DNA of 37,757 nucleotides from Oscillospiraceae bacterium (lineage in GTDB: Bacteria; Bacillota; Clostridia; Oscillospirales; Acutalibacteraceae), in assembly GCA_015065425.1 (NCBI GenBank), contig SVQH01000030.1:1-37757 (forward strand), read 5' to 3'. How positions within the stretch are numbered: position 1 is the stretch's first letter; each line of letters begins with the position of its first letter. The notes beneath the pieces are model-generated. The model made no database searches. It had not been told where the DNA came from and was given only the letters and a program-made list of their open reading frames with translations. Shown piece by piece: positions 1-37,757 of this stretch. Made by a program: the position numbers and the translations under genes.

Positions 1-1961
1 AGACCTACTGAGGTTCTGAGAATAAGTCGGGCATCGGCAGAACTGATACTTTCATCATAATCCATGTTTGCATAAATTAACTGAGCTTCGCCGAGAGCTT
101 CAAGCCCCACGGAATATCTGAGCACAAGTCTTGCATCTGCAGCTGAAACCACCTTATCCCCATCGGTATCGCCCATGAGTTTTCCGCCAAGAACACTCAG
201 GTCGAGACTGACGGTTCCCGATTTCATAAAACTGCTCTCACCTCTGCCGAAAACCTTTATCTTTGCAGCAGGGTTTGTGTCGTTTTTAATTTCAAAAAGC
301 AACCTGCATATTGTAAAGTCATCAACAGCAATATGATAACCCCAGTTGGTATAGAAACCAATCAGCTGCTGATTATTTTTATAGTCACCTATTGCCCAAA
401 TCAATGTATTTGCGGTCCCGTTTTTATTATCTGTTATGGTATTTCCGTAATCAAAGTTGATTTTCTTCTTATAACCAAAATCATCAGAATTATACTCTAA
501 GGTAATATCCCCTGTTTCACCGTTTTTATACCCTTTTATACATACATCAACTGTCATTTCTTTACCCGATATATCATATTTAAGATATAATTCAGGTACT
601 TTTTTTACCTCTACAGTAAAGGTTGTGCTTTTGTTTTCATAAGTTACGGTTACGGTTTTTGTGCCGACAGAGGAAGAACTGAAGCCGCTGACTGAAAATC
701 CGCTGCTGACTGTTTTGGTACTTGAATCGCTGTAAGTGAGAAGGAGGCTGAGTCCACTTGTATTAAGAGATTCTCCCACATAATACGTGCTTTTTGAGGG
801 ATTTGATTTTACTTGAATTTTACTGAGCGTTACACTTTCCCACACAGCATAAAGTGTTCTTGAGCTTGTTGGAGTATAGGTACTACCGCCGCTGTATGAA
901 ACACTTGAAGCGGAACTGCTTGTTGACCAACCACGGAAACTGCGGTCACTTCTCTTGGCAGAAGGAAGCGTAAAAGAGGAACCGCTTTTAGTAAGAACTG
1001 CAGAAGGTGAAACACTTCCGCTGCCCGCATTAAGTGTTGTTTTAAAGAAAGTAATACTTGCAGTTGCAGAATAGTTTCCTTCTTCATCCTTTACAATGAG
1101 ATAATATGTACCTGCTTCAGTAACGGTTTTCTGTATAGCGGTACTTACCGTACTCGATATAGAGGTATAAGAAGAACTTGAAGGAGAAGATGACGTTCCC
1201 CAATAATAAGCCACAACCCCTGCATTATCGGTCATATCAAGAGTGACCGTCTGAGAAGATGAAATATTGTTTGTAGAGGATATACTGACCTCAGGCTTCA
1301 GAATCTGTTCAAGGCTTACCTTAAAAGAGGTTGATCCCGTCCTGTTACTGTATGCTTTTATCCCGATATAATACTTTGTTCCTGCCGTAAGTGAAATTTT
1401 AAGACGGAAATTATTGCCGGAGGAGCTGCCGTCATCGTCATCACCGATCAGTGTTCCCGAGGAATTATAAAGATATATCTGAGTGTCAAGAGAACCTGAT
1501 GATTCAAAAATATAGCTTCCGCCGGAAGAAGGGGTAAATGTATAGTAATACTGGTGATAAGGAATGTCTATATTACAGGTATTGGATGTGTTTACATATA
1601 CAGCCGCAGCAGCCTTCCACACGGCATAAAGTGTTGTTATTGACGATGTTACCAATATTCTGTCAAGGGGCTCATAGGCTGCTGAGGATGCGGTCCTGCT
1701 TTTTGCCCAACCGAGGAAGGTATATCCGAAACGGGTAGGAACTGTTGAACTTACAGTAAAATAACTTGAGTCGCCTGTCTGCCGAGAAGGTGCACCCGAA
1801 CCGCCGTTTGCATCATAAGCCAGAATATAAACTGATGCATCGGCTTCAACTCCGAGTGCATTAAAAATGTCAAGTCCCGAAAAACCGTTCAGCGGTACAG
1901 CCGCAAATATTACGGCAACCATCAGAAGAACAGCAAATGTGCGTTTTAATTTCTTTGACAA
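1..1961 (-). CDS. Secreted multidomain protein with InlB-type repeats and C-terminal dockerin (3' end outside window)
   Basis: The reading frame is open for about 653 codons and runs off the left edge a few residues after the second dockerin repeat. I place the start at a TTG (1961-1959) with an AAAGAGGG ribosome site six bases upstream; the nearby in-frame-shifted ATG stops after 11 codons. A signal peptide comes first. Then: an InlB/Flg_new repeat (about 38-114, ending TLYAVW), a PPC-like beta domain (about 118-215), an Ig-like domain (about 221-300), a second repeat ending TLYAVW (about 308-374), a group-3 bacterial Ig domain (about 376-454), a beta-rich segment faintly like cohesin or a carbohydrate-binding domain (about 454-589), and a dockerin (from about 592, GDTDGDKVV then ADARLVLR and ADARLILR). 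Likely an extracellular binding or scaffold-attached protein; no catalytic motif was seen. It has its own promoter at 2046-2018. Confidence 0.85.
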   Translation of the reverse strand, partial: MSKKLKRTFAVLLMVAVIFAAVPLNGFSGLDIFNALGVEADASVYILAYDANGGSGAPSRQTGDSSYFTVSSTVPTRFGYTFLGWAKSRTASSAAYEPLDRILVTSSITTLYAVWKAAAAVYVNTSNTCNIDIPYHQYYYTFTPSSGGSYIFESSGSLDTQIYLYNSSGTLIGDDDDGSSSGNNFRLKISLTAGTKYYIGIKAYSNRTGSTSFKVSLEQILKPEVSISSTNNISSSQTVTLDMTDNAGVVAYYWGTSSSPSSSSYTSISSTVSTAIQKTVTEAGTYYLIVKDEEGNYSATASITFFKTTLNAGSGSVSPSAVLTKSGSSFTLPSAKRSDRSFRGWSTSSSASSVSYSGGSTYTPTSSRTLYAVWESVTLSKIQVKSNPSKSTYYVGESLNTSGLSLLLTYSDSSTKTVSSGFSVSGFSSSSVGTKTVTVTYENKSTTFTVEVKKVPELYLKYDISGKEMTVDVCIKGYKNGETGDITLEYNSDDFGYKKKINFDYGNTITDNKNGTANTLIWAIGDYKNNQQLIGFYTNWGYHIAVDDFTICRLLFEIKNDTNPAAKIKVFGRGESSFMKSGTVSLDLSVLGGKLMGDTDGDKVVSAADARLVLRYSVGLEALGEAQLIYANMDYDESISSADARLILRTSVG

Positions 1962-2017
1962 ACTAATCCCTCTTTCTTCATAAAAAAATCTTCTAAAAAA
2001 CTGTATTACAATATTTG

Positions 2018-2046
2018 ATTATAGTTTAATGAAACATGATTGTCAA
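2018..2046 (-). promoter_or_regulatory. Sigma-A promoter of the InlB-repeat/dockerin gene
   Basis: TTGACA at 2046-2041 and TATAAT at 2023-2018, separated by exactly 17 bases, both perfect consensus. It lies about 60 bases upstream of the TTG start and directly after the terminator of the preceding gene. Confidence 0.85.
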
Positions 2047-2057
2047 TCATATTATGA

Positions 2058-2089
2058 ACAAAAGAAAACCCCTGTACTTGCAGGAGTTT
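2058..2089 (-). terminator. Rho-independent terminator of the thrS/transglutaminase unit
   Basis: Read on the minus strand, AAACTCCTG pairs with CAGGGGTTT (9 bp, one G-U) around a 6-base loop, followed by a T-rich tail (TTTTCTTTTG). It follows the stop codon at 2113 and separates this unit from the promoter at 2046. Confidence 0.8.
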
Positions 2090-2112
2090 CCTGATTAAAA
2101 CAGCACATTTTT

Positions 2113-3864
2113 TCACATTGCCTCGAACCAGGCATCCGTGTTTTCAAGTCCGACACTGCCTCTGAGAATAAGCCTCGCATCGGCAGATGTCAACTGACTT
2201 CCGCCTTCGTCGGCTTCCACATTTCCCGCCTCGGCAAACCATAAGGAAGTATTGTTCTCAAGACCGACACTTGCTCTCAGTGTAAGACGGGCATCAGACG
2301 AAGACACAATACCGTCTGAGTCAAGGTCTCCTTTTACTATGACCGTATATTCCTCGCCCGTGGGGAGAGTTACCGTCATACCACTGCCGAGTTTAGCATT
2401 TTTCTCAATCTTCTCACCGTTTACACCCTTTACGATAACACCGGGAACATCGTTTGAAAGCTGATTTACTGTCATTTCGCTTCTTGCCGCAATATTTGCG
2501 TCGCTTAAAATCTTGATTGCGTCAGTGCTGTTTAAGACATTATCGGAATAATCGTACACCTTTTCCTTTTCGGCAATATAAATCTCAATAAATCCCGAAT
2601 AAAAACATCCGGGGTCATCAGCAGAATCACGGGAGGCAATGAGAATTGAAACATAGCCTTCTGAAACTGCAGTTATTTCGCCGGATTCCGAAACCGTTGC
2701 AATATCCGGGTTCAGGCTTTCGTATGTGATTACTCTGCCCTTTTCAATTTCCGAGTCCACCCACAAAGGCTCCGGAGTAACTATTTTCTCTCCGAGAATA
2801 TATGTGGGAGCACCCCATGTAAGAGTATAATCATCTGCATTCCCTGAAAGTCTCAAGGGCATTGAACCAAAGGGAAGAAACAGCTTTTCACCGCCGAATT
2901 CCTTAACGGTACATCCTGCAATAATACCGTTGGTTTTTGTATAGTATGCCAAGCTCTCCCCGTAGGTTATCCAGCCGTCAGAATAGCACTCATCATTTAT
3001 CATCTGTTGTTTTCTTTCGGGATCGGTAACATAATTGAAGCCGTCACGTGAGCCGTCGGGAGACTGCTGATACCTGTTTTTTGTAAAATAGGGAACACTT
3101 CCGTTAAGAGATGAGCCGCCCTCTGCTGCATTTCCCCAATATTCGGAAGCAGGCATTCCGTTCTTGCAGTGAATGAATCTGCCGTCGATATAGAAAATGC
3201 TGTCGCCGTAATAGACATATTCGCAGTTCATCCCCTCATAGTAAGGAGATACTCCTTCTATAAAATCGATAAAATACCAACGGGAAATAAATTCTCTGTC
3301 ACTCGTTCCGAATACTTCAAAAAGCGGGTCATAGAGATTCCATCTGTTGTTGTAATATACCATTACCCAGCCGTGATCAATTTCTCTGTTTTCAAGTTTG
3401 ATATAATCTCTCATATCCCCCCTTGTACCGGCACAGAATACAGCGGGGACTCCCGCAAGTCTCAGAACTTGTGAAATAAACAAGCCGAGTCCGAGACAGT
3501 TACCGGTTCTGTAATAAAATACATCTATCGGAAAATAATAGGTAGTTTCCACATAGGATTTGTATTTTACATTTCTGTCAGCCCAGCCGACAACTGCATC
3601 AGCCTTTTCTTTATCTGTCTTGCACTCAGCAGTCAGAATATTACTGAGCTTTTGCAAAACCTCTTTGTCTGCTGCAGAACCGAATGAGAATTCAAGTCCC
3701 AGTTCGGGAAATTTTTCGATATATATCTCATTAAGATATGAATATGTCGCATCGGTAATATCGGGTGTCATGGATATTGCCGCTGTTTCCGAAGCAAATG
3801 CTGCAACCGGAAAAGCGGTTATGATAATAACAAGTGTAATTACTAAAGATAAAACTCTTTTCAT
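2113..3864 (-). CDS. Secreted transglutaminase-like protein with bacterial Ig domain and dockerin
   Basis: 583 aa. A signal peptide (MKRVLSLVITLVIIITAF, cleavage near AFA-SE) is followed by a transglutaminase/protease-like papain fold with the full triad: Cys123 in GNCLG, His164 in DHGWV, Asp179 in LYDP. Residues about 365-410 look like a group-2 bacterial Ig domain (TYESLNPDIATVSESGEI). The C-terminus, from about 515, is a two-repeat dockerin (GDLDSDGIVSSSDARL and SADARLILRGSVGLE). Such enzymes can cleave or cross-link extracellular protein or peptide; the substrate here is unknown. The gene starts six bases after the thrS stop with no visible promoter or terminator between them, so it is probably co-transcribed with thrS under the T-box. 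Confidence is high for the domains, low for the substrate. Confidence 0.9.
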   Translation of the reverse strand: MKRVLSLVITLVIIITAFPVAAFASETAAISMTPDITDATYSYLNEIYIEKFPELGLEFSFGSAADKEVLQKLSNILTAECKTDKEKADAVVGWADRNVKYKSYVETTYYFPIDVFYYRTGNCLGLGLFISQVLRLAGVPAVFCAGTRGDMRDYIKLENREIDHGWVMVYYNNRWNLYDPLFEVFGTSDREFISRWYFIDFIEGVSPYYEGMNCEYVYYGDSIFYIDGRFIHCKNGMPASEYWGNAAEGGSSLNGSVPYFTKNRYQQSPDGSRDGFNYVTDPERKQQMINDECYSDGWITYGESLAYYTKTNGIIAGCTVKEFGGEKLFLPFGSMPLRLSGNADDYTLTWGAPTYILGEKIVTPEPLWVDSEIEKGRVITYESLNPDIATVSESGEITAVSEGYVSILIASRDSADDPGCFYSGFIEIYIAEKEKVYDYSDNVLNSTDAIKILSDANIAARSEMTVNQLSNDVPGVIVKGVNGEKIEKNAKLGSGMTVTLPTGEEYTVIVKGDLDSDGIVSSSDARLTLRASVGLENNTSLWFAEAGNVEADEGGSQLTSADARLILRGSVGLENTDAWFEAM

Positions 3865-3870
3865 ATTTCA

Positions 3871-5814
3871 TTACCAGATAACCTTTGTTTCGATTTCTTC
3901 TGTCGCAAGCTTAATGAAATCAGAAACAATCTGTACACCCTGATCACCGTGGGCACGTTTTCTTACGGAAACCGTGCCGTCCTCTGCTTCCTTATCACCG
4001 ATAACTAACATATAGGGCACCTTTTCAAGCTGAGCTTCTCTGAGCTTATAACCGAGCTTTTCGCTTCTTGTGTCTACTTCTACTTTTACGATACCTGCTT
4101 CTTCAAGTGCCTTTTTAACCGCATAAGCGGCATCCTGATGACGGTCAGCAATGGGAAGAATTCTTATCTGTTCGGGAGCAAGCCACAAGGGGAATGCACC
4201 TGCATATTTTTCAATGAGAAGAGCAAGTGTTCTTTCATAGCATCCTATGGAAGTTCTGTGAATAATATAGGGATTCTTCTTTGTGCCGTCTGCTGCAACA
4301 TATTCCATACCGAATTTTTCTGCAAGCATCTGGTCAATCTGAATTGTAATAAGAGTATCTTCTTTACCGTGAACATTCTTTATCTGAATGTCAAGCTTGG
4401 GACCGTAGAAAGCGGCTTCACCGATACCTATTTTGTAATTTATGCCGAGATTATCGAGAATTTCAGCCATAATTCCCTGTGCTTCATTCCACTGCTCGGG
4501 AGTTCCGATATACTTTTCGGTATCTTCGGGATCCCACTGTGAGAAGCGGTAGGAAACATCCTCATAAAGTCCCAGTGTTTCAAGCATAAATGTTGTCAGT
4601 TCAAGACAACGCTTAAATTCATCTGCAAGCTGTTCGGGAGTACACATAAGATGTCCTTCGGAAATCGTGAACTGTCTCACACGGATAAGTCCGTGCATTT
4701 CACCCGAGGCTTCGTTTCTGAAAAGAGTGGAAGTTTCGGCAAGTCTCATGGGAAGGTCACGGTAGGAACGGGCACGGTTAAGATATGCCTGATACTGGAA
4801 GGGACAGGTCATGGGACGAAGTGCAAATACTTCATCATCCTTTTCTTCATCACCGAGAACGAACATACCGTCTTTATAATGATCCCAGTGACCTGAAATC
4901 TTATAAAGGTCACTCTTTGCCATAAGAGGAGTTTTTGTTCTTACCCAGCCTCTTCTTCTCTCCTCGTCTTCAACAAATCTCTGAAGTGTCTGAATAATAT
5001 CGCAGCCCTTGGGAAGAAGAATGGGAAGTCCCTGACCTATGGTGTCAACAGTAGTAAATATTTCAAGGTCGCGTCCGAGCTTATTGTGGTCTCTTCTCTT
5101 TGCTTCTTCAAGTGCTTCAAGGTGAGCATCCAAATCTGCCTGTTTTGTAAAAGCAGTACCGTAAATTCTCTGAAGCATCTTGTTCTTTTCGTCGCCTCTC
5201 CAGTATGCACCGGTACAAGATGTAATCTTGAAAGCCTTTACACGGGAAGTATCGGGAAGATGGGGACCTGCACAAAGTTCAGTAAATTCACCCTGCTTAT
5301 AGAAGCTGATATTTTCGCCCTTTTCTGCATGCTCCTTTATAAGCTCAACCTTATAGATTTCGCCTTTTTCCTCATAAAATTTAATAGCCTCGTCGGGAGT
5401 CATCTCAAACTGTATAAGTTCAAGTCCTTCTTTAACAATTTTCTTCATTTCTGCTTCGATTTTTTCAAGTTCTTCGGGAGAAAATGCCTTCGGAACATCA
5501 AAATCATAGTAAAATCCCTTATCTATAGCAGGACCTATTGCAAGTTTTGCATCAGGATAAAGTCTTTTAACAGCCTGTGCTAAAATATGAGAAGCGGTGT
5601 GGCGGAATGCCTTCTTTCCCTCTTCATCGTCAAATGTGAGAAATTCAACCTCACAATCGGATTCAATCTTTGTGCGAAGGTCTTTCACTTCACCGTCAAT
5701 TTTACAAACGCAGACAGCCTTATAAAGACCCGCACCGATGGATTTCGCAATTTCAGCGGCGGAAATGCCGTTTTCAAACTGCTTTACATCATCTCTGAGT
5801 TTTACATTTACCAT
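3871..5814 (-). CDS. thrS: Threonyl-tRNA synthetase
   Basis: 647 aa, the usual length of bacterial ThrRS. It joins threonine to tRNA-Thr in the cytoplasm. The order is standard: an N-terminal TGS domain (about 1-63), an editing domain with the HxxxH pair in HTASHILAQA, the class II catalytic core with motif 2 (RNEASGEMHGLIRVRQF) and motif 3 (GCYERTLALLIEKY), and the anticodon-binding domain (from about 545, IRILPIADRH). The ATG at 5814 is preceded by AAAGGAG. A threonine T-box lies upstream (6240-5994), with an inverted-repeat element in the leader between it and the start codon. Confidence 0.98.
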   Translation of the reverse strand: MVNVKLRDDVKQFENGISAAEIAKSIGAGLYKAVCVCKIDGEVKDLRTKIESDCEVEFLTFDDEEGKKAFRHTASHILAQAVKRLYPDAKLAIGPAIDKGFYYDFDVPKAFSPEELEKIEAEMKKIVKEGLELIQFEMTPDEAIKFYEEKGEIYKVELIKEHAEKGENISFYKQGEFTELCAGPHLPDTSRVKAFKITSCTGAYWRGDEKNKMLQRIYGTAFTKQADLDAHLEALEEAKRRDHNKLGRDLEIFTTVDTIGQGLPILLPKGCDIIQTLQRFVEDEERRRGWVRTKTPLMAKSDLYKISGHWDHYKDGMFVLGDEEKDDEVFALRPMTCPFQYQAYLNRARSYRDLPMRLAETSTLFRNEASGEMHGLIRVRQFTISEGHLMCTPEQLADEFKRCLELTTFMLETLGLYEDVSYRFSQWDPEDTEKYIGTPEQWNEAQGIMAEILDNLGINYKIGIGEAAFYGPKLDIQIKNVHGKEDTLITIQIDQMLAEKFGMEYVAADGTKKNPYIIHRTSIGCYERTLALLIEKYAGAFPLWLAPEQIRILPIADRHQDAAYAVKKALEEAGIVKVEVDTRSEKLGYKLREAQLEKVPYMLVIGDKEAEDGTVSVRKRAHGDQGVQIVSDFIKLATEEIETKVIW

Positions 5815-5839
5815 AAAAATACTCCTTTATTTTTCAGAT

Positions 5840-5858
5840 CGGAGGTCGGAGGTCGGAG
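5840..5858. repeat. Short 7-bp tandem repeat in the thrS leader
   Basis: The plus strand has about 2.6 copies of the unit GGAGGTC. On the thrS mRNA this reads CUCC three times, 14 or more bases before the thrS ribosome site AAAGGAG, with which each copy could form a short pairing. Function unknown. Confidence 0.6.
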
Positions 5859-5900
5859 ATTCCGTAAGTCCTTAGTCCGTTAGTTTATTTTTCTGATATA

Positions 5901-5978
5901 TAAATCATAATTTACCTTTATGTTTTCGGTGGTAAAACATTCTTCCTGTAGACAAATTTGTATATAAATTATGATTTA
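5901..5978. repeat. Miniature inverted-repeat element (MITE-like) in the thrS leader
   Basis: A 78-bp segment bounded by TAAATCATAATTTA (5901-5914) and its exact inverted copy TAAATTATGATTTA (5965-5978). Each end begins or ends in TA, as expected for a TA-duplicating insertion. Its right end matches a second element at 27358-27462 over AAATCATAATTTATAT followed by a CAAATTTG-like stretch. It carries no coding sequence. It lies between the T-box terminator and the thrS start, so it would be transcribed into the leader and could fold into a hairpin. Confidence 0.7.
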
Positions 5979-5993
5979 TCTTTTTGCAAAATG

Positions 5994-6028
5994 AAAAAAC
6001 AGCCTCATCCCGAAATGGGATGAAGCTG
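5994..6028 (-). terminator. T-box terminator hairpin of the thrS leader
   Basis: On the minus strand CAGCTTCATCCC pairs with GGGATGAGGCTG (12 bp, one G-U) around a short ATTTC loop region and is followed by six Ts. Its 5' arm begins just after the T-box sequence, as needed for competition with the antiterminator. Confidence 0.92.
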
Positions 6029-6232
6029 CAGCTCCACGGTTCCACCCAAATTGACAAAGAAACTCTGTCCGCTCAAAGTCTTTAACGGTACTTAACCGGC
6101 TGTCCTTGAATCTTTACGGACAGCACTCGGGAGCGGTAGCATATAAAAACACACAAATATTCCGTTTTCAGCTTATACGGAACTCTCTGGGAAATGCCTG
6201 TTTTCAGCTTCTCCGTCATCGTTTTAACACAT
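5994..6232 (-). promoter_or_regulatory. T-box riboswitch sensing uncharged tRNA-Thr
   Basis: A leader with all the T-box hallmarks read on the minus strand. Stem I has an AGAGAG bulge region and an apical TTCCG/CGGAA stem. A candidate specifier codon ACC (Thr) lies at 6137-6135 within GCTACCGCTCC. The conserved T-box GGGTGGAACCGTG is at 6047-6035, followed by the terminator at 6028-5994. The UGGA of the T-box bulge pairs with UCCA, which is the acceptor end of the tRNA-Thr gene at 37585-37660. Uncharged tRNA-Thr should stabilise the antiterminator and switch on thrS and the gene behind it. The specifier is assigned by position and context, not by computed folding. Confidence 0.93.
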
Positions 6233-6234
6233 AT

Positions 6235-6262
6235 ATTATATAACATTAACCGTAAATGTCAA
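6235..6262 (-). promoter_or_regulatory. Sigma-A promoter of the T-box/thrS transcript
   Basis: TTGACA at 6262-6257 and TATAAT at 6240-6235 with a 16-base spacer, immediately upstream of the T-box leader. Confidence 0.85.
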
Positions 6263-6284
6263 GTTTATACCGAAAATTTAACCT

Positions 6285-6953
6285 TTACAGTGTTATGTCA
6301 CTGGATTTATACTCTGCGGTAGACTCAATGGTTCCCGAATATCTGTCAAGACAGTCGAGTATTTCTTCATTGGTAAGAATATTATACTCGGTATCATACC
6401 AACCGTCCATGGTTCTTGTAACTTCCTTTTGTCCCTCGGGAGAATAGAACGTATATATGGAGGGAGTACCAGCACCGAAGGAATATGTATAAACCACACA
6501 CTTCAATGTTCCGTCATTATTGAAATACCATGTAGTCGTGTCATCACCGTAAAACTCAATGAAGCCCGTTTCTGTATTATAACTTGCAGATGCCGTCACT
6601 CTCTCATCTTTATCGAAAAATACAGCATGTATCTTGATATCATTCTCAACGAAAAAATACTGGGCATTATCGCTTTTAAGTATTTTGTCATGAGTTGATT
6701 CAGGGAAAACAGAATCCTTTGCCTCTATCTGCTCAAAAGCTGAAAAATCTATCTCCCATGTATTCCTTTTCAGTTCCTCAGGTAAAGACACATCTATTGT
6801 TCCGGGGGACATTTCATTGAGAGAGGGAGGCTCGTAGGAAGTAGGTTCAAGCATAGGCTGAGTTTCGACGGCTGTAGTCTCCTCTCCTTCGCCCGCACAT
6901 GAAGAAAACATCAGAAAAACAACACATACCAATGCTAATATTACTTTTTTCAT
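6285..6953 (-). CDS. Putative lipoprotein of unknown function
   Basis: 222 aa. A short hydrophobic signal (MKKVILALVCVVFLMFSSCAG) ends in a lipobox with Cys19, so the protein is probably lipid-anchored on the outer face of the membrane. A Glu/Thr/Pro-rich linker follows (to about residue 60), then a region with many Trp/Tyr and short beta-like strands (YNTETGFIEFYGDDTTTWYF), which loosely suggests a beta-sheet repeat fold. I do not recognise the family. It is the last gene of the string that begins at obg, 18 bases after the metallophosphoesterase, with ribosome site AGCAGG. No clear terminator separates it from the thrS promoter. Confidence 0.85.
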   Translation of the reverse strand: MKKVILALVCVVFLMFSSCAGEGEETTAVETQPMLEPTSYEPPSLNEMSPGTIDVSLPEELKRNTWEIDFSAFEQIEAKDSVFPESTHDKILKSDNAQYFFVENDIKIHAVFFDKDERVTASASYNTETGFIEFYGDDTTTWYFNNDGTLKCVVYTYSFGAGTPSIYTFYSPEGQKEVTRTMDGWYDTEYNILTNEEILDCLDRYSGTIESTAEYKSSDITL

Positions 6954-6971
6954 TATTATACCTGCTTTTAA

Positions 6972-8390
6972 TTAAAATACTGTCTCAAAGAAACCGACAT
7001 TGAAGCCGTCTTCGGTAAGGTCGTGATATCTTCCGATATTATTGAAAATTGCATATATTGTTCCTATGGCAGCAACAAATTTTCCGAAAAGTTTTCTGAA
7101 GAAGCCAATTTCGGGAGCATCATAGTCTTCATCCTTTGTAAGAGTGAAACTTGCAAACTCCTCGTCTTCTCCTCTTTCATAAGTGGTAACGGTAATGGCA
7201 TTCTCCGAAAAGTCAATTATGTTGTAAAGCTTATCCGTAAACTCATCCATGCCGATAGCCACACGTTCTGAATATTCATTTTCATCATCACGGGCTCTTC
7301 CTACAGAAGCGGAAACCATGTATACTGTTCCCTGTGCATTGGTAATGGTACCGCCGTTTTCAAGGTTTTCGACAATCTTTCCGTTATAAAGCAGGTGGGA
7401 AATGCTGTAATGATGGGAATGTCCCGTAAGCACAAGGTCAATGTTGAATTCATCGAAAATGGGAGAAAGAATAATTCTCAGAAGATTATTCTCACTCTCT
7501 CTGCTTTCAATGGAGCCGCCGTAAAGGTCGTGATGCATCATAACGACACGCCATTTAAGCTCAGGATTTTCTTCAACCGCATTCTTTATAAAATTACGGT
7601 GGTCGGTTGCACTGGCATTGTTTGAATCAATGACAAGGAAAAGAACCTCGCCCTTTGTAAAATAATAATTTCCGCCCTGAGGAGAGCTTATCATACCCTC
7701 ATCCTCATTGGGAAGATTGGTAAAATATTTATAGGCAATGCCCTTACGGTCATGATTTCCTATTGCTGTTGCAAATGTAAGTCCTCTTGATACGGGAGAG
7801 AAAGTAAGTCCCTGATATTCTGAAAGAAGACCGTCAGTTGCCTGGTCGCCTGCAGAGAGAATCATGTTGATGTCATGCTCTGCCGTTACTTCTGTAAGAA
7901 GGTCGGCAAACTCAAAAGCTGTAGTCTTGGCATCTCCCGAAGTCTCATCAAGAGTTATATGTATATCCGACATATAAAGAGCAGAAAAACTGTCACCCTC
8001 AACAGTTGAAAATGAATAAACATTGCTTTCTTCGTCACCGGACATACAGACATAATAATATGTCTCCCCTGCTTCAAGTCCTGTTGTCGTTACCTTTGCA
8101 ACATTCTTTCCGTGCATATCGGAAATTACTTCACCCTCTACAGTTTTGCTGCTGAGCATAAAAGGATCGGTGCTGATTTTTATACTGCAGGATGTGACAT
8201 CCTCGGACATATACCACGAAAAGTTTCTTTCACTTTCATCCCTGCCCGGCTGCATTATAATGGCTTTTTCTACCTCTTCGGTATCATTCCAAATACTGTC
8301 CCACACCGAAACGGCAGACACTGCGGGGACGGCAGTAAAAACCATGACAAGAGACAGAACGATACATAAAATACTTTTTGACTTTTTCAT
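6972..8390 (-). CDS. Secreted calcineurin-like metallophosphoesterase (purple acid phosphatase-like)
   Basis: 472 aa. A signal peptide (cleavage near AVS) is followed by a fibronectin-like N-terminal domain (about 35-135), as in purple acid phosphatases. The catalytic domain has the metal motifs in order: SDIH, GDQATDG, GNHD, MMHHD and GHSHHY. Expected to hydrolyse phosphomonoesters or diesters outside the cell; substrate unknown. The C-terminus ends in a short amphipathic/hydrophobic stretch (FFRKLFGKFVAAIGTIYAIF) that may touch the membrane. Ribosome site AAGGAG; it starts 13 bases after the dNTPase stop, so it is probably in the same transcript. Confidence 0.92.
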   Translation of the reverse strand: MKKSKSILCIVLSLVMVFTAVPAVSAVSVWDSIWNDTEEVEKAIIMQPGRDESERNFSWYMSEDVTSCSIKISTDPFMLSSKTVEGEVISDMHGKNVAKVTTTGLEAGETYYYVCMSGDEESNVYSFSTVEGDSFSALYMSDIHITLDETSGDAKTTAFEFADLLTEVTAEHDINMILSAGDQATDGLLSEYQGLTFSPVSRGLTFATAIGNHDRKGIAYKYFTNLPNEDEGMISSPQGGNYYFTKGEVLFLVIDSNNASATDHRNFIKNAVEENPELKWRVVMMHHDLYGGSIESRESENNLLRIILSPIFDEFNIDLVLTGHSHHYSISHLLYNGKIVENLENGGTITNAQGTVYMVSASVGRARDDENEYSERVAIGMDEFTDKLYNIIDFSENAITVTTYERGEDEEFASFTLTKDEDYDAPEIGFFRKLFGKFVAAIGTIYAIFNNIGRYHDLTEDGFNVGFFETVF

Positions 8391-8403
8391 TTTGATTTTC
8401 TCC

Positions 8404-9648
8404 TTAATATGTTATAAGTTCATTGAAAACTTTTATTGCATAGTTATCGGACATACCCGAAATATAATCGATTATGGCACCCATGTATACTTCTTCACTT
8501 TCAAGGCTGCCGTATATCTTTTTGTTCATACACTTAACGGTTTTTTCCGTGACATTTTCAAACATATTAAGCCTTGTATCACAGAATTTTGATATCCAGT
8601 CAGCAAATGCTCCCATAAGCTCGGGATAAATCTCAGCGTGCTTTCTCAGTGATTCCACAGTGTTTTCACCGTCATAAGCATCAAGCAGTGCAAGAAATAT
8701 CTGTTCAAGCACGAGACGGGCATATTTGGTGAAAGCATCCAGCCGTTTATTTCTGTAAATGAATTCATAATTGAACTGTTTTATCTCTTTAAGCTGTTCA
8801 TGGAAGGTATCGCTGAGACAAATACCTTTTTCGGGAGAAGAATTACGGCATACGTCATATATCATATTATGTATGATAACCGTTGTGTTTATTGCCATTT
8901 TATCGTAAGCCTTTGCCATATCTGAAAGAGTATCCATGTTTTCCTTTGTCAAAAAACGAAGCCTTATTGCATCCTCAATATCTCTTCCCACATAGGCTAT
9001 CTTATCCGACAATTTCACCACACAGCCTTCCCATGTAAAAGGCTGATACTGTCCCACACTTGTGAAATCCTTAAGGTCAATATATTCCTCTCTCGGACGA
9101 AGCCCGTTTTCATCGACTTCTCCGCAGTGAGATATGATACCGTCCCTAACAGCATAAGTAAGGTTAAGATTTCTGTAAACCCTGTAGTCGTCCTCTAAAA
9201 GCTCAATATTATCCACGAAATGAAGTCCGTTTTTTTCATGGAAAAAGCCTTTTCCGAGATATTTTTTTGAAAGTGCATCAAGCTCTCTTTCTCCCTGATG
9301 ACCGAAGGGGGCATGACCGAGGTCATGACCTATTGCAATAGCCCGTGTCAGATCGACATTCAGTCCCAGCTCTTTTGCTATGGTTGTGCTTACGGATTCC
9401 ACATGGGAAACATGCTCCATCCGTGTGCAGATGTGGTCATTTTCAATGTTAAAAAAAACCTGAGTTTTGTGTTTTAACCTTCTGTATGCAAGACAGTGAA
9501 GTATTCTCGTATAATCTCTTTCAAACTGGTCTCTGCAGTCATTCGGTTTTGAATAAATGGGGTCAAGTCTTTTTGTAAGCCTGTCATAAGAGGGATTTGC
9601 AGGAAACGCACCGTATGAAGAAAAAACACCTTCAGTTCTTACAGCCAT
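8404..9648 (-). CDS. dgt: dGTPase-like deoxynucleoside triphosphate triphosphohydrolase (HD domain)
   Basis: 414 aa from the ATG at 9648, which has AAAGGAG eight bases upstream; the longer reading from GTG at 9657 would place its start inside that ribosome site. Proteins of this family cut dNTPs to deoxynucleoside plus triphosphate. The HD-domain ligands are visible: His in MEHVSHV, His-Asp in GHDLGHAPFGH, and a distal Asp in SDKIAYVGRD. The N-terminal YRRLKHKTQV is also typical. It lies 13 bases behind the FemA/B-like gene. Whether it prefers dGTP cannot be told from sequence. Confidence 0.93.
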   Translation of the reverse strand: MAVRTEGVFSSYGAFPANPSYDRLTKRLDPIYSKPNDCRDQFERDYTRILHCLAYRRLKHKTQVFFNIENDHICTRMEHVSHVESVSTTIAKELGLNVDLTRAIAIGHDLGHAPFGHQGERELDALSKKYLGKGFFHEKNGLHFVDNIELLEDDYRVYRNLNLTYAVRDGIISHCGEVDENGLRPREEYIDLKDFTSVGQYQPFTWEGCVVKLSDKIAYVGRDIEDAIRLRFLTKENMDTLSDMAKAYDKMAINTTVIIHNMIYDVCRNSSPEKGICLSDTFHEQLKEIKQFNYEFIYRNKRLDAFTKYARLVLEQIFLALLDAYDGENTVESLRKHAEIYPELMGAFADWISKFCDTRLNMFENVTEKTVKCMNKKIYGSLESEEVYMGAIIDYISGMSDNYAIKVFNELITY

Positions 9649-9661
9649 ATAAAACACTCCT

Positions 9662-10999
9662 TTATCTGTGTTTTCTTACGATTCTGTTTACAATGCTCTG
9701 GACATTTCTTGCTTTTTCGAGTAAATGCGTATATGAGAAATATAACGCCTTGTTTGATACAAGAACATATTCTCCGATAAATTCAATATATTCAGAACCG
9801 AAGCTCTTTTTGAAGGAAAGAATACCTTCAAAATCAGGGGCTGCTTTACATACGCCCAGTGTTCCGTCTGCCTCGGGAGGAGTTTTTTCAAGAAGCACAT
9901 ATCCCAGATCGTGATAGTCACTGCCTTTTTCAATGCTGTGACATATTCTTCTGAAATTAAAGAAATGACTTGCTCTGAGATTGTTTCTCAGAAGATTTCT
10001 TGAACCGCCGAAAAGACAGGAGGACATTTTGTTGTAATGAAGGGTCATACCGCCCGAAACACAAATGATATCTTTATCACTGTTTTCCGTCTCCTTCATT
10101 CTCTCTTCAAAATGAGCAGTAGCCTTGTCTATGGAATCAATTTCTTCCTTTATTCCTCTTATTTTCTTCTCGGGAGCAGTTTCAAGAGATTTCAGAAGCT
10201 CTTCTTTTCTTCTGAGCTTTTCCGCCTGTATTTCTTTATCTTTATTCTTATCATAATAGATAAGCATCATATCAAGTCCGTCTTCACCGAAGACCTCCAT
10301 GATACGCTTACAGTAATCCCCACCTCTTTCGACAAAATCACTTCTTTCTGAGGTGTCCTTCATAACGGCAAGGAAATCCTCCATTATCACGGGGTCTTTT
10401 TCAATATCACGGATGGTATATATCTTCTCGGTAAGTCCTCTGCCTTCGCCTACTCTTACAGAATATCTTACACCCTTTTCAAAGGTTTTGAGAAGCTTGT
10501 CGGAAGTGTATTTTTCTCCGTCGGGGGAAACAAGCTTTGTTATAAGCTGAACGGGTGATTTATAAAGAGTCTTTGAAGCATCCGTATTAAGTGTAAACCC
10601 GTTTTCGGTAAAAAGACGGTGAGCCGCCTTTCCCTGAGACACATCTTCTCCGTTTACTCTCAGAGGAATGAGAGGGTCATAAAAAAGAGCTGTTATCTTA
10701 TTGGCTTTCAGTTCTTTTTTCATAAACTCCGAAAAAGCCGAAAAAAGCTCTTTGTTTTCATGGTCGAACACAGCACCTGCAGGGCAGTACCATATTTTAC
10801 CCGCAGCAGGAATGCTTCTCTCCATAATAAGAGCCGTAAGCACTCTTTCACCGTCTCCGGAAAATCCCGAATAAAAACGGCTGTTCCATTCAAGCTTTAC
10901 TTTAGCCCATTTTTCGGATTGCATATATATACCGCCGTGAGAAAGAACAAACTCCTCAAAGGCTTTCATATCTGTTTCTTTAGTAAATGTATAACTCAT
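9662..10999 (-). CDS. FemA/FemB/FemX-family aminoacyltransferase (peptidoglycan cross-bridge)
   Basis: 445 aa. Fem proteins transfer amino acids from aminoacyl-tRNA to the third stem-peptide residue of lipid II to build cross-bridges. Two GNAT-like halves are recognisable (SGFSGDGERVLTALIMERS..., and a C-terminal SFKKSFGSEYIEFIGEYVL). The charged coiled-coil arm typical of the family lies at about 255-315. The gene overlaps the murE stop by four bases (ATGA), so translation is probably coupled. This pairing implies cross-bridge addition to the stem residue set by MurE. The residue transferred cannot be read from sequence. Confidence 0.88.
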   Translation of the reverse strand: MSYTFTKETDMKAFEEFVLSHGGIYMQSEKWAKVKLEWNSRFYSGFSGDGERVLTALIMERSIPAAGKIWYCPAGAVFDHENKELFSAFSEFMKKELKANKITALFYDPLIPLRVNGEDVSQGKAAHRLFTENGFTLNTDASKTLYKSPVQLITKLVSPDGEKYTSDKLLKTFEKGVRYSVRVGEGRGLTEKIYTIRDIEKDPVIMEDFLAVMKDTSERSDFVERGGDYCKRIMEVFGEDGLDMMLIYYDKNKDKEIQAEKLRRKEELLKSLETAPEKKIRGIKEEIDSIDKATAHFEERMKETENSDKDIICVSGGMTLHYNKMSSCLFGGSRNLLRNNLRASHFFNFRRICHSIEKGSDYHDLGYVLLEKTPPEADGTLGVCKAAPDFEGILSFKKSFGSEYIEFIGEYVLVSNKALYFSYTHLLEKARNVQSIVNRIVRKHR

Positions 11000-12459
11000 A
11001 TCATTTTTCCTTTACAGAACTTTTCTACGCTTTCGTGATCGGAATAATGTACTTTTTCCCCTTTTATCTTCTGTGCCGTCTCGTGCCCTTTTCCGAGAAT
11101 AAGAACAATATCGTCCTTTCGGGCAACACTCATAGCATAGAAAACTGCCTCTTCCCTGTCTGTTATTATCTTATATTCTCCGCCTTCTTTTTCAACGAAG
11201 GAAGCAATTTCTTTTGCAATGCTCTCAGGGTCTTCATATCCCGGGTCATCTGTAGTGATTATACTGAGATCTGCCTTTTTACCGCAGACAAGTCCCATCT
11301 CCTGACGCCTCAGCTGAGCACGGTCACCGACAGAGCCGTACACGCAGATGATTCTGCCGTGAGGATATTCTCTGACGGTATCAATGACGGAATTGAAGCT
11401 CTGTCCGTTGTGGGCATAGTCTATAATGACGGCAAAATCCGTACCCGTATCCATAAGCTCGTTTCTGCCCTTGACTCTCGCTTTTTCGAGAGCGGAAACT
11501 ATCATATCATCCGAAATACCGTATTCCCTGCACACGGCAACTGCCGCCAGGGCATTATACACACTGAAATATCCCGGCATTGCAATTTTTGCAGCAACGG
11601 TATTTCCCTGCGTCGTGTAAGTAAAGCCTACACCGAAAAATCCGTTTTCCCTGAGATTTTTTATATTATCAGCCGTAAGCTCTGATTTTTCATTTATTGA
11701 AAAACAAGTATACGGCACTGTTATCTCTTTTATTATTTCTTCAGAAAAAAGATCGTCTTTATTGAATATTGCCTTTTTGCATTTTTTGAAAAGCTGCTTT
11801 TTCCAGTATGAATACTCTTCAAAGCTGTCATGCTCTGCTCCGCCTATGTGATCGGGGGAAAGATTTGTAAATACACCCTGAGAAAACTCCATTCCTTCCA
11901 CCCTGTAATTCTTAAGTCCGATGGAAGAAACCTCAATACAAGCCGCCTTACAGCCTGCATCTGCCATGGCTCTGAGAAGCTTATGAATTTCATAGGATTC
12001 GGGAGTGGTATTTACCGTGGGCACATATTTTCCGTCATAATACGCACCGACAGTACCAATGACACCGCTTTTTATACCGCACTCATTAAGACAGGTGCAA
12101 AGCATCTGCGTAACCGTAGTTTTACCCTTTGTGCCCGTGACACCTATTACATCAAGCTCCTTATCGGGATGAGAGAAAAAGTTTCCGCTGATATAAGCCA
12201 GAGTCTCTCTTGTATTTTCCGCAAATATACATAGAGCATCAGAGGGAAGCTCCACCTTCTTACTGAGAAGAAAAACTCTCGTTCCGAGGAGATATGCACT
12301 TTCCGCATAATCGTGTCCGTCTGAAAATGCCCCCACAAGGGCAACAAACATTTTTCCGGGAGCAGCAGCTCTTGAAGAATATACAATATCCTCAATGTCT
12401 TCATCCCTGAAGTTGTCACAGGTGTAATTTACATTTTCAAAAATTTTAGATAAAAGCAT
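10996..12459 (-). CDS. murE: MurE-type UDP-MurNAc-tripeptide ligase
   Basis: 487 aa. It adds the third amino acid to UDP-MurNAc-L-Ala-D-Glu in the cytoplasm. Seen: an N-terminal MurE domain (about 20-95), the ATP loop GTKGKTT, EVSSIGL in place of the common EVSSHAL, the lysine in the YSYWKKQLF context that corresponds to the carbamylated lysine, and the C-terminal Mur domain. At about residues 404-411 the diamino-acid motif is DDPGYEDP. The meso-DAP type (DNPR) is absent, so I infer L-Lys or another diamino acid, in keeping with the downstream Fem gene. Ribosome site AAAAGGATC. MurE is by far the best fit; the exact substrate is open. Confidence 0.88.
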   Translation of the reverse strand: MLLSKIFENVNYTCDNFRDEDIEDIVYSSRAAAPGKMFVALVGAFSDGHDYAESAYLLGTRVFLLSKKVELPSDALCIFAENTRETLAYISGNFFSHPDKELDVIGVTGTKGKTTVTQMLCTCLNECGIKSGVIGTVGAYYDGKYVPTVNTTPESYEIHKLLRAMADAGCKAACIEVSSIGLKNYRVEGMEFSQGVFTNLSPDHIGGAEHDSFEEYSYWKKQLFKKCKKAIFNKDDLFSEEIIKEITVPYTCFSINEKSELTADNIKNLRENGFFGVGFTYTTQGNTVAAKIAMPGYFSVYNALAAVAVCREYGISDDMIVSALEKARVKGRNELMDTGTDFAVIIDYAHNGQSFNSVIDTVREYPHGRIICVYGSVGDRAQLRRQEMGLVCGKKADLSIITTDDPGYEDPESIAKEIASFVEKEGGEYKIITDREEAVFYAMSVARKDDIVLILGKGHETAQKIKGEKVHYSDHESVEKFCKGKMI

Positions 12460-12474
12460 ATTTTACGATCCTTT

Positions 12475-13587
12475 TTAATACATCAGAAGTTCTGAAATAA
12501 TGCTGTTTGAAAGAAGATAACCTTTATCCAGCAGAGAAAAGTTATCTCCGTTTATTTGTGCAAAACCGTTTTTTTCAAAAAAACGGGCTTTTTCTATAAA
12601 CTGCGGGCTCTTATCGGTAAGAGAAATACCCTTATAAGTACGAAGAGATAAAAGCAGTTTTTCTTCATCGTCGCCACCCTCACCGTCGTACTCACAAGGT
12701 TTACCTTCAATGAAAGAGTGTATATCACGGGGAAAATAAAACCGTTTTCCGCCGTAGAATGAATGTGCTCCGGGACCGAAACCAAGGTAAGGTATCATAT
12801 CCCAGTATTTCATATTATGCCGTGAATAAGCCCCGTCTTTGCAGAAATTTGATACCTCATAGTGAAAATAACCTTTTTCTTTGAGATACTGTGACATAAA
12901 CAGGTACATATCCGCTGTTTCATCTTCATCGGGAAGCTTAAGCTTTTCACGGTTTCTGTAATAATATGTACCCTCTTCTATTTTAAGAATATATGCACTG
13001 ATGTGGGATGCACCAAGCGTTGCCGCAAAATCCAGACTCTCACGAAGAGTTCCTATATTGCTTTCGGGAACTCCCACCATAATATCAAGAGAAATGTTGT
13101 CTATTCCCGCTTTTTCTGCCGCATTCACAGCCGCAGCGATACTGTCCGTACCGCCCTTTCTTCCGAGCATTCTTCTCTCTCTGTCGGAGGATGACTGCAT
13201 TCCGAGAGAAATTCTGTTTACTCCGAAGCTTGCCGCCGATTTCAGAAATTCACCGAGGTTTTCCGATGACGGATTACATTCAAGGGTAATTTCACTGTCA
13301 TCTCCGAGAAAAAAACTTTCTCTTGCGGTGTTTATAAGATTTTCCAACTGAGCAGCAGACAAAAGCGAAGGTGTGCCTCCGCCGAAATACAGCGTATCGG
13401 CAGATATTTTTTCACCTTTGGGGATAAATGCTTTCATTCTGCTGAGATTTTTCATCTCGTCACATACTGCATCCACATATTCATCATCACATTTTTTTGA
13501 AGGAAGTGAATAGAAATCACAGTAGGGACATTTACTCCTGCAGAAGGGAATGTGTACATATATCCCCGCTTTATCAATCCTGTCCAT
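12475..13587 (-). CDS. hemW: HemW-like radical SAM protein (oxygen-independent coproporphyrinogen oxidase family)
   Basis: 370 aa from the ATG at 13587. The upstream reading to 13728 lies inside lepA and lacks family similarity. The radical-SAM cluster is CRSKCPYC followed by DF, the HemW form rather than the CxC of true HemN. Family motifs FGGGTPSLL and [20 protein letters not shown] are present. HemW proteins bind haem and are thought to act as haem chaperones rather than oxidases. The gene overlaps the lepA stop by 14 bases, the usual lepA-hemW order in Firmicutes. No strong ribosome site is visible, which fits translational coupling. Confidence 0.92.
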
Positions 13588-15388
13588 CGAGCTTAAGTAT
13601 TGCCATGAAGGCTTCCTGAGGTACTTCAACAGTACCGAACTGACGCATTCTCTTTTTACCTTCCTTCTGTTTTTCAAGAAGCTTTTTCTTACGGGTAATG
13701 TCACCGCCGTAGCATTTTGCAAGAACATCCTTTCTCATAGCCTTGATGGTCTCTCTTGCTATGACCTTACCGCCTATTGCAATCTGTACGGGGATTTCAA
13801 ACATCTGTCTGGGGATGTTGTCCTTGAGCTTCTCTGCTATCTTTCTGGCTCTGGGATATGCCTTTTCGGAATGGATAATATATGAAAGAGCATCTATGAG
13901 ATCCCCGTTGAGAAGCACATCGAGCTTAACAAGATTGGATCTTTCATAGCCTATAAGCTCATAATCGAAGGAGGCATAGCCTCTTGTTCTTGATTTCAGA
14001 GCATCAAAGAAATCATAAATTATTTCATTAAGAGGAAGAACATAATGTATATCAACTCTGTCACCTGCTATATAGTCCATGTTCTTGAAAATACCTCTTC
14101 TGTCCTGACACAAATCCATAATAGTACCCACATATTCACTGGGGGCATATATATGAGCATCGGACATGGGTTCTTCAACATAGTCTATAATTGCGGGATC
14201 GGGGTAATTTGTGGGATTGTCAATATCAAGCACCGTACCGTCGGACAGATGTATTTTATATATAACACTGGGAACGGTGGAAACAAGGTCAAGGTCATAT
14301 TCCCTTTCAAGTCTTTCCTGAATAATTTCAAGATGCAAAAGTCCCAGAAAGCCGCAGCGGAAACCGAATCCCAATGCACCCGAGGTTTCAGGCTCGAAGG
14401 ATAAAGCGGCATCATTGAGCTGTAATTTTTCAAGAGCTTCCTTCAATGACTCATAATCCGCACCGTCTGCAGGATATATTCCGCAGAACACCATGGGATT
14501 TACTTTTTTATAGCCGGGAAGTGCTTCATCTGCAGGCTCGTCTGCCTTTGTTACCGTATCACCGACACGGGCATCAACGACGCTTTTGATGGAAGCAGTG
14601 ATGTAACCTACCTCACCTGCTTTCAGTTCAGAAGTGCTTTCAAGAGAAGTAGCACCCATTCTGCCAACTTCCACAACTGTAAACTGCGCACCGGTTGCCA
14701 TCATCTTCATTGTATCTCCCGGACGAAGCACACCGTCCATAACTCTTACATATACAATGACACCCTTATAGTTATCATAAACCGAGTCAAATACAAGAGC
14801 CTTGAAGGGTGCATCATCATCGCCTTCAGGACAGGGTATGTATTCAACTATTTTTTCAAGTACTTCTGCTACGTTTTCACCTGTTTTCGCAGAAACTCTC
14901 GGTGCTATTGAACAGTCAAGTCCTATTATATCCTCAACATCCGCACAGACTCTGTCCGGGTCTGCGGCAGGAAGGTCTATCTTATTGACAACAGGCACAA
15001 GCTCAAGGTCGTGGTCAAGTGCAAGATAAGTATTTGCAAGTGTCTGTGCTTCAACTCCCTGAGTGGCATCTACTATAAGAAGAGCCCCCTCACACGCGGC
15101 AAGAGAACGGGAAACCTCATAATTGAAGTCCACGTGACCGGGAGTGTCAATGAGATTAAGTTCATAGTCATTCCCGTCATTTGCCTTATATTTAAGAGTA
15201 ACGGCACGTGCTTTTATTGTAATGCCTCTCTCTTTTTCGATATCCATATTATCAAGTATCTGCTGCTGCATATCACGCTTCTGAACAGTCTGTGTGAGCT
15301 CCAGCAGACGGTCTGCCAGAGTAGACTTTCCGTGGTCAATATGTGCAATAATTGAAAAATTCCTTATGTGTTCCTTTTTTACTTTCAT
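13574..15388 (-). CDS. lepA: Elongation factor 4 (LepA) ribosomal GTPase
   Basis: 604 aa, the family length. It is a ribosome-bound GTPase that back-translocates or remodels stalled ribosomes. Motifs: P-loop AHIDHGKST, switch [16 protein letters not shown], and the LepA-specific C-terminal domain ([17 protein letters not shown], then [20 protein letters not shown]). Ribosome site AAAAAGGAC before ATG. It follows yitT by 37 bases and overlaps hemW. Confidence 0.98.
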
Positions 15389-15414
15389 AATTTTTGTCCT
15401 TTTTTAATATCTGC

Positions 15415-15428
15415 TAAATCATGATTTA
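15415..15428. repeat. 14-bp perfect palindrome supplying the yitT stop codon
   Basis: TAAATCATGATTTA is its own reverse complement. Its halves equal the outer ends of the inverted-repeat elements at 5901 and 27358. The TAA stop of yitT (15428-15426) is its first codon on the minus strand. It could be a remnant or target of that element family, or a chance palindrome. Confidence 0.45.
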
Positions 15429-16331
15429 TAGTGTGTCCTTATGGGATTTGAATCCCTGTCCTAAGACTTCTGAAGAATCTGCGACTATTATAAACGGGTT
15501 TTCGTCATATTTTGCAACCACATTTCTTACTCTTGAAACCTCATGTGCCCTTACAACGCACATGAGAAGCTTCTTGTCATTTCCCGTATATCCGCCCTTG
15601 GCAGGTATAACGGAAACACCTCTTCCGCAGATGGAAATTATGTCTTTTGTAACCGGCTCGTGACTGTCCGTCATTATAAAAAGCAGTTTTGAATGACTTC
15701 TTCCCGCAACGATATAATCTACGGCAAGAGATGAAAGAAATACGATTATTATGGAATAAAGTATACTTTCAACACTTTTATAAACTATACCCGAAAGCAG
15801 TACCACAACAAAATCACAGATAAGAATAAGCCGTCCTACGGAAAAATGGGGGAATTTAAGCCGCAGAAGTCTTGCAAGTATGTCAAGTCCTCCCGTGGTA
15901 GCACCGCCGAGAAAAACTATACCGATTCCTGCTCCTGCTATTATTCCTCCGAAAATAGCTCCAACAAGCTTTTCTTCACCTGCAAAAAACCAACCGTATT
16001 TTTCACCAAAAACGTCAATAAGGTCAATAAAAACCGATACAAGTGCCGTTGCAAATACCGTTCTTGCAATGAAACGGAAGCCGAATTTTTTCCACGAAAT
16101 GATAAAAAGCGGAATATTTGCAATAAATACAAATGTACCTGTTGAAATCACGGGAACAAGATAATTCACAAGTATCCCGAGCCCCGTAAGTCCTCCTGCC
16201 GCAAATTTCAGAGGAGTTACAAAAAGTGAAACTGCCGCGGCATACATGAAAGAGCCGAGTATGCACATAAGGATTTCCGTTGCTGTGGCAAGAACTCTTT
16301 TAAGTTCCGGTTTATTTTCGGATTTACTCAT
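15426..16331 (-). CDS. YitT family membrane protein (DUF161/DUF2179)
   Basis: 301 aa from ATG 16331, preceded by AGGGTGAAG; the longer GTG start at 16340 is less likely. About six hydrophobic segments between residues 15 and 205 are followed by a cytosolic DUF2179 domain (about 215-300) ending in the typical ADSSEVLGQGF. The molecular role of YitT proteins is not established; transport or sensing has been proposed. It overlaps the Mini-III stop by eight bases. Confidence 0.9.
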   Translation of the reverse strand: MSKSENKPELKRVLATATEILMCILGSFMYAAAVSLFVTPLKFAAGGLTGLGILVNYLVPVISTGTFVFIANIPLFIISWKKFGFRFIARTVFATALVSVFIDLIDVFGEKYGWFFAGEEKLVGAIFGGIIAGAGIGIVFLGGATTGGLDILARLLRLKFPHFSVGRLILICDFVVVLLSGIVYKSVESILYSIIIVFLSSLAVDYIVAGRSHSKLLFIMTDSHEPVTKDIISICGRGVSVIPAKGGYTGNDKKLLMCVVRAHEVSRVRNVVAKYDENPFIIVADSSEVLGQGFKSHKDTL

Positions 16332-16749
16332 TTTCTTCACCCTGTAACAAAATTACTGAGAATATTTCATTAAGTCTTACCGTATCTTTTTTTAAGTAGA
16401 GATAACCGATAAGTGCCTCAAAGCCCGTTGATTTGTGATACTGGGCTTCGGATTTGTTTTTCGGAGTATGTGCAGAATGGGCATTTCTGCCTCTTTTGAA
16501 AACAGATATTTCTTCCTCTGTAAGAAGAGGCATCAGTATTTCCGTCATATCTGCCTGATAATCGGCATTTACAAGCTTTACCGCTTCCTTATGAAGAGTG
16601 CTTACTTTCGCTTCACCCTTTGAAAGAATATATCTTCTTATAAGCAGTTCATATACTGCATCACCTATAAATGCAAGGGAAAGACCACTGAGCCCCTTCG
16701 GGTCGGCATCGGTAAAAAGTCTGTTTATTTCTGTTTCATCAGGGAACAT
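16324..16749 (-). CDS. mrnC: Mini-ribonuclease III
   Basis: 141 aa from ATG 16749, which has TTGGAG seven bases upstream; ATG 16767 also fits the frame but lacks a site. This is an RNase III catalytic domain without a double-stranded RNA-binding domain; in Bacillus it matures 23S rRNA. Signature residues: LAFIGDAVYELLIRRY (acidic catalytic motif with Asp), KNKSEAQYHKSTGFEALIGYLYL (second motif with Glu). It overlaps the 3' end of obg, and yitT overlaps its stop. Confidence 0.93.
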   Translation of the reverse strand: MFPDETEINRLFTDADPKGLSGLSLAFIGDAVYELLIRRYILSKGEAKVSTLHKEAVKLVNADYQADMTEILMPLLTEEEISVFKRGRNAHSAHTPKNKSEAQYHKSTGFEALIGYLYLKKDTVRLNEIFSVILLQGEENE

Positions 16750-18010
16750 ACTGGAACTCCAAGTCATATATGATTACGGTGTCGCCCTCCTGTACACCGC
16801 GATTTCTCAGCTCTTCAAAAATTCCGCTGCTTTCAAGAACTCTCTGAAGGTACTGAAGGGACTCATAGTCATCAATATCCGTTTTGTTAAGTATTTTGAG
16901 AAGCCACTCTGCCTCAATGTAATAATCTCCGCCCATTTCGGTAATCTTAAAGCCCGTATCCTTTTTCTTTTCGAGTATTTCAAGAGGTACGCCTTCACTC
17001 TCAAATCTTTTTATGGGAGGAAGCTCACCCAGCTTTGCGGCAACGGCATTGATAAGCTCCTGGGTTCCCTCCTGAATGGGTGCGATTATTTCAAAATACT
17101 GAAGTCCCTGTTCTTCAATAAATTTTCTGAATGTTTCAAGCTGTTCATCAGTTGCAAGGTCGATTTTGTTTGCCGCAACTATCTGGGGACATTTTGTAAG
17201 TTCGGGATTGAAAACCTCAAGCTCTTTATTTATTATCTTAAAATCTTCAATGGGGTCTCTGCCTTCACTTCCCGACACATCCACTATGTGAACGAGCATT
17301 CGGCAACGTTCAACATGACGCAGGAATCTGTGTCCCAGCCCCACACCGTCTCCCGCACCTTCAATAAGTCCGGGGATGTCAGCCATGACAAAGGAGCTTT
17401 CGGGACCCATTCTTACAACACCTAAAACAGGGGTAATTGTAGTAAAATGATAGTTTGCAATTACGGGCTTTGCTTCACTTACAACGGAAATAAGTGTGGA
17501 TTTACCGACATTCGGGAAACCGAGAAGTCCCACATCGGCAAGAAGCTTCAGTTCAAGTATAACTTCCCACTCTTCACCCGGATAGCCGTCACGGGCAAAA
17601 CGGGGTGCCTGACGGGTAGGGGTAGCAAAATGCTGATTACCCCAGCCGCCTCTGCCGCCCTTTGCACATATAAAGGGTTCATCACCCGACATATCTGCGA
17701 GCACGACACCGCTTTCCGCTTCCTTGATTATTGTTCCTCTGGGTACACGGATGGTAAGGCTTTTTCCGCTTTTTCCGCTTCTTCTTCCGCCCTCTCCGTT
17801 TGCACCGTTTTCGGCTGTATATTTTCTTTTATAACGGAAATCCGCAAGGGTTGCAAGATGGTCGTCAGCAACAAAAATTATGTCTCCGCCCTTGCCGCCG
17901 TCTCCGCCGTCGGGACCTCCCGATGCAACATATTTTTCTCTGTGAAAAGCAACAGCACCGTTACCGCCGTTACCTGCCTTTATTTTTATCTTAGCTGAAT
18001 CTACAAACAT
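16739..18010 (-). CDS. obg: Obg/CgtA GTPase
   Basis: 423 aa from ATG 18010 (MFVDSAKI, the family N-terminus), with TCAGGAG upstream at slightly long spacing; the ATG at 18031 would include that site as codons. The Gly-rich Obg fold covers about 1-158, with GPDGGDGGKGGD. The G domain has GFPNVGKST, DIPGLIEGA and NKIDL. A C-terminal OCT domain (about 345-423) ends in EFQYVP. Obg acts in 50S ribosome assembly and stress signalling. It appears to be the first gene of the ten-gene string reaching 6285; no convincing promoter for it was found. Confidence 0.97.
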   Translation of the reverse strand: MFVDSAKIKIKAGNGGNGAVAFHREKYVASGGPDGGDGGKGGDIIFVADDHLATLADFRYKRKYTAENGANGEGGRRSGKSGKSLTIRVPRGTIIKEAESGVVLADMSGDEPFICAKGGRGGWGNQHFATPTRQAPRFARDGYPGEEWEVILELKLLADVGLLGFPNVGKSTLISVVSEAKPVIANYHFTTITPVLGVVRMGPESSFVMADIPGLIEGAGDGVGLGHRFLRHVERCRMLVHIVDVSGSEGRDPIEDFKIINKELEVFNPELTKCPQIVAANKIDLATDEQLETFRKFIEEQGLQYFEIIAPIQEGTQELINAVAAKLGELPPIKRFESEGVPLEILEKKKDTGFKITEMGGDYYIEAEWLLKILNKTDIDDYESLQYLQRVLESSGIFEELRNRGVQEGDTVIIYDLEFQYVP

Positions 18011-18217
18011 CTGTATATTTTCTCCTGACATAGTTATACATAGTATATTTTATCACAGACAAAAATAAATATAAATAGGAAATTTAAATTTTTCCGTATT
18101 TTTCCGGATAAAATTCTTTCACTTCTTCCGATTTCCAAAACACAAGCCTCATGCAAAAAATCAGAACAGATAAAGTCCGACTCGTTTTTTGTCGGATATA
18201 ACAGCCGAAAAAAAAGA

Positions 18218-18250
18218 AAATGTTCGGAAAAAAATGTTCGGTAAAATGTT
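18218..18250 (+). repeat. Direct repeats of AAATGTTCGG upstream of the small membrane protein
   Basis: AAATGTTCGG occurs at 18218-18227 and 18232-18241, with a third partial copy AAAATGTT at 18243-18250. Another copy, ACAAATGTTCG, lies at 18422-18432, and an inverted copy GAACATTTGT at 18365-18374. The clustering around two promoters suggests a binding site, protein unknown. Confidence 0.5.
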
Positions 18251-18272
18251 TTGTCTTTTTTTGGATTTTCCC

Positions 18273-18301
18273 TTGACAACCACAATATATTGTGTTATAT
18301 T
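18273..18301 (+). promoter_or_regulatory. Upstream promoter P1 of the 82-aa protein gene
   Basis: TTGACA at 18273-18278 and TATATT at 18296-18301 with a 17-base spacer. The spacer is almost entirely filled by a 14-bp palindrome (separate entry), so repression by occlusion is likely. Confidence 0.8.
18280..18295 (+). promoter_or_regulatory. NrdR-box-like operator inside promoter P1
   Basis: Contains the perfect palindrome CACAATATATTGTG (18281-18294). Against the NrdR consensus as I recall it (ACACWATATATWGTGT), 15 of 16 positions match. NrdR boxes normally come in pairs about 31-32 bp apart; 32 bp downstream the half-site ACCACAA recurs (18311-18317), but the rest of that second copy is weak (about 8 of 16). 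NrdR is an ATP/dATP-sensing repressor of ribonucleotide reductase genes. No such gene is adjacent here. Confidence 0.6.
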
Positions 18302-18364
18302 TTCTTCAAGACCACAAGTCAATTTTATAAGTACCATTATAGGGACACTTTTTCGACATTTTTA

Positions 18365-18431
18365 GAACATTTGTGTTGACAAACGAAAATTTATGAGTTA
18401 CAATACAATCACAGAAACAAAACAAATGTTC
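18365..18431 (+). repeat. 10-bp inverted repeat flanking promoter P2
   Basis: GAACATTTGT (18365-18374) and its exact reverse complement ACAAATGTTC (18422-18431) bracket the downstream promoter, with centres 57 bp apart. Possible operator pair. It resembles half of the Firmicutes LexA box, but no full CGAAC-N4-GTTCG site is present. Confidence 0.5.
18376..18404 (+). promoter_or_regulatory. Downstream promoter P2 of the 82-aa protein gene
   Basis: TTGACA at 18376-18381 and TACAAT at 18399-18404 with a 17-base spacer, 54 bases before the start codon. Confidence 0.82.
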
Positions 18432-18457
18432 GTAAAATTTGAAAGGACTGATATATT

Positions 18458-18706
18458 ATGACAACAGCTGTATCTCTTTTAATTTTAGGTGAGGTTATTT
18501 TTGCACTCTTTATTGTATGGGGCTTCATGCACGAGGAACGCTTTGTGGCATTTGAAGATAAAATCATCTTTGCAGTTCTCAGAGCAGTAAGAAGAAAAAA
18601 AGCACACCGTGAAATTGCAAGACGCGAAAAAATCAACGAAAAGGTTGTATATACACCCGTAAAGCCCGTTAAACGTACAACAGCATCCCGTGACAGTGCT
18701 GCCTGA
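18458..18706 (+). CDS. Small single-pass membrane protein of unknown function
   Basis: 82 aa. One hydrophobic segment (about 4-23, AVSLLILGEVIFALFIVWGF) is followed by a cytosolic tail rich in Arg/Lys (RAVRRKKAHREIARREK) and a Lys/Arg/Pro/Thr end. Ribosome site GAAAGGAC precedes ATG. It stands alone between obg (opposite strand) and a terminator, yet has two near-consensus promoters and operator-like sequences, so it is very likely expressed and regulated. I do not recognise the family. A basic tail on a membrane anchor could bind phospholipid, nucleic acid or an acidic partner. Confidence 0.75.
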   Translation: MTTAVSLLILGEVIFALFIVWGFMHEERFVAFEDKIIFAVLRAVRRKKAHREIARREKINEKVVYTPVKPVKRTTASRDSAA

Positions 18707-18868
18707 TAAAGCAGCAAATCTTATTAATTCTGTTACTTACCGTACCTGCGTAAGCTTTTAACATTACAATACCTTCCTTCTTAAATAAATTCCCGCAGTA
18801 CGGTTTGTATAAACTTTTTTCATTTTTCTTTATTTTTCAACCCCATCTTTCTTATTATCCTTTACAAA

Positions 18869-18909
18869 CAGAAAACACCGCCTTACCGGGGCGGTGCTTT
18901 CTGTTTTTT
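18869..18909. terminator. Strong bidirectional-looking terminator
   Basis: CAGAAAACACCGCC pairs with GGCGGTGCTTTCTG (one internal mismatch) and is followed on the plus strand by TTTTTT (18904-18909). On the minus strand the hairpin is followed by TTTGT. It closes the 82-aa gene and may also serve the converging isomerase gene. Confidence 0.88.
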
Positions 18910-18953
18910 GTCTTTGCGTGCTCAAAAATAATTTTCTTTGAGCCGAACTATCA

Positions 18954-18983
18954 GAAAACGGTCATCGCAAGGAGACCGTTTTC
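18954..18983. other. Perfect 10-bp inverted repeat after the isomerase gene
   Basis: GAAAACGGTC (18954-18963) and GACCGTTTTC (18974-18983) form a hairpin just past the isomerase stop at 18992. There is no T-run after it on the minus strand, so it may be an mRNA 3'-end stabiliser rather than a terminator. Confidence 0.55.
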
Positions 18984-18991
18984 ATGTTGAA

Positions 18992-19837
18992 TTATTTCAT
19001 TTTTGCCTGAAGGAAGGCTACTGCCTTTCTGATGTCGGCAGCAGGGTCATCGCCTACTTCTCTTTCTATTGTAAGAAAGCCCTTAAAGCCGATATCTTCC
19101 AGTGCGGCAAGGTATTTGTCCCATGGTACACTTCCCTCTCCGAGGGGGACTTCTTCAAAAGAAGGTCCTGTTACGAGAGCATCATCTTCCTTTACTCCGT
19201 AAATGGCTTCGGGGTCTCTGTGATAGAGCTTTACGCCGTCCTTTGCATGGGTGTGAACTATATAATCACGAAGATTATATACAGCTCCTGCAGGGTCGTC
19301 ACCCGTTACCATAACAAGGTTCGCGGGGTCAAGGTTTACACCGACACCGGTAGAACCCAGTGTATCAAGGAAATTTTTGAGTACAAGTGATGTTTCGGGA
19401 CCTGTTTCTACAGCAAAATGTGCATTTATGGAGTCTGCATAACGTGCAAGCTCACCGCAGGCATCCTGCATTATCTTAAAACGGGGATGCTCCTTATCCT
19501 CGGGTACAACACCTATGTGAGTTGTAACGATATCTGTTTCAAGGTCTTTTGCAAGGTCAAGAATTCTCTTTGACTTTTCAATAAGCTCGGGATTTCTTTC
19601 GGGACGGTAGAAACCGCAGCCAAGGTCTCCGCAGAGAGCAGAGATAACAAGTCCGTTGTCCTTGACAAGTTTCAAAAATTCTCTTCTCTTTTCGGGGGAG
19701 AGATTTTCGGGAGCCATTTCTCCTCTTGTGGAATAAACCTGAATACCCTTCGCACCAAGCTCGGCAGCCTTTTTAACGGCTGTGGGGATATCGGTTCTGA
19801 ATGAGTCTATGATTATACCTATAGGAAAATTGTACAT
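18992..19837 (-). CDS. Sugar phosphate isomerase/epimerase (xylose isomerase-like TIM barrel)
   Basis: 281 aa from ATG 19837, preceded by AAGGTG six bases upstream; a GTG at 19846 sits within that site. Divalent-metal ligands of the AP-endonuclease-2/xylose isomerase-like barrel are visible: Glu in AVETGPETS, Asp in NLDPANLV, His in HTHAKD, Glu in IEREVG. Family members isomerise or epimerise sugars, sugar acids or inositol derivatives; the substrate is not determinable here. It follows the phosphohexomutase by 11 bases and is probably co-transcribed with it. Confidence 0.88.
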   Translation of the reverse strand: MYNFPIGIIIDSFRTDIPTAVKKAAELGAKGIQVYSTRGEMAPENLSPEKRREFLKLVKDNGLVISALCGDLGCGFYRPERNPELIEKSKRILDLAKDLETDIVTTHIGVVPEDKEHPRFKIMQDACGELARYADSINAHFAVETGPETSLVLKNFLDTLGSTGVGVNLDPANLVMVTGDDPAGAVYNLRDYIVHTHAKDGVKLYHRDPEAIYGVKEDDALVTGPSFEEVPLGEGSVPWDKYLAALEDIGFKGFLTIEREVGDDPAADIRKAVAFLQAKMK

Positions 19838-19848
19838 TGGTATCACCT

Positions 19849-21321
19849 TTATTTCTTTCTTAGTTTTTCATAATTTTTAATAAAGCCGTTCCAGAACATT
19901 TCAATTTTTTCGATACCGCCCTCAGAATCACTTTCCATATTCACCGGGATTACGGGATCGTGAACGCTCAGTCTCACAAGAAGCCAGCCGTTACCGCACC
20001 ATTTATTGAAATTGACTCTGAATCCCTCACGGTTATCGTCGGCAGGAATAATAAGCGGGAACTGTTCGCAGTATTCCTCAAAATCACTTATTACCTTTTC
20101 ACCGTAGGCACGGAAATCTTCTTCTTCAATTATGTAACGGACTTCCTTTTCTGCATAGGGCATTTTAAGAGGTTCAAGAAGCGAATCGAGAGTTTTTCCC
20201 TCTTTTCTCATATTTGCCATAAGAATAATTATCTTTACCATAAGATATGCACCGTCGTCAAGGAAATAATTCTCCCTGAGAGCCGCATGTCCCGAGGTCT
20301 CAATGGCAAGAGGACAGTCAATACCCTGATTATTCAGTTCAATGGCTTTATTTATTACATTTTTATAACCTCTCTTGAAGCGGTAGTGTTTACCGCCAAG
20401 ATGAGAATTTATAAATTCACGAAGTCCCGATGAAGTGACGGAATCCGTAACTATTGTTCCGCCTTTTGCATTTTCGAGTGCAATAACTGAAGACAGGGCA
20501 ATAAGTGCATTACGGTTGATTTCTTTTCCGTCAGAAGCCACACAGGCAGCTCTGTCAACATCCGTGTCGAAAATAATTCCGAGATCTGCCTTATTTTTTG
20601 TCACGGCTTCGCATATAAAGCCCATGGCTGTCTTATCCTCGGGATTGGGAATGTGATTGGGGAACATTCCGTCAGGTTCTAAAAACTGTGAACCCGAGGT
20701 ATCGGCACCAAGCTCATCAAGAAGCTCACGGAAAAATCCGCCTGCACCGTTTCCCGCATCGACCACGATATGAAAGCCGGAAAGAGGCTTTTCTCCGTCA
20801 TTAATTCCGTCCGTTATCTTTTTCTTGAGAATTTCCGAATACTGAGACATAAAGTCAATCTTATCTGCACAGGGCAATGCAGTTTCAACTTTCGTCAGTT
20901 TATCGGCTTTTTCGAGAACAGCCTTTATATCTTCTCCCTCAAAACCGCCTTCTTTGGTAAAAAACTTAAGTCCGTTTTTGTCGTATGGGTGATGACTTGC
21001 AGTTATCTGAACGGAAGCCGTAACACCGAGAGTAACGGTAGTCATAAACATGGAGGGAGTAGAGGAAAGTCCGCAGTCAAAAACCTTTACGCCCTCTGCC
21101 GCAAAAACGGAAAGCAGGGCATTTTTTATTCTGTCGGCGGAAATTCTCGAATCATGCCCGACGGCAAGAGTTATCTCACCTTTGGGAACGCCTGTTTTTT
21201 CGGTAAGATATGAGAGAAATGCCGATGCAATTTTTATTATCGCTTCATCCGTAAGCTCAACATTTTCTCCCACGGCAGTACCGCGGATATCGGTACCGCT
21301 TTTTAATTTCATCAATGACAT
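19849..21321 (-). CDS. Phosphomannomutase/phosphoglucomutase (alpha-D-phosphohexomutase family)
   Basis: 490 aa from ATG 21321, with AAGGA upstream; a second ATG lies at 21312. It interconverts hexose 1- and 6-phosphates. The catalytic phosphoserine loop is TASHHP, the Mg-binding loop DTDVDR, the sugar-recognition loop ETSGHA, and the C-terminal phosphate-binding domain is present. The N-terminal LKSGTDIRG is typical. The neighbouring GH4 alpha-galactosidase would feed hexose units into this step. ManB-type versus Pgm-type specificity cannot be told from sequence. Confidence 0.92.
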   Translation of the reverse strand: MSLMKLKSGTDIRGTAVGENVELTDEAIIKIASAFLSYLTEKTGVPKGEITLAVGHDSRISADRIKNALLSVFAAEGVKVFDCGLSSTPSMFMTTVTLGVTASVQITASHHPYDKNGLKFFTKEGGFEGEDIKAVLEKADKLTKVETALPCADKIDFMSQYSEILKKKITDGINDGEKPLSGFHIVVDAGNGAGGFFRELLDELGADTSGSQFLEPDGMFPNHIPNPEDKTAMGFICEAVTKNKADLGIIFDTDVDRAACVASDGKEINRNALIALSSVIALENAKGGTIVTDSVTSSGLREFINSHLGGKHYRFKRGYKNVINKAIELNNQGIDCPLAIETSGHAALRENYFLDDGAYLMVKIIILMANMRKEGKTLDSLLEPLKMPYAEKEVRYIIEEEDFRAYGEKVISDFEEYCEQFPLIIPADDNREGFRVNFNKWCGNGWLLVRLSVHDPVIPVNMESDSEGGIEKIEMFWNGFIKNYEKLRKK

Positions 21322-21413
21322 CAAATCAAATCCTTATAAACTAATATTGTGCACGGTAAAAATTGCTCCTGATTTGTAGGATATCACAATCAAAAAAGTG
21401 GTTAACCATGGAT

Positions 21414-22733
21414 TTAATGGTATTTGGGTAAGTAGTCACCGTGTGCTTCAATGAGGTCATCGCAGAGAGAGATGATTTCATCAATGGAAAGTTCGGAAGA
21501 TGTATGAGGATCAAGAAGTGCTGCCTGATAAATGGCATCCTTCTTGAGTGTTACTGCGGCTTCGATGGTAAGAAGCTGAACATTTATCATAAGTCTGTTC
21601 ATGGCTGCTAACTGTTCGGGGAGTTTGCCCTGAATACACGGCTGAATACCGTTCTTGTTTACAAGACAAGCAACTTCTACGCAGGCTTCACGGGGAAGGT
21701 TTTCAATGAGACCGTTATTGATAACGTTACCGCCGATTTTATAGGGAACATCTGTTGTAATTGCTTCCATAATATATGAAGCATATTCGTGTGTTCTTTC
21801 ATGCTTCACATCATCTGTGAGATAAATCTTTCTCTCATCCTGCCAACGGGCAATCTGATGGATACAACGGCGGGGATATTCGTCAAGAGGAATGTTATAT
21901 CTTTCGATAAGCTCGGGATATTTTGACTTGATGAAAAGGTTATTGTATTCTGCATTGTGTTCACTGGATTCTGTGCAATAGTGACCGAAACGGCGGATGT
22001 ATTCATATCTTACAAGGTCGTGCTTGTCTGTGTGATCGCCGTTTAATACATCAATAGCTCTTTTTCTGATTTCAGGATAAAGGTCTGTACCGTCTGCATC
22101 TTCAATTTCAAGAAGCCAGCCCATGTGGTTGATACCTGCAATTTTTTCTCTGATAGGCTCGTGGAATTCGATGCCAAGGTCTCTGAGAAGTCCTCTGGAG
22201 CAGGACTGAACGCTGTGGCAGAGACCGACGGTTTTTATGGGAGTATATCTCTGCATAAAACCTGCAAGCTGTGCCATGGGATTTGTATAGTTGAGGAAAT
22301 ATGCATTGGGGCATACTTCTGCCATATCGTCTGCAAAGTCCTTCAAAACGGGGATGGTACGAAGAGCTCTGAAAATACCGCCTATGCCGTTGGAATCTGC
22401 AATAGTCTGACGGAGTCCGTACTTTTTAGGAACCTCAAAGTCAATAACCGTACAAGGCTCATAAAGCCCTACCTGAATTGCGTTTACAACGAAATCGGAG
22501 CCTCTTAAAGCTTCTTTTCTGTTTTCAACACCGAGGTGCTTTGTTACAACTGCTCTTGATTCGTTGATATTCTTATTAAGAGCAGATATCATGATATATG
22601 ATTCTTCAAGACGCTGAGCATCGATATCGTAAAGGGAAATTTCACATTCGCGAAGAGCGGGTGTGAGCATGACATCACCTAAAACATTCTTTGCAAATAC
22701 GGTGCTTCCTGCACCCATAAAGGTTATTTTCAT
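21414..22733 (-). CDS. melA: Glycoside hydrolase family 4, alpha-galactosidase type
   Basis: 439 aa, the usual GH4 length. GH4 enzymes need NAD+ and Mn2+ and cleave by an oxidation-elimination route in the cytoplasm. The N-terminal dinucleotide loop is GAGSTVFAKN, followed by the acidic NAD-ribose turn SLYDID. The metal-binding Cys-His is in GLCHSVQ, the form found in alpha-galactosidases and relatives; phospho-glucosidases carry CDMP or CNVP. NYTNPMAQ is also standard. No phosphate-sugar signature is seen, so I favour unphosphorylated alpha-galactosides. Ribosome site GGGAGG. A hairpin lies just 18 bases upstream of the start (separate entry). Confidence 0.9.
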   Translation of the reverse strand: MKITFMGAGSTVFAKNVLGDVMLTPALRECEISLYDIDAQRLEESYIMISALNKNINESRAVVTKHLGVENRKEALRGSDFVVNAIQVGLYEPCTVIDFEVPKKYGLRQTIADSNGIGGIFRALRTIPVLKDFADDMAEVCPNAYFLNYTNPMAQLAGFMQRYTPIKTVGLCHSVQSCSRGLLRDLGIEFHEPIREKIAGINHMGWLLEIEDADGTDLYPEIRKRAIDVLNGDHTDKHDLVRYEYIRRFGHYCTESSEHNAEYNNLFIKSKYPELIERYNIPLDEYPRRCIHQIARWQDERKIYLTDDVKHERTHEYASYIMEAITTDVPYKIGGNVINNGLIENLPREACVEVACLVNKNGIQPCIQGKLPEQLAAMNRLMINVQLLTIEAAVTLKKDAIYQAALLDPHTSSELSIDEIISLCDDLIEAHGDYLPKYH

Positions 22734-22750
22734 TTTGTTACCTCCCGTAG

Positions 22751-22787
22751 GAAAAAATTAAAGTCATAGACCGAAGCCTATGACTTT
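22751..22787 (-). terminator. Terminator between the SGNH hydrolase and GH4 genes
   Basis: Perfect 10-bp stem AAAGTCATAG/CTATGACTTT around GCTTCGGT on the minus strand, followed by AATTTTTT. It ends only 18 bases before the GH4 start codon. Confidence 0.82.
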
Positions 22788-22816
22788 AGTTTACTTAAAG
22801 AAAACATTTCCGTCAA
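22788..22816 (-). promoter_or_regulatory. Probable promoter of the GH4 gene
   Basis: TTGACG at 22816-22811 and TAAACT at 22793-22788 with a 17-base spacer, starting five bases after the SGNH hydrolase stop. Its start point (near 22781) would fall inside the first arm of the terminator hairpin, so its transcripts would escape that terminator. Confidence 0.55.
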
Positions 22817-22820
22817 GAGA

Positions 22821-24632
22821 TTATTCAAAATCTTCCTCTTTTTTTCTGTTGAGAGTCATAAACATAACTGCACCTGCAACTGTCAGAACGGCAAAAAGAA
22901 CAAGCATAAACACGACTCCCGTACCTCCGCCGATAGTTGCGGGATGATTTTCAGAAATGTTATACTCGGGAATGACACCTGTTCCGTTATACTTCTGCGT
23001 TTCTTTTGTATCACTTATAACAGGTACCGTGAAGCTTTCCGAACCGTTGTATGAAGGAACGGTAGCTGCAACATCTCCCGAAGAAGGTCTTGTGACAGTT
23101 TCTTCATTCTGAGAATCGGAGGACGGAACTCTTGTAGTGGGTTCTTCAGTCTGTGAGCCTGAGGACGGTACTCTTGTAGTATTTTCCTCTCTTTTCGTGG
23201 TGCTCTCTTCTCTCGGAGCCTCAGTGGGATGCTCAAGATCGTATATTATCTGATTCTTTTCTTTATAAGGATTGACTTTATGTATCTTTGCAGCCGTCTT
23301 TATGTCGGAATCTGAAACACCGACGAAGGAAACGGGAATAAGGTCAGCCAGAGCTATTGCTGCAATGGGAGTCAGATGTGCTCCGTCAGGTGTAAAGGAA
23401 GGGCAAAGAGCATATTCATCCGCAGGATTTGCAAGAGGAGAGCAGTCTATATAACCGTCTGCAAGTTTATTTGTCTTTATCCACTTGTTAAGCTCGTCGC
23501 ACATGTTCTGCATTTCTTTTGTCCATACGACATCGCCTGTCTGACCGAGAAATTCTCTTTCATAGCCCTTCCAGGGGCTTTTGGTAAAGAAATATATCTT
23601 TATTCCCTTGGCATGTGCCTTTTTTACAAGTGTCTTATATCCGTCAATTATATCATCAGCAGAAGGATGAGGAACATCGGCACCCATACTCTTTGAGAAC
23701 TGATGCAGGATGTCATTAAGTCCTATTTTTACAAAAATATACTTTACTCCCGAAATATCAAGAGCATCACGTTCAAAACGGTCAATAAGTGCATCTCCGT
23801 AAAGATTTCCGATAAGTCCCGTTCCGCCACTGAGAAGCTTATTGGCAACGACAGCTTCATTTACAACACTGACATTCTTTACACCTGCATTTACAAGCTT
23901 TTCTGCAAAATAAAGATAAGTATCATTTACAAGAGTTGAGTCACCGATAAATACGGCAGTATCAACATTGCCTGAGCTTACATAAGTATCAATTTCAGCA
24001 AGGAAGGGAGTGGTATGATATGTTATGGTGCCCGAGGCTATATTTACTTCCCTTGCACTGTTGATGCGGGGTTCATAGCACTGGGAAACATCTTCTCTGA
24101 AAATTGAACGCAGTCCCATAAATGTTCTTGCATTTGAAAGTCCTGCAGAGGTAATATATGTTGAATTTGCAAAATAAAGGCTTACGCTGAGAGAATCGAG
24201 AGCCTGAGTTTTATACTCTATGGCATCAGACCATATAGTTGCTCCCTTGGGCACAGACACTGATTTATTTCCGTCAAAGGTAATGGCACAGGCAGTTGAA
24301 GCATCAATGGCGGCATTTCCCGCACCTGATGTCTTTGCCACTGTAGCCTCACTTATGGTAATGGCTGCGGCACCGTGTTCATTTGAAAACTTGAAACGCA
24401 GTTTGTCTCCGCCCATTGTAACCTTAAGCTCTATTCTTATGGTGCTTCTTGCAGGAATTATGTCCTGAAGACTGAGACTTGAAAGGGTAACGGATGAGTC
24501 AACAATACTTGTAGCCCATGAACTTACCCACTTTCCCGCGGCAGAAGCTTCATAAGTAAAAAGTCCGCCGGAAGGAGATAATATTAAAATAAAAGCAAGT
24601 ACAAAAGACAGAATGGCAGTTATCTTTTTCAT
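22821..24632 (-). CDS. Secreted, membrane-anchored SGNH/GDSL hydrolase
   Basis: 603 aa. A signal peptide (to about residue 30) is followed by a beta-rich N-terminal domain (about 33-215). The SGNH domain has Ser232 in FIGDSTL, Asn306 in GLND, and Asp416/His419 in DGAHL. A Thr/Pro/Ser-rich linker (about 465-545) holds imperfect repeats of EEPTTRVPSSGSQ. A transmembrane segment (about 570-592) and a charged tail (NRKKEEDFE) end the protein, so it should face outward on a stalk. Secreted members remove acetyl or other acyl groups from polysaccharides; the exact substrate is unknown. It has its own promoter at 24693. Confidence 0.92.
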   Translation of the reverse strand: MKKITAILSFVLAFILILSPSGGLFTYEASAAGKWVSSWATSIVDSSVTLSSLSLQDIIPARSTIRIELKVTMGGDKLRFKFSNEHGAAAITISEATVAKTSGAGNAAIDASTACAITFDGNKSVSVPKGATIWSDAIEYKTQALDSLSVSLYFANSTYITSAGLSNARTFMGLRSIFREDVSQCYEPRINSAREVNIASGTITYHTTPFLAEIDTYVSSGNVDTAVFIGDSTLVNDTYLYFAEKLVNAGVKNVSVVNEAVVANKLLSGGTGLIGNLYGDALIDRFERDALDISGVKYIFVKIGLNDILHQFSKSMGADVPHPSADDIIDGYKTLVKKAHAKGIKIYFFTKSPWKGYEREFLGQTGDVVWTKEMQNMCDELNKWIKTNKLADGYIDCSPLANPADEYALCPSFTPDGAHLTPIAAIALADLIPVSFVGVSDSDIKTAAKIHKVNPYKEKNQIIYDLEHPTEAPREESTTKREENTTRVPSSGSQTEEPTTRVPSSDSQNEETVTRPSSGDVAATVPSYNGSESFTVPVISDTKETQKYNGTGVIPEYNISENHPATIGGGTGVVFMLVLFAVLTVAGAVMFMTLNRKKEEDFE

Positions 24633-24664
24633 AAGGTTTCGTCCCTTTTTTCATAGTTATTTTA

Positions 24665-24693
24665 ATTATATATTAACGCATCTGATTTTGCAA
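24665..24693 (-). promoter_or_regulatory. Promoter of the SGNH hydrolase gene
   Basis: TTGCAA at 24693-24688 and TATAAT at 24670-24665, 17-base spacer, about 33 bases before the ATG. Confidence 0.75.
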
Positions 24694-24730
24694 GATATAT
24701 TTACTGCAGGAAAATTTTTAGCATAAAAAG

Positions 24731-24767
24731 GTCAAAAAAACCTTAAACCGTCAGCGATTCAAGGTTT
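24731..24767 (-). terminator. Terminator of the operon ending in the DUF4430 lipoprotein
   Basis: On the minus strand AAACCTTGAA pairs with TTTAAGGTTT (one G-U), loop of about 10 bases, followed by a run of Ts. Confidence 0.82.
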
Positions 24768-24785
24768 TTTATCAAATATTTATTA

Positions 24786-25244
24786 TCAGGCCTCTGTATA
24801 TACAAGCTCATATTCAGCACCGTCTGTTATTTCAACCCCGTCAGCACCGGTAGAGGCAGCTTCACCGTTAACAGTCAAGGACCAGTAGGCACCGTCTGTT
24901 TCATATACGGCGGAAATTCCGTTGACCTTCTTTATATAAAGACCGTAAGGGCCTTCTTCACCCTCACAAAGTCCGGACTCGGTAAGGGCATCTCCGAGAA
25001 CGGTTTTATCTGTCATAATGGTTATCTTCACGGTTTTATCGGGAGTTTTTACGCTTACGGATACTGCGTTTTTGCCTTCTCCGACAGTAGTATCTTCCTC
25101 AAATATTACGGAAGCTGACGATGTTGCATTTTCCTGAGATGCTCCTGTAGTTTCATCTCCGTTTTGAGGTGTTTCGGCTTTTGTACAGGAGACAAGGGAA
25201 AAAATCAATGCAACGATAGAAATACTTATCAACAATTTTTTCAT
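24786..25244 (-). CDS. Lipoprotein with DUF4430 (transcobalamin-like C-terminal) domain
   Basis: 152 aa from ATG 25244 with AAAGGTGAG upstream; the in-frame start at 25268 lacks a site. Signal peptide with lipobox LVSC, then a Thr/Ser/Glu-rich linker and a domain (about 65-152) with TVLGDALTESG, YGLYIKKVNG and YWSLTVNGE, the DUF4430 pattern shared with cobalamin-binding and cell-surface proteins. The ligand is unknown. It ends the string of genes starting near 28807, 20 bases behind the oxidoreductase. Confidence 0.85.
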   Translation of the reverse strand: MKKLLISISIVALIFSLVSCTKAETPQNGDETTGASQENATSSASVIFEEDTTVGEGKNAVSVSVKTPDKTVKITIMTDKTVLGDALTESGLCEGEEGPYGLYIKKVNGISAVYETDGAYWSLTVNGEAASTGADGVEITDGAEYELVYTEA

Positions 25245-25264
25245 TTTACTCACCTTTTGACTTT

Positions 25265-26482
25265 TCATTTATAATTTTTAAGCTGCTCTTCCGAAGGAAG
25301 ATAATCGGGGTCTGAACAGCAGGGATATGAAGGAGGTGTTCCGTCAGAAAGCCAGAAGGGAGACAAGGTATCATTTCTGTATTTGTCCCTGTCCTCCGCC
25401 TTTCTGAAATCGGGGATTTCATAAGGACGGCTTCCTTCCATTATGCTTCTGTGGGAAAGTATGGCAACACTTGCCATAGCTGTGGCAAAATACACATCAA
25501 ACTGATGGGACTTTTTATTCCTGATGCTGTCAAAAAATTCTTTTATTACAAAGAAATCGCCTCCGCCGTGACCTGCATTTCTGATAAGCTTCTTTTCTTC
25601 ACGGGGAATTTTCGGCGTATAAAAATTCACTTCCTTCCTGCCATCGGGTATCTGCCAGGAATTATATCTCAGCATCACTTTATCGGTTCCCCTGACATTT
25701 TCTATCTGTCCTTTTTCACAGCAAAGCCGGTAAGAATTTCCGTGGGCACCGAAGGCTGAACAGCCTGTTACCTTAAATACCGAGCCATCATCATTGAGTA
25801 TTGATATAACGGAAGCGGCGTCTGCAACATGGGAGGCGGTGGGACAGTCATCAGGCAGAGGTCTCAATACGGGCATGGCAGTAACTCTTTTCGGGAAAAC
25901 TCCCGTTGCTGCCATAAGAGGAGCCAGAGAATGTGTAATATAATATGTTCGCGGGAGAAAATTTCTCCAGTGCTTTTCAAAGGGACGGATGGATATTACA
26001 GCCTTTGTATCATACCAATCCATCGGATGATTGTATTCTCCTTCACCGTACATTATCTTTCCGAGAGAACCGCCCTCATATACTCTTTTCATTTCACGGT
26101 TGAAAATCATGTAGGGATAATTTTCAGCAAGCATATATGTGGCATCACTTTTTTCTGCGGCTTCACAAAGCTTTACCCCTTCTGCCATTGTACCGTTTGA
26201 AAGACATTCACTCAGGACATGAATGTTTCTTTCAAGTGCCCTGACAGCATATTCTGCGTGCTCGGGACAATAATTTGCAAGAAGCACTGCATCCATCGGG
26301 TGTTTTATAAATTCATCAAAATCTGTATATACGGCAGCATTATTGAGAGAGGGAAGAACGGTTTTTGTATGCTCCTCATCCTTTTCACAGACTGCAACAA
26401 TCTCGCCGCCGTTACACTTTATTTCATCAATAAAATCAGAACCTCTGCGAAGTCCGAAAATACCGATACGTATTTTTTCCAT
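25265..26482 (-). CDS. Gfo/Idh/MocA-family NAD(P)-dependent oxidoreductase
   Basis: 405 aa from ATG 26482, preceded by AAAGGATG. An N-terminal Rossmann fold has GIFGLRRG as the dinucleotide loop, then AVLLANYCPEHAEYAVRALE and a C-terminal alpha/beta substrate domain. Family members oxidise or reduce sugars, inositols and their derivatives. The usual EKP motif appears as HVLSECLSN, so the conserved lysine is missing at that point. Substrate unknown. It lies 12 bases after the EamA transporter gene. Confidence 0.88.
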   Translation of the reverse strand: MEKIRIGIFGLRRGSDFIDEIKCNGGEIVAVCEKDEEHTKTVLPSLNNAAVYTDFDEFIKHPMDAVLLANYCPEHAEYAVRALERNIHVLSECLSNGTMAEGVKLCEAAEKSDATYMLAENYPYMIFNREMKRVYEGGSLGKIMYGEGEYNHPMDWYDTKAVISIRPFEKHWRNFLPRTYYITHSLAPLMAATGVFPKRVTAMPVLRPLPDDCPTASHVADAASVISILNDDGSVFKVTGCSAFGAHGNSYRLCCEKGQIENVRGTDKVMLRYNSWQIPDGRKEVNFYTPKIPREEKKLIRNAGHGGGDFFVIKEFFDSIRNKKSHQFDVYFATAMASVAILSHRSIMEGSRPYEIPDFRKAEDRDKYRNDTLSPFWLSDGTPPSYPCCSDPDYLPSEEQLKNYK

Positions 26483-26494
26483 TACACTCATCCT

Positions 26495-27346
26495 TTACAC
26501 AAACATTAATATCAGAAGTGCGGCAAAGGATACTGCCACACCTAAAATTTCTCTCTTTGACGGCTTATCGGGAGTAAAGAAGCTTATCACCGTGGAAATT
26601 ATCATAACTCCGCCCGTAACAAAGGGGTACTGAGCAGATGCCGGGATATGTGCAAGAGCAATAAGTAAAAGGAAATTTGCTACTCTGCAAAGCACTCCGT
26701 AGCCACCCATGCTGAAAACTGCTTTTTTAGTAAGCTTCTTACCCTTTTCCTTCACAAAGGGCAGGAAAAGAAGCGATATCACGAGAGTGGCAACAGATAT
26801 CAGAACGGAATAACCCGCTTCGGAAGTTTTTTCATAAGGTGAATTCTGAAAAACCGTTGAAAGAACACCGGAAAGACCGTTTAAGACAAATACTCCCATG
26901 TAATAAATATAGCCTGATTTCTGCTCTCCTTTTTTTACAGTAAGCAGGAGCGACAGTATAATGAGAGCAAAACACAATGCCTTTCCCGCAGTGAAGTCCT
27001 CTTCATAAAAAAGAAGACCTGTCACCGAAGGCAGTATCATACCGCCAAGCATAGCAAACATCGAATACAGAGAAAGGTTTATCCGACCGAGAGATTTAAG
27101 ACTGAAATATGTATAACCGATGGAATCAAGTGCAGCTAAAAAAGCCATCAACATGGAAAAATGCGTATATTCTATCTTAAATCCGTTGATTATAAGAAGC
27201 ACGACAAGTCCTGCAAGAGACGAGCCTGCAGAAAAAACAAACATCGCCCGAATCCCGTTACCGTACTCCTTCTCAAATATTCCGTTAAATAAAAACTGGA
27301 AGCTGAACATAGTAACAGCCGCCAGAAGTAAACCGTAATAAATCAT
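26495..27346 (-). CDS. EamA/DMT-superfamily membrane transporter
   Basis: 283 aa from ATG 27346 (MIYYGLLLAA). A second possible start at 27364 lies in the end of the adjacent inverted-repeat element and would add six residues. About ten hydrophobic helices in two five-helix halves, rich in Gly/Ser, as in drug/metabolite transporters. The likely cargo is a small metabolite of the surrounding catabolic genes; direction and cargo cannot be read from sequence. Neither start has a strong ribosome site. Confidence 0.85.
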   Translation of the reverse strand: MIYYGLLLAAVTMFSFQFLFNGIFEKEYGNGIRAMFVFSAGSSLAGLVVLLIINGFKIEYTHFSMLMAFLAALDSIGYTYFSLKSLGRINLSLYSMFAMLGGMILPSVTGLLFYEEDFTAGKALCFALIILSLLLTVKKGEQKSGYIYYMGVFVLNGLSGVLSTVFQNSPYEKTSEAGYSVLISVATLVISLLFLPFVKEKGKKLTKKAVFSMGGYGVLCRVANFLLLIALAHIPASAQYPFVTGGVMIISTVISFFTPDKPSKREILGVAVSFAALLILMFV

Positions 27347-27357
27347 AAAAACACCAA

Positions 27358-27462
27358 AAATCATAATTTATATGCGAATTTGCCTTGAGTTACTGTAAGG
27401 TGTCGTCCCCTACAAATTCGGCATGTTCGCCCACATCAAACATTAATAATAAATTATGATTT
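27358..27462. repeat. 105-bp miniature inverted-repeat element
   Basis: Perfect 14-bp terminal inverted repeats AAATCATAATTTAT (27358-27371) and ATAAATTATGATTT (27449-27462). The inside includes CGAATTTG and CAAATTCG in opposite orientation and, on the minus strand, GTAGGGGACGACACC, a core that I recall from short dispersed repeats of Clostridia. No coding capacity. One end supplies the final codons and TAA stop of the esterase, and the other overlaps the first possible start of the EamA gene. Related copies lie at 5901-5978 and, as a single end, at 34590-34606. Confidence 0.75.
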
Positions 27463-28074
27463 ACTCAACAGCCAATCAATTAATTCTGCTTTGTAGGTAT
27501 AGTCCCATGCGTTATGTCCTACACCGGGAAGACGGGTGTAGATATAATCTCTTCCCGCCGCTTCAAGCTTTTCGGCAATTTCGTCGGAATAGAATACATT
27601 TACGACGGTATCGGCATCTCCGTGCACCATCCACACAGGCATGGTTATCATAGAAGCATTCCAAGGCATACCTCCGCCGCATACGGGAGCTATTGCGGCA
27701 AAAAGCTCTTTTTTTGCCATAGCAGTAAGCCATGTACCGTAGCCACCCATACTGATACCCGTAAGATACACTCTTTTTTTGTCTGCCTTGTAAAACTCAA
27801 TTTTTTCTTCAATAAAACGAAGAATTGATTCAACCCTTGCAGTCCAGAAAGTATCCGAGGGGCATTGAGGCATTATAAAAATGCATTCTCTGTCGTTATT
27901 TTCAAGAAATTTTGAAAAGCCGTGCACATCCACCAATGCCAGCTCGTCTTTTCCGTTTCCTCTCTCCCCTGCTCCGTGAAGCTGAAAAACTATGGGGAGT
28001 CCCTCTTTCATTTGTTCGGGAGAATATTCAACATAAGAGAAAATCTCATTTTCCGTATATTCCTTTCTTATCAT
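27454..28074 (-). CDS. Alpha/beta hydrolase (carboxylesterase/prolyl-oligopeptidase-like)
   Basis: 206 aa from ATG 28074; another ATG at 28092 is possible but lies deeper in the upstream gene. The nucleophile elbow is GISMGG (catalytic Ser), the oxyanion-type motif FQLHGAGERG precedes it, and MVHGDADTVV plus GVGHNAWDYTY give the Asp and His. No signal peptide, so cytosolic. It resembles the 'dienelactone hydrolase/PHB depolymerase-like' esterases; substrate unknown. The gene overlaps the end of the HAD gene. Its last two codons and stop lie in the inverted-repeat element. Confidence 0.88.
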   Translation of the reverse strand: MIRKEYTENEIFSYVEYSPEQMKEGLPIVFQLHGAGERGNGKDELALVDVHGFSKFLENNDRECIFIMPQCPSDTFWTARVESILRFIEEKIEFYKADKKRVYLTGISMGGYGTWLTAMAKKELFAAIAPVCGGGMPWNASMITMPVWMVHGDADTVVNVFYSDEIAEKLEAAGRDYIYTRLPGVGHNAWDYTYKAELIDWLLSKS

Positions 28075-28075
28075 A

Positions 28076-28807
28076 TCATATCTCTCTTTCAATAAGCTCT
28101 TCTATACTTACGGTGATGTTATCGGCAATTTTCTTTATTTCCTCAACACCGTTTTCCATTGCATAAGAATAAAATTCTTTTATCATCGCTTCATCGTTTA
28201 TATTGTCCCCAACGGCAATGACATCCTCATATTTTCCGTCAGCTTTATCAAGGAGAATATATATTCCCCGTGCCTTGTCCATACCTGCAGGAACAATATC
28301 TATACATGTCCCGTTCTGAAGGGGATTTAGATATTCTCCGAATTTTTCCCGCACTTTTTCCGTAACAACGGCTGCCTTTTCAAAACTGTCCAGTGCCGTA
28401 CTTATCTGATTAAAGGAAGAAAACTTTATATCGGGAGTATAATCAATACCTTTTTCTTCAGGGAACGATTCGTTTTTTATTCTTAAAAACTCGTCACCGC
28501 AGAAGAAAACAAAGGGACAACCGAGTGAGAAAAGAAACTCGGTCAATTCGTTACCTATATTTTTTTCACAGCGGACATCACTCACGGTATTATAATCCTT
28601 ATCGGTTATCACAGCACCGTTACAGCCGAGAAAAAAGTCTATGGGAATTCCTTTTTCCTTCAGTTCACAAAAGAAGTTCTTCTGCCTTCCGCTGACGATA
28701 CAGAATAAATTCCCTTTTTTCTGCCATTTTTTAATTGCTTCTATTTTCTTTTCCGTAATTCCCCCGTGATTGAGAGTTCCGTCATAATCACTGCAAATTA
28801 TTTTCAT
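28076..28807 (-). CDS. HAD-superfamily phosphatase (Cof-type)
   Basis: 243 aa from ATG 28807, with TTTGAGG upstream, overlapping the stop of the TIM-barrel gene. Motif I is DYDGT with the catalytic Asp, followed by IVSGR (motif II Ser) and VGDNINDEAMI (motif IV acidic pair). The mid-domain insertion places it among Cof-type phosphatases, which cleave sugar phosphates or flavin/PLP phosphates. Substrate unknown; given its neighbours a sugar phosphate is likely. Confidence 0.9.
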   Translation of the reverse strand: MKIICSDYDGTLNHGGITEKKIEAIKKWQKKGNLFCIVSGRQKNFFCELKEKGIPIDFFLGCNGAVITDKDYNTVSDVRCEKNIGNELTEFLFSLGCPFVFFCGDEFLRIKNESFPEEKGIDYTPDIKFSSFNQISTALDSFEKAAVVTEKVREKFGEYLNPLQNGTCIDIVPAGMDKARGIYILLDKADGKYEDVIAVGDNINDEAMIKEFYSYAMENGVEEIKKIADNITVSIEELIEREI

Positions 28808-28808
28808 A

Positions 28809-29672
28809 TTATAAAGCCTCAAACATATCTGCCATTTTTCTTACTGCTGCATAAAGGTCTTTTATGCCGTCAAAAACATTGTCAGCATTGAGCTTTTTAA
28901 GATAGCTGTCTGCCTCAAGAGTGAAATAACCCTGATAATTTATACTTTTGAGTGCTCTTACGACCTTAGTAAAATCAATATTCATTGAAAACGGTATCTG
29001 ATGGGAATCGTGCCACATATCGTTATCATGGATATGAAGTGCCTGCAAAGAAGAACCGAGAGTATGTATCATCTTTTCAGCCGTGGTATCAAGTCCCTTC
29101 ATCTCTGCATGTCCGATATCAAGACAGGCTACAAGGAAGGGGTCATTGACAGCATCTATGTGAGCTTTGAAGTCATCGTGATGAGAACAGGCAGCAGCGG
29201 TTGCATGGTCTGTCTTATCATCCCAGTTCCACATATTTTCGGTGGCAATTTTAACATTATGTTCCTTTGCAAAGGGCAGAAGTTCAAAATACATCTCGGC
29301 ATTTTCTGCAGCCGATTTATTGTTATCGGGATGAATTACACAAATCTCACCGCCTGCCTCGGCAGTACATTCAATGGCTCTTTTAAGATGATCTCTTATA
29401 GGCTTTACCCGAACGGGAAAGGGGGCATGGGACTGGTTGCAGACAATGCCGTTGTCAAGACCTATCTGCTTTAATCTTCTTGCAAATTTAAGATAATCGT
29501 TTCCTGCAAGAGGGTGGGAATTGGGGCGAAGCTCACCCTTATCCCAATCGTAGCTGCACATCGTGAACATAGAAAAATCCCATGCATCAAAACCTGCTTT
29601 TGCTATAAGTTCAACAGTTTTTTCTTCACCTATATAATTTGAAGCTACTTCAATCTGGGTTGAAACCTTCAT
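28809..29672 (-). CDS. Sugar phosphate isomerase/epimerase (xylose isomerase-like TIM barrel)
   Basis: 287 aa. Metal ligands of the family are visible: Glu in ATENMWNW, Asp in ACLDIGHAE, His in LHIHDND, Glu in TLEADS. The substrate is unknown and the protein is clearly distinct from the paralogue at 18992. It starts 17 bases after the GatD-like gene and is followed by overlapping HAD and esterase genes, so a single transcript from 33086 or 31770 through this point is plausible. Confidence 0.88.
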   Translation of the reverse strand: MKVSTQIEVASNYIGEEKTVELIAKAGFDAWDFSMFTMCSYDWDKGELRPNSHPLAGNDYLKFARRLKQIGLDNGIVCNQSHAPFPVRVKPIRDHLKRAIECTAEAGGEICVIHPDNNKSAAENAEMYFELLPFAKEHNVKIATENMWNWDDKTDHATAAACSHHDDFKAHIDAVNDPFLVACLDIGHAEMKGLDTTAEKMIHTLGSSLQALHIHDNDMWHDSHQIPFSMNIDFTKVVRALKSINYQGYFTLEADSYLKKLNADNVFDGIKDLYAAVRKMADMFEAL

Positions 29673-29689
29673 ATTTACACCACCTGACT

Positions 29690-30397
29690 TCAGAATTTTA
29701 TCTTCGGATCTTCAAATTCCGAAAGTCTTTTATTATAAGCTTCCATTGCTTCTTCTCTGAATGCCGCTTTTTCCTTGCCGCCTGCAAGAGATATCAGATG
29801 TTCAGTAAAAAGGGGATTTAGAGGAAGAATGGGACCGAGACAAGTGGTACATATAAGATTTTTCTTTCTCATACCTTCAAGCTTACTCTCTTTATTGATA
29901 CCGTCACCCCTTATCATTTTAAGGAAGAAACAATCGGAATTGTCTCCGTAAATAAAACTGAACTGGGAACGGAAGCCCACTATTTTTATTCCGTCGGTCT
30001 CACCAAGCACTTTGCCGTTATATCTTTTGAAAAGGTCTGTCTTTACGCTGAAAGGGAAAAATCCCAGTGCTTTTACCTCTTTTTTCTCTGTAATATATTC
30101 TATTTTATCACAAAAAAGCTCCGCAGCATTTCCCGTTGCAAGAATTACAGTACCCTTTTCGGTAAGTTCATTCAGTCTATGCTTCAGAGGTTCAAAAATG
30201 CCGAGAACCCTTCTCTGCATTTCTTCACTCATAGAGCCTAAGAGAATGATGTCGGGCTCATTCTTCACAAAATAAGGTTCACTGCAAAGGTCTGTATAAA
30301 TAAACTCTGCTTCGGGAAGGCTGAGACGCAGATATTCTGCATTCTGTGCATCACCGTAAAGACCGCATACTTCGGGATAAAGAATTTCAACTGTCAT
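29690..30397 (-). CDS. GatD-like class I glutamine amidotransferase without catalytic Cys and His
   Basis: 235 aa. In Gram-positives GatD strips ammonia from glutamine for MurT to amidate the D-Glu of lipid II. The overall match is clear: IVGF, and CLGPILPLNP against the family YLHGP-LLP-NP. But the nucleophile elbow, ICGGYQ in active GatD, reads ATGNAA here (Thr88 in place of Cys), and the catalytic His of LHGP is Leu187. The segment that is usually GFENHGG reads GFRSQFS. So this protein should not hydrolyse glutamine. It overlaps the MurT-like gene by one base (TAATG), so the two are co-made. Family comparison is from memory. Confidence 0.8.
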   Translation of the reverse strand: MTVEILYPEVCGLYGDAQNAEYLRLSLPEAEFIYTDLCSEPYFVKNEPDIILLGSMSEEMQRRVLGIFEPLKHRLNELTEKGTVILATGNAAELFCDKIEYITEKKEVKALGFFPFSVKTDLFKRYNGKVLGETDGIKIVGFRSQFSFIYGDNSDCFFLKMIRGDGINKESKLEGMRKKNLICTTCLGPILPLNPLFTEHLISLAGGKEKAAFREEAMEAYNKRLSEFEDPKIKF

Positions 30398-31770
30398 TAT
30401 TTTGTTCCCTCCCCTAAGTTTTTGAGCTGAACACGCATTTTGTCAGCATCAGGCTGTCTGTAAAGCTCGTAAAGCACATATATGTCATTGAATTTTTCGG
30501 TATCTATAAGACTTACTGCCTTTGTGACATCCTCGCAAAGAACTATTTTGTCCTTTGAAACACCCTGAATAAGTGCCCTTAAAAGCTGGTCACGGCATCT
30601 GGGACCCGCAAAAATTATCTGAGCAATACTCTCATCCTTAAGATAAGAGTAATCGCAGTCATAAAGCCAACAGGTACTTTCACTTTCTCCGATGTTATCA
30701 TGAAGGTCATCAACATCAATAATAAGAAGCTTGTTTTTAACGGGGATGGATGCCATATAGCTGTAGCATCTTGCACAGGCAATGGGATTTTGTCCCTTTG
30801 CCATCTGGAAAGTAATATTGAGTTTACCTGCCTTCATGGTGTCAAATCTTGTTTTTACAATCTCTGACTCACTGAAACCTTTTTCTGTTTGAGAAATATC
30901 CAGCCCTGCTTCCGTAAGAAGTGCTATGGCACCTGCAAAGTTATAAACATTTACTATGTTATCGTTTATAAGATTGAAGGTATGCTCTTTTCCTTTGAGA
31001 GAAACGGTAAACTTTTCATTTTCACGGTCAATGTCAGTCACAAGATAGTCTCTTTCGGGAGATTTTACCTGACATGAAGTACAGTGCATCCTGCCGATAT
31101 GGTTATATCTGAGATATTCACTTTCAAGAAGATTTCCGCACTCGGGGCAGTAAACAATATCACTTAAAAACGGCTTTTCGCTGATTTCGGGCTTTTCGGC
31201 ATCAAGACCGAAATAAACCCTGTTCTTACACTGCTTTGCAAGTGAAGCAGTTATAAGGTCATCGCCGTTGAGTATAAGCTTCGTCTTTTCGGGAAGAGAA
31301 GACGAAATTATATAGCTTATAAATCCCGTATGAGCGTTTCTCTTGATGGAGTCACGCATAATGTTGTTTACAACAAGAAAATCGGGCTTTATATAGGGAT
31401 ATACAAGAAGTGAAGACCGCTCGTCCACCTCAAGCACCGCAATTTTTTTCTTCGCTCTGCCCAGAATATCCGAATCGGCAAGAAGAGCCGCGGCGACACC
31501 TGCCTGAACATTTGAACCGAAGGAATTATTAGTTATGTCATATCCGTTTTTTGTAAAAACTGAAGCAAGAAGATTGCTGACCGTAGTCTTACCGTTAGTA
31601 CCCGTGACACAAATGACGGTCTCAGGCATTTTAAGATGACCTAAAAAATCCTTTGATATTTTAAGTGCAACCTCACCCGGAAGATAAGTTGCATTTCTTC
31701 CGAGCATCTTCAGAAGAAGACGTGCAAGCTTTGCCATAAACAATGCAATAAAAAAACGTAATTTATTCAT
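30397..31770 (-). CDS. MurT-like Mur ligase with zinc ribbon and DUF1727 domain, divergent
   Basis: 457 aa from ATG 31770; a second ATG at 31779 sits too close to the AGGGA site. MurT uses ATP to amidate lipid II together with GatD. Seen: the family N-terminus (MAKLARLLLKMLGRN), ATP loop GTNGKTT (57-63), a Cys4 zinc ribbon (Cys208, 211, 230, 233) inserted in the Mur domain as in true MurT, and a DUF1727 C-terminus. Odd: the usual RDQLDRYGE is RDSIKRNAH, and the NP(V/A)G-N segment is NPIACARC. The divergence parallels that of its GatD partner. Function may differ from standard iso-glutamine formation. Confidence 0.82.
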   Translation of the reverse strand: MNKLRFFIALFMAKLARLLLKMLGRNATYLPGEVALKISKDFLGHLKMPETVICVTGTNGKTTVSNLLASVFTKNGYDITNNSFGSNVQAGVAAALLADSDILGRAKKKIAVLEVDERSSLLVYPYIKPDFLVVNNIMRDSIKRNAHTGFISYIISSSLPEKTKLILNGDDLITASLAKQCKNRVYFGLDAEKPEISEKPFLSDIVYCPECGNLLESEYLRYNHIGRMHCTSCQVKSPERDYLVTDIDRENEKFTVSLKGKEHTFNLINDNIVNVYNFAGAIALLTEAGLDISQTEKGFSESEIVKTRFDTMKAGKLNITFQMAKGQNPIACARCYSYMASIPVKNKLLIIDVDDLHDNIGESESTCWLYDCDYSYLKDESIAQIIFAGPRCRDQLLRALIQGVSKDKIVLCEDVTKAVSLIDTEKFNDIYVLYELYRQPDADKMRVQLKNLGEGTK

Positions 31771-31803
31771 AAATTTCATTTCCCTGTATTATAATTAATT
31801 GCC

Positions 31804-31825
31804 GTCGGGAAAAAGCTTTCCCGAC
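31804..31825. other. 9-bp perfect hairpin between the aminotransferase and MurT-like genes
   Basis: GTCGGGAAA and TTTCCCGAC around a 4-base loop. On the minus strand it is followed by GGCAATTAATTATAAT rather than a T-run. It may be a partial terminator, a processing site, or part of the leader of the MurT-like gene. TATAAT just after it could be a -10 box, but no -35 is seen. Confidence 0.5.
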
Positions 31826-31835
31826 AGCATTATTA

Positions 31836-33086
31836 TCAAAGAATAGCCTTTATGCTTTCTTTAAGTATCTGAAGTCCCTTCATGAGAACATCATCCTCAA
31901 TTACAAGAGGAGGCATGAGCTTAAGAACATTGTTATCTCTGCCGACTCTTTCAACAATAAGACCGTTCTTGAAGCATTCCGCAATAAGAGCCTTTGTCAT
32001 ATCCCCGTCAAACTGAGAAAAATCAACACCCCAGATAAGACCGACACCTCTGAAAGAAATACGACTGTCAAGAGGGCATACCTCATTTTGAAGGAAAGAA
32101 GCTACAATATCGCCTTTTCTCTGAACTTCCTTTTCAACATTTTCCTCAACTATCTTGCGAAGACCTTCTTTACCCGCAATAAGGGAAAGCTGGTTTCCTC
32201 TGAAAGTACCCGTATGCTCACCGGGTGTCCATATATCAAGCTCCTCCTTGAAGAGAACAAGAGCAAGAGGCATACCGAAGCCGCCGATGGACTTTGAAAG
32301 TGTTACCATATCAGGTACGATACCTGCCTTTTCAAATGAGAAGAATGTACCTGTTCTCGCATTTCCTACCTGAATTTCATCAGCAATAAGAAGAATGTCG
32401 TGCTTTGTGCAAAGTTCTCTTAAAGCCTTTAAGAAATCCGCTTCAAATGCATATATACCGCCGTCAGCCTGAACACATTCAAGAATAACTGCGGCAGGCT
32501 TTTCAACACCTGAATGGTCATCTGTGAGAAGAGTCTCCATATACTTTATCACATCAAGCTCGGGGAACATATAGGGAGCAGGAATATGAGTCACATTGTG
32601 AAGAGCCTGTCCCGCACCTTCTCTTGAAGAAGCATCGGTTGTAAGAGAAAGAGCACCCAGCGTCATTCCGTGGAAAGCACCCATAAAAGCAAAAATGTTT
32701 TCTCTCTTTTTATTTTTTCTTGCAAGTTTTATTGCAGCCTCTACGGCATTTGTACCTGTAGGACCTGCAAACTGTATCTTATAGCTGAAGCCTCTGGGCT
32801 TTAATATATTTTCCTGGAAATATTCAATAAAATCTCTCTTGGGAGCGGTATACATATCCATTGAATGAACAATACCGTCATTCTGAAGATATTCAATTAC
32901 TTTTTCTACCATACAATCGGGATTGTGACCGTAATTGAGTGCACCTGCACCTGCAAAAAAGTCAACATATTCCTTGCCGTCCTCGTCTGTCATAACAGCA
33001 CCCTTTGCCTTTGTAAAAACAGTGGGAAAACTGCGGCAGTATGAACGTACATTTGATTCATAACTTTCAAAAGCTTTTGTATTCAT
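31836..33086 (-). CDS. EctB-type class III aminotransferase (L-2,4-diaminobutyrate:2-oxoglutarate)
   Basis: 416 aa, the length of EctB. EctB makes or uses L-2,4-diaminobutyrate by swapping an amino group with aspartate semialdehyde. The similarity to EctB, as I recall it, is close along the whole chain: the SFPTVFTKAKGA start, FFAGAGALNYGHNP, GPTGTNAVEAAIKLAR, and a TLSKSIGGFGMPLA segment with the PLP lysine. Other ectoine genes (ectA, ectC) are absent from the window, so ectoine synthesis is not supported. A promoter lies at 33159-33131. The next genes are the MurT/GatD-like pair after 65 bases. Related class III aminotransferases with other substrates cannot be excluded. Confidence 0.85.
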   Translation of the reverse strand: MNTKAFESYESNVRSYCRSFPTVFTKAKGAVMTDEDGKEYVDFFAGAGALNYGHNPDCMVEKVIEYLQNDGIVHSMDMYTAPKRDFIEYFQENILKPRGFSYKIQFAGPTGTNAVEAAIKLARKNKKRENIFAFMGAFHGMTLGALSLTTDASSREGAGQALHNVTHIPAPYMFPELDVIKYMETLLTDDHSGVEKPAAVILECVQADGGIYAFEADFLKALRELCTKHDILLIADEIQVGNARTGTFFSFEKAGIVPDMVTLSKSIGGFGMPLALVLFKEELDIWTPGEHTGTFRGNQLSLIAGKEGLRKIVEENVEKEVQRKGDIVASFLQNEVCPLDSRISFRGVGLIWGVDFSQFDGDMTKALIAECFKNGLIVERVGRDNNVLKLMPPLVIEDDVLMKGLQILKESIKAIL

Positions 33087-33130
33087 ATCAACACTCTTTT
33101 CTGATAATTAGTCATTTAACGGCATCTTAA

Positions 33131-33159
33131 AGTATATCACAGTAAAAATTCAAAATCAA
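33131..33159 (-). promoter_or_regulatory. Promoter of the EctB-type aminotransferase gene
   Basis: TTGATT at 33159-33154 and TATACT at 33136-33131, 17-base spacer, about 45 bases before the ATG. It diverges from the M28 peptidase promoter about 80 bases away. Confidence 0.75.
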
Positions 33160-33239
33160 GGTTCGTAATATAATAATTAAAAAAAACATAATATGAAAAT
33201 AAAAAATCTATTAATTTTCCCTATTTTTCTCCCGTACAT

Positions 33240-33269
33240 TTGACAATATGAAACAAGTATTGATATAAT
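33240..33269 (+). promoter_or_regulatory. Promoter of the M28 peptidase gene
   Basis: TTGACA at 33240-33245 and TATAAT at 33264-33269 with an 18-base spacer, about 34 bases before the start codon. Confidence 0.82.
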
Positions 33270-33302
33270 ATACTAAAAATATTTATCGGGGAAGTTACAA
33301 TT

Positions 33303-34496
33303 ATGAAGAATTTCAGAAAAAGTCTTTCGCTTCTTCTTGCATTGATGCTGTTTTTCTGCTGCTCTGTTAATGCTGAAGCAGCTTTCAGTTTTCTCGGGAT
33401 GCGTTCGGGTGATGTGGATTTTGACGGCAGTATTACCGCTGAGGATGCAAGACTCATTCTGCGTGCTGCGGTAAAACTTGACAGTCCCGCATGGTTTCTC
33501 AGGATATTTTATGACCTTGACTCGGACAGCCAAATAACATCAGCCGATGCAAGAACGGCACTGCGTATTGCCGTAGGACTCGAAGAACTCACGGAAAATA
33601 CATCCTCTTATGAAAAAATGATGTCGGGGATGCTTGAGGGAGTTTCACAGAAAAACCTCAACTCTCTTATGAAAAAACTGTGCAGTTTAGGCTCCCGCAG
33701 CATAATATATCCTAAAAATAATACGGCGGCTCAACAGTTTATCACAGATGAACTGACCTCATACGGATACGAACCGTCAAAACAGCTTTTCACCTATGCA
33801 TCCATTCAGACAGCAAACATCATTGCAACGCTGAATCCAGGCAAAAGCAAGGATATTCTTCTTCTGTGCACCCATTATGACTGCTGGGACGGTGCTGAAG
33901 GTGCAATAGATAATGCTTCAGGTGTTGCGGCAATGCTTCATGTAGCAAAGCTTCTCAAAGAATCGGACATTGAGCTTAACAAAGAGGTGCGTTTTGCTTT
34001 TCTGTCAGCGGAAGAATACGGCTATCACGGAGCCTATCATTATGTCAGCAAACTCTCAAGTGCTGAAAGAAACAGACTTATTGCCTTCAATGTGGATATG
34101 GCGGGCAACTCCGACCTCGGCGGCGGCCGCTGTCTCACAGTCAGCACAGAGCCTGTTTCGGGAAGCTATACATGGCGTGAAGCAAAGCACAACGACGTAA
34201 GCAAAGCCATAGATAAAGCCAAGAATTATCTCGGAAATATCGGAGAGGAAAAATATTATTCCCCTGTTGCTGCAGGAAGACACGACAGTGTTCCCTTCAG
34301 AGAAAACGGCATACCCGCCGTCACTCTCTCATGGAGAGAAATACGAAGCTCCGGTTCGTACGGTTCGGATTACGGTCTTGCCGCCCCCTCTCAGATACAT
34401 ACAACTCTCGACACTTATGAAAATTTCAACAATAAATCGCTTTTCAACACAACAAAGCTCATATTCGGCTCGGTTCTTACACTCTGTGCACAATAA
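33303..34496 (+). CDS. Secreted M28 zinc aminopeptidase with N-terminal dockerin
   Basis: 397 aa. Signal peptide (about 1-27), then a dockerin at about 34-95 (GDVDFDGSITAEDARLIL and DLDSDSQITSADARTAL), then an M28 peptidase domain. The co-catalytic zinc ligands are in order: His191 (HYD), Asp203 (IDNASG), Glu237/Glu238 (SAEE), Asp265 (NVDMAG), His366 (QIHTT). An extracellular aminopeptidase that probably docks to a cohesin scaffold. It is unusual that the dockerin is at the N-terminus. It is one of the few plus-strand genes, with its own promoter and a strong terminator, and lies between two minus-strand groups. Ribosome site GGGGAAG. Confidence 0.93.
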   Translation: MKNFRKSLSLLLALMLFFCCSVNAEAAFSFLGMRSGDVDFDGSITAEDARLILRAAVKLDSPAWFLRIFYDLDSDSQITSADARTALRIAVGLEELTENTSSYEKMMSGMLEGVSQKNLNSLMKKLCSLGSRSIIYPKNNTAAQQFITDELTSYGYEPSKQLFTYASIQTANIIATLNPGKSKDILLLCTHYDCWDGAEGAIDNASGVAAMLHVAKLLKESDIELNKEVRFAFLSAEEYGYHGAYHYVSKLSSAERNRLIAFNVDMAGNSDLGGGRCLTVSTEPVSGSYTWREAKHNDVSKAIDKAKNYLGNIGEEKYYSPVAAGRHDSVPFRENGIPAVTLSWREIRSSGSYGSDYGLAAPSQIHTTLDTYENFNNKSLFNTTKLIFGSVLTLCAQ

Positions 34497-34514
34497 CAAA
34501 AATTATTGAAAAAA

Positions 34515-34558
34515 ACACGGTTTCAGGTACTGAAAGTTTCCTGAGACCGTGTCGTTTT
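34515..34558. terminator. Terminator of the M28 peptidase gene (works in both directions by sequence)
   Basis: ACACGGTTTCAGG pairs with CCTGAGACCGTGT (one mismatch), followed by CGTTTT on the plus strand. On the minus strand the hairpin is followed by TTTTTTT. Confidence 0.85.
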
Positions 34559-34589
34559 AATACCTTTTACGGAAAGTTCAGATGATCCT

Positions 34590-34606
34590 TAAATCATAAT
34601 TTATAT
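34590..34606. repeat. Single end of the inverted-repeat element family
   Basis: TAAATCATAATTTATAT is the same as the outer end of the elements at 5901 and 27358. A second end is only vaguely visible (TTTAAATTACATTCTT near 34634), so this is probably a degenerate copy or an isolated end between two terminators. Confidence 0.5.
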
Positions 34607-34655
34607 AATTCCCCAACTTTCTGTAAAATCCTTTTAAATTACATTCTTTGCAACA

Positions 34656-34688
34656 AAAAAAACAACCCCGCAGGAAAACCTGTGGGGT
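34656..34688 (-). terminator. Terminator of the TM2-domain gene
   Basis: On the minus strand ACCCCACAGG pairs with CCTGCGGGGT (one G-U), followed by TG and a run of eight Ts. Confidence 0.9.
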
Positions 34689-34702
34689 CAGCGAAAAGTC
34701 AA

Positions 34703-35050
34703 TTAGAACCACTTTTCTGTATCGATAACATATTCGCCCTTACTCATCTTGATAGCATCAAGGATGTTGAAGATAAGAGTAACAAAACCACCGATACCTG
34801 TGCAGAAGCAAAGAACTATTCTGATAATAGCTTTTTTGGTCTCACCAAACATAAAATAAGGAAGACCGATATTTCCTAAGAAAATAGCTAAAATCATCAT
34901 AATTGTGGGGTCTTTGCCGCCAAGATAATCGCTGTTTGCAGGATTGGGATTTACGTTAACATTATTGGGAGCAGCATTTACATTAGCTCCGCAGTTTGAG
35001 CAGACATTCTGACCGGGCTCGATGGGAGCACCACAGTTGTTACATACCAT
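34703..35050 (-). CDS. TM2-domain membrane protein with N-terminal zinc ribbon
   Basis: 115 aa. Two CxxC pairs at the start (CNNCGAPIEPGQNVCSNCG) form a zinc ribbon, then an Asn/Pro-rich linker (about 25-40), then two hydrophobic segments with the TM2 pattern (FLGNIGLPYFMFGETKKAI, GIGGFVTLIFNILDAI). The biological role of TM2 proteins in bacteria is not settled. It stands alone with its own promoter (35110) and terminator (34688). Ribosome site GGAGG before ATG. Confidence 0.9.
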   Translation of the reverse strand: MVCNNCGAPIEPGQNVCSNCGANVNAAPNNVNVNPNPANSDYLGGKDPTIMMILAIFLGNIGLPYFMFGETKKAIIRIVLCFCTGIGGFVTLIFNILDAIKMSKGEYVIDTEKWF

Positions 35051-35081
35051 AATAAAAAACCTCCAAATATTTGTTTTTTTT

Positions 35082-35110
35082 ATTTTATATCATTATTAAT
35101 AATTTGTCAA
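35082..35110 (-). promoter_or_regulatory. Promoter of the TM2-domain gene
   Basis: TTGACA at 35110-35105 and TAAAAT at 35087-35082, 17-base spacer. Confidence 0.75.
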
Positions 35111-35141
35111 CAAATTTTTATATATCAGAAATACAAAAAAT

Positions 35142-35525
35142 TTACAAAGAAAAATGTCTGAAAATCGCAAATCCCCAATTTATAAGAAATCCGATACCTA
35201 TGGAAATAAGTATTATCCTGTCTGCTTTTTTGCTGATAACGGGCATATCAAGAAACAGATATATAAAAACAACGGGAACTGACCAGAACATCAGATGATG
35301 TGAAAAGGCACCAATAATATCCAGATGCATTGCGGCATCAAATGCCCTTGTCATACCGCAGCCGGGGCAAGGTATATTGAAGAATTCAAGATAAAAGCAG
35401 GGCAAATTAAAAAGTCTGAAAACAAGAAGAAACAAACTATAACCGCCAAGTGCGATTAATTTATACTTAATTTTAGTAATTTTAGGTTTTTTTATTTTAA
35501 TCATAATATTTAACGTCTCCGTCAT
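35142..35525 (-). CDS. DUF2752 membrane protein
   Basis: 127 aa from ATG 35525, which overlaps the upstream stop (ATGA). The hallmark PCPGCGMTRA and three or so hydrophobic helices mark DUF2752, a family of unknown role often near membrane or surface genes. A later ATG at 35504 (MIKIKK) is also possible. No terminator was seen after it; the promoter of the TM2 gene follows within 32 bases. Confidence 0.87.
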   Translation of the reverse strand: MTETLNIMIKIKKPKITKIKYKLIALGGYSLFLLVFRLFNLPCFYLEFFNIPCPGCGMTRAFDAAMHLDIIGAFSHHLMFWSVPVVFIYLFLDMPVISKKADRIILISIGIGFLINWGFAIFRHFSL

Positions 35526-37381
35526 TTTACGACACAAAAACCTGCAAATCCGAAAGCAGGTATATGTGATAAAATTATTTTATCCTCTGAAAGTTCACCC
35601 GAACAGTTTATGAAACTTACGGTGGAATACTTTTTATCTAAAACTATTTCCGGTGAAAATATTTCATCGGCAAAAAAGTTCCAGAGTCCTACCGACATGG
35701 CATTTTCATTTTTCTTGCACTGCATATAGAGTGCAGGATGTCCGTGACAGGCAGCAGGAAGCTTTTCTCCCGACAACCAATACACACTTTGGGTATACTG
35801 ACGGTTTCTTTCATAGTGCCTGAGCACATTTGGATTATTTATATCGGGGATAACATTGAGAACGAGAAATCTTTGTCCCTGATTATTTTCATAGAGGAAA
35901 GACATTGGAATCTTCACGCCGTCTTTTTCGGTAAAACTGAGAAGCTGAACTCCGTCTTTTAACCTGATATCCCTAATGGGACAAGACATGGCACTTATAC
36001 GGTTATTTGTATCGGTAAATATTTCGTATTTCCCTGCTTCCGTTTTTTCACCGAAGCACTGCACTCCCGTATCAATACCGTTTTCGCTCAGTATCTCAGC
36101 GGCTGAAATATCAACAATAAGTCCTTTTTCAAGGGCATTAACGGGAAGATGCCTTGCATTTTCCCCGAAAACAGCACCGCATACTCCCTGTCCTTCATAT
36201 ACGGTGGGAATCGTATTATAAGAAAGTGTACGGGCACACAGAGAAAAAAACATATTATCTATACTTATCTCTTCCCTGAAATGAGCCTGTGAAAGCTTCT
36301 GCGGAGCTTCGTACACGCGTACCCCCACACTTTTTTTATCGGAAAAGTACTTTTCAATATCTTTATAAAGTTCACGGTTTCTGATATGATATGCGGCATA
36401 GCCTGTTTCATAAGAAGCATCTGATACATAATCCATACCGTATTTAAGAATTCCGTCAGTACAGCCTGCCGCACGCAGTGCCGTATCAAAGCCTTCAAGG
36501 TAGGCTGCAGGTACAAGTGTCCTCGGACGGGGATACACATCACCTTCGGAGAATATTTCCATATTACGGTCCTTGACCCATGAGCATTCCATACGGGAAA
36601 GCTCGACAGAGTCCTGCAAAGAATTCCCCCAAGCATTAAGAGCAGCCCAATAGGGTGCACCTATGAGACGGAAAAAAGGCTTTGTTTTTCCTGCAAAAAT
36701 TAATGAAAGCTCCTCTGCCGTAACTCCGTCAATATCCCATGAATTAAGACATGAACAAGCACCCAGCCGTATTGACGGGTCAACCTTATCAACAGCCTGT
36801 CTCATTCTGACGGCAAAGTTTTTCAGGGCTTTACCGTTGGCTTTTATATAAGCATCACGGTACTTGTTCCCCATGCCTGAATGAACTTTTTCATTAATAA
36901 GTTCCGCAGTAACATTTTCACCCACAATTTCACTTATGAGTTTCAGATGATGCTTGCAGACACAGCCGGGAGCATTTCCGAGAAAGCCGTACCTCAGGTC
37001 ATCGTCATACATTATAATATCAACACCTGTTTTTGCGATATCCTCGACATAAGAAGCCGCGAAATCAATAAAATCATCATCTGCGGGGCACATATTTTCA
37101 GAAAACTTCTGTCCTTTGAGACTTGTCATACACGTAAACGGACTGTCATTCATCATGAATGCCCATATCCATGCTCCGACTTCATAACCTTTACTTTTGA
37201 AAAACTTACAGTTTTCTGAAAGACTTTTAAGTACAATTTCTCTTTTATATATGTCATTCTCGTATCTGTCAAGGGCAAGAAATATCCTGTCAGGCTCAAA
37301 TTTTCTAATCTCCTCATACACCTTTACGGGAGTACAGCGGGTAACATTTTCATCCATAACGGGAACGGATATCTTATACAT
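35522..37381 (-). CDS. Large cytosolic glycosidase-like protein, specificity unknown
   Basis: 619 aa from ATG 37381, with GAGGTGG upstream; the reading from 37405 starts before that site. No signal peptide. The N-terminal half looks like a (beta/alpha)8 barrel: EVGAWIWAF after one strand, DIIMYDDDLR after another, then RLGACSCLNSW, and MEIFSEGDVYPRPR with an acidic residue at a strand end. The C-terminal third has beta-sandwich character (LLSFTEKDGVKIPMSFLY). This is reminiscent of GH42-type and related clan-A hydrolases, but I see no complete family signature. A candidate catalytic pair is Asp in YDDDLR and Glu in SEGD (inference). It has a promoter at 37454 and leads into DUF2752 by a four-base overlap. 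Confidence 0.75.
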   Translation of the reverse strand: MYKISVPVMDENVTRCTPVKVYEEIRKFEPDRIFLALDRYENDIYKREIVLKSLSENCKFFKSKGYEVGAWIWAFMMNDSPFTCMTSLKGQKFSENMCPADDDFIDFAASYVEDIAKTGVDIIMYDDDLRYGFLGNAPGCVCKHHLKLISEIVGENVTAELINEKVHSGMGNKYRDAYIKANGKALKNFAVRMRQAVDKVDPSIRLGACSCLNSWDIDGVTAEELSLIFAGKTKPFFRLIGAPYWAALNAWGNSLQDSVELSRMECSWVKDRNMEIFSEGDVYPRPRTLVPAAYLEGFDTALRAAGCTDGILKYGMDYVSDASYETGYAAYHIRNRELYKDIEKYFSDKKSVGVRVYEAPQKLSQAHFREEISIDNMFFSLCARTLSYNTIPTVYEGQGVCGAVFGENARHLPVNALEKGLIVDISAAEILSENGIDTGVQCFGEKTEAGKYEIFTDTNNRISAMSCPIRDIRLKDGVQLLSFTEKDGVKIPMSFLYENNQGQRFLVLNVIPDINNPNVLRHYERNRQYTQSVYWLSGEKLPAACHGHPALYMQCKKNENAMSVGLWNFFADEIFSPEIVLDKKYSTVSFINCSGELSEDKIILSHIPAFGFAGFCVVK

Positions 37382-37425
37382 ACTACGCCACCTCGGAATA
37401 AACACTTCAAATGTATTTTTTTATA

Positions 37426-37454
37426 ATTATATCAGAACAATAACCTCTTTTCAA
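37426..37454 (-). promoter_or_regulatory. Promoter of the glycosidase-like gene
   Basis: TTGAAA at 37454-37449 and TATAAT at 37431-37426, 17-base spacer, 45 bases before the ATG. Confidence 0.75.
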
Positions 37455-37532
37455 CATAAGCCGTCCCGAAAGAACAGTTTAAGACAAGAAAAATATTCCT
37501 GAAAAAACTTTTAAATAAAATTAAAAAAACTC

Positions 37533-37561
37533 TTGACACAGTCTGAAACTTGTGATATATT
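37533..37561 (+). promoter_or_regulatory. Promoter of the tRNA cluster
   Basis: TTGACA at 37533-37538 and TATATT at 37556-37561, 17-base spacer, 23 bases before the first tRNA. Confidence 0.85.
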
Positions 37562-37584
37562 TATTAAGCATTCCAACAGGAAAT

Positions 37585-37660
37585 GCTGGTGTAGCTCAGT
37601 TGGTAGAGCAGCTGATTTGTAATCAGCAGGTCGGGGGTTCGAGTCCGTCCACCAGCTCCA
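37585..37660 (+). tRNA. tRNA-Thr (anticodon TGT)
   Basis: 76 bases. The 7-bp acceptor stem is GCTGGTG/CACCAGC, the anticodon stem GCTGA/TCAGC with loop TTTGTAA, the T-arm GTTCGAG, discriminator T, and CCA is encoded. All arms close. The TCCA end matches the TGGA of the thrS T-box in this window. Confidence 0.97.
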
Positions 37661-37672
37661 TTTTTTTAATAG

Positions 37673-37757
37673 GGGAGAATTCCCGAGCGGCCAAAGGGGG
37701 CAGACTGTAAATCTGTTGTCAACGACTTCGGTGGTTCGAATCCACCTTCTCCCACCA
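37673..37757 (+). tRNA. tRNA-Tyr (anticodon GTA)
   Basis: 85 bases, ending exactly at the window edge. Acceptor GGGAGAA/TTCTCCC, anticodon loop CTGTAAA, and a long variable arm as expected for bacterial tRNA-Tyr. CCA is encoded. It is 12 bases behind tRNA-Thr, so the two are very likely co-transcribed and the cluster probably continues beyond the window. Confidence 0.96.

Follow-up and report, generated by a model that had tools for sequence, protein, structure and literature searches.

A MurT/GatD-like gene pair in the window, by which is meant the whole analysed stretch of 37,757 nucleotides from an Oscillospiraceae bacterium, encodes a GatD subunit that has lost the catalytic residues of its glutaminase and a MurT subunit that keeps the residues of the ligase. 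As judged from the sequences the change appears selective, in that the glutaminase and its gate are altered while the ATP-dependent ligase seems unaltered. Very probably the pair is thus a working ligase without a glutaminase, whatever amine it uses. For the lineage of the window there is a slight lean towards L-2,4-diaminobutyrate over ammonia as this amine. The preliminary description of the DNA had presented one altered pair; the pair is real, but it is not a lone oddity, since it belongs to a widespread clade, called class 2 below.

The gene pair and its setting

The features discussed are listed in Table 1.

Table 1. Positions in the window of the gene pair, its neighbour, key codons and other features mentioned in the text
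Feature	Position	Strand	Remark
GatD-like subunit, glutaminase-dead, class 2	29690..30397	-	235 aa, frame open
MurT-like ligase subunit	30397..31779	-	460 aa, frame open; start possibly 31770
TAATG, murT stop/start of gatD	30395..30399	-	1-base overlap
EctB-like diaminobutyrate--2-oxoglutarate aminotransferase	31836..33086	-	56 bases upstream of murT
Terminator-like hairpin, aminotransferase/murT gap	31800..31829	-	13 pairs, weak T tail
Gly89 (GatD Cys94 position)	codon 30131-30133	-	alignment
Leu187 (GatD His189 position)	codon 29837-29839	-	alignment
Ser368 (MurT Asp349 position)	codon 30676-30678	-	alignment
MurT Glu367, clade-conserved	codon 30679-30681	-	alignment
MurT His150	codon 31330-31332	-	alignment
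Second MurE	10996-12459	-	DDPG motif
FemAB-family gene	9662-10999	-	directly after second MurE
Promoter-like site	33240-33269	+	TTGACA-18-TATAAT
M28 peptidase	33303-34496		dockerin-like stretch

The two genes of the pair are presumably translationally coupled at the TAATG. An AGGGA site lies 1 base before the first murT ATG and 10 bases before the second, and because of this spacing the start of murT may be found at the second ATG, the position also assumed in the preliminary description. The hairpin between the aminotransferase gene and murT speaks against a simple three-gene operon; as a signal it is weak, four sites of this class being seen where 2.6 were expected in shuffled sequences.

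The MurT- and GatD-like proteins match their S. aureus counterparts with E values of 1.4e-52 and 2e-9, respectively, and the class-I amidotransferase fold with its C-terminal helix is present in the GatD-like protein. However, the cut-offs of NF045635 and NF045636 were missed (30.9 and 43 bits vs. 400 and 450), as were those of NF052463 and NF052464 (191.5 and 209.3 bits vs. 800). The genome containing the window (95% complete, 59 contigs) gave a single GatD match and a single MurT match, and no second, normal MurT/GatD pair was found in it, about 5% of the genome possibly being missing. The same-genus genome G076 displays the identical three-gene order, with intact proteins that are 79, 82, and 88% identical to those of the window. 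The dN/dS values between the two are 0.09-0.10, at a dS of 0.9 to 1.65, i.e., near saturation. Neither a frameshift nor a Cys or His at the expected positions was found, and decay or assembly error is ruled out by the 113 distinct GatD relatives, the purifying selection, and the gene order of G076. The earlier view that two subunits which changed together while staying coupled and intact point to function rather than decay is thereby borne out.

Loss of the glutaminase residues and retention of those of the ligase

The glutaminase triad of S. aureus is reported to consist of Cys94 and His189 of GatD and Asp349 of MurT, D349N being inactive (PMC6113224), and the GatD mutants C94A, H189A, and R128A are all described as inactive (PMC5871853). 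For S. pneumoniae it has been argued that the third triad residue is GatD Asp32, and MurT D355A is reported to have only reduced activity (PMC6085368). The Cys94 and His189 positions were read both from a phmmer alignment and from an alignment of 133 sequences. The nucleophilic Cys is lost as first described; its position, however, is taken by Gly89 in both alignments and not by Thr88. His189 aligns with Leu187 and the GFENHGG segment of canonical GatD reads GFRSQFS, both in agreement with the preliminary description. MurT Asp349 corresponds to Ser368, a change which, like the neighbouring diaminobutyrate aminotransferase, was absent from that account.

The same losses are found throughout the clade. 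In 113 distinct class-2 GatD sequences the Cys94 column contains 104 Gly, five Ser, three Asn, and one Ala but no Cys, while the His189 column contains 58 Ile, 41 Leu, 11 Val, two Gln, and one Thr but no His. In nearly all of them the GGG oxyanion loop has other residues in place of its last two Gly and mostly reads G-[PSA]-M. The Asp349 column of 110 class-2 MurT sequences displays 84 Asn, seven Ser, five Thr, four Asp, and others. With Cys94, His189, and Asp349 gone, ammonia would not be obtained from glutamine in the usual way. The window GatD does keep Asp16 at the position of S. pneumoniae Asp32, and the Arg that captures glutamine (S. aureus Arg128, Arg125 here) is retained, 111 of the 113 sequences having Arg and two His. 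The Gly-Pro after the former His position and an Asn-Pro are also kept in class 2.

No obvious replacement nucleophile was seen among the conserved Cys and His columns of these 113 sequences. None of the columns reaches 60% His. Cys is commonest at residue 26, where 95 sequences have it but the window has Ser; residue 11 follows with Cys in 78, including the window. That glutamine is still used by means of different residues would agree with the retained Arg, and with the Cys and His found conserved at new places in class 3 (13/14 and 12/14), the relative described below. The column statistics, the altered oxyanion loop, and the inactivity of the S. aureus mutants nevertheless make it highly improbable for class 2.

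The ligase half is a different matter. The window MurT keeps the P-loop, the acceptor Asn, and the Mg-binding Glu and Asp-Glu, and the corresponding residues are reported to be needed in the S. pneumoniae and S. aureus enzymes (PMC6085368, PMC6113224). The P-loop Lys (K64) is found in 105 of the 110 class-2 MurT sequences, and N90 (the acceptor Asn), E117, D119, and E120 in 106 each, the remainder being gaps in partial genes. Each of the four Cys of the Cys4 ribbon is present in 108. This agrees with the initial observation that the ATP loop and the Cys4 zinc ribbon were intact, and that other MurT motifs were altered: RDQLDRYGE reads RDSIKRNAH in the window and RDSxxRNAH in class 2 (His150 in 99/110), while K--NP reads KGQNP, with two residues inserted. 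The canonical sequences used for comparison were few, six distinct ones with the published structures as support.

These loop changes, those at the C-terminus of MurT, and the PF14397 ATP-grasp genes (sugar-transfer associated) that adjoin six class-2 loci might be taken to mean that the pair is a Mur-ligase-like enzyme acting on another carboxylate, outside lipid II. This is highly improbable, as all 106 class-2 MurT sequences covering those columns have the acceptor Asn as well as the Asp-Glu pair.

New residues have become conserved as well. Glu367 of MurT, beside the Asp349 column, is found in 109 of 110 class-2 sequences, and class-2 GatD, unlike class 1, has near-invariant Glu58 (113/113), Asn90 (111/113), Glu93 (102/113), and Gln145 (101/113). 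Of these GatD residues, the first three are common to classes 2 and 3.

A mechanism compatible with the conserved residues would begin with MurT binding ATP and Mg and activating a carboxylate as an acyl phosphate, most likely the one at the α position of D-Glu within the lipid-linked precursor of the wall. The triad that is split over two subunits being gone, the usual glutamine-derived ammonia would not be delivered. The amine would rather enter from solution through a remodelled GatD/MurT gate including MurT Glu367 and His150 and GatD Glu58, Asn90, and Glu93, and GatD would be retained as an obligatory structural subunit. Up to this point, and leaving aside which amine is used, these three steps are considered very probable. 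The preliminary description had named free ammonia or another amine, a purely structural subunit, and a different acceptor without ranking them. An amine from solution combined with a structural GatD is now favoured, and a different acceptor is mildly disfavoured by the kept acceptor residues.

Compared with MurT/GatD of S. aureus, S. pneumoniae, and S. pyogenes, the pair is similar in having two coupled genes, both folds, the ATP loop, the acceptor and Mg residues, the Cys4 ribbon, and the equivalent of GatD Arg128. It is different in lacking the catalytic Cys, the His, and MurT Asp349, and in having GGG, ENHGG, RDQLDRYGE, and K-NP replaced by clade-specific motifs. A literature search by titles and abstract openings, with subscription journals mostly outside its reach, found no glutaminase-less MurT/GatD.

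Distribution of class 2 and its relatives

A search with the GatD sequence matched 98 of 300 genomes of the window's family. Three profiles were run on those 300, A3 for the canonical class 1, A1 for the window-like class 2, and A4 for class 3, giving matches in 118, 97, and 98, respectively, and class was assigned by the best score among the three. In this way 24 loci were assigned to class 1, 42 (from 41 genomes) to class 2, and 33 (from 32 genomes) to class 3, with four loci unplaced. The counts exclude the weaker A3 matches, which were to long proteins, a frame of 48 residues at the edge of a contig (G258), and some isolated weak matches. The MurT/GatD-like loci sit in 97 genomes, and the other 203 are without any pair. 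Classes 1 and 2 occur together in none of the 300 genomes, while classes 2 and 3 do so in three (G084, G107, and G192). A contig scan with one conserved peptide gave 386 relatives, 80 of which were kept. Their Cys94 column contains 72 Gly, four Ser, three Asn, and one Ala, and their His189 column 50 Ile, 24 Leu, and six Val, with no Cys or His. In a FastTree analysis of joined MurT and GatD rows from 56 loci, class 2 (37/37) and class 3 (13/13) each have a support of 1.0, and the two are found on one branch apart from six class-1 sequences.

Class 3 (L072-L081, L083, L086, L087, and L091) is a second MurT/GatD-like clade without Cys94 and His189. The new Cys of its GatD is found in an INKC motif and the new His in a GTH motif, while the Asp349 position of its MurT is mostly Glu or Asp (12/13). 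Possibly the active site of class 3 has been relocated, as far as can be read from these motifs.

The glutaminase Cys and His are absent from every aligned member of class 2 (n = 113) and class 3 (n = 14). Since these residues define the enzyme, the name isoglutaminyl synthase should be withheld from the pair in spite of its descent from MurT/GatD. The two classes make up 75 of the 103 profile-placed MurT/GatD-like loci in this gut family, for which that label is unsafe. Amidation of D-Glu is reported to influence the cross-linking of the wall (PMC6085368), and the wall chemistry of bacteria carrying class 2 or 3 may differ from that of the model Gram-positives.

Three genera, g51, g75, and g82, have class 1 or class 2 as alternatives (G169/G050, G185/G074, and G264/G191, respectively). 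This alternation suggests replacement or exchange, and it is easiest to explain if both classes make the same product.

The neighbouring aminotransferase and the amine

The aminotransferase of the window passes the TIGR02407 cut-off by only two bits (554.3 vs. 552.2). A homologue is found within three genes of the class-2 pair in 10 of the 113 loci with distinct GatD, always on the same strand but in three arrangements: before murT (the window, L032, L092, and L101), after gatD (L037, L153, L160, and L170), or three genes after gatD (L062 and L064). The gap between the pair and the aminotransferase is 20 bases or less in four of them (L037, L101, L153, and L160). A rescan of all frames again gave 10, which is a lower bound because many of the fetched loci are short, only 86 having at least two genes before the pair and one after it.

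At an E value of 1e-90 the aminotransferase is present in 46 of the 300 family genomes, namely 24 of the 41 with class 2, six of the 29 with class 3 only, none of the 24 with class 1, none of the three with unplaced loci, and 16 of the 203 without a pair. The difference between class-2 and pairless genomes has a Fisher value of 2.7e-12; counted by genus (12/21 vs. 13/114) the value is 1.3e-5, and 11 genera hold a genome with both. In a tree of the 46 aminotransferases the class-2 label changes only four times, compared with a mean of 14.8 after shuffling. The association is thus partly inherited, and the Fisher values overstate what amounts to a handful of events, not dozens.

Seventeen of the 41 class-2 genomes of the family are without the aminotransferase at this threshold. 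Named loci led to another 50 genomes with class 2, hand-picked from 72 and not compared one by one with the 300, of which 11 have it and 39 lack it. Isolates without it include Frisingicoccus caecimuris and Coprococcus catus, and within the genus of the window G187 and G261 have class 2 but no aminotransferase. The clade as a whole can therefore not be using diaminobutyrate as its amine. The glutamine residue at MurT position 330 is found in all 23 aminotransferase-bearing class-2 family genomes but in only 8 of 15 others, and Thr441, Val439, and others also differ; uncorrected for kinship or number of columns, these differences are only a lead.

Another amine or amino acid, such as glycine, a diamine, or a D-amino acid, might be the nucleophile and vary by subclade, and the near-invariant MurT Glu367 and His150 and GatD Glu58 and Asn90 could bind such a ligand. 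However, the neighbour table, covering 105 of the 113 loci (eight GatD frames were lost to an overlap rule), displayed by eye neither an amine-making neighbour general to class-2 pairs nor any further amine-making gene among the recurring neighbours, and this reading is considered unlikely. In about 25-29 class-2 loci the pair stands among what are presumably housekeeping genes.

When the aminotransferase occurs in a genome without a pair, it tends to have another partner. A PF14397-type ATP-grasp ligase directly follows it in 11 of 15 fetched loci from pairless genomes; one of the 11 was scanned with Pfam and the remainder belong to its BLAST cluster. The aminotransferase frame was not recovered in L188, L198, L203, and L210, and L210 was taken from the genome-search coordinates. 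An ATP-grasp ligase counted as close if its identity was 49% or more, a line set after the table had been inspected; such a ligase is found in 18 of the 22 aminotransferase genomes without class 2 and in one of the 24 with class 2. Of the 254 genomes that lack the aminotransferase only one has it, if two short partial matches are disregarded. At the E value of the search itself, 1e-30, the numbers are 21/22 and 12/24, with 97 of the 300 genomes matching overall. With the 49% line, 42 of the 46 aminotransferase genomes have either class-2 MurT/GatD or the close ATP-grasp ligase, as if either ligase consumed the product of the aminotransferase.

In genomes without class-2 pairs, an EctB-like aminotransferase gene stands before a PF14397-type ATP-grasp gene in L207, L208, and L211-L218, also in L206, and in L202 with a small frame between them. 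Judged by gene content, this could be a system for diaminobutyrate ligation that has gone unrecognised. In L221 (5547-7769) a TupA-like ATP-grasp gene (PF14305) lies directly before the aminotransferase, in what by eye resembles a surface-polysaccharide cluster.

Other uses of diaminobutyrate were considered. That it is made for ectoine or diaminopropane is not supported, both genes being rare (for decarboxylases PF00282 only). Ectoine synthase was found as one weak match in the 46 aminotransferase genomes and not in the window genome, by a search that had no positive control, none of 14 control genomes giving a match. PF00282 decarboxylases exceed the cut-off in five of the 46, strongly in two, and are absent from the window genome. 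Incorporation at stem position 3 by MurE is not supported by the motifs of the main MurE, which in the 30 loci apart from L222 and L224 are DNPR or DNSR in aminotransferase genomes and DNPR, DNSR, and once DNCR in the others.

Precedents exist for both ammonia and diaminobutyrate. S. aureus MurT/GatD with the C94G mutation is reported not to use glutamine but to amidate lipid II with NH3 at pH 8.5, though not at 7.5, and MurT or GatD alone to be inactive (PMC3266927). The natural pair resembles this mutant in having Gly for Cys at the same position, with GatD present and glutamine unusable. It differs in being without His189 and Asp349 as well and in its changed gate, while for the mutant NH3 was the sole donor, accepted at the higher pH but not at the lower. 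This precedent accounts for the retention of a dead GatD, and in its light the simplest donor is free ammonia. Animal carbamoyl phosphate synthetase I likewise keeps a glutaminase domain without its Cys and takes ammonia from solution, although ligase and substrate are unrelated to those of the class-2 pair.

An ammonia-dependent isoglutaminyl synthase would make ordinary D-isoglutamine with the free NH3 in an anaerobe's cytoplasm, GatD only stabilising MurT, and the aminotransferase would serve the same wall at a different step. This would account for the class-2 genomes without the aminotransferase, could cover all genomes, and fits the alternation with class 1 within genera. On the other hand, at pH 7.5 NH3 was no substrate for the S. 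aureus enzymes (PMC3266927), and both the repeated linkage to the aminotransferase and the either-or pattern with the close ATP-grasp ligase are left unexplained. It is a serious candidate, though on balance doubtful.

If, instead, the amine is L-2,4-diaminobutyrate in the lineages with the aminotransferase, including that of the window, the product would be a diamino-acid substituent on D-Glu. This last step is suggested by the association of the genes, which holds for part of the clade, and by the fact that other visible uses of the compound are rare; together these probably point to diaminobutyrate. The hairpin before murT and the lack of the aminotransferase in same-genus relatives and in 39 of the 50 additional genomes argue against it. 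The complete sequence of four steps, diaminobutyrate included, is accordingly put forward as tentative, its chances falling somewhat short of even. A product of this type is known from Clavibacter, where the group B (B2γ) peptidoglycan is reported to carry D-diaminobutyrate on D-Glu (PMC9603630). That case is actinobacterial and known from wall chemistry, the ligase not being named in the part of the source consulted (PMC9603630), whereas the window is known from genes alone. A broader proposal is that class 2 is an amino-acid ligase derived from an amidotransferase, which in Clostridia with the aminotransferase joins 2,4-diaminobutyrate to the α-carboxyl group of D-Glu, gives a group-B-like wall beside a DAP-type MurE, and is interchangeable with the ATP-grasp ligase serving that aminotransferase in other species. 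This is unlikely, though far from negligible. Should diaminobutyrate prove to be the nucleophile, a residue carried by D-Glu could be assigned its gene in Clostridia.

Further genes of the window may concern the wall. They include one for a second MurE, in which DDPG stands where the main MurE of the genome has DNPR, the motif of DAP-adding enzymes, and a FemAB-family gene directly after it. Two MurE are also found in the genus mates G076 and G187 and in the class-2 genome G215. Judging by these genes, a stem peptide or bridge of an alternative kind may occur in the organism. Finally, a perfect promoter-like site with a TG before its second hexamer is found upstream of the M28 peptidase gene.
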